Source: Bacteroidota bacterium (lineage in GTDB: Bacteria; Bacteroidota; Bacteroidia; UKL13-3). From it: a DNA stretch of 62,423 bases. This document shows positions 1 to 62,423 of this stretch, in pieces (within the stretch, counting starts at the first letter, position 1; each line of letters begins with the position of its first letter). The DNA lies in NCBI GenBank assembly GCA_947460345.1, contig CANHGM010000017.1, forward strand, positions 1-62,423, written 5' to 3'. A program made the translations under genes and the position numbers. The notes under the pieces are model-generated. The model saw only the letters and a program-made list of their open reading frames with translations, was not told the origin of the DNA and did not search any database.

Positions 1-365
1 GCATGCCCTTTTCAGGCAATACCCAAAGAAGTATATCCAACCCTACCAATGGCAACTATACCGCAACTATCACAGACACCAACGGATGTCAAACCAAAAC
101 CAATAGCGTAAAAGTATATAATGGTATAGAAACGCTCAACACAAACAGCACTATATATATATACCCCAACCCTACACAAAACATCTTGTATATAGAAACT
201 ATAACCACTATCAAAACCATCACCCTGCAAGACCTCACAGGCAAGCAGATACCGATTGCACCAACAAATAACAAAACCACTACTCAACTCAATTTATCAT
301 CCTTAGCAAAAGGAGTATATATATTGAAAGTGAATGAAGTGTATAAAAAGGTGGTGGTTGAATAG
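1..365 (+). CDS. C-terminal part of a T9SS-sorted secreted protein (5' truncated by window edge)
   Basis: The frame is open from the window edge to the stop at 363-365, so only the last ~120 residues are seen. The final ~75 residues form a type A T9SS sorting domain: YPNPTQN, then a beta-rich segment with DLTGKQ, then LAKGVYILKV and a basic KKVVVE end. This domain directs a periplasmic protein through the type IX outer-membrane translocon. The segment before it (GNYTATITDTNGC) looks like an Ig/PKD-type repeat common in large Bacteroidota adhesins. The catalytic or binding part lies outside the window, so its specific role is unknown. Confidence 0.85.
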   Translation, partial: MPFSGNTQRSISNPTNGNYTATITDTNGCQTKTNSVKVYNGIETLNTNSTIYIYPNPTQNILYIETITTIKTITLQDLTGKQIPIAPTNNKTTTQLNLSSLAKGVYILKVNEVYKKVVVE

Positions 366-387
366 AACTATAAAAAATATATAACAC

Positions 388-490
388 AGATGCTGAAACA
401 AGTTCAGCATGACGAGTTGGATGGAGTGTATATGTTCCGATAGTTCTTCACTCTGAACCAATGCTGTCACCCTGAATTTATTTCAGGGTC
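388..490. repeat. REP-like unit 1 (two-hairpin element)
   Basis: The left hairpin is ATGCTGAA-acaag-TTCAGCAT at 390-410 (8-bp perfect stem). The right hairpin is ACCCTGAA-tttat-TTCAGGGT at 469-489 (8-bp perfect stem). About 58 nt separates them. The same two-hairpin plan recurs at 524-623, 658-760 and 61888-61990. Confidence 0.85.
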
Positions 491-523
491 TCTATAAATG
501 CACCAAAGAGATTGAAATAAATA

Positions 524-623
524 AGATGCTGAAACAAGTTCAGCATGACGCGTTGGAGGGAGCGTATATGTTCTTATAGTCTGCATTAACCGATGACGTC
601 ACCCTGAACTTGTTTCAGGGTCT
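524..623. repeat. REP-like unit 2 (two-hairpin element)
   Basis: Left hairpin at 526-546 and right hairpin at 601-621, the latter with loop CTTGT instead of TTTAT. The middle is diverged from unit 1 but has the same length and order. Confidence 0.85.
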
Positions 624-657
624 CTTATATAATCACAATTTAATTCTACTAGAACAC

Positions 658-760
658 AGATGCTGAAACAAGTTCAGCAGGATGTGTTGGAGGGGGTGTA
701 TTTGTTCCGATAGTCCGTCAACTTTAACGGAAGCTGTCACCCTGAATTTATTTCAGGGTC
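658..760. repeat. REP-like unit 3 (two-hairpin element)
   Basis: Left hairpin at 660-680 with one terminal mismatch, right hairpin at 739-759. From about 694 to 761 it is identical to unit 4 at the other end of the window. Units 1 to 3 fill most of the gene-free stretch 366-897. Confidence 0.85.
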
Positions 761-879
761 TCTGTATAATTATCCAAATATTTACTTAGAATTATTCCTT
801 AGAGTAATAAGAAAATCAATATGTAATTTGCTATTCAAAAAATCACTCCTCCTCATAGTATATTTTAGTATATAGATTG

Positions 880-887
880 TACTTTTG
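880..887 (+). promoter_or_regulatory. -7 promoter element of the methyltransferase-murF operon
   Basis: TACTTTTG matches the Bacteroidota -7 consensus TAnnTTTG. The ATG at 898 lies only 10 nt further on, so the transcript leader would be about 5 nt. No convincing -33 TTG lies at the right distance. Confidence 0.5.
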
Positions 888-897
888 CAGTTAATAC

Positions 898-1797
898 ATG
901 ATAGAATCTATTAACTCATCTGAGCATTGGAGCGGTTACCAACTCATAGACAGCGGGAATCACCGCAAACTCGAACGTTTTGGCGACTTTACCCTCATCA
1001 GACCTGAACCTCAAGCCCTATGGCAACCTAGTCTTACCAATAAAGAATGGCTGCACCATGCCCATGCCGAATTTATCCAAAAAGGGAGTTATGGTGGCGA
1101 ATGGAAAAAACTTAAAGCCATCAAAGATTCTTGGACACTTAACTATATCGAAAAAGGACTTAAACTTAAATTCAAATTGAGTCTTACTGGTTTTAAACAC
1201 GTGGGTATTTTTCCTGAACAAGCAGACAATTGGCAATATATATATAACCATATGTCTCAAATTGCTAAAAAAGAACCCGATGTTAAATTCTTAAACTTGT
1301 TTGCATATACTGGTGGTGCATCGCTTGCCGCCAAAGCTGTAGGTGCTGATGTGGTGCATGTTGACAGTGTGAAGCAAGTGGTATCATGGGCCAAAGACAA
1401 TATGGAACTTTCTGGTTTGCAAAACATCCGTTGGACCATTGAAGATGCCCTTAAGTTTGTACAACGTGAAGTGAAACGTGGCAAAAAATACCATGGCATT
1501 GCTCTTGACCCACCCGCTTATGGTTTGGGTACCAATGGTGAACGTTGGAAACTAGAAGAACAAATTGACGAATTGATACACGCCACCGCCCAACTACTCC
1601 ATCCTGAAAATTATGTATATATACTCAATTGTTATTCTCTTGGGTTTAGTTCACTTGTAGTTGATAATTTACTCAGATCTCATTTTCCTAAACACAAAAA
1701 TCATTTTTCAGGAGAGATATTTCTTAAATGCCAAACGGGGTACAAACTCCCATTAGGTGTGGTAGGCAGACTTAACAGTAACGATATTCATGGCTGA
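898..1797 (+). CDS. Class I SAM-dependent methyltransferase (RlmI/RlmK-like rRNA methyltransferase family)
   Basis: Predicted 299-residue cytoplasmic methyltransferase. The SAM-binding motif NLFAYTGG lies at residues 133-140, the acidic motif II HVDS at 154-157, and the DPPAYG motif at 204-209, which in this family positions the target base. The first 120 residues form a beta-rich substrate domain. The architecture matches the Methyltrans_SAM family containing 23S rRNA m5C methyltransferases, but the exact target cannot be told. It is the first gene of an operon: its stop overlaps the murF start by 8 nt. Confidence 0.8.
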   Translation: MIESINSSEHWSGYQLIDSGNHRKLERFGDFTLIRPEPQALWQPSLTNKEWLHHAHAEFIQKGSYGGEWKKLKAIKDSWTLNYIEKGLKLKFKLSLTGFKHVGIFPEQADNWQYIYNHMSQIAKKEPDVKFLNLFAYTGGASLAAKAVGADVVHVDSVKQVVSWAKDNMELSGLQNIRWTIEDALKFVQREVKRGKKYHGIALDPPAYGLGTNGERWKLEEQIDELIHATAQLLHPENYVYILNCYSLGFSSLVVDNLLRSHFPKHKNHFSGEIFLKCQTGYKLPLGVVGRLNSNDIHG

Positions 1798-3076
1798 TCA
1801 AATTAAATATATATTCGATTGTTTTCTAAAGTCGGGAATGGTGTGCACCGATACCCGCAACATCATTAAAGACAGTATATTCTTTGCTCTTACTGGTAAA
1901 AATTTTAATGGAAATACCTTTGCTGATAAAGCAATTGAAGCAGGTGCTGCTTGGGTTGTAATTGATGATGCTGCTTTTAAAAAAGATGAAAGATATATAT
2001 TGGTTGATGATACTTTAGTGGCATTGCAACAAGTGGCCAAAATGTATCGGGAAACGTTTGATATTCCGGTGCTAGGCATCACAGGTTCTAACGGAAAAAC
2101 CACTACTAAAGAATTGTTAAAAGCGGTGTTGTCTGCTCATCTCAAAGTGCATGTAACCCAAGGCAATTTAAACAACCATATAGGTGTGCCTCTTACCCTT
2201 TTAGCTATGCCTAAAGATACTCAAATGGCCGTGATAGAAATGGGTGCCAACAAAGTAGGTGATAATGATGAGTTGTGTCAGATTTTTAACCCCAATATGG
2301 GCATCATTACCAATATAGGCAAAGAACATTTAGAAGGATTTGGCGATTTGGAAGGGGTGGCCAAAGGCAATAGCGAACTATATGCTCACTTGCTCAATCA
2401 GGATGGTCTTGCTTTTGTAAATGCAAACGACGATTGGTTGATGCGAATGAGTAGCAGACTCAAAAACCGTAAAACATATGCCATAGATGCTCAAGCAGAT
2501 TATATATGTTTCTCTAAAAAACTAAACCCTACCATCGAATTAAACTTCCAAAACCATCCTATATACTCTAGTTTGTTTGGAAAATACAATGCCGAAAATA
2601 TTGCAGCTGCCATAGCTATTGCTATATATGTGGGTGTGCCTGTAGAGAAAATTCCTGCTGCGGTGTCTTCTTATATACCAGCCAATAACCGTTCACAAAT
2701 TATAGAACGAAACGGGAATATTTATGTGGTAGATTGTTATAACGCAAACCCCACAAGTATGGAACTGGCTTTACGCAATTTTATGCAAGCCGATTACCAA
2801 GGCAGGAAAAAAGTAGTGATGCTTGGCGATATGTTTGAAATGGGAGCTTATGAAGAAATAGAACACAACCGCATCGCCGCTTTATTATCAGAACTAAAAC
2901 CTGATGATATATATATATGTGGCAAAGCATTTAGAAAACAATTAGAACATATCAATTCACTTTGGTTTGAAACCTCAACCGAACTCAGAACATATATCGA
3001 TAACAATCCATTAGAACATGCAGCCGTGTTAATCAAAGGGTCAAGAGGCATGAAAATGGAATTGGTCGTTAATTAA
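1790..3076 (+). CDS. murF: UDP-N-acetylmuramoyl-tripeptide--D-alanyl-D-alanine ligase MurF
   Basis: Adds D-Ala-D-Ala to the UDP-MurNAc tripeptide, the last cytoplasmic step of peptidoglycan precursor synthesis. Mur ligase signatures are in order: N-terminal substrate domain with DTRN near residue 21, ATP P-loop GSNGKTT at 99-105, EMGAN at 150-154, the NAEN motif in the central domain, and DCYNANPTSM at the start of the C-terminal domain. At 428 residues it is normal length for Bacteroidota MurF. It is not in a dcw cluster here but is translationally coupled to the upstream methyltransferase. TATATA occurs at seven places in this gene. Confidence 0.95.
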   Translation: MADQIKYIFDCFLKSGMVCTDTRNIIKDSIFFALTGKNFNGNTFADKAIEAGAAWVVIDDAAFKKDERYILVDDTLVALQQVAKMYRETFDIPVLGITGSNGKTTTKELLKAVLSAHLKVHVTQGNLNNHIGVPLTLLAMPKDTQMAVIEMGANKVGDNDELCQIFNPNMGIITNIGKEHLEGFGDLEGVAKGNSELYAHLLNQDGLAFVNANDDWLMRMSSRLKNRKTYAIDAQADYICFSKKLNPTIELNFQNHPIYSSLFGKYNAENIAAAIAIAIYVGVPVEKIPAAVSSYIPANNRSQIIERNGNIYVVDCYNANPTSMELALRNFMQADYQGRKKVVMLGDMFEMGAYEEIEHNRIAALLSELKPDDIYICGKAFRKQLEHINSLWFETSTELRTYIDNNPLEHAAVLIKGSRGMKMELVVN

Positions 3077-3082
3077 TTATAC

Positions 3083-3844
3083 ATGAAATTATATATCAAC
3101 CCCAACCAATATATCAATACCGAACAGTTTGTAGATTTGTCGTTGCCAATTATTGATGGGGAAGAATCTGCTAGAGCTTTCGGTATAAATGGAGCTAGTA
3201 TTAAACCCTTGCAGTTTGGCGATTTTATTGGGGAGGTAAATAGTGGAGGTGCTGTCAATTGTTTTGATGTGACATTTAATCCTCATGGCAATGGTACCCA
3301 TACCGAATGTGTCGGGCATATAAGCAAAGAACACCACAAAGTTTATCAAGCGATAAACGAATATATATTTGAAGTAGCAGTGATATCTATAACACCAGCT
3401 ATAGTAAATGGAGATTTTGTGTTAATGGCTCATGATATAATAGCAGCCTACAACCTTATAAGTAGCAATTCTAAACCCAAAGCTATTGCCATCAGAACGC
3501 TTCCAAATGATATTATCAAAAAAACATATACATATAGTGGAGCCAATCCGCCATATATAGATTCGGAAGCCTTGCAATGGATGTGTACTAACAATATACT
3601 GCATATACTCACCGATTTGCCTTCAGTAGATAGAGAGTATGACGATGGAAAACTCTCAGGTCACCATGCCTTTTGGAATTATCCACTCCATCCAAGACTC
3701 AACGCAACAATTACTGAACTTATATATATACCCAATGAAGTAACTGATGGTATATATATGATGAATTTGCAAGTATCACCATTTGTAAGCGATGCTGCAC
3801 CTTCAAGACCTTTACTTTTTACTATAGAACAAGAACATAAATAA
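3083..3844 (+). CDS. Cyclase-family metal-dependent hydrolase (kynurenine formamidase-like)
   Basis: A 253-residue cytoplasmic protein of the putative cyclase superfamily. The family metal-binding signature is visible as NPHGNGTHTE near residue 75, and a second His motif, LSGHHAFW, lies near residue 192. Members hydrolyse N-formylkynurenine or similar amides and lactones; the substrate here is not determined. It starts 6 nt after murF and ends 9 nt before the next gene, so it is part of the same operon. No kynurenine pathway gene is nearby, so a kynurenine role would be a guess. Confidence 0.8.
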   Translation: MKLYINPNQYINTEQFVDLSLPIIDGEESARAFGINGASIKPLQFGDFIGEVNSGGAVNCFDVTFNPHGNGTHTECVGHISKEHHKVYQAINEYIFEVAVISITPAIVNGDFVLMAHDIIAAYNLISSNSKPKAIAIRTLPNDIIKKTYTYSGANPPYIDSEALQWMCTNNILHILTDLPSVDREYDDGKLSGHHAFWNYPLHPRLNATITELIYIPNEVTDGIYMMNLQVSPFVSDAAPSRPLLFTIEQEHK

Positions 3845-3853
3845 TATACTGAG

Positions 3854-4726
3854 ATGTTAAAATCAATGACCGGCTACGGCTCCGCCACTTTTGAAGACGA
3901 TAGATTATTACTTAAAACGGAGATTAAAGCGGTAAACAATAAATTTCTTGAAGTGAATTTAAGAATACCTAGAATTCTTCAATCAAAAGATGCAAGCCTT
4001 AGAAATATAGTAAGCAAACTTTGCGAGCGAGGAACTGTTTCGTTAATCATGGTTTTTCATCAAAAACAATTGACTACATCTGCAACTGCTATCAACAAAA
4101 ATTTGTTAGAGTCATATATAAAAGAAATCAAGCAAGTGTCTGATAATACAGGAGTAGACCTTAATCCGTTAATCAATAATGCCTGGCAATTGCCTGAAGT
4201 ATTGGTGCCTCTAGAGTCAGAGTTAAGTGAAGCTGATTGGCAATTGTGCGAAAAATTAATCCACGAAGCGTTTATCAAGTTCGACCAATTTAGAGTAGAA
4301 GATGGCAAAGAGTTGGTGCAGTTGTTTACCAATTATATAGAAAGAATAGAAGCCCTTTTAGCCGAAATAAATGATATCGATAAAATCAGGATTGAGCGTG
4401 TGAGAGAGCGTATCAAAAACAACCTCGAGACATATATACAACCTGAAAATATTGACCCTGTGAGATACGAACAGGAACTTATATACTACGTAGAAAAGTT
4501 GGATATATCAGAAGAGAAAGTGAGGTTAGCCAAGCATTGCAAGTATTTTAAAGAAACACTACAAACCGAAGGATCGGGCAAAAAGTTAAATTTCATCTCA
4601 CAAGAAATGGGAAGAGAAATAAACACCATAGGTAGTAAAGCCAACGATTTTGACATTCAACAAAAAGTGGTGATGATGAAAGACGACTTAGAAAAGATTA
4701 AAGAACAAACGATGAATATTGTATAA
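3854..4726 (+). CDS. yicC: YicC/YloC-family endoribonuclease
   Basis: A 290-residue homologue of YicC, an RNA-cleaving enzyme. The N-terminal signature MLKSMTGYG and the following EIKAVNNKFLEVNLR pattern are diagnostic. The C-terminal DUF1732 part contains the conserved stretch with GKKLNFISQEMGREINT. It is the last gene of the 898-4726 operon. In many bacteria yicC is followed by gmk, but here the next gene converges from the other strand. Confidence 0.93.
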   Translation: MLKSMTGYGSATFEDDRLLLKTEIKAVNNKFLEVNLRIPRILQSKDASLRNIVSKLCERGTVSLIMVFHQKQLTTSATAINKNLLESYIKEIKQVSDNTGVDLNPLINNAWQLPEVLVPLESELSEADWQLCEKLIHEAFIKFDQFRVEDGKELVQLFTNYIERIEALLAEINDIDKIRIERVRERIKNNLETYIQPENIDPVRYEQELIYYVEKLDISEEKVRLAKHCKYFKETLQTEGSGKKLNFISQEMGREINTIGSKANDFDIQQKVVMMKDDLEKIKEQTMNIV

Positions 4727-4735
4727 GCCTTTTGG

Positions 4736-5641
4736 TTAATACAACTTCAAAGTATATTTCCATCTGTTATCAAGCAAACTGCTAGCCACTTGCATAATTT
4801 GGTAGTTGAAAGAAGCTATATAAAATGTATATATACCTTTGCCGTTGGTAAAGCTTTTTCCTTTTAAATAAAACTTAACCGAACCAAGTACTGGGTCTAA
4901 ATCTAACGGCCCATTGTCCATCACTCTGATAGGTATATTTTGCTTGAGGGTGCTGGTATATAATTCTACAAAATAATGCGGTTTGGTTTTGGTTTCAATC
5001 AAAAAAGAATCGTTCATATTCATGCTATCAGGTAAAGCAATTCTGTTAAGTGGTTCTGACGGTTTAGGATTGCAACGTAAATAATTTCCAATATTCCAAC
5101 TGGTTGGTTCTTTATCATCAATAGCCGAAAGCAAGTATTTCCCTTTTTCTTTTACTACAAAGTTTTCATGCGTCCCATAAGTTGCATCTTTTGTATATAC
5201 CATAAACCCATTTTTATATTCAATGGCACCTAACAATTCTACTTGTTGAGCTTTGCCTACATATTCTAAGAAAGCAGGAGCACTACTACCATTCACTAAA
5301 TCGGTGATAGCTGAATTACTGCTTGCATTATACAATGACACAATTTTCTTCGCATCTTTCGACATATAGGCCATCACCAATTCATTCACTGTATGATACG
5401 GATTTTTGAGCTGTGGCGAAGAATTTACCCCAAGTTTTATTGGATTGTCTAAAAACCATTGTCCTTTTAATTGATAGGTCAATGTATCACCATTAAGTGT
5501 GCCTGCCTTGTCATTCATAGTGCCAATCATATATATAGGCAATGCAATTGAACTTTTTTTAAGGTTAAAATCAGGTAACTCTTGACTAAAAGAAAAAGAA
5601 GAAACCAACAAGCATATATAGGTTAAAAATGTTTTTTTCAT
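4736..5641 (-). CDS. Secreted protein of unknown function
   Basis: A 301-residue protein with a clear Sec signal peptide (MKKTFLTYICLLVSSFSFSQ, cleaved near residue 20). The mature part is beta-rich, with no family recognised and no T9SS tail. It lies 5 nt downstream of the 5647-7248 gene on the same strand, so the two are likely one transcript. Confidence 0.75.
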   Translation of the reverse strand: MKKTFLTYICLLVSSFSFSQELPDFNLKKSSIALPIYMIGTMNDKAGTLNGDTLTYQLKGQWFLDNPIKLGVNSSPQLKNPYHTVNELVMAYMSKDAKKIVSLYNASSNSAITDLVNGSSAPAFLEYVGKAQQVELLGAIEYKNGFMVYTKDATYGTHENFVVKEKGKYLLSAIDDKEPTSWNIGNYLRCNPKPSEPLNRIALPDSMNMNDSFLIETKTKPHYFVELYTSTLKQNIPIRVMDNGPLDLDPVLGSVKFYLKGKSFTNGKGIYTFYIASFNYQIMQVASSLLDNRWKYTLKLY

Positions 5642-5646
5642 TGTGA

Positions 5647-7248
5647 TTAGAAAGTATAATTAATAGGGGAGAAACCATCAAAAATTGGGTAATCAACAGA
5701 ATGTGAAGAAAGCCCCCAAGCTACAGTAACAGTACCAACTACTTTTACTTTTCCAAACGTTACAGAGGCATTGCCATTCACAGGTAATGGATACACGCAT
5801 ACACTTCCTTTTACCCCAATACCTTCAACCACTAATTGTAAATTGGCTTTTACGGCACCGGCTAAAACAGTGGCACCTATACCACCACCAAAAGTTGCTT
5901 TGGCTTCAGCATCTATACAAAATTTTCCTGCAGTACATGTTGATTGATAACTTGCACCAATAGATGCAGATAGTCCAGCACTTAAAGCCAAATCAAGTGA
6001 GGCTATATAGGGGATTGATAATGCTGGAATTGGAAATTGACAAGAGATTCCATAATTCCAAGTGACTTGTCCTGCAATTTTGGTGCTTGGTTTTATGGCA
6101 GGGTCTTGGTCGCTACAGCACATTCTGCTTTCTTCTAATATAATGGAACCAGAAGGTTTAAGAGAGCCAGATTTGTCGCACGGACTCAAAGGTTTGTCTG
6201 CAATGATGGCATCAATTACTTTGTCTATAGCTTCACCCACTTTTGCACCAAAATCAATTTGCAATGGTGTTGCACTAATACTTTTATTGGTATTGATGGT
6301 AGTGATGTTAGCATCAAAAACATCTCCACCACAACTTGCAGTTACTTTTATATCATCGCTCCAAGCAACCATTGGTGGTGAAACTTGAGGAGGTTTGAAT
6401 GATACAAATGGATGACAAGGACCATCAAATGTAAGTATGGCTATATCACTTATGTTTTTAGTAGTATCAGTACAAGGTGGTAGTTTAAATCCGATGAGTC
6501 TGTTTCTGGTTACTTGTTTTTGATCAGAGGTAGAGATACCTTCAATTTCGAATGTGGCTGATATATTAAATGCAGCACCTAATCCGTTGGTTTTTACTTT
6601 GATTCCATTTCCAGTGGCTTTGCTTCCATCGGGCAAGGTCCAAGTGATGGTACCGCCCGAAGGAAATGTAGTTGCATTTAAGGTAAGTTCATCTGAGTTT
6701 AAGGTAGCAGCACAAGCTATGTCATCAATTTTTATTTGAATACTATATACCGTAAAACTTAAATTTTCTGTTCCAATTTTATGTATTAGCTCATGCTTGC
6801 CTCTATTGTTGCCATGGTATGCACAGCCGTCACCTGTAGAACCTTCTTCTGCACAATAGTAAGTATCTTCAACATCACCTCCTGAACCAGTTCCATAAGG
6901 CCTACTAAAATGGGTATCGTAGTTTCCTGAAATGGTAGCGGTAGATGAGGTTCCTGGGGCTGGTCCGTTTACCGCATCTCCTTTTACAGTTCCAGTCCAA
7001 GTTTTTGTTTGGTTTGTTCCAATACTTAAATCTTGTGGATTCACAGTAATGCTAATTGGGCCATTGGTTTGTAGTACCAACGAACCATGCTCATACTTGT
7101 CAGTTGTTTTTGAAACACTTCCTTTAAAAGAAGTGGACTGACCCGTTTGTTTACTTATATATAAAGTAGATGGCAACGAAGGTTGAACTGTTTGCGATTG
7201 AACAATGCCAATCGAAAGCAACATTAAATAGAGTAGTACTTTTTTCAT
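5647..7248 (-). CDS. Large secreted protein of unknown function with Ig-like segment
   Basis: The frame is open to 7329, but the ATG at 7248 starts a clean signal peptide (MKKVLLYLMLLSIGIVQSQ), so that start was chosen, giving 533 residues. An Ig-like segment (SGGTITWTLPDGSKATGNG) lies in the middle. Cys pairs (YYCAEEG, DGCAYHG, RMCCSDQ) suggest disulfides. The last ~130 residues are Gly/Ala rich and beta-like. No T9SS tail and no recognised catalytic motif are present. It probably acts with the downstream secreted protein at 4736-5641. Confidence 0.7.
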   Translation of the reverse strand: MKKVLLYLMLLSIGIVQSQTVQPSLPSTLYISKQTGQSTSFKGSVSKTTDKYEHGSLVLQTNGPISITVNPQDLSIGTNQTKTWTGTVKGDAVNGPAPGTSSTATISGNYDTHFSRPYGTGSGGDVEDTYYCAEEGSTGDGCAYHGNNRGKHELIHKIGTENLSFTVYSIQIKIDDIACAATLNSDELTLNATTFPSGGTITWTLPDGSKATGNGIKVKTNGLGAAFNISATFEIEGISTSDQKQVTRNRLIGFKLPPCTDTTKNISDIAILTFDGPCHPFVSFKPPQVSPPMVAWSDDIKVTASCGGDVFDANITTINTNKSISATPLQIDFGAKVGEAIDKVIDAIIADKPLSPCDKSGSLKPSGSIILEESRMCCSDQDPAIKPSTKIAGQVTWNYGISCQFPIPALSIPYIASLDLALSAGLSASIGASYQSTCTAGKFCIDAEAKATFGGGIGATVLAGAVKANLQLVVEGIGVKGSVCVYPLPVNGNASVTFGKVKVVGTVTVAWGLSSHSVDYPIFDGFSPINYTF

Positions 7249-7600
7249 AGTGATGTAATTTAGATTAAAAGTGTTTTGATGATTGTATATAGCAATTTGT
7301 TCTTGGTTTTTATTTGAATCGTTGAACAAAATTAGTTATTAGTTTCATATTGCCATATAATTAGATAATGACAAATTTAGAAATTAAAAACTTACTTCAT
7401 AGCTCTATTATTATTTACTCATAGTTGGTGTGATGTTAAGTAGGAAATATTTTAATAAAATTTATAAAAAAAGTGTAAGTAAATACAATTAATAGTTTTA
7501 AATGCGAAATTTATTTCAAACATATAATTAATTTAAAAAAAAAATTTAGCTAGAGTGTTATTTATTTTTGATGTATATATAAATATAAAAGGTACTATTT
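7249..7600. other. AT-rich intergenic stretch, nothing recognised
   Basis: About 350 nt of very AT-rich sequence between two minus-strand genes. I see no RNA gene, hairpin family or coding remnant in it. It probably holds the promoter of the gene pair to its left. Confidence 0.4.
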
Positions 7601-8893
7601 TTAGTTTTTTATAATCTTTCTCACTTCTTCCATATCGATACCTATTATTTTTACAATATATATACCTTTCGCTAATCCATGAGTAGATATATTGATGTTG
7701 TAGTTTGAACAACAAGAATAACTATAGTTTGACATACATTTTCCTGTTAAATCATATATATATATGTTTTGAATATTATTTATATTTGATTGGATATATA
7801 AGTCATTTTCAACAGGATTAGGGAAAATGTGAATATATGATTTTATCTCATTTTTAAGAATACCTAACGGATAGCATGGATTAGCACATACAAGGTTATT
7901 CATTAATAAAGCAATTCCGATGTCAACTGAAGCCTCATCGTGCAAACCATGAGTGATGCCGGGATATATATATGTAAATGCATGACATGAATCATAACCC
8001 AAACTATTTAGTCTTTGTTGGATAATTCTACTACCACTTGCCCATGGGTAATTTAAACTAAGCGACCAGAAAAAAGTTTTTGTATAACTACTCACCACTA
8101 TATCTTCTGTATTATAATCTATTGATTGGTGGTAAGAAAACACCGCAATATCATTGGCAGTTTTAATCCAACTGGTATCAAATATAGCCCCAAACATATT
8201 GATTACCCCTTTTACTTTAGTTCCACAGCCATTCATGTTTAATTGGCCTTCTACAGGGCCTAAATCAGGTCGTTTGATATTGTAGCCTTGAAGTGCGTTG
8301 GTATAATTTGAAATGCTTTTACATTCTTTGGGTTTTTGACTTTGTTCATTCATAAATGCAGCCGACAAACTCGTGATAGCTCCAGCACTTTGTCCGCCTA
8401 TGAAAATCATCGATGTATCTATTTTGTATATATCTTTTTTGCCTTTAATAAAACGTATAGCTCCTTTTAAATCTTGTTGTGCTCTGTAGGCTGCTCTCAT
8501 TGGTTCTTCTGGTCCGTATGGCCTTGGTATATTGCCAATATACGGCACCAATACATCGTTAAAAAAACCTAACCTGTATTGTATTGTTACAGCCACATAT
8601 CCTCTTTTGGCAAAACGCATACACCAATTGGCCATGTCTTCTTTTGCCCCAGCTACCCATGCCCCTCCATATAGCCAAATCACCACAGGTCTGTTGGTGT
8701 TTTGGTCTCCAACAGGGCTATATATATGCATTTTTAAATCTGTAGTTTGCAAGTTATATAAGGTATCTGTACCATATACAATATTGCTATCTATAGTTAC
8801 TTGGTATTTCTGCGTTTGGAAGTCACATACTTGTGAGCGACAATTATTTGAAAATAAAAAGCAAATAATATATATATATAATTGCTTATACAT
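7601..8893 (-). CDS. Secreted alpha/beta hydrolase (carboxylesterase type) with T9SS sorting domain
   Basis: A 430-residue protein with a short signal peptide ending near CRSQ. The alpha/beta hydrolase core shows the oxyanion motif WLYGGAW near residue 73 and the nucleophile elbow GGQSAG near residue 167; a late His in PGITHGLHDE is the likely catalytic His. The last ~75 residues are a type A T9SS sorting domain (FPNPVENDLYI, DLTGKCM, LAKGIYIVKI). It is probably an extracellular or surface esterase of the BD-FAE/carboxylesterase group, with unknown substrate. Its first codons overlap the end of the upstream Fe-S gene by 8 nt. Confidence 0.8.
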   Translation of the reverse strand: MYKQLYIYIICFLFSNNCRSQVCDFQTQKYQVTIDSNIVYGTDTLYNLQTTDLKMHIYSPVGDQNTNRPVVIWLYGGAWVAGAKEDMANWCMRFAKRGYVAVTIQYRLGFFNDVLVPYIGNIPRPYGPEEPMRAAYRAQQDLKGAIRFIKGKKDIYKIDTSMIFIGGQSAGAITSLSAAFMNEQSQKPKECKSISNYTNALQGYNIKRPDLGPVEGQLNMNGCGTKVKGVINMFGAIFDTSWIKTANDIAVFSYHQSIDYNTEDIVVSSYTKTFFWSLSLNYPWASGSRIIQQRLNSLGYDSCHAFTYIYPGITHGLHDEASVDIGIALLMNNLVCANPCYPLGILKNEIKSYIHIFPNPVENDLYIQSNINNIQNIYIYDLTGKCMSNYSYSCCSNYNINISTHGLAKGIYIVKIIGIDMEEVRKIIKN

Positions 8894-9677
8894 TTTTTAC
8901 ATGGTCAACCAGCAATTCAGCCAAATCAAATACTTTAAGGCTGTTTTCTTTTTCTTTATGTTTTACACCATCCGTCATCATAGTATTGCAAAACGGACAA
9001 GCAACAGCAACTATAGATGCATTTGTTTCTATGGCATCTTCAGTTCTTTCAATATTAATTTCTTTGTTTCCTGCTTCTGCTTCTTTAAACATTTGTGCTC
9101 CACCTGCTCCACAACACAATCCGTTTTTTTTGCAACGCTTCATTTCAATCAACTCAGCATCAAGTTTTTCTATCAGCATTCTAGGTGCCTCATATATATT
9201 ATTGGCTCTACCTATATAACAAGAATCATGATAGGTGATTTTTTGGCCTTTAAATGCTCCTCCTTCTACAGTCATTCTGCCATTATCTATTAGCATTTGT
9301 AAATAAGAGCTGTGATGCATCACTTCATAGTTTCCGCCTAGTTGAGGATACTCATTTTTGAGGGTATTAAAACAATGCGGACAGGTAGTTACTATCTTCT
9401 TTACGTCATACATCTTCAATACTTCAATGTTTTGCATAGCCATCATCTGAAATAAAAATTCGTTACCTGCTCTCTTGGCTGGGTCGCCTGTACAACTTTC
9501 TTCTGTTCCCAATACAGCATAATCAACGCCCACTTTATTTAAAATTTGAGCAAACGCTTTTGTTACTTTTTGTGCTCTTTGGTCAAAACTACCTGCACAA
9601 CCTACCCAAAACAACACTTCAGGACTGCGACCTGCTGCTGCAAGTTCGCTTAGTAATGGTACTTTAAAATCTGTCAT
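8886..9677 (-). CDS. (Fe-S)-binding cysteine-rich (CCG) domain protein
   Basis: A cytoplasmic protein of about 263 residues from the cysteine-rich domain family found in heterodisulfide reductase, LutA and GlcF. Visible motifs are WVGCAGSFD, TCPHCFNTL, HDSCYIGR, GLCCGAGGAQMF and ACPFCNTMM. The frame extends to 9731, but the ATG at 9677 (MTDFKVP) is the family-like start. In many Bacteroidota it pairs with a 4Fe-4S ferredoxin-like subunit; none is seen next to it here. Translational overlap with the esterase gene suggests co-transcription. Confidence 0.82.
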   Translation of the reverse strand: MTDFKVPLLSELAAAGRSPEVLFWVGCAGSFDQRAQKVTKAFAQILNKVGVDYAVLGTEESCTGDPAKRAGNEFLFQMMAMQNIEVLKMYDVKKIVTTCPHCFNTLKNEYPQLGGNYEVMHHSSYLQMLIDNGRMTVEGGAFKGQKITYHDSCYIGRANNIYEAPRMLIEKLDAELIEMKRCKKNGLCCGAGGAQMFKEAEAGNKEINIERTEDAIETNASIVAVACPFCNTMMTDGVKHKEKENSLKVFDLAELLVDHVKNV

Positions 9678-9865
9678 TTTATTTAATTTCAGGGCAAAGA
9701 AACAACATAACGAGTAAACAACAAACCACATATATGATAGAACGTATAAATATTTTGATACTTCATAAATCTATACCATTTATAATATCGAATGTATACG
9801 CGGAAAGCTTCAGAACAAGAGGTTTTGATGAATTATTTAATGTATATGTATTTCAAAAAACAATC

Positions 9866-9896
9866 AAAAAAAAACCCTGCCGTCTTTCGACGACAG
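9866..9896 (-). terminator. Rho-independent terminator downstream of the RsmB/NOP-type methyltransferase
   Basis: On the minus strand an 8-bp stem (877-884 with 889-896, one G-U pair) with a 4-nt loop is followed by AGGG and a run of nine T. It lies 75 nt after the stop of the gene at 9971-11188. Confidence 0.75.
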
Positions 9897-9970
9897 AGCC
9901 CTGCCATGAAAACAATCAAATGGTTTGCAAACCAATGCAAATATAAATCTTTGATTTTGAAATTCCTATA

Positions 9971-11188
9971 TTAAATTTTTTCAAACACTGTTTGGTAAAT
10001 AATATCACCTCCCCATTCCATACCATTAAAAATATGCGAAGCTGTTGCTTTTAGTATGCCTTGCTTCTCTATAGCTGATATGATATTTGAATCTTCATTT
10101 TGATACAATGAACAAGTTAAATAAATTAGTTTGCCACCTGGTTTCAAAAAATGGGAGGCATGATGCGTAATGTTTTTTTGGAGTTGAATGTAGGTAGAGA
10201 TTTCACCTTCTGTAACAGTTAACAACCTTTCTGGGTTTCTTCTCCATGTTCCTGATCCACTGCAGGGAGCGTCTACTAATATGGTGTCAAAATAATTGAC
10301 TTTGGCTTTTTTACGTTCTTTGTTATTCTCAAACAAAATCTCAGAAACGGGTGTGTTCAAATCTACCAATGCTTTAAAGCTATTGCCAATCCCCACTTTC
10401 TTAAACCTTTCTTCTAAGTTCAACATAATTTTTTGTCTCACATCTGAAACGTATAATTCTATCTTGGTATTCAAACTGTGCATCAACAAACTTTTACCAC
10501 CAGAAGCAGCACAACAATCCCAAACTTTGTCATTATCGTTAAAGGAAACATCAATTAATGAAAGTTGTGATGCAATGTCTTGCACTTCTATGGCTTGTTG
10601 AATATTGGTAGGCCATGAAGCTATATTGATTTGTTCTGTAAATGCATAAGCAATAGAACAAGTAGGGTGCACTTGAAATGGAATCTTAAATTCGTTCAAA
10701 AAATCTTCAAACCTGTCTTTGGCTTTTATTCTAACCCTAAGCCAAGTAACGGGTTTATTAAAAAAGTTTTTATAAAAATCGGTGTCAATAATCTCTTGTT
10801 CTATTTGGTTGTAAAATGGATATATATTATCAAAAGAAATATATTTAGAAGCTGCAGTTTTTTTAGCACTCCAATCGGCTGATATAAGAGGGATAAGTTC
10901 AGTAGCAACATGGGTTTCAGCTAAGCACTCAAACACCGGATGCGTATCTACATTGTTTAAGAAAAAGCCTATCAATATACGTTTTTCGTAATCAGTTTCG
11001 GGTAACGATTTGCCTACTTTAAAATAACAAATACACAACTCACGCATCAAACGCCTGTCGTTAGAGCCAAATTGAGGCCTTTTTTTAAATTCGTTTTTGA
11101 GAAAATTATTTAGAGGTTCAGGAGACTTATATAATTTAATGAGTTCAATGGCATTTCTAATCTGATTGAAGGCTTTCATGGATAACAA
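9971..11188 (-). CDS. RsmB/NOP2/Sun-family RNA (cytosine-5) methyltransferase
   Basis: A 405-residue class I methyltransferase. It carries an N-terminal NusB/RsmB-like helical region, then the SAM site (VWDCCAASGGKSLLM), the motif IV catalytic region (DAPCSGSGTWRRNP) and the motif VI Cys (LTCSLYQNEDSN). Both conserved Cys residues of m5C RNA methyltransferases are present. Starts at 11188 or at the second Met (11179) are both possible. It stands alone, with its own terminator. Confidence 0.88.
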   Translation of the reverse strand: MLSMKAFNQIRNAIELIKLYKSPEPLNNFLKNEFKKRPQFGSNDRRLMRELCICYFKVGKSLPETDYEKRILIGFFLNNVDTHPVFECLAETHVATELIPLISADWSAKKTAASKYISFDNIYPFYNQIEQEIIDTDFYKNFFNKPVTWLRVRIKAKDRFEDFLNEFKIPFQVHPTCSIAYAFTEQINIASWPTNIQQAIEVQDIASQLSLIDVSFNDNDKVWDCCAASGGKSLLMHSLNTKIELYVSDVRQKIMLNLEERFKKVGIGNSFKALVDLNTPVSEILFENNKERKKAKVNYFDTILVDAPCSGSGTWRRNPERLLTVTEGEISTYIQLQKNITHHASHFLKPGGKLIYLTCSLYQNEDSNIISAIEKQGILKATASHIFNGMEWGGDIIYQTVFEKI

Positions 11189-11325
11189 TTTATTTTACTG
11201 CAAGATTCAATAATAGAGAGCAATAAAAAAACTTATTCTTTTGTTTGATATATATAATCAATATTCACAATAATTTTATTAAACTAAATTCTTTACCAAG
11301 TCTTTTTTATATAATTAAAGTAAAG

Positions 11326-11333
11326 TAACTTTG
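11326..11333 (+). promoter_or_regulatory. -7 promoter element of yebC
   Basis: TAACTTTG fits TAnnTTTG. The ATG lies 8 nt beyond, implying a leader of only a few nucleotides. Confidence 0.45.
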
Positions 11334-11341
11334 CCATTGAT

Positions 11342-12055
11342 ATGGGAAGAGTATTCGAAAAAAGAAAATATAAAATGTTTGCTCGCTATGATAGAATGGC
11401 GAAACAGTTTACAAGACTTGGTAAAGAAATAGTAATTGCTGTAAAACAAGCTGGTCCTTATCCTGATGGCAATCCTAGACTTAGAGCAGCCATGCAAACG
11501 GCTAAGGGATTGAACATGCCTAAAGACAGAATTGAAGCGGCTATTCAAAGGGCTTCAAACAAACTCGAAGGCAACTTTGAAGAATTGGTGTATGAAGGTT
11601 ACGCTCCATTTGGTGTGGCCGTTTTATGCGAAGCCGCTACTGATAGCAATAACCGTACAGTGGCTAATATCCGTTCATACTTTACCAAAGCTGAAGGTTC
11701 TTTGGGCAAAACAGGTTCTTTAGATTTTATCTTCACCAGAAAAGGTGTATTTAAATTGAAAGCTGATGGTATCAATACTGATGATTTAGAACTTGAACTC
11801 ATCGACCATGGTTTAGAAGATTTGCTTATTGACGAAGAAGAAAATCAAGTTATAATTCATACCGCTTTTACTGATTATTCTACCATGCAAAAAGCGTTAG
11901 AAAACCTAAAAGTAGAAGTGTTGAGTTCTGAATTACAAAGATTTGCAAACACTTTTGTAGAGTTAACTGAGGAGCAAGAAGAAATTGTGATGAAGTTGAT
12001 AGAGAAGATGGAGCAAGACGAGGATATTCAAAATGTATATCACAATATAAAATAA
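11342..12055 (+). CDS. yebC: YebC/PmpR-family protein
   Basis: A 237-residue member of the YebC/TACO1 family. The N-terminal helical domain is typical (KRKYKMFARYDRMAKQFTRL, GNPRLRAAMQTAKGLNMPKD), followed by the conserved YEGYAPFGVA segment. Members have been described as DNA-binding regulators and, more recently, as translation factors that help ribosomes at proline stretches; which applies here cannot be read from the sequence. It is followed after 11 nt by the flippase-like gene, so they are likely co-transcribed. Confidence 0.92.
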   Translation: MGRVFEKRKYKMFARYDRMAKQFTRLGKEIVIAVKQAGPYPDGNPRLRAAMQTAKGLNMPKDRIEAAIQRASNKLEGNFEELVYEGYAPFGVAVLCEAATDSNNRTVANIRSYFTKAEGSLGKTGSLDFIFTRKGVFKLKADGINTDDLELELIDHGLEDLLIDEEENQVIIHTAFTDYSTMQKALENLKVEVLSSELQRFANTFVELTEEQEEIVMKLIEKMEQDEDIQNVYHNIK

Positions 12056-12066
12056 TCTGTTTTTAT

Positions 12067-13050
12067 ATGAGCGTTAAAAAATATATATCTAACGCTTTGT
12101 CTTATGTTTTCCTAGCTATTGGGGCATTTTTATGCTATCGATTTTTTACCACAGTAAACATCACTGAAGTTTATTCCTATTTTCAAAAAGGTCGCACTTG
12201 GCCTATTGTATGTGTCGGTATCGTTTCTATTTTAGTATATATCTTTCGTTCACTTAGATGGAATTTGTTATTAGCTGCTGCACATGAAAAAAACACCAGC
12301 ATATATACTTCTTTTAGTTCCTTATCTATGGGCTATTTGCTTAGTTTTTTTATACCCAGGGCTGGTGAAGTGTTTAGATGTGTGTTGCTTAAAAAATTTA
12401 AAGATGTTTCTGTTCCGGTTTCAATTGGTACTGTTATAATAGAACGGGTTGCTGATGTACTGATGTTATTGCTCATATTGTGTGCATCAGTGTTAATTGT
12501 GAATGAAACCTTATATACTTTTTTATACGAGTTTGTATATACACCCGTTGCAGGTGCCATCTCACATATGAGTGTTTACAAACTGCTAATTGTATTGGTG
12601 TTGATGGTTGTTTTAACTTGGGTTTTTATCAAATATATATATCCTCATATTCACCAGAAATTTAAAAATGTGCTTCTATCTACCAAAGAAGGTCTTGTTT
12701 CTATTACTCAATTAAAACAACCTTTTTTGTTTGTGATATATACATTAAGTATTTGGATTGGATATTTTTTGATGACTTGGCTTTGGTTTTATATGTTCGA
12801 TCATACCCAAGAAGCCAGTTTGGTTCAGGTGTTTTTTATTTTTGTGATTGGTACCATTGGCCGTTCTATTCCCATACATGGCGGTGGGGCAGGGGCTTAT
12901 CATTTTTTAGTATTACAAGCTTTTATACTCTGTGGCTTTACTGAAAGTATTGGCCAATCTATGGCGGTGATAATCCATGGCGGACAAACCATCTTTACCC
13001 TACTTGCAGCTATTTTAAGCTTGCCTGTATTCGTATTGAAAAAAGTCTAA
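12067..13050 (+). CDS. Flippase-like integral membrane protein (YbhN / LPG synthase TM family)
   Basis: A 327-residue inner-membrane protein with about seven to eight hydrophobic segments. It shows family features: an early RSLRWNLLL region, SMGYLLSFFIPRAGEVFRC, and the late GRSIPIHGGGAGAYHFLV glycine-rich motif. Members resemble the flippase domain of MprF (AglD2-type) and are thought to move lipids across the inner membrane. The cargo is unknown. Confidence 0.85.
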   Translation: MSVKKYISNALSYVFLAIGAFLCYRFFTTVNITEVYSYFQKGRTWPIVCVGIVSILVYIFRSLRWNLLLAAAHEKNTSIYTSFSSLSMGYLLSFFIPRAGEVFRCVLLKKFKDVSVPVSIGTVIIERVADVLMLLLILCASVLIVNETLYTFLYEFVYTPVAGAISHMSVYKLLIVLVLMVVLTWVFIKYIYPHIHQKFKNVLLSTKEGLVSITQLKQPFLFVIYTLSIWIGYFLMTWLWFYMFDHTQEASLVQVFFIFVIGTIGRSIPIHGGGAGAYHFLVLQAFILCGFTESIGQSMAVIIHGGQTIFTLLAAILSLPVFVLKKV

Positions 13051-13206
13051 TTTTTGTGCAATATTTCGTTTGATTTCTTTGGGCTTCTTTTGTTGTGGAC
13101 TCTGCTTTTGTTTGAATTTAATAGATACACAAGATGAGCCTCCAATCAATAATATCAATAGACTTGAGATGGCAATGGTTTTTAAAATCGTTTTGATGTA
13201 CTTTGT
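13015..13206 (-). other. Lipoprotein-like open frame without ATG (frame D)
   Basis: The open frame follows an in-frame stop at 13207-13209. It encodes a basic start (KYIKTILKTIA), a hydrophobic core (SSLLILLIGG), then SSC and a Lys/Gln-rich tail (KFKQKQSPQQKKPKEIKRN), typical of a small lipoprotein. There is no ATG, GTG or TTG ahead of the signal. It lies in the +1 frame relative to the 13118-13351 ORF and overlaps its 3' end. Its last 36 nt overlap the flippase gene antisense. It may be a decayed gene, a non-AUG ORF, or a frameshift product. Confidence 0.35.
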
Positions 13207-13351
13207 TTAAAAATAAAAAACATATACCATTGATGAATACTATGAATAAAGGAAGTATATATATCCACACTTCATCCAAAGCCAATTTTTTTACTACATA
13301 AGTTGAAATAACTAATGAGATAAAATTGAATGCGATGATATATTTTTTCAT
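13118..13351 (-). CDS. Small membrane protein (frame C)
   Basis: A 77-residue ORF starting with ATG (MKKYIIAFNF), with two predicted membrane segments, the second ending ICFLFLNK. The last ~25 residues (after LNK) look unlike a protein; the better-looking coding potential moves to the +1 frame (13015-13206) at that point. The segment FINGICFLFLNK resembles LINFILFWVNK of the frame at 13466-13672, suggesting a tandem duplicate. Function unknown. Confidence 0.45.
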   Translation of the reverse strand: MKKYIIAFNFISLVISTYVVKKLALDEVWIYILPLFIVFINGICFLFLNKVHQNDFKNHCHLKSIDIIDWRLILCIY

Positions 13352-13362
13352 GATTCTTATAG

Positions 13363-13476
13363 TTATAAATTAAATCCCTTATCCAAACTAGATAACCCCC
13401 AACAAGAGGAGAAGCCTATCAATAATACAAGCAAAGATGATAATAAGTAGGTTAGACCTAATGGTCTATCGTTTAT
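13363..13476 (-). other. Lipoprotein-like open frame without ATG (frame B)
   Basis: A 37-codon open frame after an in-frame TAA. It encodes NDRPLGLTYLLLSSLLVLLI followed by GFSSC, a lipoprotein-like signal, and a short tail. The first codon after the stop is ATA; no ATG is available. It sits in the +1 frame relative to 13466-13672 and overlaps its end, the same relation seen between 13015-13206 and 13118-13351. Confidence 0.35.
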
Positions 13477-13672
13477 TTACCCAAAATAAAATAAAGTTAA
13501 TCAAAACATGTAATGCAATTGGAATTACACTTACAAATAAAACTACATCATTATATGCAGCTATGATAACCATCATATATACAAATAGTATTACCAGGTT
13601 AGTTAAATGAATTTGACTTTTTCTATGGTTGTATATGATTGCAAAGTGCTTGTAACCTTTATATTTTTTATA
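13466..13672 (-). other. Small two-TM membrane open frame without early ATG (frame A)
   Basis: A 68-codon open frame with two hydrophobic segments (LTNLVILFVYMMVIIAA and a second ending INFILFWVNKR). The only ATGs are inside the first hydrophobic segment. It resembles the 77-residue ORF downstream. It may be a decaying paralogue or use a non-AUG start. Frames A and B fill most of the gap 13352-13799. Confidence 0.35.
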
Positions 13673-13794
13673 TTATAAATAACTTTTATTTTTTATTTAA
13701 ATTATTATTTGTAGCAATCAATAAACTTATATTTTTCTTATATTTCCAAATATATACAAACAAAATAGTTTACCACTTGTTGATATATAAACTT

Positions 13795-13802
13795 TACATT
13801 TG
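13795..13802 (+). promoter_or_regulatory. -7 promoter element of idi
   Basis: TACATTTG matches TAnnTTTG. It overlaps the in-frame TTG at 13800, which argues that translation starts at the ATG at 13815 instead. Confidence 0.45.
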
Positions 13803-13814
13803 TCAAATTATACC

Positions 13815-14327
13815 ATGAACGATCAAGTAGTTTTAGTAGATACCCAAGACAATCCAATTGGAATTGGCGATAAACTGCTTACACATATTCAAGGCCGCTT
13901 GCATAGAGCTCTTTCAGTGGTGATATTCAATTCTAATGGCGAAATACTTTTGCAACAACGTGCGTTCACCAAATATCATTCTGCAGGCTTGTGGACAAAT
14001 ACCTGCTGCAGTCATCCTATGCCCAACGAATTGACGCTAGTTGCTGCCCAACGAAGATTAATGGAAGAAATGGGAATCTCTTGTGATTTGGTTTTAGCTG
14101 ATAAGTTCATATACAAAACCGATTTAGATGATGATTTAACAGAACACGAACTTGACTATGTGTTTTTTGGCCACACGGATAGTAAACCTAAACCTAACCC
14201 TGACGAGGTTTGCAATTGGCGATATATATCCCCTAAAAAACTAGCTATGGAATTGAAACAACATCCTAAAACTTTTACATCTTGGTTTCACATCATGTGC
14301 GAAAAAGAAATTGTAAAACTGTCTTAA
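13815..14327 (+). CDS. idi: Isopentenyl-diphosphate delta-isomerase, type I
   Basis: Interconverts IPP and DMAPP for isoprenoid synthesis. The Nudix-fold enzyme shows the catalytic Cys motif NTCCSHP (residues 62-68), the Nudix helix RRLMEEMGI (80-88), and the second active-site Glu in TEHELDYVF. At 170 residues it is normal length for the bacterial type I enzyme. The frame can be extended to a TTG at 13800, but this overlaps the promoter element. Confidence 0.93.
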   Translation: MNDQVVLVDTQDNPIGIGDKLLTHIQGRLHRALSVVIFNSNGEILLQQRAFTKYHSAGLWTNTCCSHPMPNELTLVAAQRRLMEEMGISCDLVLADKFIYKTDLDDDLTEHELDYVFFGHTDSKPKPNPDEVCNWRYISPKKLAMELKQHPKTFTSWFHIMCEKEIVKLS

Positions 14328-15559
14328 TTTTCTTGAGTTAATTTCTGACCTATAGCCATTCCTGCTATATACCCTGTGCTCCAAGCTGCTTGAAAATTAA
14401 AGCCTCCTGTGATGCCATCGATGTCAATTATTTCGCCTGATGCATATAAGCCTTCATGGTTTTTTATTTGCATGGTTTTAAATTCAACTGTTTTCAAATT
14501 TATACCACCTGCTGTAACAAATTCTTCTTTATTGGGGCTTTTGCCATTAACAGCATATTGATCATGAAAAACAACTTCTACCAGTTTATTTAACTTTTTC
14601 AAAGGCAATTCAACCCACTTTAATTCATTGTCGATAGTTGCTTTCTCAATCAAATAATGCCATAACCGTTGAGGCAATAAAAACAACTTAGCATTGCCTA
14701 TTTTTTGGTTTCTATTTTCATTCTTATAGGTCTCCATTGTTGCTCTTAAAGTCTGCTCATTTTCATTGGCCCAATTTACACTTATATTGAATTGATAATT
14801 CATTTCAAACAAGTCTCTTGCGGCATAAGCTGATGTTTTAAGAATTGCCGGTCCACTCATACCTTGATGTGTGATAAGCAATGGACCTTCGTATTCAGGT
14901 TTCTTGCCTGCTATTTTCACAGTAGCTTTTGATACCGAAATGCCTGACAGCTGTTGAAGTGTTTTGTCTGCTATATGAAATGAGAATAAAGAGGGGACTG
15001 GTTGAATAATGTCTAATGCAAGTGAATCTAAAAATTTAAATCCTCCAGCATGAGTAAAACCGCCACATGCCAATAAAATATTGTTGGTAGTAAAAGTTTG
15101 TCTGTTGGTTTTTAATATATAAAGGTCTTCTTTTTCTATTGATTCTACTTTAACAGAATCTAACAATTCAACTCCTAGTTTTTGTGATTCATCAAGTAAG
15201 CAATCTATGATGGTTTGCGAGGTATTAGAGCTAGGGAAAATTCTTCCATCTACTTCTACTTTGGTTTTTACACCTCTTTCTTCAAACCATTTTAAGGTGT
15301 CTAATGGTTGAAATCGTTCAAATACACTCAACAATTCTTTACCGCCTCTTGGATAGTTTTTGATCAACTGTTTAGGCTCATAACAATGGTGTGTGAGATT
15401 GCATCTACCTCCTCCTGATATTCGCACTTTAGATAAAAACTTAGAATGCATCTCAATGATGGCCACTTTTGCGTGTGGGGCAATTTGTTTGCATGTTAAT
15501 GCTCCAAAAAATCCTGAAGCTCCACCGCCTATTACAATTAAATCATATAGTTCTTTCAT
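14324..15559 (-). CDS. NAD(P)/FAD-dependent oxidoreductase, HI0933 (YhiN) family
   Basis: A 411-residue flavoprotein. The FAD dinucleotide site GGGASGFFGAL lies at residues 11-21, RISGGGRCNLTH follows near residue 47, and the C-terminal motif GEIIDIDGITGGFNFQ ends in the conserved AWSTGYIAG. These are diagnostic of the HI0933-like (aminoacetone-oxidase-like) family, whose physiological reaction is not settled. It is convergent with idi, overlapping by 4 nt, and downstream of rpoC but separated from it by a terminator. Confidence 0.88.
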   Translation of the reverse strand: MKELYDLIVIGGGASGFFGALTCKQIAPHAKVAIIEMHSKFLSKVRISGGGRCNLTHHCYEPKQLIKNYPRGGKELLSVFERFQPLDTLKWFEERGVKTKVEVDGRIFPSSNTSQTIIDCLLDESQKLGVELLDSVKVESIEKEDLYILKTNRQTFTTNNILLACGGFTHAGGFKFLDSLALDIIQPVPSLFSFHIADKTLQQLSGISVSKATVKIAGKKPEYEGPLLITHQGMSGPAILKTSAYAARDLFEMNYQFNISVNWANENEQTLRATMETYKNENRNQKIGNAKLFLLPQRLWHYLIEKATIDNELKWVELPLKKLNKLVEVVFHDQYAVNGKSPNKEEFVTAGGINLKTVEFKTMQIKNHEGLYASGEIIDIDGITGGFNFQAAWSTGYIAGMAIGQKLTQEN

Positions 15560-15575
15560 TTAAACACTTTAAATA

Positions 15576-15612
15576 AAAAATCCCTAATTCAAATTTGAAC
15601 TAGGGATTTTAT
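15576..15612 (-). terminator. Rho-independent terminator after rpoC
   Basis: The outer stem AAAATCCCTA/TAGGGATTTT encloses the inner palindrome TTCAAATTTGAA, with a T-rich run after the stem on the minus strand. It ends the rpoBC transcript, 24 nt past the rpoC stop. Confidence 0.85.
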
Positions 15613-15635
15613 ATATGGAATCTTGCGATTTATTA

Positions 15636-18600
15636 CTATTGCAATTTAGCTGCAGCAGCTAGTTTAGATTCTTTTTTTGAAGCCATTAAAGCATCATACT
15701 CATCTTGACTTCCAACTACTATTTTTTCATATTCACGAAGTCCAGTACCAGCAGGAATTAAGTGACCCACAATAACGTTCTCTTTCAAGCCCATCATATG
15801 GTCAATTTTACCTCCTACAGCAGCTTCATTCAATACTTTGGTAGTTTCTTGGAACGATGCAGCACTTAAGAAACTTTGAGTTCCTAATGATGCCTTAGTG
15901 ATACCTTGTAATAATTGACTGGCAGTTGCAGTTTTAGCATCACGGTATTGAACCAATGTCATATCTTTACGTTTTAACATAGAGTTCTCATCACGTATTC
16001 TTCTAATACTTTCAATCATACCAGGTTTCAAAGTTTCACTACTTCCTGAATCTGTTACAACTTTCTTATCAAACATTTCGTCGTTAGCGTCAACAAAGTC
16101 AAACCTGTCAATACTTTCTCCTTCTAAGAATCTAGTATCTCCTGGGTCTTCTATGCTTACTTTTTGCATCATTTGACGTACAATAACTTCTACGTGCTTG
16201 TCATTTATTTTCACCCCTTGCAAACGATATACCTCTTGTATTCCGTTGATGATATATACTTGAACTGCAAGTGTTCCTTGAATTCTTAAGATATCTTGTG
16301 GTGTAATTGCTCCATCACTTAACGGCATACCCGCTTTTATATAATCTCCGTCTTGTACTAAGATATGTTTACTCAATGGTACTAAGTATTTTTTCACTTC
16401 CCCATCTCTTGAAGTAATCATAATCTCTCTGTTACCACGTTTTACGCCACCATATTCAACTAATCCGTCGATTTCAGTAACTACCGCAGGGTTAGAAGGA
16501 TTACGTGCTTCAAATAACTCAGTCACACGTGGTAGACCACCGGTGATATCTCTGGTTTTTCCAACCGAACGAGGTATTTTGATGATGATTTGTCCTTCTG
16601 TAACTTTCTCTCCATCTTGAACCATGATATGTGCACCTATTGGCATGTTAAACTCACGTAGTGAATTTCCTTTGCTGTCAAGGATTTTAATCATAGGTAT
16701 ACGTGTCTTATCTTTTGGCTCTATAATCACGCTTTCTTTATGACCAGTTTGATCATCAGTTTCTTCGCGATATGTAATACCATCTATTAAGTTTTCGAAT
16801 AAGATTTTACCTTGTAAGTCAGTAATCATAACCGCGTTGAACGGATCCCATGAACAAATTGGATCTCCTTTGGTTAATTTTTGTCCATCTTTAATAAACA
16901 AGGAAGAACCGTAAGGAATATTATTAGTAATAATTACTTGGCCTGTAGTTTCATCAATAATTCTGATTTCTCCTTGACGCCCAATAACTACTTCAGTTGC
17001 ATCCGAATCTTTGGTTGGTTTGTATTTTACTGTTCTGATGTCTTCAAATTCTACTTTTCCTGAGAATTTAGCTGTCATTTGACTTTCAGATGCAATGTTT
17101 GCAGCAGTACCACCACCATGGAACGTACGAAGTGTTAACTGTGTACCTGGCTCACCAATTGATTGAGCTGCAATTACACCTACCGCTTCACCTCTTTGAA
17201 CCAATCGGCCTGTAGCTAAGTTTCTACCATAGCAATAAGCACAAGCTCCTATTTTGCTTTCACATGTCAATAAAGAACGAATCTCAACTATTTCTATTGG
17301 AGACTCATCAATCATTTGTGATAACTCTTCGTTTAACTCAGTTCCTGATTTGCAAATCAATTCGCCTGTTAATGGATGGTAGATATCATGTAAACAAACC
17401 CTACCTAATATTCTATCATATAATGACTCGATAATATCCTCATTTTCTTTTAGTGCAGTTACTGGTAAACCTCTCAAAGTTCCGCAATCTTGGTCACTTA
17501 TGATTACATCTTGAGCAACGTCATGCAAACGACGAGTTAAGTAACCAGCATCCGCTGTTTTTAACGCTGTATCCGCCAAACCTTTTCTAGCTCCGTGGGT
17601 AGAGATGAAGTATTCTAATACTGATAATCCTTCTTTTAAGTTTGATAAAATCGGGTTTTCTATAATCTCACCTGTACCAGAACCTGTTAAGTTCTTTTGT
17701 GGTTTAGCCATCAATCCCCTCATTCCACCTAACTGACGAATTTGTTCTTTAGAACCCCTCGCTCCAGAGTCAAGCATCATATACACAGGGTTAAAACCTT
17801 GTTGATCATTAGCCAATTGCTTCATCAATACATCACTTAAACGATTGTTAACACGGGTCCAAGTATCAATTACTTGGTTGTATCGCTCGTTATTAGTGAT
17901 AAATCCATTGTTATAGTTATCTTGAATCACTTCAATTTCAGCTGAAGCTTCTCCAATGTATTGAACTTTCTCATCAGGAATTCTAACGTGTGCCAAACTA
18001 AATGACAAGCCACCTTTGAATGAATAGTGATAACCTAAGTTTTTAATATCATCCAAGAATTTAGCTGTTCTGTCAGATCCTGTAGATTTGATAATTTCAC
18101 CAATGATATCACGTAAACTTTTCTTAGTTAACAAGGTATTGATGAATCCCATTTCTTCTGGAACCACTTGGTTAAGTATTACTCTACCTACAGTAGTTTC
18201 AATACGTTTTGTTAACAATTCTCCGTCAACTAAAACGTTGGTTCTTACATTGATAAACGCATGTAAGTCAACTCTTCCTTCGTTAAAGGCAATAATAACT
18301 TCTTCAGCTGAATAGAAATTAAAACCTTCTCCTTTTACAACATCATTCTTAGTATTTCTACGTCCTTTGGTCATATAATATAGACCAAGCACCATGTCTT
18401 GTGAAGGAACCGTAATAGGTGTTCCGTTTGCAGGGTTTAAGATATTATGTGGTGCCAACATTAAAAGTTGTGCTTCTAATATAGCTGCATTTCCTAGAGG
18501 AACGTGAACAGCCATTTGGTCACCGTCAAAATCCGCATTAAATCCTGTACAAGTTAATGGATGTAGATTAATTGCTTTTCCCTCAACCAATTTAGGTTGG

Positions 18601-19958
18601 AAAGCTTGTATACCTAATCTGTGTAGGGTAGGAGCACGATTTAATAATACTGGATGTCCTTTTAATATATTTTCTAAGATATCCCAAACTATCGGCTCTT
18701 TTCTGTCTACTAGTTTTTTAGCTGATTTTACCGTTTTAACTACACCTCTTTCCAACATTTTTCTGATGATAAATGGTTTGAAAAGCTCTGCAGCCATCCC
18801 TTTTGGAATACCGCACTCATGTAATTTCAAAGTAGGTCCAACCACAATTACCGAACGACCAGAATAGTCAACCCTTTTACCTAGCAAGTTCATACGGAAA
18901 CGTCCTTGTTTACCTTTAAGCATGTCTGATAAAGATTTCAATGGACGGTTACCTTCACTCTTAATAGCGGTTGCTCTTCTTGTATTGTCTAATAATGAGT
19001 CTACAGCCTCTTGTAACATACGTTTTTCATTACGTAAAATTACTTCAGGTGCTTTTATCTCAACTAATCTTTTTAGACGGTTGTTTCTGATGATTACTCT
19101 TCTGTATAAGTCGTTCAAATCTGATGTCGCAAATCTTCCACCTTCCAATGGTACTAATGGACGCAACTCAGGTGGAATCACCGGAAGCATCTTCATAATC
19201 ATCCATTCAGGTTTGTTTTCAACGCCGTTTTTCTTAGCAGTTCTGAAACTTTCGATTACTCTAAGTCTTTTTAATGCTTCAGTTTTACGTTGTTGTGAAG
19301 TTTCGTTTGCTGCTTGGTTTCTTAATGAATAACTTAAATTATCTAAATCAACTCTTAATAATAAATCATATAAACCTTCAGCACCCATTTTAGCTACAAA
19401 CTTATTTGGGTCTGAATCTTCTAAATGTTGATTTTCTTTAGGTAATGAATCTAAAATATCTAAGTATTCTTCTTCAGTTAATAAATCTAAAGTATTGATG
19501 CCATCAGCTGCTTTAGCTCCTGGTTGAACTACTACGTATCTCTCGTAATAAATCACCATGTCAAGCTTTTTAGTTGGTATACCTAATAAGTAACCAATTT
19601 TGTTAGGCAACGAACGGAAATACCAAATATGTGCAACTGGTACAACAAGGTTGATATGACCCATACGCTCACGACGAACTTTTTTCTCAGTTACTTCAAC
19701 GCCACATCTATCGCAAACAATGCCTTTATATCTGATTCTTTTGTATTTACCGCAATGACATTCGTAATCTTTTACTGGTCCGAAAATTCTTTCGCAAAAA
19801 AGTCCAGTCATTTCTGGTTTATAACTTCTGTAGTTAATTGTTTCAGGTTTCACTACCTCTCCATAACTACGTTGGAGTATAATTTCAGGTGAAGCCAAAG
19901 AAATTCTTACTTTGGTGAAATTACTTTTTAATTTAACGTCTTTTTTATTGTAAGACAT
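15636..19958 (-). CDS. rpoC: DNA-directed RNA polymerase subunit beta'
   Basis: A 1440-residue catalytic subunit. The N-terminal zinc ribbon has Cys at 67, 69, 82 and 85; the absolutely conserved magnesium-binding [12 protein letters not shown] lies at 474-485. The second Cys cluster ([11 protein letters not shown]) and bridge/trigger regions ([16 protein letters not shown]) follow. Length fits Bacteroidota RpoC. It starts 65 nt after rpoB and shares its promoter. TATATA is nearly absent (two occurrences by eye), unlike the neighbouring genes. Confidence 0.98.
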
Positions 19959-20023
19959 GGTATTTATAATCTTTTTTTTACGTGATGTTTATACTAAAAT
20001 TACTGTTTAAGTTTGGGTATTGA

Positions 20024-23000
20024 CTACTCTAATGCGATGTCTAATCCTAAACCTCTTAACTCATGGATCAATACATTAAACGACTCAGGAATTCCTGGTG
20101 TTTGCATGTTATCACCTTTAACTATAGCTTCGTATGCCTTAGCACGACCTTGGATATCGTCTGATTTAATAGTTAAGATTTCTTGTAAGATATTAGCTGC
20201 ACCAAATGCTTCTAATGCCCATACCTCCATCTCTCCAAAACGTTGACCTCCAAATTGTGCTTTACCACCCAATGGTTGTTGAGTAATTAATGAATAAGGC
20301 CCAATAGAACGAGCATGCATCTTATCATCAACCATATGTCCTAGTTTTAAGATATAAATGATACCTACTGTTGTTTTTTGGTGGAAACGATCTCCTGTTA
20401 ATCCATCATATAAATATGCTTGACCATTAGCAGGTATTCCAGCTTTTTCTACATAGGTATCGATATCACCGTGAGTTGCTCCGTCAAAAATTGGGGTAGC
20501 GAATTTCAACCCTAATTCTTTACCAGCCCAACCTAAAACAGTTTCATATATTTGACCTAAGTTCATACGTGAAGGAACCCCTAATGGGTTTAATACCACG
20601 TCTACTGGTGTTCCGTCTTCCATAAATGGCATATTTTCTTCACGCTCAATACGTGCAACAATACCTTTATTTCCGTGACGACCAGCCATTTTATCTCCTA
20701 CTTTCAACTTACGTTTAGTAGCGATGTAAATCTTAGCCATTTTTAAAATTCCTGAAGGTAATTCATCTCCAACACTTAAGGCATACATATCACGTTTAAA
20801 TGTCGCGATTTCTTCGTTTGCCTTCATTTTAAAGTTATTGATGATTAATTTCACCAATTCATTTTTAGTTTTATCAGTTGTCCAACCACTTGCATTTACT
20901 ACATCATAGTTAAGTTCTAATAATTGCTTTTGAGTGAATTTAACGCCTTTTGGAATTAATTCTTCATTGTAATTGTTGTAAACACCCTGTGATGTTTTAC
21001 CATTAATTACTGAGAATAATTTTTCTACTAAGATGTTTTTAAGTCCAGCGATTACTTTATTATGAGTATCCTCTAATTTAGCAATTCTAACTTTTTCATC
21101 ATTCTTAGCACTTTTCTCTTTTTTAGCTCTGGTAAACAATTTCTTGTTAATTACCACACCGTTAGTTGACGGAGGTGCTTTAAGAGATGCATCTTTCACA
21201 TCACCCGCTTTGTCTCCAAAGATGGCACGTAATAGTTTTTCCTCAGGTGATGGTTCTGTTTCACCTTTAGGAGTGATTTTACCAATTAATATATCACCTT
21301 CGTGAACTTCAGCTCCCACTCTGATAAGACCTTGCTCATCTAAGTTTCTGGTTGCTTCTTCACTCACGTTAGGAATATCTGCAGTTAATTCTTCTTCACC
21401 ACGTTTAGTATCTCTCACTTCTAATTCATATTCAGTGATGTGAATAGAAGTAAACCAATCTTCACGTACTACTTTTTCAGAGATTACAATCGCATCCTCA
21501 AAGTTATATCCTTGCCAAGGCATGAATGCTACTTTTAAGTTTCTGCCTAGTGCTAATTCTCCTGCTTCTGTAGCATAACCTTCTACCAATATATCACCTT
21601 TAGAAACACGTTGACCTTTCTTCACAAATGGTCTGTGGTTGATACAAGTGTTTTGGTTGGTTCTACGGAATTTAATTAAGTTGTATACTTTTACGTCAGT
21701 TACAAACGATACTAATTTCTCGTCATCGTTTTGGTCGTATTTAATATGTATTTCGTTTGAATCTACATACACTACTTCACCTTCGCCTTCAGCATAGATT
21801 AAAGATCTAGAGTCTTTGGCAATTCTACCTTCTAAACCTGTTCCTACAATTGGAGACTCAGGACGAATCAATGGAACTGCTTGACGTTGCATGTTAGATC
21901 CCATCAACGCACGGTTAGCATCATCATGCTCCAAGAATGGAATCATAGATGCTGCAATCGATACGATTTGGTTAGGAGCTACATCCATATAATCTAATTG
22001 GTCTGGGTTCACCATCGGGAAGTCACCTTCTTTTCTAGCTTTAACCAATCCATCTTTAAATTCACCTTTTTCTGTTACAACGGCATTACTTTGTGCAATG
22101 GTTTTTCCTTCTTCATCTTCAGCAGATAAATAATCTAATTCACCTGAAAGCTTACCGTTGTCTACTTTTCTGTATGGAGTTTCAATAAAGCCCATACCAT
22201 TAATTTTTGCATGAACACACAATGAAGATATCAAACCAATGTTTGGTCCCTCTGGTGTTTCAATGGTACATAAACGTCCATAGTGCGTATAGTGAACGTC
22301 ACGCACCTCGAAACCTGCCCTCTCTCTACTTAAACCACCTGGACCTAAAGCCGACATACGGCGTTTGTGTGTAATTTCAGCCAATGGATTGGTTTGATCC
22401 ATAAATTGACTTAATTGGTTGGTTCCAAAGAAAGAGTTAATTACTGAACTTAATGTACGTGCATTTATCAAATCTGTAGGAGTGAAAACCTCGTTGTCTC
22501 TGATGTTCATTCTTTCACGGATGGTTCTAGCCATACGAGATAAACCTACACCAAATTGAGCATATAATTGCTCACCTACAGTTCTCACACGTCTGTTTGA
22601 TAAGTGATCAATATCGTCCACATCTGCATTTGAGTTAGATAAATCTATCAAATATTTGATGATGGCTATAATGTCGTCATTAGTCAAAACCTTAATATCC
22701 ATTGAGGTTTCTTTGCCTAATTTTCTATTAATTCTATAACGTCCTACTTCTCCTAAATCGTAACGCTTGTCACTAAAGAACAAACGCTCAATAATTCCAC
22801 GAGCTGTTTCTTCGTCTGGTGCTTCAGCATTTCTTAATTGACGATAGATTTGTTCTACCGCTTCTTTACCGTTGTTTGAAGTATCTTTTTGTAACGTATT
22901 TAAGATGATGGTGTAATCGTTAGATTTACCTGACTCTTTATGAAGGATAATGGTTTTAACACCAGCATCAATGATTTGGTCTATATGGTCATCTTCTAAC

Positions 23001-23920
23001 AAAGTATCACGTTCAATAACCACTTCATTTCTTTCAATAGAAACCACCTCACCGGTATCTTCATCCACAAAATCTTCAACCCATGTTCTAAGAACACGAG
23101 CAGCTAATTTTCTTCCAATATATTTTTTTAATCCTGATTTAGAAACTTTCACTTCTTCAGCCAAATCAAAGATATTTAAAATGTCTTTGTCTGTTTCAAA
23201 ACCAATAGCACGTAACAAAGTAGTTACAGGGAATTTTTTCTTACGATCGATATAAGCATACATCACGTTGTTAACGTCTGTTGCAAATTCTATCCAGCTT
23301 CCTTTAAAAGGAATGATACGGGCTGAATAAAGCTTAGTTCCATTGGTGTGATAAGATTGACCAAAGAACACACCCGGTGAACGGTGAAGTTGAGATACAA
23401 TTACCCTTTCAGCTCCATTTATAATGAATGTTCCTTTAGGTGTCATATAAGGAATAGTTCCTAAATATACATCTTGAACAATCGTTTGAAAATCTTCGTG
23501 CTCCTTATCGTTACAGCTTAATTTTAATTTAGCTTTTAAAGGTACACCATAAGTTAGACCTCTTTCTACGCACTCGTTCATGCTATATCTTGGTGGGTCT
23601 ACAAAGTAATCAAGAAACTCTAAATTGAAAATATTTCTCGAGTCGTTGATAGGAAAGTTTTCTTGAAATACTTTAAAAAGTCCTTCATTATTCCTGTTTT
23701 CTGGTGAAGTTTCCAATTGAAAGAACTCATGAAAAGATTCTAATTGGATGTCGAGAAAATCCGGGTAGTCTATAATAGACTTTTGTCTCCCGAAGTTGAT
23801 ACGTCCTTGCGGTTTTAATTTTGTAGCCAATTTGGTTAAATTTATTTTAATAATTCCTTTTTTTGACAGCCTTTGAAACAGATTATACCATAAAGGAGCC
23901 ATCCCGCTAGGGTGACTCAA
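20024..23920 (-). CDS. rpoB: DNA-directed RNA polymerase subunit beta
   Basis: A beta subunit of about 1298 residues. The rifampicin-binding region ([20 protein letters not shown], then [19 protein letters not shown]) has the usual sensitive-type residues. [11 protein letters not shown] and the C-terminal [10 protein letters not shown] and [20 protein letters not shown] blocks are intact. The first ~25 residues before [16 protein letters not shown] look like a non-conserved extension, so the true start may be downstream of 23920. The usual upstream rplK-rplA-rplJ-rplL genes are missing: a DUF1569 gene lies upstream. Confidence 0.98.
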
Positions 23921-23981
23921 TTCATTGATTTTTAATAAAATATAATTACCAAACTAGGTTTTACCTGTCTCAAAAGGACAG

Positions 23982-24015
23982 CAAAAGTAGGTGTTTTTCG
24001 GCATTTCGCCAAAAA
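23982..24015 (-). promoter_or_regulatory. Promoter of rpoBC (Bacteroidota -33/-7)
   Basis: Read on the minus strand: TTTTTG, 20 nt, TACTTTTG, a near-perfect fit to TTTG-N(~20)-TAnnTTTG. The expected start of transcription is about 57 nt upstream of the annotated rpoB start. It shows that rpoBC has its own promoter in place of the usual rplJL read-through. Confidence 0.7.
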
Positions 24016-24189
24016 TTGTTCCGCTTTTTCTATGTTTACTTCATACTTTTACTTAAGTAGTTCATAATCATAAAGAATATTTTTGTAAAAAAATGGGACC
24101 TAAAATTTCAGGTTTTTGTTATCTTGTTACTATTTAAAAAAGTTTGTTTTCAAAAAAAATAGTTTTGTAGGAAAAAGTTGGTATTGAAA

Positions 24190-24642
24190 TTATGCTCCAA
24201 ACTGACTCAAATGATGGTCTAAATGTTTGTAAAGCATATGATTCCATTCAGTTTTGTTCAAAACCCCAAATGAAAGCGATTCTTTACCATCAAAATAAGC
24301 TTCTCCCAATTGTTGAGTTTTATTAATATAGTCAATTAAACGTTTCTTTTCTGGTTCAAAGTTTTTTGATTCTTTGATGATGAATTGAGGAGCCGTTGGA
24401 CTGTTTTTGCTATAAGGAGCATCAGTTACGACTTTGTTTTTTACAAACAATTTTAAAATCAATCTTAAAAACACATTGGGTTTAGGATGTATATTGTCGT
24501 AAATCATTTCATAGGTAACATTGCAATGTGCCAACATTTGACCTACATCCATTTTTCCCCATTTGGCAGGCGTAGTTGAAGTTAATGAATTTATACGAGC
24601 AATTATTTCAGAACAGTCTGCTGCATTAAATATATTTTTCAT
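24190..24642 (-). CDS. DUF1569 (DinB-like) protein
   Basis: A 150-residue soluble protein. The pattern of an early GKMDVGQMLAHCN motif and a late HHLSQFG motif matches the DUF1569 family, which has a DinB/YfiT four-helix fold with metal-binding His. The enzymatic role is unknown; DinB-fold proteins often act as thiol-dependent transferases. It lies upstream of rpoBC on the same strand but outside its transcript. Confidence 0.75.
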   Translation of the reverse strand: MKNIFNAADCSEIIARINSLTSTTPAKWGKMDVGQMLAHCNVTYEMIYDNIHPKPNVFLRLILKLFVKNKVVTDAPYSKNSPTAPQFIIKESKNFEPEKKRLIDYINKTQQLGEAYFDGKESLSFGVLNKTEWNHMLYKHLDHHLSQFGA

Positions 24643-24668
24643 GTGATGGTTTTAAGATACGAAATTGC

Positions 24669-24676
24669 TACATTTG
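24669..24676 (+). promoter_or_regulatory. -7 promoter element of the lipoprotein gene
   Basis: TACATTTG fits TAnnTTTG, 51 nt ahead of the ATG at 24728. Confidence 0.4.
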
Positions 24677-24727
24677 ACACTTAAAATCAAATTAATTAAT
24701 CATTATGAAATTTTATTTTTAATTAGA

Positions 24728-25420
24728 ATGACAATGAATATATATATACGATTGCTTTTATTAATCTGTACTTTTCTGTTAAGTTTCCTTTCATGTAGAA
24801 AAGACAGAGCAATTACGTTGATTACTGGCGATAAGTTTAATGGAGATTATCACTATGTTGACCTTGATTTATTTTCAAATATTAAATTAGATTTTGATAA
24901 AGATGGTGAACCTGAATTTGCCATTAGAGTAGAAACTAATCATTATTTCGCTCAAAACCATAACTCTTTGTTTGTAGAACCTTTAGTTGAAAATGCTTTT
25001 ATAGCTAGTGAAAATCGTAAGTTTTATTTTATATATCAAGTGGGTATATATCCATCAAATACGAACAACGACACTTTAGAAAATCAGATATCTGTTTTAT
25101 CAGAAACAAAATCTGGGAATGTTCTTTGGGATACTAGCATGGCCATGCCTATTCTATATCCTAAAGATATTGATATAACAAAAATAAACCAATGGGATTA
25201 TAAAAAACTTAGTATATACAAAGAAAATTTTGTTGAAGGAGGGTATGTAAAATTAAGACCTACCTATGGAATTCATAGGAGTTATGATTACAGTTATAAT
25301 ATTTTGAATCAAAATCCTGATAATTATATTGCATTAAAGTTTGTGAAAAATAAGGTTACTCATTACGCTTGGATTAATTTGACTAATAAATTTACTTGTT
25401 TAGAATATTCAAGTAGGTAG
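24728..25420 (+). CDS. Putative lipoprotein of unknown function
   Basis: The frame is open from 24665, but the ATG at 24728 (or 24734) begins a lipoprotein signal: IYIRLLLLICTF, then LLSFLSC with Cys as the acylation site, followed by charged residues. The mature part (about 205 residues) has DFDKDGEPEFAIRVE, resembling a calcium-binding D-x-D-x-D-G loop as in FG-GAP or dockerin-like repeats. No further family is recognised. It is convergent with the HupE gene. Confidence 0.65.
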   Translation: MTMNIYIRLLLLICTFLLSFLSCRKDRAITLITGDKFNGDYHYVDLDLFSNIKLDFDKDGEPEFAIRVETNHYFAQNHNSLFVEPLVENAFIASENRKFYFIYQVGIYPSNTNNDTLENQISVLSETKSGNVLWDTSMAMPILYPKDIDITKINQWDYKKLSIYKENFVEGGYVKLRPTYGIHRSYDYSYNILNQNPDNYIALKFVKNKVTHYAWINLTNKFTCLEYSSR

Positions 25421-25421
25421 G

Positions 25422-25979
25422 TTATATAAATCTCTCGAAAGTCCAATAAATTGCTACACATCCAATGATACTCGAAATAGGATAAACAATTCTTGTTTTA
25501 TACCAGACTTTATTAGAAAACCATTTAAAGAATATATAATAAGCCAGAATAATTACTAGTATTTGTCCTAACTCAACGCCAATATTAAAGAATAATAAAG
25601 AACTGATAAAGTTTTGAGTTGGTATACCAACTTCATTTAAAGCGTTTGCAAACCCCAATCCATGTATAATTCCGAATATAAAAATTATATAGATTCTTAT
25701 GGGATGATTTTTTCGCGAAGCTATATTTTCTATAGCTGAATACAAAATGGTTAAGGAAATTAAAGGCTCAACTATATACAAATTTGAAACAACAAACCCC
25801 ATTGCCGTGAATGCTAACGATAAACTATGAGCAACTGTAAATACACTACATTGTATAACCACAGATTTGAAATTGGAAGCAAATAGAAAAATAGATAAAA
25901 TAAAAAGTATATGGTCATATCCTAAAGGAATTACATGACTAAATCCAATAATAACATATCGCCAAGCAATATCTATCAT
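25422..25979 (-). CDS. HupE/UreJ-family membrane protein
   Basis: A 185-residue protein with about six hydrophobic segments. HupE/UreJ signatures are GFSHVIPLGYDHILFI near the N-terminus, AHSLSLAF and HGLGFANAL, whose His and Asp residues are thought to take part in Ni/Co movement in characterised HupE proteins. No hydrogenase or urease gene is nearby, so the metal and role here are open. It is the last gene of a five-gene minus-strand operon of secreted proteins. Confidence 0.82.
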   Translation of the reverse strand: MIDIAWRYVIIGFSHVIPLGYDHILFILSIFLFASNFKSVVIQCSVFTVAHSLSLAFTAMGFVVSNLYIVEPLISLTILYSAIENIASRKNHPIRIYIIFIFGIIHGLGFANALNEVGIPTQNFISSLLFFNIGVELGQILVIILAYYIFFKWFSNKVWYKTRIVYPISSIIGCVAIYWTFERFI

Positions 25980-25989
25980 ATTGAAATAT

Positions 25990-27201
25990 TTACCTTGAAA
26001 TGATCAATTTATATACATTTTGGTAATGTTCATCAACAATACTTATCCAATATATTCCATTTGGTATTAATGATATATCTGTCGTTTTATTTGCCTTACT
26101 CATTGTTAACGTTTCAACTATTGTTCCTTGAATATTGTATATATGAATTACGGGGTTAGTATATGATTCTATGGGCAATTGAATGAAGTCGCTAGCTGGA
26201 TTAGGATATATAAAGATATTTTTTTGAAGTATTTCATTTGAATTAATCCCAGTATTTGATGTTTTGTTTCTCACACACATTACATAATTTGAATTTGTTT
26301 TATTATCATATGTTGTGATTCCAAACTGTGTATCCCAATACCAAGCTTTTAGAGTTTGGTTAGGAAGGGTAGTAGAAGACCAATATTTTTTTATTCCTAT
26401 TTGAGTAGATAAGATTGGGTTTACTGAAGGATTTATATGTGTTTCATCATTTAATGATTGTAACTCTTTTATATTTGGGAGTCTCCAATCTGAATATCCA
26501 GCAAGTGTTAAATTTTCTGCATGTATAAGTGCTTGTTCCCAAGTCAACAAGTTTTGGTTTGGGATATGTTGCCACTCTAATAATGTAATATTGTCTGTTA
26601 TGGTGCTATCTAAATTATCTATAAAATGATTTGGGATTGAAATAGGATTAATAACATCTCTCACTGCTCTCACATGGAATTTTTTATTGCCTCCTGCACT
26701 CACTGTTTCTGACTTTGGATGATTGCCTATGCCGCCTCCAGCATTGGTGCACCATACTTTGGTTTTGTCGTTCAATTGATATTCTGATGTCCACCAATAC
26801 TCAGCTGCTGTCTTTGTGAATATATTTATATCTAAAGCAGGGTTACTATATTGATGGTTCAAAATACTAAATGATTCTTGAGCATTAGGTAGCCTCCAGT
26901 CTGAATAACCCCCTAGTGTTAACGTATCACAATATATATACGCATCTTCAATAGTCATTTCACCTCCATCTGATTGTTGCCACATTAGCGAAGTAATAGT
27001 GTCTACAACAGTGCCGTTTACATTTTTAAGAAAAAATGGAGTGTTTATATTATAATCATTGTCTTCTCCAAAAGTGCTGGTATAACTTGTTTTTTGTCCA
27101 GTATCTGGTAGTCTTAACATTGTTTTCGTTACACTTTGAGCTTGGATATTAACTCCCATTAAAAGTAACACACAAAACATATATATATTAGAAAACTTCA
27201 T
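25990..27201 (-). CDS. Secreted protein with two Lcl/DUF1566 domains and T9SS sorting domain
   Basis: A 403-residue protein with a signal peptide (MKFSNIYMFCVLLLMGVNIQ). Two copies of the Lcl C-terminal (DUF1566) domain are seen, marked by WRLPNAQE ... YWWTSEY and WRLPNIKELQSL ... YWSSTTL ... VMCVRN. The end is a type A T9SS sorting domain (YPNPASDFIQL, IPNGIYWISI). DUF1566 domains occur in surface adhesins and collagen-like proteins. It lies 10 nt before hupE and 3 nt after the YHYH gene. Confidence 0.8.
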   Translation of the reverse strand: MKFSNIYMFCVLLLMGVNIQAQSVTKTMLRLPDTGQKTSYTSTFGEDNDYNINTPFFLKNVNGTVVDTITSLMWQQSDGGEMTIEDAYIYCDTLTLGGYSDWRLPNAQESFSILNHQYSNPALDINIFTKTAAEYWWTSEYQLNDKTKVWCTNAGGGIGNHPKSETVSAGGNKKFHVRAVRDVINPISIPNHFIDNLDSTITDNITLLEWQHIPNQNLLTWEQALIHAENLTLAGYSDWRLPNIKELQSLNDETHINPSVNPILSTQIGIKKYWSSTTLPNQTLKAWYWDTQFGITTYDNKTNSNYVMCVRNKTSNTGINSNEILQKNIFIYPNPASDFIQLPIESYTNPVIHIYNIQGTIVETLTMSKANKTTDISLIPNGIYWISIVDEHYQNVYKLIISR

Positions 27202-27204
27202 CTG

Positions 27205-28809
27205 TTATTGTTTGATGATTTTTTTGGTGATTTGTGAATCTTTTAATTTGATTATAACTAAATATGTTCCTTTTGAAAGTGTATTGGTTTCAATCGTTTT
27301 CTTATATTTATCTATTACTAAAACTTGCTCACCTAATAAGTTATAAAGGCTTATTTCTTTGATGTCTTTTTCTATATTGGTATTGCCTAGAAGTATATTT
27401 ATATAATCGTAAGCTGGATTTGGAAAAACAGAAATTTGATTTTCAAGTGCGTTTATGGTTGCAATATATACGCCCACATCACATTGTTTAAATCCATTAT
27501 AGGTATTGGTCGTTTTTACACCATTCACATAGGCATTAAATGTATATTTACCAGTAGTGTTCCAACTGTATTCCACTGAATCTGTTTTTCCGTTTAAGGT
27601 ATATGTTAAGGTATAACCATTTTTGGTATTATTGGGTGTACATCCAGTGATAACAGCACCTTTTAAAGGAGTGCCAGCTGGTCTGATAGGAGAGGCTGCT
27701 GCTTGTGGTATTATTTGAAGTGTGGTATCTTCTGTTACTTGACCCACCATATTTCCAATCATATATGGTGCAGCTTTGGTACCATGGTAGTGATATACGC
27801 CATTGTTTCCATCATGTCCATGGTTTGCATCTAAAGTCTTCATGGTTGTTCCATCTGGTTCTTTGTTTCCATATATAGCATAGCCATCTAAAGCAAATGC
27901 AATAGGCACTATATGGGCTGATTGTCCTTCTAAAAACAAGGGTGCTATATGATAATGGTAATCATCTGCTCTTCCGCAATGTCCACCAAAATTATCTAAT
28001 TGTCCATCTAAATAAGCATCTATACCGGTATTGGTATAAGGGTTAAAAATAGCAACGCCATTTGCTGCAATAGCCACAGCTCCTCTTAAAAAATGTTTAT
28101 TATTAACCGGAATAGGAGTAGCTGCTTTTACAGGGTTTAAAGGAATACTCCATGCATTATTGCCAATATAACATTGTGGTATGGGAAACTGTTGTTGCCA
28201 TCCTTTTATACCTGTCATCATCTCATGATCGGGGATACCTTTAGATTCAACATGAAAATAAGTATTATCCCAACGAGTAGCTACTTTGGGTTTAAATACA
28301 GCAAAAGCAGAATCAACATATAGTGGGTCGGTGATGGTATTCATACGTTTCATCACACTTGAAGTAAAACTGAACAAAACCAATGAGCTGCCCATAAATA
28401 TTATAGGTAATATATACTTAAAGTTTGTTGAATTCTTTTTCTTTAAACTATAAATCCAAGTAGGGATTATACCTATCGTTAATATAAAAAGAATGATGAA
28501 TGTTAAGTTTTCGTTTTTAGTATTTTTTTTATTTTCTTGACTATTAATTAAATTTACTTGATGTATTTTTTGAGTTAAAAATAGTTGGTCTTCTTGGCTA
28601 AAAGATTGAAGCGGGTATTGATAAATTTGATGGTTAGAACCTTCTATATATATAAGTGCATTCTTATACATCAAAAAAGTACCATCAATGGTTTTATGTT
28701 CTTTGCTTATATTCCATGTTTTTAAAATGATTTTTTCATAATGAGCATCATGGGCAAACACTATACTACTGCTAACAAACACCAGTATTAAGATAATGAT
28801 TTTTTTCAT
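27205..28809 (-). CDS. YHYH-domain protein with N-terminal SHD1-like region, two TM segments and T9SS tail
   Basis: 534 residues. The order is: signal peptide (to about residue 20), an SHD1/SLA1-homology-like segment (about 25-85: KTWNISKEHKTIDG ... PLQSFSQEDQLFL), two hydrophobic segments at about 104-124 and 131-151, the YHYH domain (about 165-410) with GGHCGRADDYHYHIAP and GHDGNNGVYHYHGTKAAPY, and a type A T9SS sorting domain (FPNPAYDYINI, LSKGTYLVII). The His-rich YHYH motifs probably bind metal. A T9SS tail behind two membrane segments is contradictory, since T9SS cargo is normally soluble in the periplasm. Function unknown. Confidence 0.78.
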   Translation of the reverse strand: MKKIIILILVFVSSSIVFAHDAHYEKIILKTWNISKEHKTIDGTFLMYKNALIYIEGSNHQIYQYPLQSFSQEDQLFLTQKIHQVNLINSQENKKNTKNENLTFIILFILTIGIIPTWIYSLKKKNSTNFKYILPIIFMGSSLVLFSFTSSVMKRMNTITDPLYVDSAFAVFKPKVATRWDNTYFHVESKGIPDHEMMTGIKGWQQQFPIPQCYIGNNAWSIPLNPVKAATPIPVNNKHFLRGAVAIAANGVAIFNPYTNTGIDAYLDGQLDNFGGHCGRADDYHYHIAPLFLEGQSAHIVPIAFALDGYAIYGNKEPDGTTMKTLDANHGHDGNNGVYHYHGTKAAPYMIGNMVGQVTEDTTLQIIPQAAASPIRPAGTPLKGAVITGCTPNNTKNGYTLTYTLNGKTDSVEYSWNTTGKYTFNAYVNGVKTTNTYNGFKQCDVGVYIATINALENQISVFPNPAYDYINILLGNTNIEKDIKEISLYNLLGEQVLVIDKYKKTIETNTLSKGTYLVIIKLKDSQITKKIIKQ

Positions 28810-28814
28810 GGGGT

Positions 28815-30521
28815 TTATTTATTTAAAATAATTTTACCTGATGATTTGACAATTGAATTTTCTGAAATATGATACCAATATATACCAGCAGTTAAAGGAT
28901 TCCCATTTCCATCTTTCCCGTCCCATACTACTTGGTATTTTCCCTCAAGTAATAAATTGGTTTGAAATAAGTTTCTAACTAAACGTCCTTGTTCATCAAA
29001 GATTTGTAAAGTAATTCTATTTGCATTTTTAACAGAAAACTCAATGGTGGTTTCCTGTTCAAATGGGTTTGGATATACCAATTCGTCTGCATAGTTTTTA
29101 TTCCAAATGACTGGAACTCCTGTTGACAATGAATCATAACAATTTACTTTTCCTATATAATACGTAGCTGAAATGTCTTTGTTTTTTCTAGTTGCTGTTT
29201 CGTTTTTAGGCAAGTAGGCTCTTATATATTCTACTTTAACACCATTTGAATCTACTAATACTTTTATATGCCCAGCATTAGGTAATATTTGCCCCTGAAA
29301 ATATCCATAATCTGCTGCTGAAGAGTTTTGGAAGTTAGGCAAACTGGGTTGTGGTGTTTCTTGATACACCAAACAGTTTTTATCTTGTTTGCCAAAGAAA
29401 TGGTCGTGCCCGTGAAAGAATATAGTCACTTTATTTTCTTCTAGTATTTGTCTTATAGGCTTATCCCATCCAGGTCTGTTGGTAGCAAATCCTTCTGTAC
29501 CATCTAAGTTTTTTCCACCCCATTCATATCTGTCAGCAAACTCAACACCGCCTCTGCCTTCTGGGTCTCCGCCTATAATTTGGTGTGAAAATACAAATTT
29601 GAAAGGTGACTTGCTATTTGCTAAAGTGGTCTTTAACCATTCGTATTGAACTTTGCCTAGTGTCCATCCCCAACCATGCAAGGAGTCAGGTTTTGGTCCT
29701 GTGTACCAATAAGGGTCTATAACTATAAACAATGCATCTCCCCAAGTCCATGCATAATAATTTTCTCGTTTGCCTATATATGTATGATTGATTGTATCGC
29801 CTGTATAAAAATTATTAGGCTCAGGGTTCAAGAAATATTTCTTTCTTTCTTGTGTTCCCCATATGGCAATATTGTTAGGTGTATTGTTTAAATTCCATTT
29901 TGCCTCTCCTTCATGATTGCCCAATGCTATAAATAAAGGCACTGAATGACCAATGTTTTCATAATATGAGCGAAGCAATTTACATCTATAAGGAATGGTA
30001 TCTTTGGGTACAATTTTGTTTGCATTTCTAAGTTTATCGGTCATCAAAAAATCGCCTAGATCTATCATAAAGTCAGGCTTGTCGTCTAATTGGTTTTGAA
30101 GACAGGTCCTATATAATGCAGTATCGCTTGATGCATCTAAATGTGGATCGGCTTGAACCATAAACGTAAACCCTGAACCTGTTTTTCTTTGTGTTTGGAA
30201 AGAATAAGTGGGTCTGGTGATATAGTTTGATGCTCCTTTATTTTTATATATAAGCGCATAAAAATATTTAGTATCAGCTTGCAATCCATTTATAATAATC
30301 TCAGCTGAATCGCCTGCAGCAAATGTTTGCCATGCTGTTTGGTTTAATAGGTTTGATGGACTGAGGCCATAGGTAACCGCTACCTCTACTTCGCTATCAA
30401 AAAACATCTCAACTGTTACCGATTGATCTGTTGGTCTGCCAAGCAATTCCTTGTGTAAGATATTTTGAGCTTGTGTATAAATAGTTGTATATATAAAAAC
30501 TGACAAAAGTATATATCTCAT
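28815..30521 (-). CDS. Secreted metallophosphoesterase (purple acid phosphatase-like) with T9SS/FlgD-like tail
   Basis: A 568-residue protein with a signal peptide ending near TQAQ. An N-terminal fibronectin-like domain (GRPTDQSVTVEMFFDSEVEV) is followed by a calcineurin-like phosphoesterase: QADPHLD, MIDLGDF, ALGNHEGE, FSHQIIGG and HGHDH give the dinuclear metal ligands. The tail (YPNPFEQETTI, WDGKDGNGNPLTAGIYWYHI) is of the FlgD-like T9SS type. It is probably an extracellular phosphatase; the substrate is unknown. It is a tandem paralogue of the next gene upstream. Confidence 0.87.
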   Translation of the reverse strand: MRYILLSVFIYTTIYTQAQNILHKELLGRPTDQSVTVEMFFDSEVEVAVTYGLSPSNLLNQTAWQTFAAGDSAEIIINGLQADTKYFYALIYKNKGASNYITRPTYSFQTQRKTGSGFTFMVQADPHLDASSDTALYRTCLQNQLDDKPDFMIDLGDFLMTDKLRNANKIVPKDTIPYRCKLLRSYYENIGHSVPLFIALGNHEGEAKWNLNNTPNNIAIWGTQERKKYFLNPEPNNFYTGDTINHTYIGKRENYYAWTWGDALFIVIDPYWYTGPKPDSLHGWGWTLGKVQYEWLKTTLANSKSPFKFVFSHQIIGGDPEGRGGVEFADRYEWGGKNLDGTEGFATNRPGWDKPIRQILEENKVTIFFHGHDHFFGKQDKNCLVYQETPQPSLPNFQNSSAADYGYFQGQILPNAGHIKVLVDSNGVKVEYIRAYLPKNETATRKNKDISATYYIGKVNCYDSLSTGVPVIWNKNYADELVYPNPFEQETTIEFSVKNANRITLQIFDEQGRLVRNLFQTNLLLEGKYQVVWDGKDGNGNPLTAGIYWYHISENSIVKSSGKIILNK

Positions 30522-30532
30522 TTTTTAGATTA

Positions 30533-32191
30533 TTAATGTTGAATGATGATTTTTTTGGTAGTGGTATTGGTATTTGTTTCTACTGTCAAATAATATACAC
30601 CATTCATTAAAGTTGCTGTTTCAAGCTCTCTTAAAGTTGTTAGAATCATTAATTGCCCTACAGAATTATATAATTTAATTTGATAGTTTTTAATATTGTC
30701 TGATAATTGAACCATTAGTTTATCTTGAGCTGGGTTAGGATATACATGTATATATTCTTTCTCAATGCTTGCTTGATTAATTCCAATATTGCCACAAGTA
30801 CCAATGGTATAAGTAAACCCAACTTCTCCATTTTTATGTTGACCATTAATTGTATCAGCTGGTAAATACGCTTTTATATAATCTATTTTTAAGCACTCTG
30901 GTGAAACAGTTACTTTTATATGTCCAGTACCATCTAATGTATCAGAGGTATATGCATCTGCATTTGCCAATTTACCAATCATATAAGTCGAATCGCTAGG
31001 CATAGGCACAGCTTGGTAAGTGACACCATCTAACACTTCATGAGCAAAAACATGGTCGTGGCCTTGGAAAAATATATTCACGCCATTGTCTACAAACAAT
31101 TGGTGAATAGGTTTAGCCCAACCTGGTCTTTTGTTAGGAAAATTATAGTTAGTACCGTTTTTACCATCATAACCTCCCCATTCAAACAGCTTGGCATTGG
31201 TGATACCGCCTCTCCCTTGACCACGAATGTGGTGGGCAAACACAAACTTATATTTAGCTGTGCTTCCTTCTAAAGTGCTTTTAAGCCAATCGTATTGGGG
31301 TTTTCCAAGTGACCAGTCCCAATTGGTTGGTTTGTCTGAAGTATCGCATTGGTCTCTGTATACATCTAAAACCACATATAAGGCATCGCCCCAAGTCCAC
31401 GAATAGTAATTCTCTGGATTCCCAATGCCATATGATTCTATATTGGTATTTCCTGAATAAAAACTGTTTGGGAAAGGGTTGGGGTAATAGAATTTTCTCC
31501 ATTGGGTTCCCATAATGGCCAAATTGTTTGGTGGGTTTATTCCCATATAATAATCGTTTTCACCTTCATGATTCCCTAAGCATACATAGAAGGGTATAGA
31601 ATGACAGATGCTTCCTAAAAAAGGGCGGTAATTTTTATGAAGCAAGTCTAATTCTTGTGAGGTGATGGTTTTCCATTCATGGTCATCTCCAAATATATCG
31701 CCTAACGAAAGCATAAAGTCTGGTTTGTCGTTGGCTTGGTTGTTTAAGCATAGTTGGTAGATGCTTTTTACTCCTTTCTTGTCATATAAATGTTCGTCAG
31801 CTTCTATCGTAAATGTAAAGGTGCTTCCTTTGGCTCTTTGGGTATGAAATGTATATTCAGCAGATGGTGAATACTGACTAGCACCCACAAGTTTATATTG
31901 CACCCTGTAGAAATAGTTTGTATTGGGTATCAGGTTATGCAAATCAATTTCATCAGGTGAACCTGCAGTATTGGTATAGGTTATACTTTTGTTTATAAAG
32001 CTACCTGTTTGGGTACCATATTCAAAATAGTATTCATTACTTTGTTCAAATAAAATACTGGCTGTGATAGAGGTGTCAGTTGGACGACCAAGAATAATAG
32101 AATGAATCTGAGCTTGTATGGTATTGTTAAAAAATAACAAAGCAAGAAATAAAGTAAAAAGGAGGCTATTGCTGGGTTTTGAATGCTTCAT
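30533..32191 (-). CDS. Secreted metallophosphoesterase (purple acid phosphatase-like) with T9SS tail
   Basis: A 552-residue paralogue of the downstream gene, with the same order of domains: signal peptide, fibronectin-like domain starting GRPTDTSITASILFEQ, metallophosphoesterase with EADEHLYD, LSLGDIFGDDHEW, CLGNHEGE, FAHHIRGQGRGG and QGHDH, and a type A T9SS tail (YPNPAQDKLMV, LMNGVYYLTVETN). It heads the five-gene operon (intergenic gaps of 11, 5, 3 and 10 nt). No promoter match was clear in the 217 nt upstream. Confidence 0.87.
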   Translation of the reverse strand: MKHSKPSNSLLFTLFLALLFFNNTIQAQIHSIILGRPTDTSITASILFEQSNEYYFEYGTQTGSFINKSITYTNTAGSPDEIDLHNLIPNTNYFYRVQYKLVGASQYSPSAEYTFHTQRAKGSTFTFTIEADEHLYDKKGVKSIYQLCLNNQANDKPDFMLSLGDIFGDDHEWKTITSQELDLLHKNYRPFLGSICHSIPFYVCLGNHEGENDYYMGINPPNNLAIMGTQWRKFYYPNPFPNSFYSGNTNIESYGIGNPENYYSWTWGDALYVVLDVYRDQCDTSDKPTNWDWSLGKPQYDWLKSTLEGSTAKYKFVFAHHIRGQGRGGITNAKLFEWGGYDGKNGTNYNFPNKRPGWAKPIHQLFVDNGVNIFFQGHDHVFAHEVLDGVTYQAVPMPSDSTYMIGKLANADAYTSDTLDGTGHIKVTVSPECLKIDYIKAYLPADTINGQHKNGEVGFTYTIGTCGNIGINQASIEKEYIHVYPNPAQDKLMVQLSDNIKNYQIKLYNSVGQLMILTTLRELETATLMNGVYYLTVETNTNTTTKKIIIQH

Positions 32192-32348
32192 ACAGTATGA
32201 TATTTTAAATTAATTTCCCTTTTAGACGATAGAATTTATTATTTCTTGCAGCCTATAAAATTTTTTTTATTTGTAAATGTTATATGTTTAATATCAATAT
32301 ACAGAATAGGAGCTTCGGTAAATCTTAAAGTATATATGTATATATAAA

Positions 32349-32382
32349 CAAAAAAAGCCCATGAGTTAGTTTATTCATGGGC
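32349..32382 (-). terminator. Rho-independent terminator of the 83-residue protein gene
   Basis: On the minus strand an 8-bp perfect stem GCCCATGA/TCATGGGC (357-364 with 375-382) is followed by a run of T, 26 nt past the stop of the gene at 32409-32660. Confidence 0.8.
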
Positions 32383-32408
32383 TTACAGTTGGTTAGAATT
32401 TATATATT

Positions 32409-32660
32409 CTATCTCAAAGTCATTATTTCAATTTTCATATATGGGTAGTAGGGCAGTGTTGAAAGTTTTTTATCAGCATCCGTTTTGTCATTCGCCATAA
32501 GCACCAAGTATATTCCGACTGCGTCAGCTTTTATATAAGATGCCAAAAGTGTCCCATTGTCTTCCCACACTTTTATCATTTCTTGTTCTTTGGGTAATAA
32601 TTTCATTCTAGTTTCATTGTCTAATCCTTGTAATAGGATATCAATCATATATTTATTCAT
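32409..32660 (-). CDS. Small dimeric alpha-beta-barrel-like protein (muconolactone-isomerase/YciI type)
   Basis: An 83-residue soluble protein. The pattern of a beta strand at the start (NKYMIDILLQ), a helix with KLLPKEQEMIKVWED, and the end LPYYPYMKIEIMTL is typical of muconolactone delta-isomerase-like and YciI-like dimeric ferredoxin-fold proteins. No degradative pathway is nearby; function is open. It has its own terminator. Confidence 0.6.
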   Translation of the reverse strand: MNKYMIDILLQGLDNETRMKLLPKEQEMIKVWEDNGTLLASYIKADAVGIYLVLMANDKTDADKKLSTLPYYPYMKIEIMTLR

Positions 32661-32996
32661 ATTTGTATGGTGTTGCGATTGTTATTTAGTTATTTTGGCT
32701 TCCGTGTTATTGATTGTCTGTATATGTTGTTGAAACCTGATGAAGTCTTTTTTAATCGCACAAAAATAACTCCTATAAGCTTTCTTTTTTGAAAAATATA
32801 TACATTTTTAAAATAGTGTAAATATAAAAATGATACTCAATTGCTTTAGACATATATAAAATAGTTAAATAATCCAAACTTAGTTGCTATAAAAAAACAA
32901 AACTACTTTTAGTCATAAATTATTCTGTAAAAAGAATCTATATAGGAATGATTTTGTATCGTTTAAAGTATAAACATTGATAAATGTGTAAACTTC
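32661..32996. other. AT-rich intergenic stretch, nothing recognised
   Basis: 336 nt between two minus-strand genes. Apart from what must be the promoter of the 83-residue protein gene I see no repeat, RNA or coding remnant. Confidence 0.35.
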
Positions 32997-34340
32997 TTAA
33001 TCTTTAACAAATTTACTGGTAAATATCACCCCGTTTTCTGTAATAGCTTTTACAATATAAATACCGTTTGTTAATTCAGAAATGTCAATTGTTTTTTCTT
33101 TACTTTTCAAAATTAAAGCACCTTTGAAATCTAAAACTTCTATATTTTGAAATGGAGTATTTATATTTAGAGTAATTTCATTATGAGCTGGATTGGGGAA
33201 CAACATTCCATCTAAATGCAGGTTGACGGCTTCATCCACACCAGTTTTAATAAAAAATCTATTGGGTGAAGCATTAATACAATTTTGAGTACTTCTCATC
33301 ATATCATATGCAAAGGCACCTGAATCATATAGTTTTGTAGCTGATGATGTGATAAGTCCAGTAACTAATGAAACGCCTACTATTTGATTGCCGCTGCTAA
33401 AAAAGTAGGTCATAGAATCTGGATCAATAAAGGCTCCTCCGGTTAAGTTGCCTCCGGCTCCAATATTGAATGGTGAAACAAAAGTAACAACACCTGAGTT
33501 AGGATTTATTTTAGAAAGTCTAAACGTAGTTGAATCTATAACATCAATATAAGTCATAAGAAGGCTGTCATAAACCGAAGAAACATAATTTTGACGGGTT
33601 AAACCATATATAGATGTATCAATGCAACTATATGCAATATTTTCAAAAATACCATATGGAGGAAGTTGAATAGGGACAGCACTATATTCAGCACCTGTAT
33701 ATAAATCTATACCTATCAAAGTATCAACTGCTGAGTAATAATACAACATTTGAAATGGATCAATAGAGTTACCAGCCAATGTATATAGGTTGCTAAATGA
33801 AGAATTACCAATTAAACTATATTGCCCTGTTGCAGGATTTATGGAAGCAAATCGGATTTGAGTAGAATCAAGTACTTCAACATTTGTCATTAAAACGCTG
33901 TCGTAATAGGTTGAATAAAAATTATGGGGTATCATGCCATATATGATAGAATCACTTGGGTTGAACCTGATGTTTTGGAATGAAGCTGAAGGAAGGGGGC
34001 CAGAAATGGGAACATTGTTAATAATGTCTCCTGTAATCATATCAAAAGTTAAGAGGTTAAAACCACTTCCTATGTAATAATGTTTTAAATAAGGATCTAT
34101 AGTAGCACCATTTAGATTAATGGCAGATTTATATTCTGAAGTTCCTATGTTAAAAACAATACCTGTTATTGGATCTACACTTCCTAGCCTTATCGTAGAT
34201 GAATCTAATACATCAACATTTGTCATTAAGGTACTATCATAATAAGAAGAAAAATAATTTTTCCTTACTATCCCAAAATTTTGTGCAAATGCAAATTGCA
34301 TAGCAAAAACCAGAGCGATAAATAATAGGTGTTTTTTCAT
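32997..34340 (-). CDS. Secreted T9SS protein with three ~107-residue internal repeats
   Basis: 447 residues with signal peptide MKKHLLFIALVFAMQFAFAQ. Three tandem repeats begin FGIVRKNYFSSYYDS, YGMIPHNFYSTYYDS and YGLTRQNYVSSVYDS; each continues with a VLDS/VIDS T-[IF]-R segment, a GS..PITG-type turn and a strand-turn-strand resembling beta-propeller blades. A type A T9SS domain closes it (FPNPAHNEITL, LTNGIYIVKA). The repeats look like a propeller-type binding module. Function unknown. Confidence 0.78.
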   Translation of the reverse strand: MKKHLLFIALVFAMQFAFAQNFGIVRKNYFSSYYDSTLMTNVDVLDSSTIRLGSVDPITGIVFNIGTSEYKSAINLNGATIDPYLKHYYIGSGFNLLTFDMITGDIINNVPISGPLPSASFQNIRFNPSDSIIYGMIPHNFYSTYYDSVLMTNVEVLDSTQIRFASINPATGQYSLIGNSSFSNLYTLAGNSIDPFQMLYYYSAVDTLIGIDLYTGAEYSAVPIQLPPYGIFENIAYSCIDTSIYGLTRQNYVSSVYDSLLMTYIDVIDSTTFRLSKINPNSGVVTFVSPFNIGAGGNLTGGAFIDPDSMTYFFSSGNQIVGVSLVTGLITSSATKLYDSGAFAYDMMRSTQNCINASPNRFFIKTGVDEAVNLHLDGMLFPNPAHNEITLNINTPFQNIEVLDFKGALILKSKEKTIDISELTNGIYIVKAITENGVIFTSKFVKD

Positions 34341-34510
34341 TTATATATTTTAATTGGTGACCAAAAATTAAATGTATAAACAAAGTTTATCAGATTATGT
34401 TTCAGAAATATATATCTTTAAAAATATATCATCAAAAAAAATGTTCTGGTGGTTGAAATCTTAATATTTCTAAAGATATATATATATTATAAGATGCTTT
34501 TATTTTTAAA

Positions 34511-36706
34511 TTATAACGTGGCTCCGATACTCACAAAAATTGTTCTACCGTTACCAGGCATTAAACCAGGTCCAGGATAACCGCCAGCCCTTCGTGTTGC
34601 GTATTTTTCATTTGTCATGTTATTGATACCAGCCCTTAAATTATAACGTTCCAAAAATTTATAAGAAAGTGACGCATCCATTACTTTATACCCTGAAAGT
34701 TTCCCGATGGTACCAGTTGAATTGGGAGTTTCGGTATTTGCAGCATCGGTATATACGTCTCCAACTATGCTTAATTGCCAAGTTGCAGAAAATCCTTTGA
34801 GATAATAGGTTGTTCCAAATCGGTGAATTTGCTTAGGGGCATTTTCTACTCTTTTGTTTTCAATTGATTTTGTAGGGTCATTTGCAATGGCCGGGTTGTT
34901 CCATTTCACATATATAGCATCTATGAAAGAATTAGATGCAAAAAAACTTATACTGCCATATTTAAGTTTGTTTTTGAAAATTTTAATTGGATTTATTTCG
35001 ATATATGATTCTATACCTTTGCTCACAGAATTGCCAATATTTGTTTTAAACGGTACTCCATTTTGTGATAATGTACCTATGCGGTTGTCATAATTCAGGT
35101 AAAAAACTCCCACATCAAAAGTTAAATAGTTTTTTACAGTTCCTCTATAACCAAAGTCAGCATTGAAACCGCTCGCATCTTTTAAATTGGGGTCAATTAT
35201 TTCATTTGTTGCTGATGGTGTTAGTTCTGAAAATGTTACTGGGCGGTATGCCAAAGAGTAGTTACCATATATATTGGTTTTTTCTGAAACCATAAACTCA
35301 CTTCCAATGCCGTAAAGGAAAAGTGGACGAATTCTTTTATCCGGGTTTAATGTTCCTGTTTGTGTGGTGTTGATATATCCCTTGCTTTGATTTTCAATAT
35401 AGTCAAAACGAAAACCTGGAATAACCTTTAATCGTTTACTTATTTGAAAAATATTTTCTGCAAATACAGCATAATTAGTTGTACCAAACTCTAATGAACG
35501 ACCGTAATTTGGACTGGTAAGCGTTAAATCATATTGATTGCCGGTTGTTCCTACCCCAAGTTGATTTCTTTTTGTATTGCCAAAATATGCTCTGACGCCA
35601 CCAGCCAATACATTCATTTTTTTGAAGAATTTATATTTAACAGACACCCGCATTTCAGCACCAAAATTTTTGTAATTATCTCTATCCACCTGACGTGAAT
35701 CATATTGAAGTGTAGTTGGATTTATACTGTCTTTTATATTAATAGGTTTTGTATATCCAACACTATTTCTTTCAGCCACAACAGCAAAAGATTTGATTTG
35801 TATATTTATTGATTTTGAAATCTCATATTTAAAAGTAATTGATGCAACGTTAAATGGAGCTCCAAACCAATTTCTTTCTCTAGATGATTGACGATGGTTT
35901 TCATTGAATTGAAAATCTGTAAGACCTCCCGGCTGTTGACTTTCATAATTCATATTAGTATATTCTCCAGCAATATTTATTTTTTTGGTTAGCTGATAAT
36001 TTGCAGAGAAGTAGCCGGTGTATATACTATAACGACTATTGTTTCGCCAACCTTCAGAAGTTCGGTTATGCATAAATCCATAATAAGAAAACTTTTTATA
36101 TGTTCCGCCAATTGCATTATAGGTATTGAACAAGTTGTATGATCCAACGGTTTGTTGACTTTCAAAAGTAAATGGCTTGTTAGGATTACCTTTTTTAACT
36201 TGATAATTCAGCAATCCGCCAAACTGTGGGCCATATTGCAATGAAGCAGCTCCTCTAACGACTTCAATACTTTTCAAGGCTTCCATTGGAGGTGTATAAT
36301 AAGTTTCAGGGTAGCCAAAAACTTCTGAACTTATATCATATCCATTTTGCCTCACATTAAATTCCCATGAACGGTTAGGACTTAATCCCCTTGATGCCAC
36401 TCCAGCCTGAATGCCTGAGCCATCATTTTCCCATATACTCATGCCCGGAACTTTTGCAAACACCTGACGGGTATTGTTGGTACTTAAGTCTGCATTTAGT
36501 TTAGACAATTGTATAACTTCTGTTTTTTTTCCTACATAAATCACGTTGTCTTTCAAATCAGGCATCCTCTCTAAATCGCTTATAGATTGATCTTCATGTT
36601 TGGTAACTTCTTTAAGTGTTATGGTTTTTGTTGTATCTATTTGCTGTGAATTTGCGGTATAAAATGCCATTAAACTAAAAGAGAAAAGCAGTTGTAATTT
36701 TTTCAT
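34511..36706 (-). CDS. TonB-dependent outer-membrane receptor (FecA-like, likely iron/siderophore)
   Basis: About 731 residues when started at the ATG at 36706, which opens the signal peptide MKKLQLLFSFSLMAFYTANS; the frame runs to 36739. The plug domain follows (QVFAKVPGMSIWENDGSGIQ, SLQYGPQFGGLLNY), then a 22-strand beta-barrel with YGNYSLAYRPVTFSELTP and the C-terminal barrel end. The plug resembles ferric-citrate type receptors. The gene is preceded by a 23-bp Fur-like palindrome, which supports iron-responsive control. The substrate is inferred, not shown. Confidence 0.88.
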   Translation of the reverse strand: MKKLQLLFSFSLMAFYTANSQQIDTTKTITLKEVTKHEDQSISDLERMPDLKDNVIYVGKKTEVIQLSKLNADLSTNNTRQVFAKVPGMSIWENDGSGIQAGVASRGLSPNRSWEFNVRQNGYDISSEVFGYPETYYTPPMEALKSIEVVRGAASLQYGPQFGGLLNYQVKKGNPNKPFTFESQQTVGSYNLFNTYNAIGGTYKKFSYYGFMHNRTSEGWRNNSRYSIYTGYFSANYQLTKKINIAGEYTNMNYESQQPGGLTDFQFNENHRQSSRERNWFGAPFNVASITFKYEISKSINIQIKSFAVVAERNSVGYTKPINIKDSINPTTLQYDSRQVDRDNYKNFGAEMRVSVKYKFFKKMNVLAGGVRAYFGNTKRNQLGVGTTGNQYDLTLTSPNYGRSLEFGTTNYAVFAENIFQISKRLKVIPGFRFDYIENQSKGYINTTQTGTLNPDKRIRPLFLYGIGSEFMVSEKTNIYGNYSLAYRPVTFSELTPSATNEIIDPNLKDASGFNADFGYRGTVKNYLTFDVGVFYLNYDNRIGTLSQNGVPFKTNIGNSVSKGIESYIEINPIKIFKNKLKYGSISFFASNSFIDAIYVKWNNPAIANDPTKSIENKRVENAPKQIHRFGTTYYLKGFSATWQLSIVGDVYTDAANTETPNSTGTIGKLSGYKVMDASLSYKFLERYNLRAGINNMTNEKYATRRAGGYPGPGLMPGNGRTIFVSIGATL

Positions 36707-36780
36707 AAAAGATTTATCAGCTGTTAATTTTTCCCGCAAAGATTAGTCTCAATATTGAATTTCACAATTAAGCAACCAAA

Positions 36781-36803
36781 TTATTTAGAATTATTCTAAA
36801 TAA
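36781..36803. promoter_or_regulatory. Fur-like operator palindrome
   Basis: A perfect inverted repeat of 11-bp arms, TTATTTAGAAT-t-ATTCTAAATAA, 75 nt upstream of the TonB-dependent receptor start and in its promoter region. Its size and AT-rich symmetry fit a Fur-family metal-regulator box. It lies between the receptor and the upstream DUF2490-MscS-TerC operon, whose transcripts come from the other side. Confidence 0.65.
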
Positions 36804-36895
36804 CAACGAATTAAATATTTTGTACAAAGATTTTTTAGCACACAAGTTTAATTGTGCTGTTGTTTTAATCTACTTTTATGTTGTTTTTAAGTAGT

Positions 36896-37570
36896 CTATT
36901 TTGACAGCTCTATAAAATAACCTATTTGTAAAAAGTCGCGACCAGTTTCATCATTTATTTTATAGTCGAACTGGTGTATATAACCAATTAGAATAGTTGA
37001 CTCTTTTGAAGGTTTGTAGTTAAATGCAAGTAACATTCTGTTTCTTACAAAATAAGGTTCTTTGTCAGTAAAAAAGATTTCATTACTTGCACTAATTTGA
37101 AATGGCTTATATTCATTTTTTTCTTTTCCAAATGGATAAGAAACACCTATTCTGTAACGAAAACGGTTGCGGAAGCCATTGCTTGTAAATCTCAATTCTG
37201 ATCGATAACGCTGTTCTATTTTTAGTTTCCCGATAGATTGAAAAAGAATAATCTGAGGCCAAATTCTAAACTCATCATTGTATTTAGGTAAGATAAAGTT
37301 TCCACCTTCTTTGTAGGTTTGATAGCTACCTGCACCCAATGTCATTAAAACGTTTTTCTGAATTTTATAGTTAATTCCACCTTTGTATTCGTAATAATGA
37401 TAATGGTTATAAAATTTTAAGGAGCGTATTTGTCCTTCTCCAAAAAAGCTCCATTTATCATTATAGTTATATTTTACATTCAGAATATTCCAACTACCTA
37501 AATCAAATTTTTGAGCAATGCTTGTTTGGTTTGACCACAGTATGATTGAAGCTAATAATAGTTGTCTCAT
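36896..37570 (-). CDS. DUF2490 outer-membrane protein
   Basis: A 224-residue protein with a signal peptide ending near TSIAQ. The pattern WNILNVKYNYNDKWSFFGEGQ, EQRYRSE, FRNRFRYRIG and a late FDYKINDETGRDFLQIGYF is characteristic of DUF2490, predicted to form a small outer-membrane beta-barrel. Six nt after the MscS gene, so part of the TerC-MscS-DUF2490 operon. Confidence 0.82.
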   Translation of the reverse strand: MRQLLLASIILWSNQTSIAQKFDLGSWNILNVKYNYNDKWSFFGEGQIRSLKFYNHYHYYEYKGGINYKIQKNVLMTLGAGSYQTYKEGGNFILPKYNDEFRIWPQIILFQSIGKLKIEQRYRSELRFTSNGFRNRFRYRIGVSYPFGKEKNEYKPFQISASNEIFFTDKEPYFVRNRMLLAFNYKPSKESTILIGYIHQFDYKINDETGRDFLQIGYFIELSK

Positions 37571-37576
37571 TCAGTT

Positions 37577-38131
37577 TTATTTTGACATGTTATTCTTTTG
37601 AACAACAGCAACAGATTTTTGCATAAGCAAAGAATTGGGGATGGTGATTATTTCACCTTTGTCTGTTTTTAGATGAACAAAGAAATAAGTCAAATCAGAT
37701 ACTTCTCCTTCAAAGGGGTAATCTTTATCTAATATTTTTAACGTATCACCAATTTTTATGGGATGATTAAAAAACAATAACAAACTTGAGGTTATATTTG
37801 AGAGTAAAGACCACTGAGCAAAAAAAGCAATTCCCAAAGCTGTTAGAATAGTTCCAACAAAAACTGCGATTTCACTTTGTTCAAGACCCCAAATGGCAGA
37901 TAGGAGTATGGTTGCTGCTATAAAAGAAAAAAGGTGTACCGCTTTCACAATTATTTTTCTTCTGCCTCGCTGTACATGGCTTTGTTTTAAAGTATTGTTT
38001 ATAAATATTTTGGTTATATAGTGTGTAATTATATACCCAACCACTATTATAATAGTTTCAATAATTTGAATTTTGTATGTTTCCATAATTACTTCTAAAA
38101 TGTTTTTTATAAGTTCCTTTTTCCAATCCAT
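37577..38131 (-). CDS. Small MscS-family mechanosensitive channel-like protein
   Basis: 184 residues. Two or three hydrophobic segments are followed by the MscS pore/beta-domain region (GTILTALGIAFFAQWSLLSN, NHPIKIGDTLKI, GEVSDLTYFFVHLKTDKGE, IPNSLLMQK). It lacks the large C-terminal alpha/beta domain of canonical MscS, so it is a short form. An internal Met near residue 16 could be the true start. Co-transcribed with TerC (1 nt gap). Confidence 0.82.
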   Translation of the reverse strand: MDWKKELIKNILEVIMETYKIQIIETIIIVVGYIITHYITKIFINNTLKQSHVQRGRRKIIVKAVHLFSFIAATILLSAIWGLEQSEIAVFVGTILTALGIAFFAQWSLLSNITSSLLLFFNHPIKIGDTLKILDKDYPFEGEVSDLTYFFVHLKTDKGEIITIPNSLLMQKSVAVVQKNNMSK

Positions 38132-38132
38132 T

Positions 38133-38825
38133 TTACTTATGTTTTATGGTCTTCATTTGAATTACATCCACAAGAAAAGCGAATGCCATTGAAAAATAAA
38201 TATATCCTTTCGGTATTTCAAAGTGAAAACCTTCGGCAAGAAGTGAAACCCCAATCATCATTAAAAAGCACAAAGCCAATATCTTAAAAGATGGATGGTT
38301 TCTAATAAATTCGCTAATTGGTTTTGAGGCTAATAACATAATTACTACAGTGACAACTACTGCTGTATACATTACCCAAAGTTCTTGAACCATACCTACG
38401 GCAGTTATAATAGAGTCGATAGAGAATACCATATCCAAAATGATTACCTCTGAAAGCAATCTTTTAAAACTGCTTTTCGCTGGAGTGGTTGGTTTGTCTT
38501 CATTGGCAATTTCAGTTTTATGATATATTTCTTTAGTACTTTTATAAATTAAAAACAGTCCACCTATAATTAATATTAATCCTTTGCCTGAAAAGTCGTT
38601 GCCAAAAAGCGTAAAGAGAGTTTGGTCTAGTTTTAATATCCAAGCAATAAAAGCTAACAGCAATAACCTCATGACCATAGCCAACCCCATTCCCCAAAAT
38701 CGAAGCTTACTTCTTTGGTTATCTGGCAACTTATCAGCCAGAATAGAGATGAAAATGATATTGTCAATACCAAGAATTACTTCAAGTGCAATTAATGAAA
38801 TTAAGGGAATTATTGCTTCTATCAT
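38133..38825 (-). CDS. TerC-family membrane protein
   Basis: 230 residues with about seven TM segments. TerC signatures include LEVILGIDNIIFISILADKL at the start and ILDMVFSIDSIITAVGM in the middle, both with the conserved acidic residues in membrane segments. TerC-family proteins have been linked to tellurite resistance and to manganese export that protects exoenzymes. First gene of the operon; the TonB-dependent receptor with its Fur-like box follows downstream. Confidence 0.88.
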   Translation of the reverse strand: MIEAIIPLISLIALEVILGIDNIIFISILADKLPDNQRSKLRFWGMGLAMVMRLLLLAFIAWILKLDQTLFTLFGNDFSGKGLILIIGGLFLIYKSTKEIYHKTEIANEDKPTTPAKSSFKRLLSEVIILDMVFSIDSIITAVGMVQELWVMYTAVVVTVVIMLLASKPISEFIRNHPSFKILALCFLMMIGVSLLAEGFHFEIPKGYIYFSMAFAFLVDVIQMKTIKHK

Positions 38826-39004
38826 ATTCGTTTTATTTTAGTTTATTAGTTGTTCAATTGTCCTTGGGGTATGTCTAGTATCAGTTTGTCTAAGAACTTA
38901 TTTATTTCAACAAATATATATGCAACTTGTTAAATAATCTATCGTTATAGTTTCTTGAGAATGCGGCTAATACATCATGTCTCTTTGACTGAATCACGGA
39001 TTAA

Positions 39005-39014
39005 GCGGATCCGC
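39005..39014. repeat. GCGGATCCGC palindrome in intergenic repeat
   Basis: A perfect 10-bp palindrome inside a GC-richer island (about 38990-39050) that stands out from its AT-rich surroundings. Confidence 0.4.
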
Positions 39015-39092
39015 CAAGGGTCGGACACGTTACGCAGATTTCACAGATTAATTATTCGAAAACCACTATCCCCATCACACAGCCCTAGTTCA

Positions 39093-39104
39093 CGATAATT
39101 ATCG
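39093..39104. repeat. CGATAATTATCG palindrome
   Basis: A perfect 12-bp palindrome in the gene-poor stretch between terC and the sigma factor gene. Confidence 0.4.
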
Positions 39105-39256
39105 GAATTATGTCCACTTTTTTGGCAATTCAACAAGTGAAAAAGTATATATAACCGAAAAAGTTTATTTATAACTAAAATGTATATAACAGCTCAATAG
39201 TTACTTCATCTCAATTATTTATATGCTAAACCCGGACAGAAGCCTAACAAACATTA

Positions 39257-39279
39257 CGCTCCGACGAGACGTCGGAGCG
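39257..39279. repeat. GC-rich REP-type hairpin
   Basis: CGCTCCGACG-aga-CGTCGGAGCG, a 10-bp perfect stem with a 3-nt loop. It abuts the transposase remnant at 39294. The stem-plus-triloop layout resembles the hairpin at 51408-51430. Confidence 0.65.
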
Positions 39280-39293
39280 GGACAATTGAACAC

Positions 39294-39458
39294 ATGAAAA
39301 CTCTCAGAAATAAAGTGTTTGCAATAGGTGGATATATAGTGAAAAATGGTAATCATAGAATATTAAAACTATCACTTGCTATGAAGCGACGAAAATGGTT
39401 TACCGGACTTTGGATGAACATTAATAATATAAATAAATCAACTGCTTTTTATTTCTAA
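39294..39458 (+). pseudogene. C-terminal remnant of a DDE (IS1380/IS4-type) transposase
   Basis: A 54-codon frame containing RNKVFAIGGYIVKNGNHRIL and LKLSLAMKRRKWFTGLW, the pattern I associate with the end of DDE transposases of the IS1380/IS4 type in Bacteroidota. The catalytic part is absent and a REP hairpin lies just upstream, so this is a decayed fragment. The family assignment is from memory of the motif. Confidence 0.5.
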
Positions 39459-39543
39459 TGACAATTTTGGGATAAAATATTATCCACCACCCACCACCAC
39501 CCCTAACCGATTATTTTATATATCATTATTGTTTGTTTAGCTG

Positions 39544-39551
39544 TATTTTTG
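39544..39551 (+). promoter_or_regulatory. -7 promoter element of the sigma factor operon
   Basis: TATTTTTG fits TAnnTTTG; the ATG lies 40 nt downstream. Confidence 0.4.
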
Positions 39552-39591
39552 CGTCCTATATTTACCTTTATATTTTCTGTAACATATACCC

Positions 39592-40161
39592 ATGTCCGAA
39601 AAAACATTATTGACTGACCAAGAATTGTTAGATATGATTAGGCATGGCAAACAATCTGCTTTGATTAGGCTGCATAAGCAATGTTATGATGGCATCAGAA
39701 ACCACATCCTCAGAAACAATGGCTCTGAAATAGATGTTGATGATGTGATACAAGACGCTTTAGTCATCACCTGGCAAAAAGCCATCAAACCAGATTTTGT
39801 ACTCTCAGCCAAACTCTCTACCTACGTGCACTCGGTTGCCAAGTTTATTTGGATGAACAAAATGAGAAAAGAAGGTAAAGAAATAATGTTTGAAGAAATG
39901 CCCGAAGGCGGCATGCCCATGTGGACCGAAAGAAACCAGTCTTCTATGGATATGAAAATAGTGAGGGCCTGCCTCGACGAAATAGGTGAGACCTGCAAAA
40001 CCCTTTTAGGATTGTTTTACTTTGATGGTTATGGTATGGATAAAATAGCCCAAATGATGGATTTGGCCAACGCAGATACTGCTAAGTCTAAAAAGTACCA
40101 ATGCCTTAAAAAACTAGAAACCATCATCAAATCGAGATATAGAAAGGAGGATTTTATATAA
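39592..40161 (+). CDS. ECF-type RNA polymerase sigma factor
   Basis: A 189-residue sigma-70 family protein. Region 2 lies around residues 25-95 (DVDDVIQDALVITWQKAI, LSTYVHSVAKFIWMNKMRK), and region 4 around 125-180 (CKTLLGLFYFDGYGMDKIAQ, ALKKLE-like end). Its stop overlaps the start of the next gene as TAATG, so the two are translationally coupled, as for a sigma/anti-sigma pair. Confidence 0.88.
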   Translation: MSEKTLLTDQELLDMIRHGKQSALIRLHKQCYDGIRNHILRNNGSEIDVDDVIQDALVITWQKAIKPDFVLSAKLSTYVHSVAKFIWMNKMRKEGKEIMFEEMPEGGMPMWTERNQSSMDMKIVRACLDEIGETCKTLLGLFYFDGYGMDKIAQMMDLANADTAKSKKYQCLKKLETIIKSRYRKEDFI

Positions 40162-41153
40162 TGAGTGAAGAACCTATACATACCGACGATATAGACAAAT
40201 ACCTCATGGGTCAAATGGGTGTGTTTGAGCAAGGCTTGTTCGAACACAAACTGGCTCAAGATGATGAGTTGAAACTAGAATTGGCTATCAGAAAAAAAGC
40301 CATGGAGATGATAGAGTGGCAAAGGGCTAACCAACTCAAAGAGTATATCAAAAGAAATACGCCACACAAACGGGTGCTTACTTTTTGGCAACAGGTTGCT
40401 GTATATAGCTCGGTGGCTTGTTTGTTGTTTTTTGTATTGTCGTGGGCCATGCTCACTCTCTATTTCCCTGAAAACAACTTAGCCATTAACCAAAACAAAA
40501 CCACCCAAGAAAACAAAACGGATATAACAGATAGCAATGGCAATAATGGATACACAGCACCTGAAATAACTAATGACCAAATAGTGCAAAGCCCAAATAC
40601 GCCATCACAAGTGCAAGACTCAGCCGCTACTGTAGAGTCTATGAATAATGAAGTTAAAAGTGATATTGCTTCAGCCCAAGAGCAAGACGTACCGCCTGCT
40701 GCTGCATCTTATAATGCCAGTGATGAATATGTGATAAAAAGTGATGCTTTGGTTTTAGATACTGTATTCTATGCAGCTAGTTTTATTTTAAACACAGATA
40801 GAGCAATTGCCAGCAGAGCCCCAGAAGCAGAGAGCAAAGCCAAACCCATAGTTAAAGGCAATAAGACTACATCAGTTGCCGAAGATACGGCAGCTATTCC
40901 TATGGTTAAAAATGCTACATTGACTTTAAAAGTTGAGTTTTGGCAATCGCCTATCAACTACCGTGGCTATAAGTTTAATGGCATGCGGGTGCAACTATAT
41001 GGCATTCAAAACCCACAGAAAGTGAAGTTTAAAGTGATTAACGACGAGTTATATATGCTGAACCAAGGGCAGGTATTTCATATCATCAAAGAAGACAGGT
41101 ATAACAGCTATTGGCCTGAGACCGATAAAGCTGTGTTGAAAATGTTGAAATAA
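40161..41153 (+). CDS. Membrane protein, probable anti-sigma factor
   Basis: 330 residues. A cytoplasmic N-terminal part (IDKYLMGQMGVFEQGLFEHK, KLAQDDELKLELAIRK) resembles Bacteroidota anti-sigma proteins, followed by one TM helix at about 78-98 (YSSVACLLFFVLSWAMLTLY). A long Asn/Thr/Ala-rich linker then leads to a small C-terminal periplasmic domain. The assignment rests mainly on the coupled position behind the sigma gene; no zinc-binding HxxxCxxC is present. Confidence 0.65.
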   Translation: MSEEPIHTDDIDKYLMGQMGVFEQGLFEHKLAQDDELKLELAIRKKAMEMIEWQRANQLKEYIKRNTPHKRVLTFWQQVAVYSSVACLLFFVLSWAMLTLYFPENNLAINQNKTTQENKTDITDSNGNNGYTAPEITNDQIVQSPNTPSQVQDSAATVESMNNEVKSDIASAQEQDVPPAAASYNASDEYVIKSDALVLDTVFYAASFILNTDRAIASRAPEAESKAKPIVKGNKTTSVAEDTAAIPMVKNATLTLKVEFWQSPINYRGYKFNGMRVQLYGIQNPQKVKFKVINDELYMLNQGQVFHIIKEDRYNSYWPETDKAVLKMLK

Positions 41154-41200
41154 TGTGTTTCGTTTTTTGCTATTCATATGCTGCGTATAGATATGAAGAT

Positions 41201-41208
41201 TAACTTTG
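41201..41208 (+). promoter_or_regulatory. -7 promoter element of gldC
   Basis: TAACTTTG fits TAnnTTTG; the ATG is 7 nt beyond it, implying an almost leaderless transcript. Confidence 0.45.
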
Positions 41209-41215
41209 CAGAATT

Positions 41216-41590
41216 ATGAGTAAAACTTCTGAAATCAAATTGAAAGTTCATTTAGATGAACAAAATATGCCTGAGAAAATGGAATGGAATTCTGATGAGC
41301 AGCCCGAACAGTGGAATGAATGTCAAGGATTGATTTTCTCAGTTTGGAATGCAGCCGAGCAAAATGCCATGCGTATTGACCTTTGGACAAAAGACATGCG
41401 TATAGATGAAATGAACTACTTTGTTTTTCAAACCATCATGACCTTGGCTGATACCTATGAGAATGCTACCCAAAATGAAGAGTTAGCCAGAAAAATGAAA
41501 GGCTTTGGGGAATTCTTTGCAGAAAAAGCAGAGATATTTAAAAATCCGCCTGCAGCTCCACACTCACACGACCACGATCACGACCATTAA
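41216..41590 (+). CDS. gldC: Gliding motility protein GldC
   Basis: A 124-residue soluble protein matching GldC of gliding Bacteroidota: SEIKLKVHLDEQNMPEKMEW, then LWTKDMRIDEMNYFVFQTIM and TLADTYENAT. In Flavobacterium GldC supports gliding together with GldB, which is not next to it here. The C-terminus ends in a His/Asp-rich tail (PHSHDHDHDH) that could bind metal. Downstream genes follow on the same strand with little spacing. Confidence 0.88.
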   Translation: MSKTSEIKLKVHLDEQNMPEKMEWNSDEQPEQWNECQGLIFSVWNAAEQNAMRIDLWTKDMRIDEMNYFVFQTIMTLADTYENATQNEELARKMKGFGEFFAEKAEIFKNPPAAPHSHDHDHDH

Positions 41591-41602
41591 TTGTATAGAC
41601 AC

Positions 41603-42505
41603 ATGCAATCTATTTTAAGCATACAAGAAGTAACCAAGCAATATGCCAATCATAAAGCATTAGACTGTGTTAGTTTAGAAATTCCTAAGGGAACTATATA
41701 TGGATTGCTAGGCCCCAATGGTGCGGGTAAAACGTCGTTAATCAGAATTATCAACCAAATAACCGCCGCCGATTCAGGTCAAGTGTTGTTTAATGGTGAA
41801 CCCATCAGTCAGAAACATATAGCCCAAATAGGTTACTTACCCGAAGAAAGAGGGTTGTATAAAAAGATGGAAGTGGGTGAGCAGTTGCTATACTTGGGTC
41901 AGCTTAAAGGCTTGTCGAAACAAGTGGTGATACAACGTTGCAAAGAGTGGATGGTGCGGTTTGAAATTCAAGATTGGTGGAACAAAAAACTGGAAGAGCT
42001 TTCTAAAGGCATGCAGCAAAAAGTGCAGTTTATCTCTACGGTATTGCACAAACCTGAGTTGATTATATTAGACGAGCCGTTCACCGGTTTCGACCCTATA
42101 AATGCCAACCTCATCAAAGATGAAATCATCAAACTAAAAAACGAAGGGGCAACCATTATATTTAGTACCCACAGAATGGAATCGGTAGAGCAGATGTGCA
42201 ACAATATTGCCCTTATCAATCATTCTAAAAAAATAATTGACGGACAACTGAGTGAGATTATAAATCAGTTTAAAGAAAATATATACGAGGTGGAGTATAT
42301 GGCCGAAAACGATATTAAAGATATTGGCTACGAGATAGTAGAAGCCGGCACACACGGTGCTTTTAAAACAGCTAAAATAAAATTAGAGAAAAATATATCG
42401 CCTAACAAACTCTTGAGCGATTTGATAACCCGTGCTGAAGTGCATATATTTAAAGAGATACTGCCTACTGTAAACGATATCTTTATCAAGTTAGTTAAAG
42501 AATAG
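41603..42505 (+). CDS. ABC transporter ATP-binding protein (NatA/ABC-2 export type)
   Basis: About 300 residues when started at the ATG at 41603 (the frame extends to a TTG at 41591). Walker A is GPNGAGKTS, the signature region is LSKGMQQKVQ, Walker B LIILDEPFTGFD and the H-loop STH. A C-terminal DUF4162-like domain is present, as in NatA-type ATPases of ABC-2 exporters. No permease gene follows; the partner must be elsewhere. Confidence 0.82.
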   Translation: MQSILSIQEVTKQYANHKALDCVSLEIPKGTIYGLLGPNGAGKTSLIRIINQITAADSGQVLFNGEPISQKHIAQIGYLPEERGLYKKMEVGEQLLYLGQLKGLSKQVVIQRCKEWMVRFEIQDWWNKKLEELSKGMQQKVQFISTVLHKPELIILDEPFTGFDPINANLIKDEIIKLKNEGATIIFSTHRMESVEQMCNNIALINHSKKIIDGQLSEIINQFKENIYEVEYMAENDIKDIGYEIVEAGTHGAFKTAKIKLEKNISPNKLLSDLITRAEVHIFKEILPTVNDIFIKLVKE

Positions 42506-42515
42506 CCCTATATAT

Positions 42516-44162
42516 ATGTCGCCAATTTTAGCAGTTAAAAACCTATCTATTTCATTTGATGGACAGACAACATTGGTCGACCAAGTTTCTTTTTCATTGT
42601 CGCCCGGTGAAATCAAAGGAATCGTAGGCGAGTCAGGTTCGGGTAAGTCTATCACGGTGTTTAGCTTAATCAGGTTATTAGACAAAGCTATAGTGACAGG
42701 GGAGGCACTATATACCGACAAAGCAGGTCAAACACATAACCTACTTACTGTTGATTTACAAACCTTGCAAAAAATAAGAGGTGGCGAAATTGGGTTTGTG
42801 TTTCAAGAACCAATGACTTCACTGAACCCATCAACAACATGCGGACTGCAGATAGATGAGGCCATTGTCAAACATCTAAACTACTCAACTTCACAAGCCA
42901 AACAAAGATCGTTGGAATTGTTATCTGAAGTAAAGTTAACAGAAGTAGAGCGTATATATTCATCATACCCACACCAACTTTCAGGCGGGCAACGACAAAG
43001 GGTGATGATTGCAATGGCTTTAGCAGCCAATCCACAAATATTGATAGCTGATGAACCAACCACAGCTTTAGATGTAACAGTGCAAAAATCGGTGGTAGAG
43101 CTTATCAAACAATTGGCCATAGACAGACATATGGCGGTGTTATTTATCAGTCATGATTTAGGACTGGTGCAATACCTAGCTGATAAAACCATTGTGATGT
43201 TTAAAGGTCAAATATTAGAAGAAGCATCATCAACAATGTTGGTCAATCATCCCACCCATGCATATACGCAAGCTTTAGTTAACAGTAGACCATCACTAAA
43301 TGCAACGATGGATAGGCTGCCTGTTTTTGATGAGCGATATGAGCTGATTAAGTCGGAGATAAAACCTAAAAACCATACTGATAGTAAAGTATTAATAAAG
43401 GTAAATCAGATAAAAAAACATTTCACAGTAAAGAAAGATTTTTGGGGCAGACCCAAAGTAGTGACCAAAGCCGTTGACGATGTTTCATTTGAAATAAACC
43501 AAGGAAAAACTTTAGCCATTGTGGGCGAATCAGGCTCAGGGAAATCAACTGTAAGCAAACTGCTGTTAAATTTAGAAGCGATAAATGCAGGTGATATATA
43601 TTTTGAAGACCAGAAAATATCAGGTTTGACAGAAAGCCAGTTCAAACCCTTCAGAAGACAAATGCAGATGGTTTTTCAAGACCCATATTCATCTTTGAAT
43701 CCATATCATACCATCGAAGAAATAATAGCAGAGCCCTTGCATATATTTAATATAGATAGCAAGAGCAACCGAAAAGAAAGAGTAGCCAGTTTACTCAAAA
43801 AAGTACATTTACCGCAAGATTTTATGAGCAGACATCCACATCAGTTATCAGGCGGGCAAAGGCAAAGAATTTGTATAGCTAGGGCATTGGCCACGTCACC
43901 ACCATTTATTATATGTGATGAGTCGGTAGCGGCTTTAGATGTATCTGTTCAAGCCACCGTTTTGAACTTGCTTAAAGACCTTCAAGAAGAATTAAATTTA
44001 ACTTATCTTTTCATCACACACGACTTGCATGTAGCCCGATTTATATCACACACCACATTGGTGATGCAAAAAGGGAGGGTAGAAGAGTACGGTAAAACGT
44101 CAGAGTTGTTTGACAGTCCGCAATCTAGCTATCTTCAAAATTTGTTATTAAATATTTTTTAA
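42516..44162 (+). CDS. Fused di/oligopeptide-type ABC transporter ATPase (DppD-DppF)
   Basis: 548 residues with two complete ABC domains. Each has Walker A GESGSGKS (about residues 36-43 and 330-337), LSGGQRQR signatures, Walker B (ILIADEPTT and IICDESVA) and the H-loop SHDLG/THDLH. The fused layout is the YejF type, energising peptide or similar uptake. No permease or binding protein gene is next to it. The second Walker B Asp-Glu pair is intact (CDE). Confidence 0.88.
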
Positions 44163-44190
44163 CAATAGTATTACATTGACTCAATATATG

Positions 44191-44198
44191 TAGTTTTG
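44191..44198 (+). promoter_or_regulatory. -7 promoter element of pyrG
   Basis: TAGTTTTG fits TAnnTTTG, 38 nt before the ATG. Confidence 0.4.
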
Positions 44199-44236
44199 CA
44201 GTCCATATAACCAAAAGTATTATACTTTTAAAACGT

Positions 44237-45856
44237 ATGGAAAAGACTAAATATATATTTGTTACAGGAGGAGTTACCTCATCTTTAGGAAAAGGAATTA
44301 TTTCAGCTTCATTAGCCAAATTATTACAAGCAAGAGGGTATACGGTTACCATTCAAAAATTAGATCCATATATAAATGTAGATCCAGGAACATTAAACCC
44401 ATACGAGCATGGCGAATGTTATGTGACGAATGATGGTGCCGAAACCGATTTAGATTTAGGCCATTACGAAAGATTTTTAAATGTACCTACCAGTCAGGCT
44501 AATAATGTGACCACGGGTAAAATATACCAACACGTAATAGAGCAAGAAAGACAAGGGGCTTTTTTAGGAAAAACGGTACAGGTGATTCCACACATCACAG
44601 ATGAAATTAAAAGAAGAATAAAATTATTAGGCGAGACAGGAGAGTTTCAAATAATCATTACAGAAGTAGGAGGAACAGTAGGCGATATAGAAAGCTTGCC
44701 TTATATAGAAGCTATTCGTCAAATGAGATGGGAGCTAGGCACTGATGATACAGTTTCGATACATCTTACCCTTGTTCCTTATTTAAAAGCAGCAGGTGAG
44801 CTTAAAACCAAACCTACACAACACTCTGTGAAAATGCTTTTAGAAAGTGGCGTGCAACCAGATATATTGGTGTGTAGAACAGAGCATTCATTAGGTGATG
44901 ATTTACGTAAAAAGATAGCCTTATTCTGTAATATCAATAGAAATGCGGTAGTAGAGAGCATTGATATGGAAACCATATATGATGTGCCATTAAAAATGTT
45001 AAGAGAAAAACTAGACAGGTTGTGTTTGACTAAGCTGCATTTGCCACTTAAAAATGAGCCAGATTTAGAAATTTGGAAAGAGTTTTTATTTAAGCATAAA
45101 AACCCAAAACAAGAAGTAAGAATAGGGTTGGTAGGGAAATATGTTGAATTGCCTGATGCATATAAATCTATTATAGAATCTTTTATTCATGCAGGAGCCG
45201 ATAGAGAAACAAAAGTTAAATTACAATATATACATTCAGAAACCATCACTGCCGATAATGTTGCTTTAAAATTAGATAATTTGGATGGCGTATTGGTGGC
45301 TCCAGGTTTTGGCGATAGAGGTATAGAAGGAAAGATAGAAGCTATAAAATATGTGAGAGAAAACAATATTCCATTTTTTGGTATATGTTTAGGTATGCAA
45401 TGTGCCGTGATTGAATTTGCAAGAAATGTATTGGGCATGAAAGGAGCACACAGTTCAGAGATGAATAGCAGAACCAAATACCCGGTGATTGACTTAATGG
45501 ATAGTCAAAAGAAAATTACGAAGAAAGGCGGTACCATGAGGCTTGGAGCTTATGCGTGCGACTTAACCAAAGGTTCTAAAGCGGCAGCGGCCTATGGCAA
45601 ATTGCATATATCAGAAAGACACAGGCACAGATATGAGTTTAATAATAAATATACCGAAGAGTATATAAATGCTGGGATGAATTTTACTGGAATAAACCCA
45701 GAGAGTGGTTTGGTAGAAATAGTTGAAATACCAAAACATCCATTTTTTGTAGGGGTGCAGTTCCATCCTGAATTGAAAAGTACAGTAGAAAATCCGCATC
45801 CAATTTTTATAAAGTTTGTGAAAGCAGCAGTTGATTACAGACAGAAGTTGAATTAG
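44237..45856 (+). CDS. pyrG: CTP synthase
   Basis: Makes CTP from UTP with glutamine or ammonia. 539 residues, the normal length. The synthetase domain starts [20 protein letters not shown] and has [12 protein letters not shown] and the [11 protein letters not shown] block. The C-terminal class I glutamine amidotransferase carries the nucleophile motif GICLGMQ near residue 380 and the late HPE catalytic motif (FHPELKS). It has its own promoter and a terminator. Confidence 0.97.
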
Positions 45857-45879
45857 GAATTAAAATTTATATATATAAC

Positions 45880-45917
45880 CCGCTCTTTTCAGATAAGATG
45901 GAGCGGATTTTTTTTTG
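45880..45917 (+). terminator. Rho-independent terminator of pyrG
   Basis: Stem CCGCTC (45880-45885) with GAGCGG (45901-45906), followed by a run of T (45908-45917). Its right arm is also the start of repeat copy A1. Confidence 0.7.
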
Positions 45918-46004
45918 TTTGTTTGTAGATAGAAAAGTAAATTGACATATACTTTTCACAGCTGTCATCCTGAATTTATTTCAGGATCGAGTATATATCA
46001 ATAA
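45899..46004. repeat. Repeat copy A1 left of the toxin-antitoxin module
   Basis: About 105 nt running from GGAGCGGATTTTT through GTTTGTAGATAGAAAAGT and ACTTTTCACAGCTGTCATCC to the hairpin ATCCTGAA-tttat-TTCAGGAT (45967-45987). It is closely matched by 46813-46914 in the same orientation. Confidence 0.85.
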
Positions 46005-46009
46005 CATTT

Positions 46010-46029
46010 AGCCCATACCGATTTCAAAT
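46010..46029. repeat. Repeat copy B1
   Basis: AGCCCATACCGATTTCAAAT, repeated with one change at 46774-46793. B1 follows A1, while B2 precedes A2, so the four pieces frame the toxin-antitoxin genes as A1-B1-TA-B2-A2. Confidence 0.75.
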
Positions 46030-46071
46030 GTCTGTAGGTCAAGAATTTAAGGTATAAATCTAAGTTAAATC

Positions 46072-46371
46072 TTATAAAAAAGTAAATCCAATTCTTTTAT
46101 TTAATCCAATTTCAAAAATTCTAATTAAGGTTGAAAGTTGGATATTCCCTCTGCCATTTTCAATTCTTGATATATAACTTTTTTTAGTGCCAGTTTTTTC
46201 TGCTAATTCTTCTTGAGTTATTTTAGCTTCTTTTCTAGCTTCTTTCAGCATTTCACTAATGATAAACATTTGAGATTTCTCTTCATACATGTTTCTTGAT
46301 TCACTTCCGATTTTTCCATGTTCAACTTCTATTAGTTGATCAAAAGTGGTTATTTTTTTACTGTCTTTCAT
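46072..46371 (-). CDS. higA: XRE-family antitoxin (HigA-like)
   Basis: 99 residues. The C-terminal half holds a helix-turn-helix ([20 protein letters not shown] then ENGRGNIQL). The N-terminal half is likely the toxin-binding part. Its ATG overlaps the toxin stop by 4 nt (ATGA), giving the toxin-first order typical of HigBA. It probably represses its own operon at the palindrome at 46718-46735. Confidence 0.85.
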
Positions 46372-46709
46372 TTGGTCGTTTTTTGTTTAAAATATTCCTT
46401 CATTAAATTCAATCCTTTTTCTATTTCATTTCTAGGTGTATTTTGTGTTTTCTTTTGAAATGCATTAAAAAGAATAACTAGTTTACCTTTATCAAAGCAA
46501 CAGAATATCCTGTAAATATTTGATTGATATTCAATTCTAATTTCATAAAGTCCATTGGTTCCTGTTATATGTTTTAAGAATTTTTCTGGAATCTTTTCTA
46601 CTTGTTTAATTAGCTCAAGAACATATTTTATTTTCTCTTTTAATTTATCATCTTGTTTTTGGTAGAATGATATAAAATGGTCTTCATAAAATATTATTTC
46701 TCTTGACAC
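46368..46709 (-). CDS. higB: RelE/HigB-type toxin
   Basis: 113 residues, GTG start. The core pattern [20 protein letters not shown], then [20 protein letters not shown], is that of the Gp49-like/HigB branch of the RelE superfamily, ribosome-dependent mRNA endonucleases. Basic and aromatic active-site residues look intact. The GTG lies 4 nt from the promoter -7 element, so the message should be nearly leaderless. Confidence 0.85.
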
Positions 46710-46713
46710 GATA

Positions 46714-46745
46714 CAAAGTTATCTCATAAGTTAACAATTTGCAAA
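46714..46745 (-). promoter_or_regulatory. Promoter of the higBA operon
   Basis: On the minus strand: TTTG, 20 nt, TAACTTTG, an exact fit to the Bacteroidota consensus spacing. Confidence 0.7.
46718..46735. promoter_or_regulatory. Candidate antitoxin operator palindrome
   Basis: GTTAACTTATGAGATAAC (minus strand) is an 18-bp inverted repeat with 7 of 9 positions matching. It overlaps the -7 element of the higBA promoter, the expected place for autorepression. Confidence 0.5.
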
Positions 46746-46773
46746 TAAAAGTACAGTATTTTAAAATATATTC

Positions 46774-46793
46774 AGCCCACACCGATTTCAAAT
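46774..46793. repeat. Repeat copy B2
   Basis: AGCCCACACCGATTTCAAAT, one change from B1. Here it extends into the hairpin CCGATTT-c-AAATCGG. Confidence 0.75.
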
Positions 46794-46812
46794 CGGCTTG
46801 GTAGAGTTAAGT

Positions 46813-46914
46813 TGGAGCGGATTTTTGTTAGTTTGTAGATAGAAAAGTTAAATGATATATACTTTTCACAGCTGTCATCCTGAATTTATTTCAGGATCAT
46901 GTATATAACAATAA
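46813..46914. repeat. Repeat copy A2 right of the toxin-antitoxin module
   Basis: Direct copy of 45899-46004 with a few changes, including hairpin ATCCTGAA-tttat-TTCAGGAT at 46877-46897. Confidence 0.85.
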
Positions 46915-47007
46915 TTATTCGTTTAACTTAGATAGTGTTTTGAATTATAAGAAAACAATAATGGGTTCAGTTTTTATTTATATATTGCAGTATTATTATA
47001 TATATAT

Positions 47008-47847
47008 ATGAGTAATAAGATATATCCATGTTTGTGGTTTGATGGTCAAACCAAAGCAGCTGCTGATTTCTACTGTTCCATTTTTAAAAATTCAAGTATT
47101 ACTGCTCAAAATCCGATGGTGGTAAATTTTGAAATAGAAGGTTTTAAAGTGATGGCATTAAATGGTGGACCCATGTTTAAAATAAACCCAAGTATATCTT
47201 TTTTTGTTATGTATGAAACAGATGAAGAAATAACCCACATATGGAATAAATTGGTAGCAGGTGGAAGTGTGATGATGGCACTAGACCAATATCCATGGGC
47301 AAAGAAATATGGTTGGTTGGTCGATCAGTTTGGTATGACTTGGCAATTGATGTTAGATAAACTACCTGAACATGGTCAGAAGATTATCCCCTCATTTTTA
47401 TTTATCGGTGATCAAAATGGAAATGCTCAAAAAGCAATCAATCATTATACAACTATGATCAAACCTTCACAGATATATCATTTAGAACTAGCAAAGGCAG
47501 GAGATCCGCAACCTAAAGGTGATTTAAAGTTCGGACATTTTATGTTAGATACACAACTATTTGCTGCTATGGATGGCATTGGAGAGCATGCTTTTAAATT
47601 TAACGAAGGAGTTTCTTTGGTAATAGAGTGTGAGGACCAAGTTGAAATTGACCATTGTTGGAACAGTTTAACTCAACATGGTAAAGAATCTCAATGTGGA
47701 TGGTTGGTAGATCAGTTTGGCGTGTCATGGCAAATAATCCCCAAAAATTTAGGCAGCTTATTGATGAATCCTGAAAAGCAAGGAAGACCCATGCAAGCTT
47801 TAATGGGCATGAAAAAGATAGAAATTGATGCTCTGCTCAATGCCTAA
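47008..47847 (+). CDS. VOC/PhnB-like protein with two 3-demethylubiquinone-9-type domains
   Basis: 279 residues of two glyoxalase-fold PhnB-like domains. The first (about 1-130) starts KIYPCLWFDGQTKAAADFYC and ends YGWLVDQFGMTWQLM; the second (about 135-265) starts IIPSFLFIGDQNGNAQKAIN and ends CGWLVDQFGVSWQII. The doubled GWLVDQFG motif is diagnostic. The substrate is unknown. An (AT)n tract lies directly before the ATG. Confidence 0.85.
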   Translation: MSNKIYPCLWFDGQTKAAADFYCSIFKNSSITAQNPMVVNFEIEGFKVMALNGGPMFKINPSISFFVMYETDEEITHIWNKLVAGGSVMMALDQYPWAKKYGWLVDQFGMTWQLMLDKLPEHGQKIIPSFLFIGDQNGNAQKAINHYTTMIKPSQIYHLELAKAGDPQPKGDLKFGHFMLDTQLFAAMDGIGEHAFKFNEGVSLVIECEDQVEIDHCWNSLTQHGKESQCGWLVDQFGVSWQIIPKNLGSLLMNPEKQGRPMQALMGMKKIEIDALLNA

Positions 47848-47850
47848 CAT

Positions 47851-48684
47851 TTATTCTTTTTTGGCAAACTTGAGTTGGGCTACAATAATATAGCTCACAA
47901 TAGTCATTAAGGTCCACGAACTTATTTTCTGAAAATGCACCACTTTCCAACCGTTGTGTTGGTTGGTATATTTCCATGCTCCAAAAAAAGTAGCAAAATT
48001 TTCGGCAAGCCATATAAAAAAACCGATTAAAATAAAAGAGAGTATTACGGGCATTTGTCTTCTGATACCGCTGGTATTAAAGTACACTTTAGCAGGATAG
48101 AACGCAATAATAACTAATGCAGAAAGTATCCACCTATAATCGCCAATAAAATGATGGGTAAAGAAATTGATATATATGAACAAACTCAAAGCCCAACCAA
48201 TCCAATATATAGGCCAAGGAGACATCTTTAATTCAAATCTTCGCCAAGCTTGGCACATATAACTGGCAACTGATGCATACATAAAACCGCTATATAGTGG
48301 TACTCCATAAAATTTGGAATAAGCTTCTTCGGGGTAGCTCCAGGAGTGTTTACTTACTTTAAACCACTCCATCAAAATACCCAGTATATGAAACAAACAA
48401 ATCACCAATAACTCATCTCTCGATTCGAGTTTAGTGATATACATAAACGCTTGCATGGCTAGGCAACATATAAGCAAAAAATCATATCTAGGCAAAGCCC
48501 CAAGAGGTAGCACTTTAGACAGAGCTAGCAAGGCAAAAATAGTTACAGGGAATATGCAAGAAACAGCATTTTTATATCCAAACACAACCAATTCATTCCA
48601 CCTGTTTTTTAGAAGTGATTGTTGAGAGTTAACATTAAATTTTTGTTCGAGCCAAGTTTGGAGTTTGAATATAGATCTGTCCAT
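47851..48684 (-). CDS. DUF817 integral membrane protein
   Basis: 277 residues with about eight hydrophobic segments. Family-like blocks are HILGILMEWFKVSKHSWSYP, FYGVPLYSGFMYASVASYMC and the end FFGAWKYTNQHNGWKVVHFQ with KISSWTLM. DUF817 proteins have no established function. It is convergent with the PhnB-like gene (3-nt gap). Confidence 0.82.
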   Translation of the reverse strand: MDRSIFKLQTWLEQKFNVNSQQSLLKNRWNELVVFGYKNAVSCIFPVTIFALLALSKVLPLGALPRYDFLLICCLAMQAFMYITKLESRDELLVICLFHILGILMEWFKVSKHSWSYPEEAYSKFYGVPLYSGFMYASVASYMCQAWRRFELKMSPWPIYWIGWALSLFIYINFFTHHFIGDYRWILSALVIIAFYPAKVYFNTSGIRRQMPVILSFILIGFFIWLAENFATFFGAWKYTNQHNGWKVVHFQKISSWTLMTIVSYIIVAQLKFAKKE

Positions 48685-48882
48685 AAATTAAAGCAAATAT
48701 ATAAGCTAACGCCAATAAATTTAGTTTATGATATCTGTAATTTAAAGTAAATCTTGTTTAAAAAATAAACTTACTTACTTGGTTATGAATGTAAAAATCT
48801 CAACATTTTCCTGTAAATAATTTAAAAAGTATTTAATATATATAATTGTGATTTTTGTATATATAATTTTAAAACAAAATGT

Positions 48883-49662
48883 TTAAGAAACTTTATCTTG
48901 TATTTTTCTAGTAATTTTTACAATCAAAGCACGTGGGAAAAACCTTACGGCAGTAGCCATTATATTGTTCATCAATCCATGTATGGCCACAGTTTTTCCT
49001 TTCATCATTGCCTTATAGCCATATTCAGCTACTTCTTTTGAAGTAGGTAATTTACGACCTTTAAACAATGCACTGTCTTCCATCGCAGCAGCAGCTTGAA
49101 AACCGCTTTCAGTTGCTCCTGGGCACAGAATGGTAATGGTTACACCCTTATCGCTCACTTCATTATTCACTGCCTCTGAAAAACTCAACACATAAGCTTT
49201 AGTTGCAAAATATATAGCCATTTGAGGACCAGATTGAAATGCAGCGGTTGAGGCTACGTTCATTATTTTCCCACTTTTACGAGTAACCATTTCTTGTAAA
49301 TAGAGTTTTGTGAAATGTGTAAGCGTAGTGATGTTTAAGTTTATCATTTGCAACTCTTTGTCCCAGTTGGTTTCGGTAAACATGCCAAAATCACCAAAAC
49401 CTGCATTGTTAATCAAATAATCTACTAGTATATGTTGCTTGGTGGTTTCATTATATACTTCTTGGGCTGCATTCGGTGCTGATAGGTCTTTGCCAATTAT
49501 ATATACTTTAATTTGATATTGTTTTTCTAAAGTTGATTTTAAAGCTTCTAATGCTGTAATATTTCTTGCTACCAATACTAAATTGTCGCCTTTAGAAGCG
49601 TGTATTTTGGCTAATTCTAGTCCGATGCCATTAGATGCTCCTGTGATTAATGCTGTTTTCAT
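48883..49662 (-). CDS. SDR-family short-chain dehydrogenase
   Basis: 259 residues from the ATG at 49662 (the frame runs to 49857, but MKTALITGASNGIG is the natural start). Cofactor motif TGASNGIG at residues 6-13, NNAG near 89, catalytic Ser in NVASTAAF, and YFATK with the catalytic Tyr and Lys. It belongs to the DltE/YqjQ-type classical SDRs. Substrate not known. Confidence 0.88.
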   Translation of the reverse strand: MKTALITGASNGIGLELAKIHASKGDNLVLVARNITALEALKSTLEKQYQIKVYIIGKDLSAPNAAQEVYNETTKQHILVDYLINNAGFGDFGMFTETNWDKELQMINLNITTLTHFTKLYLQEMVTRKSGKIMNVASTAAFQSGPQMAIYFATKAYVLSFSEAVNNEVSDKGVTITILCPGATESGFQAAAAMEDSALFKGRKLPTSKEVAEYGYKAMMKGKTVAIHGLMNNIMATAVRFFPRALIVKITRKIQDKVS

Positions 49663-49789
49663 GTTTTTATGAGAAAGTTGTATATATGTTTGGTTATATA
49701 TTGATAGTTTTTGAATGTAAGTATATATGTTTTTAATTATAAAATACATAGCAAAACTAGGTGAATAGGGTTTATATATATGAATGATA

Positions 49790-50152
49790 TTAACGTTTAG
49801 AGATTTTATTTCCGGTGCTTCTTTGTCGGCTGCATTTAAACTTACTAACAGATGCATTGCGAAGTGAAAGATGTTTAGTTTTTCTAGAGGTCATTCTTTT
49901 TCGCCACATTCTAAAACTAGAAGGCAATGAGTTTTTACGCATAAAATCAATCACTTCATTTTCTTTTAATCCAAATTGAAATGTGATTGCTTCAAATGGG
50001 GTGCGGTCTTCCCATGCCATTTGTATGATTCTATCTATATCTTGTATCGATAATTTCTGTTTTTTTGTTGCGACTTTCTTTTCTTGTGCCAATTGAAAAC
50101 TGGATAAAGAAGGCAATCCGCTGTAGGCACATATAAGTTCTGTATTGTTCAC
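49790..50152 (-). CDS. DUF2805 / TIGR03643-family protein
   Basis: 120 residues. The diagnostic core runs from DIDRIIQMAWEDRTPFEAI through FGLKENEVIDFMR to SSFRMWRKRMTSRKTKH, a helix-turn-helix-like unit. The tail is basic (KFKCSRQRSTGNKISKR). Function not established; the fold suggests nucleic acid binding. 18 nt after the membrane protein gene. Confidence 0.83.
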   Translation of the reverse strand: MNNTELICAYSGLPSLSSFQLAQEKKVATKKQKLSIQDIDRIIQMAWEDRTPFEAITFQFGLKENEVIDFMRKNSLPSSFRMWRKRMTSRKTKHLSLRNASVSKFKCSRQRSTGNKISKR

Positions 50153-50170
50153 TTTTTTTTAAATTTATAA

Positions 50171-50968
50171 TTACTTTGTTAAGCTGTCATGTTCTTGTTT
50201 TGCTTTAAAAAGCGGTTTGCCTTGTAATGCTTGAACTAGCGTGAATATAGCGAGCATCCCATATAGTATAGAAATGATAACAACAGACTTTGTATTTTGA
50301 AAGAAATAGTAAGCTAAAATTGGCAAAACTTGTAAGGCATGCATCCCAATGAAGTGAGCTATTCTGGGGTCGCCATATTTGGTACTCCAATGCAAAAAAG
50401 GAATACTAGCTTCGCCGTCTTGGCCTCCAATGGTATGCGAGAGTCGTGAACCCATCACAAATCCTTCAAATGAAAACACTACAAAAATGATGATTCCTAA
50501 ACGTATAGCCCATATATAATAACTGGGTAGGGTAGGGAAACTTTCAACAAAAAACAAATAACCAATATAGGCTGTATATACTGTTACTACTGAAGCAGCG
50601 ATAGCCATTAAGGCATATAAAGCAGAATAAATGGGTGTGCTTATATTGTAATGTGATAATTCACCTTTATTGGCTTGAATGGCAATATATATAATTTCAA
50701 ATCCTAACATCAGTATGACTGTCCAGTTAAAAAGTTTAATGTTGAATGTAGGAAGGTACGAACAATACCAAGCCATAGTTAAAGCATATAAACCAATGGA
50801 AAAAGCGAACTTAAAAGGCTTATACCACGCATTGGCATTATATACTTGTGTGGTGGTAAATTTAGTTAAGAGTAAAAAAATTAAAGCCAATAACATACAT
50901 ATTAAACCAAAGTTGAATAGCGTTTCATTTTTTGTTTTTAATTGTTGGATAAATTGATACATGTTCAA
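50171..50968 (-). CDS. Integral membrane protein of unknown function
   Basis: 265 residues with about seven hydrophobic segments. Notable conserved-looking blocks are AWYKPFKFAFSIGLYALTMA and RIAHFIGMHALQVLPILAYY, where His residues sit inside or at the edge of a membrane segment. I do not recognise a named family. It heads a small operon with the DUF2805 gene and possibly the SDR. Confidence 0.7.
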   Translation of the reverse strand: MNMYQFIQQLKTKNETLFNFGLICMLLALIFLLLTKFTTTQVYNANAWYKPFKFAFSIGLYALTMAWYCSYLPTFNIKLFNWTVILMLGFEIIYIAIQANKGELSHYNISTPIYSALYALMAIAASVVTVYTAYIGYLFFVESFPTLPSYYIWAIRLGIIIFVVFSFEGFVMGSRLSHTIGGQDGEASIPFLHWSTKYGDPRIAHFIGMHALQVLPILAYYFFQNTKSVVIISILYGMLAIFTLVQALQGKPLFKAKQEHDSLTK

Positions 50969-51122
50969 ATCTTTATAATTTAAACATTTGTATAAGAAAT
51001 AAGTTTTTGAAAAGTTTTGATAGCATAATTATATATCTATAAGTAATAAAATTTATGGATTTATCAGCGTTCAGACCTCTTGATAATCATGTCTTTAGCT
51101 CTCGACAATCAAATGCGGAGTA

Positions 51123-51145
51123 GTTGTCGCTGTTCTTCAAGAACG
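51123..51145. repeat. Left inverted end of the RAYT island
   Basis: GTTGTCGCTGTTCTTCAAGAACG-type sequence whose reverse complement recurs at 52506-52528 with one difference. The GTTCTT-CAA-GAAC part folds back on itself. Confidence 0.75.
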
Positions 51146-51290
51146 GTGACTTATATATAAGCAAGGTCTGTAACCTGGTATTGTCAAAAATATACTTTAC
51201 CAAACAAACAAGCATTCGTATATTTGTTTGATGGTATAACATTATATAAATTGAATGTATATTGGTATTGAAAGAAAAAGTATAATGAAG

Positions 51291-51345
51291 GCAAGATTGG
51301 AGTCTTGAAGTAAGAGCTCACGAGACTGGAGTCTCGCGAGGGCTG
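51291..51345. repeat. REP hairpin pair (GACTGGAGTC family), copy 1
   Basis: An imperfect GCAAGATTGGAGTCTTG hairpin at 51291-51307, then CGAGACT-gg-AGTCTCG at 51321-51336 and the trailing GCGAGGGCTG. Confidence 0.8.
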
Positions 51346-51407
51346 ATAAAAATATAGATTTCGAATCCCGAATACAGAATTTCGAAAAGGACGATGCATT
51401 CACCACT

Positions 51408-51430
51408 AGTTCAAGCGTCTCGCTTGGACT
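51408..51430. repeat. REP-type hairpin (CAAGCG-tct-CGCTTG)
   Basis: 10-bp arms with one G-T mismatch and a 3-nt loop. Layout resembles 39257-39279 but the sequence differs. Confidence 0.6.
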
Positions 51431-51491
51431 ATCATTCAACGAATATATAAATATTTAAATCTCTAACCCGAATTACGAAAAGGATTAGTAA

Positions 51492-51662
51492 TTATTTACT
51501 ACGTTTCTTCGTTTCAAGTTTTGGTAGTCCTATTGTTCGCAGCATCTCATTTGCTTTCTCAACCTTTTCAGGAAACAATACTATATCGCTGTATTTGTTC
51601 AACGACTTGTCAATCCTTACAACAGGAACTTTTTTTTGTTTAATTCTTTTATTGTTGTCCAG
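51492..51662 (-). pseudogene. Truncated small protein gene inside the RAYT island
   Basis: A clean frame with protein-like composition: NNKRIKQKKVPVVRIDKSL, then NKYSDIVLFPEKVEKANEML and RTIGLPKLETKKRSK, ending at TAA 51492-51494. There is no ATG; the 5' end runs straight into a REP hairpin (51667-51686), so the start was probably lost or replaced by it. The family is not recognised by name. Confidence 0.5.
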
Positions 51663-51666
51663 CCCT

Positions 51667-51714
51667 CGCGAGACTCCAGTCTCGTGAGTTCAAATGGCAA
51701 GACTCCTGTCTTGC
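51667..51714. repeat. REP hairpin pair (GACTGGAGTC family), inverted copy 2
   Basis: CGCGAGACTCCAGTCTCGTG at 51667-51686 and GCAAGAC-tcct-GTCTTGC at 51697-51714. It is in the opposite orientation to copies 1, 3 and 4 and sits just upstream of the RAYT gene. Confidence 0.8.
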
Positions 51715-51777
51715 ATATTATATATATAATGCTTAAATAAATCATATATAAAAATGTTAAATTTTAAATAATAATTT

Positions 51778-51785
51778 TATTTTTG
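51778..51785 (+). promoter_or_regulatory. -7 promoter element of the RAYT gene
   Basis: TATTTTTG fits TAnnTTTG; the ATG follows after 4 nt, so transcription should begin about at the start codon. Confidence 0.45.
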
Positions 51786-51789
51786 CCAT

Positions 51790-52338
51790 ATGAGTACAGC
51801 TTATAAAATTCGAGACCCTGAAGGAATATATTTTGTAACATTTACAGTTGTTGGATGGATAGATATATTTAGCAGAAAAATATATTGTGATTTAATTTTA
51901 GATAACTTAAAGTACTGCCAACAAAACAAAGGATTAATAATACATGCATGGGTTTTAATGACTAATCATATTCATTTAATTGTATCAGCCGGGACTGAAC
52001 CCTTGCTAGCTGAGATTATTCGTGATTTTAAAAAGTATACAAGTAGAGAAATAATAAAACTTATAGAAACAGAAAAAGAAAGTAGAAAAGAATGGATGTT
52101 AAGCTATTTTACATGGAAAGGACAAACAAACCCAAATACAACAAAACATCAGTTTTGGATACATGATAGTCACCCAATACCATTATATAATAATGAGGTA
52201 ATGCAACAGAAAATTGATTATATACATCACAATCCAGTAAGAGCTGGGTTTGTAGATGAACCTCAGCATTGGAGATATAGCAGTAGCAAAAACTATAAAG
52301 GAGAAAAAGGCTTGTTGGACTTAAAATTAATTGAATAA
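51790..52338 (+). CDS. REP-associated tyrosine transposase (RAYT, Y1/IS200-like)
   Basis: 182 residues. The HUH metal motif is NHIHLIV near residue 57. The N-terminal strand GIYFVTFTVVGWIDIF is typical of Y1 transposases. The C-terminal motif QQKIDYIHHNPVRAGFV with its Tyr, followed by WRYSSSKNY, is the RAYT hallmark. Such enzymes cut and join single-stranded REP hairpins. Full length appears intact. REP hairpins flank it on both sides. Confidence 0.9.
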   Translation: MSTAYKIRDPEGIYFVTFTVVGWIDIFSRKIYCDLILDNLKYCQQNKGLIIHAWVLMTNHIHLIVSAGTEPLLAEIIRDFKKYTSREIIKLIETEKESRKEWMLSYFTWKGQTNPNTTKHQFWIHDSHPIPLYNNEVMQQKIDYIHHNPVRAGFVDEPQHWRYSSSKNYKGEKGLLDLKLIE

Positions 52339-52360
52339 AATGGGAAATTTATTATATAGA

Positions 52361-52411
52361 CAAGACTGGAGTCTTGCAATAAAAGCTCACGAGACTGGAG
52401 TCTCGCGAAGG
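52361..52411. repeat. REP hairpin pair (GACTGGAGTC family), copy 3
   Basis: CAAGACTGGAGTCTTG at 52361-52376, then CGAGACT-gg-AGTCTCG at 52390-52405. Directly downstream of the RAYT stop. Confidence 0.85.
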
Positions 52412-52453
52412 CTGGAAAATTAATTGAATAAAATAAGAAATTTTATTATAAAG

Positions 52454-52505
52454 GCAAGACTGGAGTCTTGCAATAAAAACTCACGAGACTGGAGTCTCGC
52501 GAGGG
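52454..52505. repeat. REP hairpin pair (GACTGGAGTC family), copy 4
   Basis: GCAAGACT-gg-AGTCTTGC at 52454-52471, then CGAGACT-gg-AGTCTCG around 52484-52499. Copies 3 and 4, with the short AT-rich sequence between (TTAATTGAATAAAAT-like), form a direct tandem repeat. Confidence 0.85.
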
Positions 52506-52528
52506 CGTTCTTGAAGAACGGCGACAAC
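52506..52528. repeat. Right inverted end of the RAYT island
   Basis: Reverse complement of 51123-51145 with one difference; it ends 8 nt from the polX stop codon. Confidence 0.75.
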
Positions 52529-52535
52529 GCAGTAC

Positions 52536-54203
52536 TCACTTCCTTTTCCTATTCTCAAAATAAGTTTCTATCTGTGCTCGAGAAAGGGTATTGAAGGTAA
52601 AGTCTTTGGTGAGTCCGCCTTTGCGGGCTGCACATACCCCAAAATACATGTCGAGAAAGCCTTCTTTCTTATGTGCATCTGGATTGATGCTGATAGGCAC
52701 TCCTTTGCTCATGGCATAGTCTATCCAACGCCAATCTATATCCAGTCGGTATGGATGTGCATTTAGTTCTATCACAACCCCATTGGCTGCACAGGCATCT
52801 ATCACTTTTGAGTGGTCTATAGGATAACCGGGCCTTGATAGTAAAAGCCTGCCTGTAGGATGCCCTAAAATGGTGGTGTACTTGTTTTCGATGGCTTTGA
52901 TGAGTCGCTCAGTAGCTTTAGTTTCATCCATCTTTAAATTTTGATGAATAGAAGCCACTACAAAATCAAAGGTGGCCAACACCTCATCGCTATAATCTAG
53001 TGAGCCATCCATCAAAATATCACTTTCTATTCCTTTAAAAATCTTAAATGGATATAGCTGTTGGTTGAGCTGGTTTATTTCTATATGTTGAGCTCTAACT
53101 CGGTCTTCTTTTAACCCGTTGGCATATACGGCGGTTTTGCTGTGGTCGCACATGCCTAAATATTCATAACCCATTTCTATACAATAAAGGGCCATCTCTT
53201 CTATACTGTGCATGCCATCGCTCCATTTGCTGTGGTTGTGCAGCGTTCCTTTTAAATCAGGATAGGTGATGAGTTGACTGTATTTGCCTGCTTTGGCATA
53301 TTCTATTTCATTCAATCCTTCTCTCAACTCAGGCATTATATAAGGCGTTTGATATTTTGTATATATAGCTTCTTCGCTTTGTTTGTTTTCAGTAGTTATA
53401 TATCCAAGTTTTTCTAAGTGTAATGGATTGGCTGTGGTTTCGAATAGGGTATTGATATAGGTTGCTGCAGAGGTATAATATATTCTCAGTAAAGGAAATT
53501 GCTCAGAACGGAGGGTTAATATATTGTTTTCAAAAATGGCTGTTTCAGAACCATAAAATTGGTTTATAGCATCTATATGCGAAGGTGTATATATAGCCTC
53601 TATACAAAAATCAATTTCTTCAATAATTTCAGTCATTCTTCTAATATCACCTGTGATTGAAATTTGATTGGGTTGAATTGAGGCATTTATTTTTTCTTTC
53701 CATGCCTCAGCTAATACAATGGCGTTAGCGTAATGTAGTTTGCCTTGGTTTTGTTCTAAGAATTGAATGCTTTCTATAATAGCCGATTGCGTTTTTTCAC
53801 CAAATCCTTTAACATCTACCAATCTGTTTTCGTTACAGGCGTATAACAATTCACCTATACTTTCAATGCCTAGCTCACGCCATATGAGTCCTACTTTTTT
53901 AGGTCCTATTCCTTTTATTTTGAGCATGGCTGCTACGCCCACAGGGGTTTTGGTTGCCAGTTCGTCTAGGTCTTTAAAGCTTCCTGTTTGTTTTATTTCT
54001 TCAATTTTACTGGCTAAACTTTTGCCTATACCCTCTATTTTTTCTATTTCATCTTTTGATAAAGCAGATAGGTCTAATCCCAACTTATCTATTCTGAATG
54101 AAGCATTGGCATAATTCTTAGCTTTAAAACTATCTAAGTCGTGCAAGTCTAAAAGTTGACTATAGAGTTTAAAAATATCTGCTATATCATCTGTGCTAAT
54201 CAT
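52536..54203 (-). CDS. polX: PolX-like protein with intact PHP domain and degenerate polymerase site
   Basis: 555 residues. Helix-hairpin-helix repeats lie at about 50-150 (IEGIGKSLASKI, KIKGIGPKKVG). The palm shows GDIRR at 185-189, but the usual catalytic DxD is EID at 196-198, and the usual third Asp (in a V/I-D-[LM]-R strand) is replaced in FPLLRI at 236-241. The C-terminal PHP phosphoesterase domain (about 318-555) keeps HNHSKWSDG, CDHS, GIESDI, ASIHQN, GHPTGRLL and NPDAH. So this is likely a nuclease/phosphoesterase with a dead polymerase. It starts 18 nt after the acyltransferase gene, across an (AT)n tract. Confidence 0.88.
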   Translation of the reverse strand: MISTDDIADIFKLYSQLLDLHDLDSFKAKNYANASFRIDKLGLDLSALSKDEIEKIEGIGKSLASKIEEIKQTGSFKDLDELATKTPVGVAAMLKIKGIGPKKVGLIWRELGIESIGELLYACNENRLVDVKGFGEKTQSAIIESIQFLEQNQGKLHYANAIVLAEAWKEKINASIQPNQISITGDIRRMTEIIEEIDFCIEAIYTPSHIDAINQFYGSETAIFENNILTLRSEQFPLLRIYYTSAATYINTLFETTANPLHLEKLGYITTENKQSEEAIYTKYQTPYIMPELREGLNEIEYAKAGKYSQLITYPDLKGTLHNHSKWSDGMHSIEEMALYCIEMGYEYLGMCDHSKTAVYANGLKEDRVRAQHIEINQLNQQLYPFKIFKGIESDILMDGSLDYSDEVLATFDFVVASIHQNLKMDETKATERLIKAIENKYTTILGHPTGRLLLSRPGYPIDHSKVIDACAANGVVIELNAHPYRLDIDWRWIDYAMSKGVPISINPDAHKKEGFLDMYFGVCAARKGGLTKDFTFNTLSRAQIETYFENRKRK

Positions 54204-54218
54204 ATATATATATATATA
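54202..54218. repeat. (AT)n simple-sequence tract in the polX start region
   Basis: An uninterrupted alternating AT run that fills nearly all the 18-nt gap between the acyltransferase stop and the polX ATG. Confidence 0.8.
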
Positions 54219-54221
54219 AGG

Positions 54222-55046
54222 TTAAGATTTGTTTAAATCGTATACTTGTTTCTTTACCATGTCAGCCCATTGTTGGTCAGGGTGTTCTTTGGTAAATGTG
54301 CTGTGAGATATGGGTTTGCCAATGGTTATTTTAACTGTTTTGCCTTTTTGCTTATACATTTCATTGGCAAGGTATAGCATTTCTATATTGGCTTTGATAC
54401 CCAAGCTTTTTCTAATGTTTGATAGTCTATAAAAAAAGTTTGACATGCCACCTTCTATAAATACTGGTATAACATCTTTTTGGTATTTTTTAGAGCGGGT
54501 GATAAAAGTTTTTTTCCATTCTAAATCTGTAATCACGCCATCTACTTTTCTGGAAACCAAGCCTGCAGGGAATAAACAAATCAATTGGTCTGATGCAAAC
54601 AATTCATCTACTGATTGAAGGCTTTGCAGGGCATTTTTGCCATGTTTGTTTACCCCGGTAAAGATGGAGCGAAGTTGATGAAAATTTAGCAGCAAATCAT
54701 TCACTATAAATTTGATGTCTTTTCTTACTTTGCCTAATTCTGGAACAATGGCTACTGCATCAAAACCGCCGAGTGGATGGTTAGATACTAAGATAGACCC
54801 GCCCGTTTTAGGTATATTTTCTAGCCCCACTATTTCTACGGTTACGCCAAATTCTTTGATGCAATTTTGACAAAAAGTAAAGGCATCTTCTTTGTCATGT
54901 GCAACCATAAAACTATTTATATCATCTTCATGTATAATACGTTTTAAGTAATTGATTACGAAGCTAGGAATCCATTTTAAAGCCTTTGGATTTTTTTCTT
55001 TAAAAAGTTTATATATATCAACAAATTTTGCTTGGGTTTCTATCAT
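54222..55046 (-). CDS. Lysophospholipid-type acyltransferase
   Basis: 274 residues. The acyltransferase motif appears as SNHPLGGFDAVAI near residue 89, the NHPLGG-D variant seen in Bacteroidota glycerolipid/hemolysin-type acyltransferases, with His and Asp spaced one residue wider than the classic HX4D. FPAGLVSRK near residue 157 gives the phosphate-binding block. Likely transfers an acyl chain to a lysolipid at the inner membrane. Seven nt after the S9 peptidase gene's end. Confidence 0.82.
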   Translation of the reverse strand: MIETQAKFVDIYKLFKEKNPKALKWIPSFVINYLKRIIHEDDINSFMVAHDKEDAFTFCQNCIKEFGVTVEIVGLENIPKTGGSILVSNHPLGGFDAVAIVPELGKVRKDIKFIVNDLLLNFHQLRSIFTGVNKHGKNALQSLQSVDELFASDQLICLFPAGLVSRKVDGVITDLEWKKTFITRSKKYQKDVIPVFIEGGMSNFFYRLSNIRKSLGIKANIEMLYLANEMYKQKGKTVKITIGKPISHSTFTKEHPDQQWADMVKKQVYDLNKS

Positions 55047-55052
55047 TATAGA

Positions 55053-57071
55053 CTATTTAAGATGCTTATCTAACCAATCAAAAAATACACGTTGCCAAAG
55101 CACAGAGTTTTGTGGTTTAGTAACCCAATGGTTCTCGTCAGGGAAGTATAAAAACCTGCTAGGCACATTTAATGATTGAGCGGCTGTAAAAGCTTCCATA
55201 CCTTGTCCTAAGGGAACTCTATAGTCTTTTTCATTGTGTATAATTAAAATAGGGGTATCCCAGCTTTTAACAAAATGATGTGGTGAGAATTTATCGTAAT
55301 TGGTTTTGTTATCCCAGTAAGAACCTTTTTGGTCGTTTTTAGCAAAGAACATTTCCTCAGTAGTACCATACCAGCTCTCCATATTAAACATACCACAATG
55401 AGCAATAAATGCTTTAAAACGCTTTTCGTGGTGGCCTGCTATCCAATAAGCACTGTATCCACCGAATGAAGCACCCACGCACCCTAACCTGTCTTTGTCT
55501 ACATATTTTTCTTTACTTATATCATCAATACTAGACAGCAAATCATTCATACATTGTCCGCCATAATCGCCCCCAATTTGGTCGTTCCATTCTTTACCAA
55601 AACCTTGCAAACCTCTTCTATTTGGAGCAATTACGATATATCCTTTAGCAGCCATCAATTGAAAATTCCAACGGTAACTAAAAAATTGTGAAACGGGACT
55701 TTGAGGTCCACCTTGACAGAACAGTAGGGTAGGGTACTTTTTAGTTTTATCAAAATCAGGGGGATAAGTAACCCAGCATAAAATGTCTTTGCCATCTGTT
55801 GCTTTCACCATACGTTTTTCAACGGTTCCTACTTTTAGGGTTGTATATAATTTGTCATTTGTGTGGGTTAGTGTAATTTCTTCAGCTTTAAGAGAGGTTA
55901 TATATAACTCAGTTGGTTTGCTTATAGTTTGTTTTGAAGTGAGTAATAGATTATTGTCAATAATTTCTATACTTAAATAGTCTTGAATTCCTTTGCTGCG
56001 GGCTTCTATTTTTTTGTTTGAAATGTTTATTTTCAATATTTGTTTGCAACCTTCATCCACAATAATGGCATATATATATTTGCCATCGTTAGATTGGGTA
56101 AAGCTTTCAAAAGTTCTATCAATATCAGCAGAGATTTCTGTTTTTTGTTTCAGGTCAAAATCATAACACATCAACCTGCTTTTATCGCTTTCGTATCCTG
56201 GACGTTCCATGCTCAACCAAAATAGTTTTTTGCCAGTATTGTTATATTGAGGGTCTTGGTCGTATCCAGGCATGCCATCGGTAAGGTTAGTTGTTACGCC
56301 AGTTTCGATATTATAATTAAACAAGTCGCTATTGGTGCTATAGGCTGCATCGGTGCCGGTGAGTTTTTTACTGGTATATATAAAACTTTTGCTATTAGGA
56401 GCCCAGCATAATTGTTCCTCGCCACCCATGGGTTGTAATGGGGCGTCAAATCTTTGGTCTTTCATGGCATCAACAGGAGCACCTAATATCATGCCTTCAT
56501 TGTATTTGACATAAAATACATGACTATAACTTTCATCTTCCCAGCTATCCCAGTGTCTATACATCAAACCATCTATGATTTTAGCTTTCACATTAGGTAA
56601 GTCTGGGTATAGTTCAGTAATAGTATTATCAAGTTTCACATCTTTAAAGAAAAGAACTTTGGTAGCATCGGGGCTATATAAGAACCCATTGATTCCACCT
56701 TCTATATTGGTCACTTGTCTTAGGTTGTTGCCATTGGGGTCTATTTCCCAAAGTTGCATATCACCACTTTTAGCAGAGAGAAAACCAATACGTTTTCCAT
56801 CGGGGGTATATTTAGCAGCAGAAGCGTTTAAGCTTGCATCTGTTAAGGCTTTGTTTTTATTGTTTTGTAAGTTTAATGAATATAAGATATTAGTACCTTT
56901 ATTGGCAGCAAGGTCGTAGTTTTTAACTCCATATATCACTGTTTTTTTATCAGGAGATAGTTTTGGGTCGCTCACTCTACCAATTTTCCAGAGAGTTTCA
57001 GGGGTGAGTTTATCTTGTGATTGTGTCAATGTAAAAGCAAACAAAAATAAGGTAACATATACGTATTTCAT
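55053..57071 (-). CDS. S9 family prolyl-oligopeptidase-type peptidase, secreted
   Basis: About 672 residues from the ATG at 57071, which starts a signal peptide (MKYVYVTLFLFAFTLTQSQ); the longer frame to 57200 would run into the tRNA. An N-terminal WD/propeller-like region (SDPKLSPDKKTVIYGVKNYD) is followed by the alpha/beta hydrolase: nucleophile GASFGGYS, acid in HNEKDYRVP, His in FPDENHWV. It is predicted to cleave dipeptides or short peptides in the periplasm. A -7 element lies 5 nt upstream of the ATG. Confidence 0.9.
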   Translation of the reverse strand: MKYVYVTLFLFAFTLTQSQDKLTPETLWKIGRVSDPKLSPDKKTVIYGVKNYDLAANKGTNILYSLNLQNNKNKALTDASLNASAAKYTPDGKRIGFLSAKSGDMQLWEIDPNGNNLRQVTNIEGGINGFLYSPDATKVLFFKDVKLDNTITELYPDLPNVKAKIIDGLMYRHWDSWEDESYSHVFYVKYNEGMILGAPVDAMKDQRFDAPLQPMGGEEQLCWAPNSKSFIYTSKKLTGTDAAYSTNSDLFNYNIETGVTTNLTDGMPGYDQDPQYNNTGKKLFWLSMERPGYESDKSRLMCYDFDLKQKTEISADIDRTFESFTQSNDGKYIYAIIVDEGCKQILKINISNKKIEARSKGIQDYLSIEIIDNNLLLTSKQTISKPTELYITSLKAEEITLTHTNDKLYTTLKVGTVEKRMVKATDGKDILCWVTYPPDFDKTKKYPTLLFCQGGPQSPVSQFFSYRWNFQLMAAKGYIVIAPNRRGLQGFGKEWNDQIGGDYGGQCMNDLLSSIDDISKEKYVDKDRLGCVGASFGGYSAYWIAGHHEKRFKAFIAHCGMFNMESWYGTTEEMFFAKNDQKGSYWDNKTNYDKFSPHHFVKSWDTPILIIHNEKDYRVPLGQGMEAFTAAQSLNVPSRFLYFPDENHWVTKPQNSVLWQRVFFDWLDKHLK

Positions 57072-57076
57072 AATGG

Positions 57077-57084
57077 CAAAAATA
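57077..57084 (-). promoter_or_regulatory. -7 promoter element of the S9 peptidase gene
   Basis: TATTTTTG on the minus strand, five nt before the ATG at 57071, which supports that start and implies a very short leader. Confidence 0.45.
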
Positions 57085-57126
57085 AGAAGTGGAACGATAC
57101 GAGACGTAAAATCTTCACAAAATATA

Positions 57127-57158
57127 TTGGTATGTAAAATGATTGGGTAATATATTTG
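57127..57158 (+). promoter_or_regulatory. Promoter of tRNA-Leu
   Basis: TTG, 21 nt, TATATTTG, a fit to the Bacteroidota consensus, ending 11 nt before the mature tRNA 5' end. Confidence 0.55.
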
Positions 57159-57169
57159 CCGTGCATTTT

Positions 57170-57251
57170 GCTCCCATGGTGGAATTGGTAGACACGCCAT
57201 CTTGAGGTGGTGGTTCCGTAAGGTGTGGGAGTTCGAGTCTCCCTGGGAGCA
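57170..57251 (+). tRNA. tRNA-Leu(GAG)
   Basis: Acceptor arms GCTCCCA/TGGGAGC, D-arm GGTGGAATTGGTAGACACG, anticodon stem CCATC/GGTGG with loop TTGAGGT (anticodon GAG), a long variable arm as expected for class II Leu tRNAs, and T-arm GGGAG-TTCGAGT-CTCCC. The CCA end is not encoded. Confidence 0.95.
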
Positions 57252-57291
57252 CTTTCTTTTTTAACAGTAAATAGAAGCGTTTTAAAAATAA

Positions 57292-58167
57292 TTATTCAAA
57301 AATTATTTTTTTGCATCCCATTGGGTTGCCATCTATCCATAGCTTTATTACATATATCCCTTTATAAGAATGGGTGTTTTGCAATACACAACTATTTGAT
57401 TTAGAACTTTGGGTTAATATTTGTTTCCCAGCTAAATCATATAATTCTATAGTCAAGTTTCTATATATATTCCCTTCATAATTGATTTGAAAGAATGTGC
57501 CAGCAGGGTTGGGGTATATATTAAACATGGTATTGGTTGGTGGTGTTGAGATTCCCAAATTGATATTATAACAATTGTTTTCAGGGTTGTTCATCCATAT
57601 CAACGAATCGTTTTGGTGGAAGCAAAGCAGTATAAAACCATAATCAAATACACCCCATCCATTATAGAAAAGTCCATAATTGCTTCCTATACCTTCAATT
57701 ATTGATACATATGAATTTGGATCAAATGATATTCTTTTTCTGTAATTTCCATGGATTAGAATTGAGTCGATTTTACTTACAATTTGTATTGAAGAATCAC
57801 CCCACAACCAAGGACTTTTAATGATGATTGTATCACCAATTTTAGCAGAGAAATTATATAAAAGATAGTTAATGCTATCGTTTTTGTTTACAAAATACCA
57901 CTTGTTTGAGTCTTCTCTCACGGCACAGAAATAGTTGGCATTGGCAGCTTTGAACATCGTATCCGTTGATTCACCTATTTTTTTATATGTTAATCCGTTT
58001 AAAGATGTATCGCCCATAATTCCATAAGAGCGGAAGGTAACATTGAAATTAGTGCCACCATTGGCTATATTCCATGAAGCATTTGAATCTGGGAAATGAA
58101 ATTTTGTCTGAGCTTGGGTTTGGATACCCATTATTAATAGAGCTATGAATAGAAGATTTTTATTCAT
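57292..58167 (-). CDS. Secreted protein with T9SS sorting domain, function unknown
   Basis: About 291 residues from the ATG at 58167 (MNKNLLFIALLIMGIQTQAQ is the signal peptide; the longer frame to 58200 would overlap the upstream gene). The middle is beta-rich with no recognised domain. It ends in a type A T9SS sorting domain (YPNPAGTFFQINY, YDLAGKQILTQ, YKGIYVIKLW). Extracellular or surface-attached. Confidence 0.78.
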   Translation of the reverse strand: MNKNLLFIALLIMGIQTQAQTKFHFPDSNASWNIANGGTNFNVTFRSYGIMGDTSLNGLTYKKIGESTDTMFKAANANYFCAVREDSNKWYFVNKNDSINYLLYNFSAKIGDTIIIKSPWLWGDSSIQIVSKIDSILIHGNYRKRISFDPNSYVSIIEGIGSNYGLFYNGWGVFDYGFILLCFHQNDSLIWMNNPENNCYNINLGISTPPTNTMFNIYPNPAGTFFQINYEGNIYRNLTIELYDLAGKQILTQSSKSNSCVLQNTHSYKGIYVIKLWIDGNPMGCKKIIFE

Positions 58168-58180
58168 ATATGTGTTTAGT

Positions 58181-58399
58181 TTATTCATCTGCTTTAACAT
58201 CTTTCACAGACTCGAATGAATTTGTGAGATTGGCATATTCATGAATCATAAAATGCTGCAGTTCTTGATTGAAAATGGCTTTGTCTTCTTCTGTTAATGA
58301 AGCATACAAATCTTTCAACTCTTGGTTGATGGCTGCTTTCTCTTGTTCTGTAGCAGCATTCATTCCTCTATAATGATATTTTTTAAAATCGAATTTCAT
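58181..58399 (-). CDS. Small acidic protein of unknown function
   Basis: 72 residues, rich in Glu, Ala and Gln, predicted helical throughout (EQEKAAINQELKDLYASLTE). No signal peptide or known motif. It lies 13 nt ahead of the T9SS gene, so the two are probably co-transcribed, and it is divergent from the HExxH gene. Confidence 0.55.
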   Translation of the reverse strand: MKFDFKKYHYRGMNAATEQEKAAINQELKDLYASLTEEDKAIFNQELQHFMIHEYANLTNSFESVKDVKADE

Positions 58400-58420
58400 T
58401 CGTACGTATTTTCGTCTGCA

Positions 58421-59344
58421 ATGATAAGGAACATATTTCTTTTTTTATATATTTGGTTTTGTGTCTTTTGCAACAATTTACGGGCTCAAGAAAAAGAGCT
58501 TACGGCCACTCAAAAAAACAATATTCAACTGATCAGAGCTATCGAAAAATATGCTCATACCACTTTAGGCTTTAAACTTAAACCTCAATTTTATACAAAA
58601 TGGGAAACCAATGACAGCATGACAGCCTATGTATATATAAGCAAAGCAGATAGCATTAAACCACCCAAAGGCATCAGTACCTATTTGTTTTTTGGTACTG
58701 ATTACGTCAAAGCTGATTCAGCCAAACAACATTATGATAGCCTCGGTTACCATACCATCATTTATAAAACAGCCGGTAACAGTGCCTGTAAACTGTCGTC
58801 ACGATTATTAGCATATCCTCCACATGCTTTGGCATTTATTTGCTTTCACGAATTGTTTCATCGCCACAGACAAGCCACCAAATCTAAATTGTTATATAGT
58901 TTTGAAGAAGCCACTTGCGATGTGATGGGAAACTATGCCACCATTCAGTTTTTAGAAGCGTATTCTCAGAGCTATCCTGAATTTATACCCTATATAGATT
59001 CGGCAAAAGTGCAAGCAAACGTGAACGAACAATTTTATCAATACCTGCTTAATCAAACAAAAATAAATCAAACTCCATCAAAAAACAGTTTGCCTATAAT
59101 TGATAGTTTACCCAATATAAAAAAGCAGTTCAATATATTTCAACAGGATAGGTTTGATTACCCCATAAACAATGCATTTAAACTCAGAACCTTGTTTTAT
59201 GCGAAATACTATTTTGATATAAAAACGATATATTTGAATAAAAAATCATTGAAAAAAGTATTGAAATATATAACCAAATTAAAAGGCACAGAGAGCAGTA
59301 TATATGAAACTATAGTGAATGAAAATAATAAATATATCAATTAA
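58421..59344 (+). CDS. Secreted HExxH zinc-metalloprotease-like protein
   Basis: 307 residues from the ATG at 58421, which opens a signal peptide (MIRNIFLFLYIWFCVFCNNL then RAQ). A zinc motif FHELFH lies near residue 146, followed 18 residues later by EEATCD with a likely third ligand, the gluzincin layout seen in the putative aminopeptidase family. Distant family assignment; substrate unknown. It lies 24 nt before the AsmA-like gene. Confidence 0.65.
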   Translation: MIRNIFLFLYIWFCVFCNNLRAQEKELTATQKNNIQLIRAIEKYAHTTLGFKLKPQFYTKWETNDSMTAYVYISKADSIKPPKGISTYLFFGTDYVKADSAKQHYDSLGYHTIIYKTAGNSACKLSSRLLAYPPHALAFICFHELFHRHRQATKSKLLYSFEEATCDVMGNYATIQFLEAYSQSYPEFIPYIDSAKVQANVNEQFYQYLLNQTKINQTPSKNSLPIIDSLPNIKKQFNIFQQDRFDYPINNAFKLRTLFYAKYYFDIKTIYLNKKSLKKVLKYITKLKGTESSIYETIVNENNKYIN

Positions 59345-59368
59345 CCATATTAAAACGTTATACAGCAA

Positions 59369-61858
59369 GTGAAACGCTCCTATAAAATATTGCTTTGGAT
59401 TTTTTCGACACTGCTATTGGTGTTTGGCGGGGTTGTATTGTATATATACACAAACTTAGGCCAAATAAAAGCGGGGGCTCTCGAGAAAGTAAACACCTAT
59501 TTATCAGCTCCTGCAAAAGTGGAGAATATTGATATCACCTTTATACATTCATTTCCTAAAATTGAGTTGACCCTAGAACATGTATATGTAAAATCTCCGG
59601 TTAAAAATACTTTTCATGAAGAATTGTTGGGCTGTAAGTCAATCTCTATTGGGTTTGATTTCTGGGATATATTCAATAAAAAATATAAGTTTAAGAAAAT
59701 AGCTGTGAATGATGGAAACATAAATATATATACTAACAAAGAAGGGAAATATAATTACGATATTATCAAACATGATACTTCGACTAGTGGCTCAAATGCT
59801 GATATATTTTTGAAAGAAGTATCCTTTCACCATATGCAGTTTCATTTGGTAGACGATTTACATCACATGTCGGCTAAAGCATATATCAAGAATTTGGTTT
59901 TTTCAGGAAATTTTAAAGAGAAAATATATGATATGAAATTAAACACCGCCTTGAAAATAGAGCAGATTCAGTCGGGAAGTCAGAACTTTACTTTGCAAGA
60001 AGAGATAAACATCAGTACCAAATTGTCTATTGACAGAGTAAAGAAAATATATACGATAGAAGAAGGGAAATTAACTAATGACCAACTAAAATGTGATTTA
60101 AAAGGATATATAAATAATGAAAAAAGCACTTTTTATAATTTGTCGTTTAACCAAGAACAATGCGATTTATTGTATTTAAGTAACCTATTGCCTGTAGCTT
60201 ATAAAGAGAAATTGTCAGCATATACCGCAGCAGGGAATATTACATTGCATATAGATTTGAAGGGAGCGTTTACTAATACTCAGAAGCCTGTGTTATCAAT
60301 ACTTTCCACACTTAAGAATGGGTCGCTACAATCGCCTGATAAAAAAGTAAAAGCCACCAATCTCAGTTTTGAGTTGCAAGGTTCTACGCAAACAGATGCC
60401 TATAAAAAAGGATATATACAATTAAAAAATGTGCAAGCAAACATTAATCAAACGCAGTTAAAAACACAGATTTTGCTAGCCGATTTTGAACATCCCTATA
60501 TTGAAGTTGATTGGTTAAGCCAAGGAAAAGTATCTGATATTTCTTCATTTATACCCTCACAGAATTTACAAGTTAAAACAGGGGAGTACACCAGCGATTT
60601 TAAAATCAAAGGAAAACTTGAGGATATAAAAGAAGAGAGGTATAAAAACATAGAGATAGAGCGGTTTTTGTTGCAAGCACACAAGCTTGATTTGAAAATA
60701 GGCAATAATTCGTATACAGGCATTTCATTTCAATCAGAGCTTAACAATGGGCACTTAAATATCCAACAAATGGATTTTGATTTTAACCATGAACCAGTTC
60801 AAATGAAATTGGAAGTGCAGAATTTTTTGCCATATATATTCACACAGGCCAAACCATTTGTGACTTGTAAAATCAATTTTGATAAAATAGAAGTATTCCC
60901 CAGTAATACAAACGAAAAATCAACTTCAGATACAGTTACTTACCCCATACCAGAGTTTGATTTAAAACTGGTGGGGAGAGAGTTTAAATACAATAAACAT
61001 GTGATAAAAAATCTAACAGCAGCTATTGGATTTAAAAATGAGTTGTTACAGGTAGCAGCTTCTAGGTTTGATATATATGATGGCAATGTAGTATTAGAGA
61101 ATCTAGTATATAATTCGATGAATAAAGAGGTGGTTTTTAGTGCTGATATTAAAGAAATAGATATAAACAAAATGTTTGTGGGGTTAGAGAATTTTAAGCA
61201 AAACACCTTGACAGATAAGCATATCAGAGGAATATTTTCCAGTAAGAATATTAAAGGAAAAATAAGATTAGACAAAAATTACAAACCCATATATGATGAG
61301 ATGATATTGGAAACAGATATGGTAATAAAGAATGGCAGGTTGCAAAATTTTGAGCCTATATATATGTTGTCGAAGTTTGTGAAAGTAGAAGAACTGAAAG
61401 ACATCAAGTTTGCGGAGTTAACCAATAAAATAAGCATACACGACAATAATATATACATACCAGATATGCAGATTGTGAACAATGCTTTGAATATTCAAAT
61501 CAGCGGGACACATAGTTTTGAAAACATATTGGATTACCATTTTAAAATATTGTTAAAAGACTTATTGGTTAAGAAAAGAAAAGCTAAAGTGGGCGATGAG
61601 TTTGGCGAATATGAAGAGGTGACCGATAAAGGCGTGTATTTGTATTTGTTTTTAAAAGGCGATATAGATCATTTGAAATTTGGTTATGATAGAAAAAACG
61701 CCAAGCAAGCTTTTGCTTCAAAGATTAAAGATGAGAAAGAGAAAGTGAAGCAACTGTTTAAAAAAGAAGTGGAGACATTGAACGATAAAAAATTGAATCC
61801 AAGCAAGAAAGACACAGCAGAAGCACCACCTGAGATTAAGTGGGATGATGGAGATTGA
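59369..61858 (+). CDS. AsmA-family protein
   Basis: 829 residues with a GTG start. One N-terminal TM helix (about 7-29) is followed by the AsmA-like start AGALEKVNTYLSAPAKVENI, long beta-strand repeats with typical patterns such as GNITLHIDLKGAFTNT, and a C-terminal AsmA_2-type block (GRLQNFEPIYMLSKFVKVEE). AsmA-like proteins are thought to bridge inner and outer membranes in lipid transport. The acidic tail ends DTAEAPPEIKWDDGD. Confidence 0.83.
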   Translation: MKRSYKILLWIFSTLLLVFGGVVLYIYTNLGQIKAGALEKVNTYLSAPAKVENIDITFIHSFPKIELTLEHVYVKSPVKNTFHEELLGCKSISIGFDFWDIFNKKYKFKKIAVNDGNINIYTNKEGKYNYDIIKHDTSTSGSNADIFLKEVSFHHMQFHLVDDLHHMSAKAYIKNLVFSGNFKEKIYDMKLNTALKIEQIQSGSQNFTLQEEINISTKLSIDRVKKIYTIEEGKLTNDQLKCDLKGYINNEKSTFYNLSFNQEQCDLLYLSNLLPVAYKEKLSAYTAAGNITLHIDLKGAFTNTQKPVLSILSTLKNGSLQSPDKKVKATNLSFELQGSTQTDAYKKGYIQLKNVQANINQTQLKTQILLADFEHPYIEVDWLSQGKVSDISSFIPSQNLQVKTGEYTSDFKIKGKLEDIKEERYKNIEIERFLLQAHKLDLKIGNNSYTGISFQSELNNGHLNIQQMDFDFNHEPVQMKLEVQNFLPYIFTQAKPFVTCKINFDKIEVFPSNTNEKSTSDTVTYPIPEFDLKLVGREFKYNKHVIKNLTAAIGFKNELLQVAASRFDIYDGNVVLENLVYNSMNKEVVFSADIKEIDINKMFVGLENFKQNTLTDKHIRGIFSSKNIKGKIRLDKNYKPIYDEMILETDMVIKNGRLQNFEPIYMLSKFVKVEELKDIKFAELTNKISIHDNNIYIPDMQIVNNALNIQISGTHSFENILDYHFKILLKDLLVKKRKAKVGDEFGEYEEVTDKGVYLYLFLKGDIDHLKFGYDRKNAKQAFASKIKDEKEKVKQLFKKEVETLNDKKLNPSKKDTAEAPPEIKWDDGD

Positions 61859-61887
61859 GTTAGGGTAATAACTTAGCTAAAAATATA

Positions 61888-61990
61888 AGATGCTGAAACA
61901 AGTTCAGCAAGACGCGTTGTGAGGGGTGTATTTGTTCCGATAGTCCGTCAACTTTAACGGAAGCTGTCACCCTGAATTTATTTCAGGGTC
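61888..61990. repeat. REP-like unit 4 (two-hairpin element)
   Basis: Left hairpin ATGCTGAA-acaag-TTCAGCA around 61890-61909, right hairpin at 61969-61989. About 65-70 nt including the right hairpin are identical to unit 3 (about 694-761). Confidence 0.85.
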
Positions 61991-62086
61991 TTTAAAAACA
62001 TAAGTATATATACTCTTTATCACATTGCCATATTTTTTTCTTTTGTTATTCAAATTTTTAAGTGATATTTGAATACATTAATTTAT

Positions 62087-62215
62087 ATGATTAAGTTTTT
62101 AAAAAATACATTTTCATCAATATTCGATTTGAGTAATTACCCATCTGGTTTGTATTATGTTAAAATTATCACAGCTAGTCAAGTTTTTCATCAATCTATA
62201 TCATTACTAAAATGA
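62087..62215 (+). pseudogene. Orphan T9SS sorting-domain tail
   Basis: A 42-codon frame starting at an ATG: after a few residues it reads IFDLSNYPSGLYYVKIITAS and VFHQSISLLK, the final third of a type A T9SS domain. The cargo part and the PNP motif are missing. Its stop TGA overlaps the next ATG (ATGA). Most likely the remains of a deleted T9SS cargo gene. Confidence 0.55.
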
Positions 62216-62423
62216 AAAAAATAATTTTATTGGTTTTTGTTTGTGTGTTCTCTAACAAAAACCAAGCACAAGTATATAATAAAGACTTTTTCTTTATGGC
62301 TGAAAATCCCAATAATAGTAAGTATAAATATCATGGATACAAAATTGATTTTGGTTCTTATCCTTATACTAAAATAGATAGCAATGTGCAATTTTGGGAT
62401 ATAAGAGTAGCACCGAGGGCAAA
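62212..62423 (+). CDS. Start of a secreted protein gene (3' truncated by window edge)
   Basis: The ATG at 62212 opens a signal peptide (MKKIILLVFVCVFSNKNQAQ). The 70 residues seen (to the window end) match no recognised family. It follows the orphan T9SS tail without a gap. Confidence 0.7.
   Translation, partial: MKKIILLVFVCVFSNKNQAQVYNKDFFFMAENPNNSKYKYHGYKIDFGSYPYTKIDSNVQFWDIRVAPRA

Follow-up and report, generated by a model that had tools for sequence, protein, structure and literature searches.

Five minus-strand genes on a contig of a Bacteroidota bacterium form a tight operon, and the gene cluster that it represents is conserved in recognisable form across many freshwater Bacteroidota and is not an accident of one strain. 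Judged from sequence and gene neighbourhood, the operon may well be a conserved envelope or surface module that captures and handles a transition metal, copper being the likeliest; we hold this reading with about even confidence. Most HupE/UreJ-2 proteins encoded away from hydrogenase and urease genes have no assigned function, and an operon that joins YHYH and HupE, with a predicted metal-binding His and with copper-type partners in relatives, makes the functions of both directly testable. If the reading is true, an uncharacterised metal-handling system is added to freshwater Bacteroidota.

Operon layout and conservation

The window is the whole 62,423-nucleotide stretch of contig CANHGM010000017.1 (assembly GCA_947460345.1). 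The operon genes are as follows.

25422..25979 (-), HupE_UreJ_2 membrane protein, 185 aa (Pfam HupE_UreJ_2, 147 bits)
25990..27201 (-), Lcl_C (DUF1566-type) secreted protein with T9SS tail, 403 aa (Pfam Lcl_C, 164 bits, and Por_Secre_tail)
27205..28809 (-), YHYH protein with T9SS tail, 534 aa (Pfam YHYH, 51 bits, and Por_Secre_tail)
28815..30521 (-), MPE2, secreted calcineurin-like metallophosphoesterase with T9SS tail, 568 aa (Pfam Metallophos and Por_Secre_tail)
30533..32191 (-), MPE1, secreted calcineurin-like metallophosphoesterase with T9SS tail, 552 aa, first gene of the operon (Pfam Metallophos and Por_Secre_tail)

Transcription runs MPE1-MPE2-YHYH-Lcl-HupE, with gaps in that order of 11, 5, 3 and 10 nt, so that the coordinates given in a preliminary description of the sequence are confirmed. 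Pfam and TIGR04183 also agree with its count of four secreted, T9SS-tailed proteins and one HupE-type membrane protein: the sorting domain exceeds the cut-off in all four (PF18962, 31-47 bits against 27; TIGR04183, 33-43 against 23), and MPE1, MPE2, YHYH and Lcl each have a signal-peptide-like N-terminus. The source genome encodes PorP/SprF-family T9SS proteins.

The operon is separated from the next gene upstream by a small ORF of 83 aa (32409-32660, minus strand), muconolactone-isomerase/YciI-like by eye only. After this ORF comes a terminator-like GCCCATGA...TCATGGGC-T run, which suggests that MPE1 has its own promoter downstream of that ORF. Farther upstream on the same strand are a T9SS-tailed protein of unknown family (32997-34340) and a TonB-dependent receptor with sub-threshold matches of siderophore/ferric-dicitrate type (34511-36739); neither is a recurrent member of the cluster.

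The YHYH type of about 530 aa occurs in 15 of 64 same-family genomes, spread over 8 of 14 genera. An Lcl gene adjoins it in all 15 and phosphoesterase genes in 11, while operon-type HupE was found in six genomes of the family (G020, G022, G034, G051, G059 and G000, the source genome). Searching more widely with the YHYH alignment brought up 80 loci in Bacteroidota and Chlorobiota records, nearly all of them MAGs; these are best matches, partly related and not mutually independent, and gene families in their neighbourhoods were assigned by single-reference phmmer. Many of the contigs are short, so the counts are lower bounds: at least 58 loci have Lcl, 39 MPE1, 37 MPE2, 33 an unnamed T9SS protein (x410) and 23 HupE, and the full five-gene set is present in at least 11. 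The exact gene order of the window recurs in L113, L129, L138 and L033, and with x410 inserted in L112, L128 and L170. The adjacency from which the preliminary description argued for a system thus extends well beyond one strain. HupE, being missing from most loci, cannot be essential to the core.

Some members of the collection depart from the common form. Operon-type YHYH genes at L147:4108-6921 and L160:370-2451 have a large insertion or extension, the former reading as 937 aa. Loci L173 and L176-L181 form a branch of shorter operon-type YHYH proteins with no recognised T9SS tail, several of which adjoin a PEBP/YbhB-like protein in place of Lcl. Genome G225 has seven YHYH matches, of which G225:C47:4313-4855 has several in-frame stops and is likely decayed.

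Both phosphoesterases match Metallophos (PF00149) well above the cut-off of 21.5 bits (40 and 38 bits), and the calcineurin-type motifs DxH, GD, GNHE, H320 and GHDH, a binuclear-type metal site, are invariant in 14 aligned sequences. Purple acid phosphatases have DxG as motif I and GDxxY, with its metal-tyrosinate, as motif II. All 14 sequences have DxH and no Tyr after the GD of motif II, and the N-terminal PAP-domain match falls under the Pfam cut-off. We therefore reject membership in that family; the earlier label 'purple-acid-phosphatase-like' applies only in a loose sense.

Two enzymes that lead the operon, keep an intact metal site and occur in nearly half of the loci could themselves be its purpose. 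The operon would then scavenge phosphate, with YHYH, Lcl and HupE as helpers that load or anchor the secreted metallophosphoesterases. We consider this unlikely, for YHYH and Lcl stay together in many loci that lack phosphoesterases (L089, L091, L036, L108, L110, L133 and others), and the recurrent neighbours of the 80 loci include metal-type genes, with no phosphate-uptake genes seen among them.

The YHYH protein and the HupE_UreJ_2 membrane protein

The YHYH protein consists of a signal peptide, an N-terminal domain of about 75 aa, two hydrophobic helices with a Lys-rich loop, the YHYH domain and the T9SS tail.

28750..28752 (-), codon of H20, with which the mature YHYH protein is predicted to begin (near-invariant among relatives)
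28360..28500 (-), TM hairpin predicted at about aa 104-150, its loop rich in Lys (from sequence, and hydropathy on relatives)
27445..28332 (-), YHYH domain, aa 160-455 (AlphaFold2 model, mean pLDDT 95.9), with conserved D272, H277, Y284, H285, H287, D308 and D327

His stands at the predicted signal-peptidase site (e.g. ...SSSIVFA/HDAHYEK) in about 74 of 75 full-length relatives, whereas Q predominates at the predicted mature N-terminus of the co-encoded MPE1, MPE2, Lcl and x410. Cleavage sites were judged by a rule and by eye rather than by a trained predictor, and the rule goes wrong on some YHYH proteins in which an FAH site is evident by eye. The N-terminal domain gives matches to SHD1 in four of five sequences tested, at E values of 8e-4 to 0.04, under the Pfam cut-off; the window protein gives none.

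The predicted hairpin between the N-terminal and YHYH domains did not figure in the preliminary description. By a hydropathy rule and a simple tail pattern, 63 of 73 full-length relatives have the two helices, 61 the T9SS tail and 55 both. Simple export to the surface is difficult to square with a protein that has both a T9SS tail and two predicted TM helices.

The YHYH (PF14240) match scores 51 bits against a cut-off of 25. D272, H277, Y284, H285, H287 and D308 are near-invariant in both the short and the long YHYH types, in line with the Zn site predicted for this domain (PMC7824862). With a 92-sequence alignment AlphaFold2 gave the confident model listed above; with 12 close relatives pLDDT was mostly below 40. 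Foldseek found no PDB match to the model at E <= 0.001, and VIA-align gave Z scores of at most 7.2, mostly for the C-terminal beta meander and within the range of common arrangements. A viral structure library yielded one match, a phage protein named YHYH (E 1.4e-3), and a sequence search of solved structures returned only T9SS tails, weak phosphatase and FlgD-type matches and one doubtful phage protein. With no confident structural match to this model, no known fold can be assigned to the domain, which does not prove that the fold is new.

The operon's membrane protein covers positions 1-154 of 156 of PF13795 (HupE_UreJ_2) at 147.5 bits, against a cut-off of 24.5, and reaches only 30 bits with PF04955. 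Within the operon-specific subfamily H15-x6-D22-H23, H51, E71, H106-G, E136 and Q139 are invariant. Nickel-type HupE proteins have the spacing H-x5-DH. Neither NiFe hydrogenase nor urease alpha was found in the source genome, which is 99% complete; this bears out the absence of both enzymes noted earlier, and we reject a Ni/Co supply for either. The assignment of Ni or Co taken from the HupE name is not supported, given the PF13795 score and the copper-type partners (MbnP/MbnH, CueO-like oxidase) of relatives.

All six high-scoring HupE proteins of the 64 family genomes adjoin an operon-type YHYH gene. In the phylum sample, HupE_UreJ_2 occurs in 70 of 247 genomes and is generally not near YHYH, the two adjoining only in the window genome and G267. 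A general linkage of HupE with YHYH is thus rejected, and the link is confined to one HupE subfamily. A 40-sequence tree places operon-type HupE apart from a type found beside an M1 aminopeptidase-like gene, whose branch is well supported; the groups were set by profile score, so the tree is supportive and not independent. The very long HupE of L040 sits within the operon group, in an unsure placement. HupE and the His-bearing YHYH protein are encoded by different genes, both in the window and in each of the 23 loci that have HupE.

Copper-type partners and proposed function

Among the 80 loci, recurrent partners are redoxin (14), sulfatase-type matches (14), a second, longer YHYH protein (13), multicopper oxidase (11), a di-haem CCP/MauG protein that is MbnH-like (9) and MbnP (8). 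Random expectation is 0.36 of 80 loci for a single-copy gene in a 3-Mb genome and 1.8 at five copies per genome; kinship among the loci makes the 0.36 a rough yardstick and not a p-value. The multicopper oxidase is closest to CueO and the di-haem protein to the MbnH family, both under the equivalog cut-offs, and MbnP is PF20243, above its cut-off. MbnP is present in 64 of 64 family genomes, with one copy commonly a few kb from a long YHYH gene. In 13 loci an ECF sigma factor is encoded upstream of the cluster, and in 14 a small sensor-like protein; of five such proteins scanned, two exceed the Metal_resist cut-off (Metal_resist/Spy-like) and three have no such match.

We infer from these cluster variants with metal-related partners that the metal is probably copper. 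Copper-type genes adjoin the cluster in only a minority of loci, and the window contains none of the partners listed here, so the copper assignment of its operon is carried over from relatives. No multicopper oxidase was found in the source genome. That genome has a second YHYH locus on a separate contig, G000:C3 (L095:6284-11040), with MbnP, MbnH-like, sulfatase and long YHYH genes. The metal handling proposed in the preliminary description is backed by the cluster variants. HupE is the least constant member of the gene set.

The ECF and Spy-like genes, the CueO-like oxidase and the redoxin would also suit a response to metal stress, in which these proteins, MbnP/MbnH and YHYH oxidise and sequester excess copper under a stress sensor. 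We give such detoxification a low probability. An efflux pump is absent from the list of recurrent neighbours of the 80 loci. MbnP/MbnH have been compared with CorA and MopE, which are produced when copper is low and for which a part in acquisition has been proposed (PMC3912023), although the sequence of MbnP shows no marked likeness to theirs (PMC3621798).

Most products of the cluster are T9SS-tailed, Lcl_C occurs in adhesins (Lsa25 match) and sulfatase-type matches recur, all of which would fit a cell-surface set for enzymatic work or adhesion that has no tie to metal supply, with HupE and the copper-type genes as neighbours of no shared function. This we regard as improbable: several metal-type families co-localise repeatedly and in varied gene orders, and the predicted N-terminal His of the YHYH protein is conserved.

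Under the metal-capture reading, cleavage of the YHYH protein by signal peptidase would expose the N-terminal His on a small SHD1-like domain in the periplasm, and the two-helix hairpin would hold the protein at the membrane. Metal would be bound by this His, perhaps also by the His/Asp-rich YHYH domain, and might then be handed to the HupE_UreJ_2 permease of the same operon, a gene that other branches lack. At the outer surface, the T9SS-secreted metallophosphoesterases and Lcl would either use the metal so supplied or release phosphate or metal from organic ligands. A broader version of this reading appears doubtful to us, namely that the cluster is a new, widespread copper-acquisition system of Bacteroidota in which a membrane-anchored N-terminal-His/YHYH protein feeds HupE_UreJ_2 and is coupled to surface metallophosphoesterases, YHYH being a new copper-handling fold linked to MbnP/MbnH.

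Comparison with known systems

The HupE nickel transporter of Rhizobium (PF04955) is a distant relative of the operon's HupE, whose best family is PF13795; the operon protein differs in its spacing, H-x6-DH against H-x5-DH, and in coming from a genome in which no hydrogenase or urease was found. YcnI and YcnJ of Bacillus subtilis, a protein with a copper-binding domain that works with a putative copper importer (PMC8424229, PMC12362106), resemble the proposed module in outline, as a binding protein paired with an importer; the protein families differ.

MbnP and MbnH-like genes occur in several cluster variants, together with long YHYH, and invite comparison with MbnP/MbnH, CorA/CorB and MopE/SACCP (PMC3621798, PMC3912023). 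CorA and MopE, like the cytochromes that partner them, are copper proteins of the cell surface whose production copper represses (PMC3912023). MbnP/MbnH pairs lie in methanobactin operons, and the 2013 paper held no data tying close MbnP homologues to copper (PMC3621798). The pair is absent from the window operon, the copies of the source genome being on other contigs, e.g. G000:C3.

YHYH proteins are known from bacteria and phages, and in diatoms they rank with the prevalent families (PMC7824862, PMC11992049). Our literature search found no tested function for them and no paper treating both YHYH and HupE. As far as searched, the statement that no described system has this gene set therefore holds, but HupE/UreJ-2, N-terminal-His metal-binding domains and metallophosphatase neighbours were published together in 2025 (PMC12537917).

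These are the anglerases, copper-binding domains with a conserved N-terminal His, fused to HupE/UreJ-2, for which Kd values of 62-74 nM were measured (Franco Cairo et al. 2025, PMC12537917). Copper binding was shown for Ang-1 and Ang-2, a hand-over of metal to the permease was proposed for Ang-HupE/UreJ-2, and metallophosphatases are among the commonest neighbours of Ang-2 genes (PMC12537917). Like Ang-1 and Ang-2, the operon combines a predicted N-terminal His after a signal peptide with a PF13795 permease, and like the neighbourhoods of Ang-2 it includes metallophosphatase genes. Unlike them, it has the His-bearing domain on a separate protein, YHYH, and not fused to HupE_UreJ_2; this domain, of about 75 aa, seems SHD1-like, from sub-threshold scores of relatives, where anglerases have an Ig beta-sandwich. 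In the YHYH protein the predicted TM hairpin links it to a YHYH domain, mostly followed by a T9SS tail. The operon thus holds the three elements of the anglerase system in split form, and by this analogy we propose that it is a split, anglerase-like module for the capture of metal, probably copper, at the envelope.
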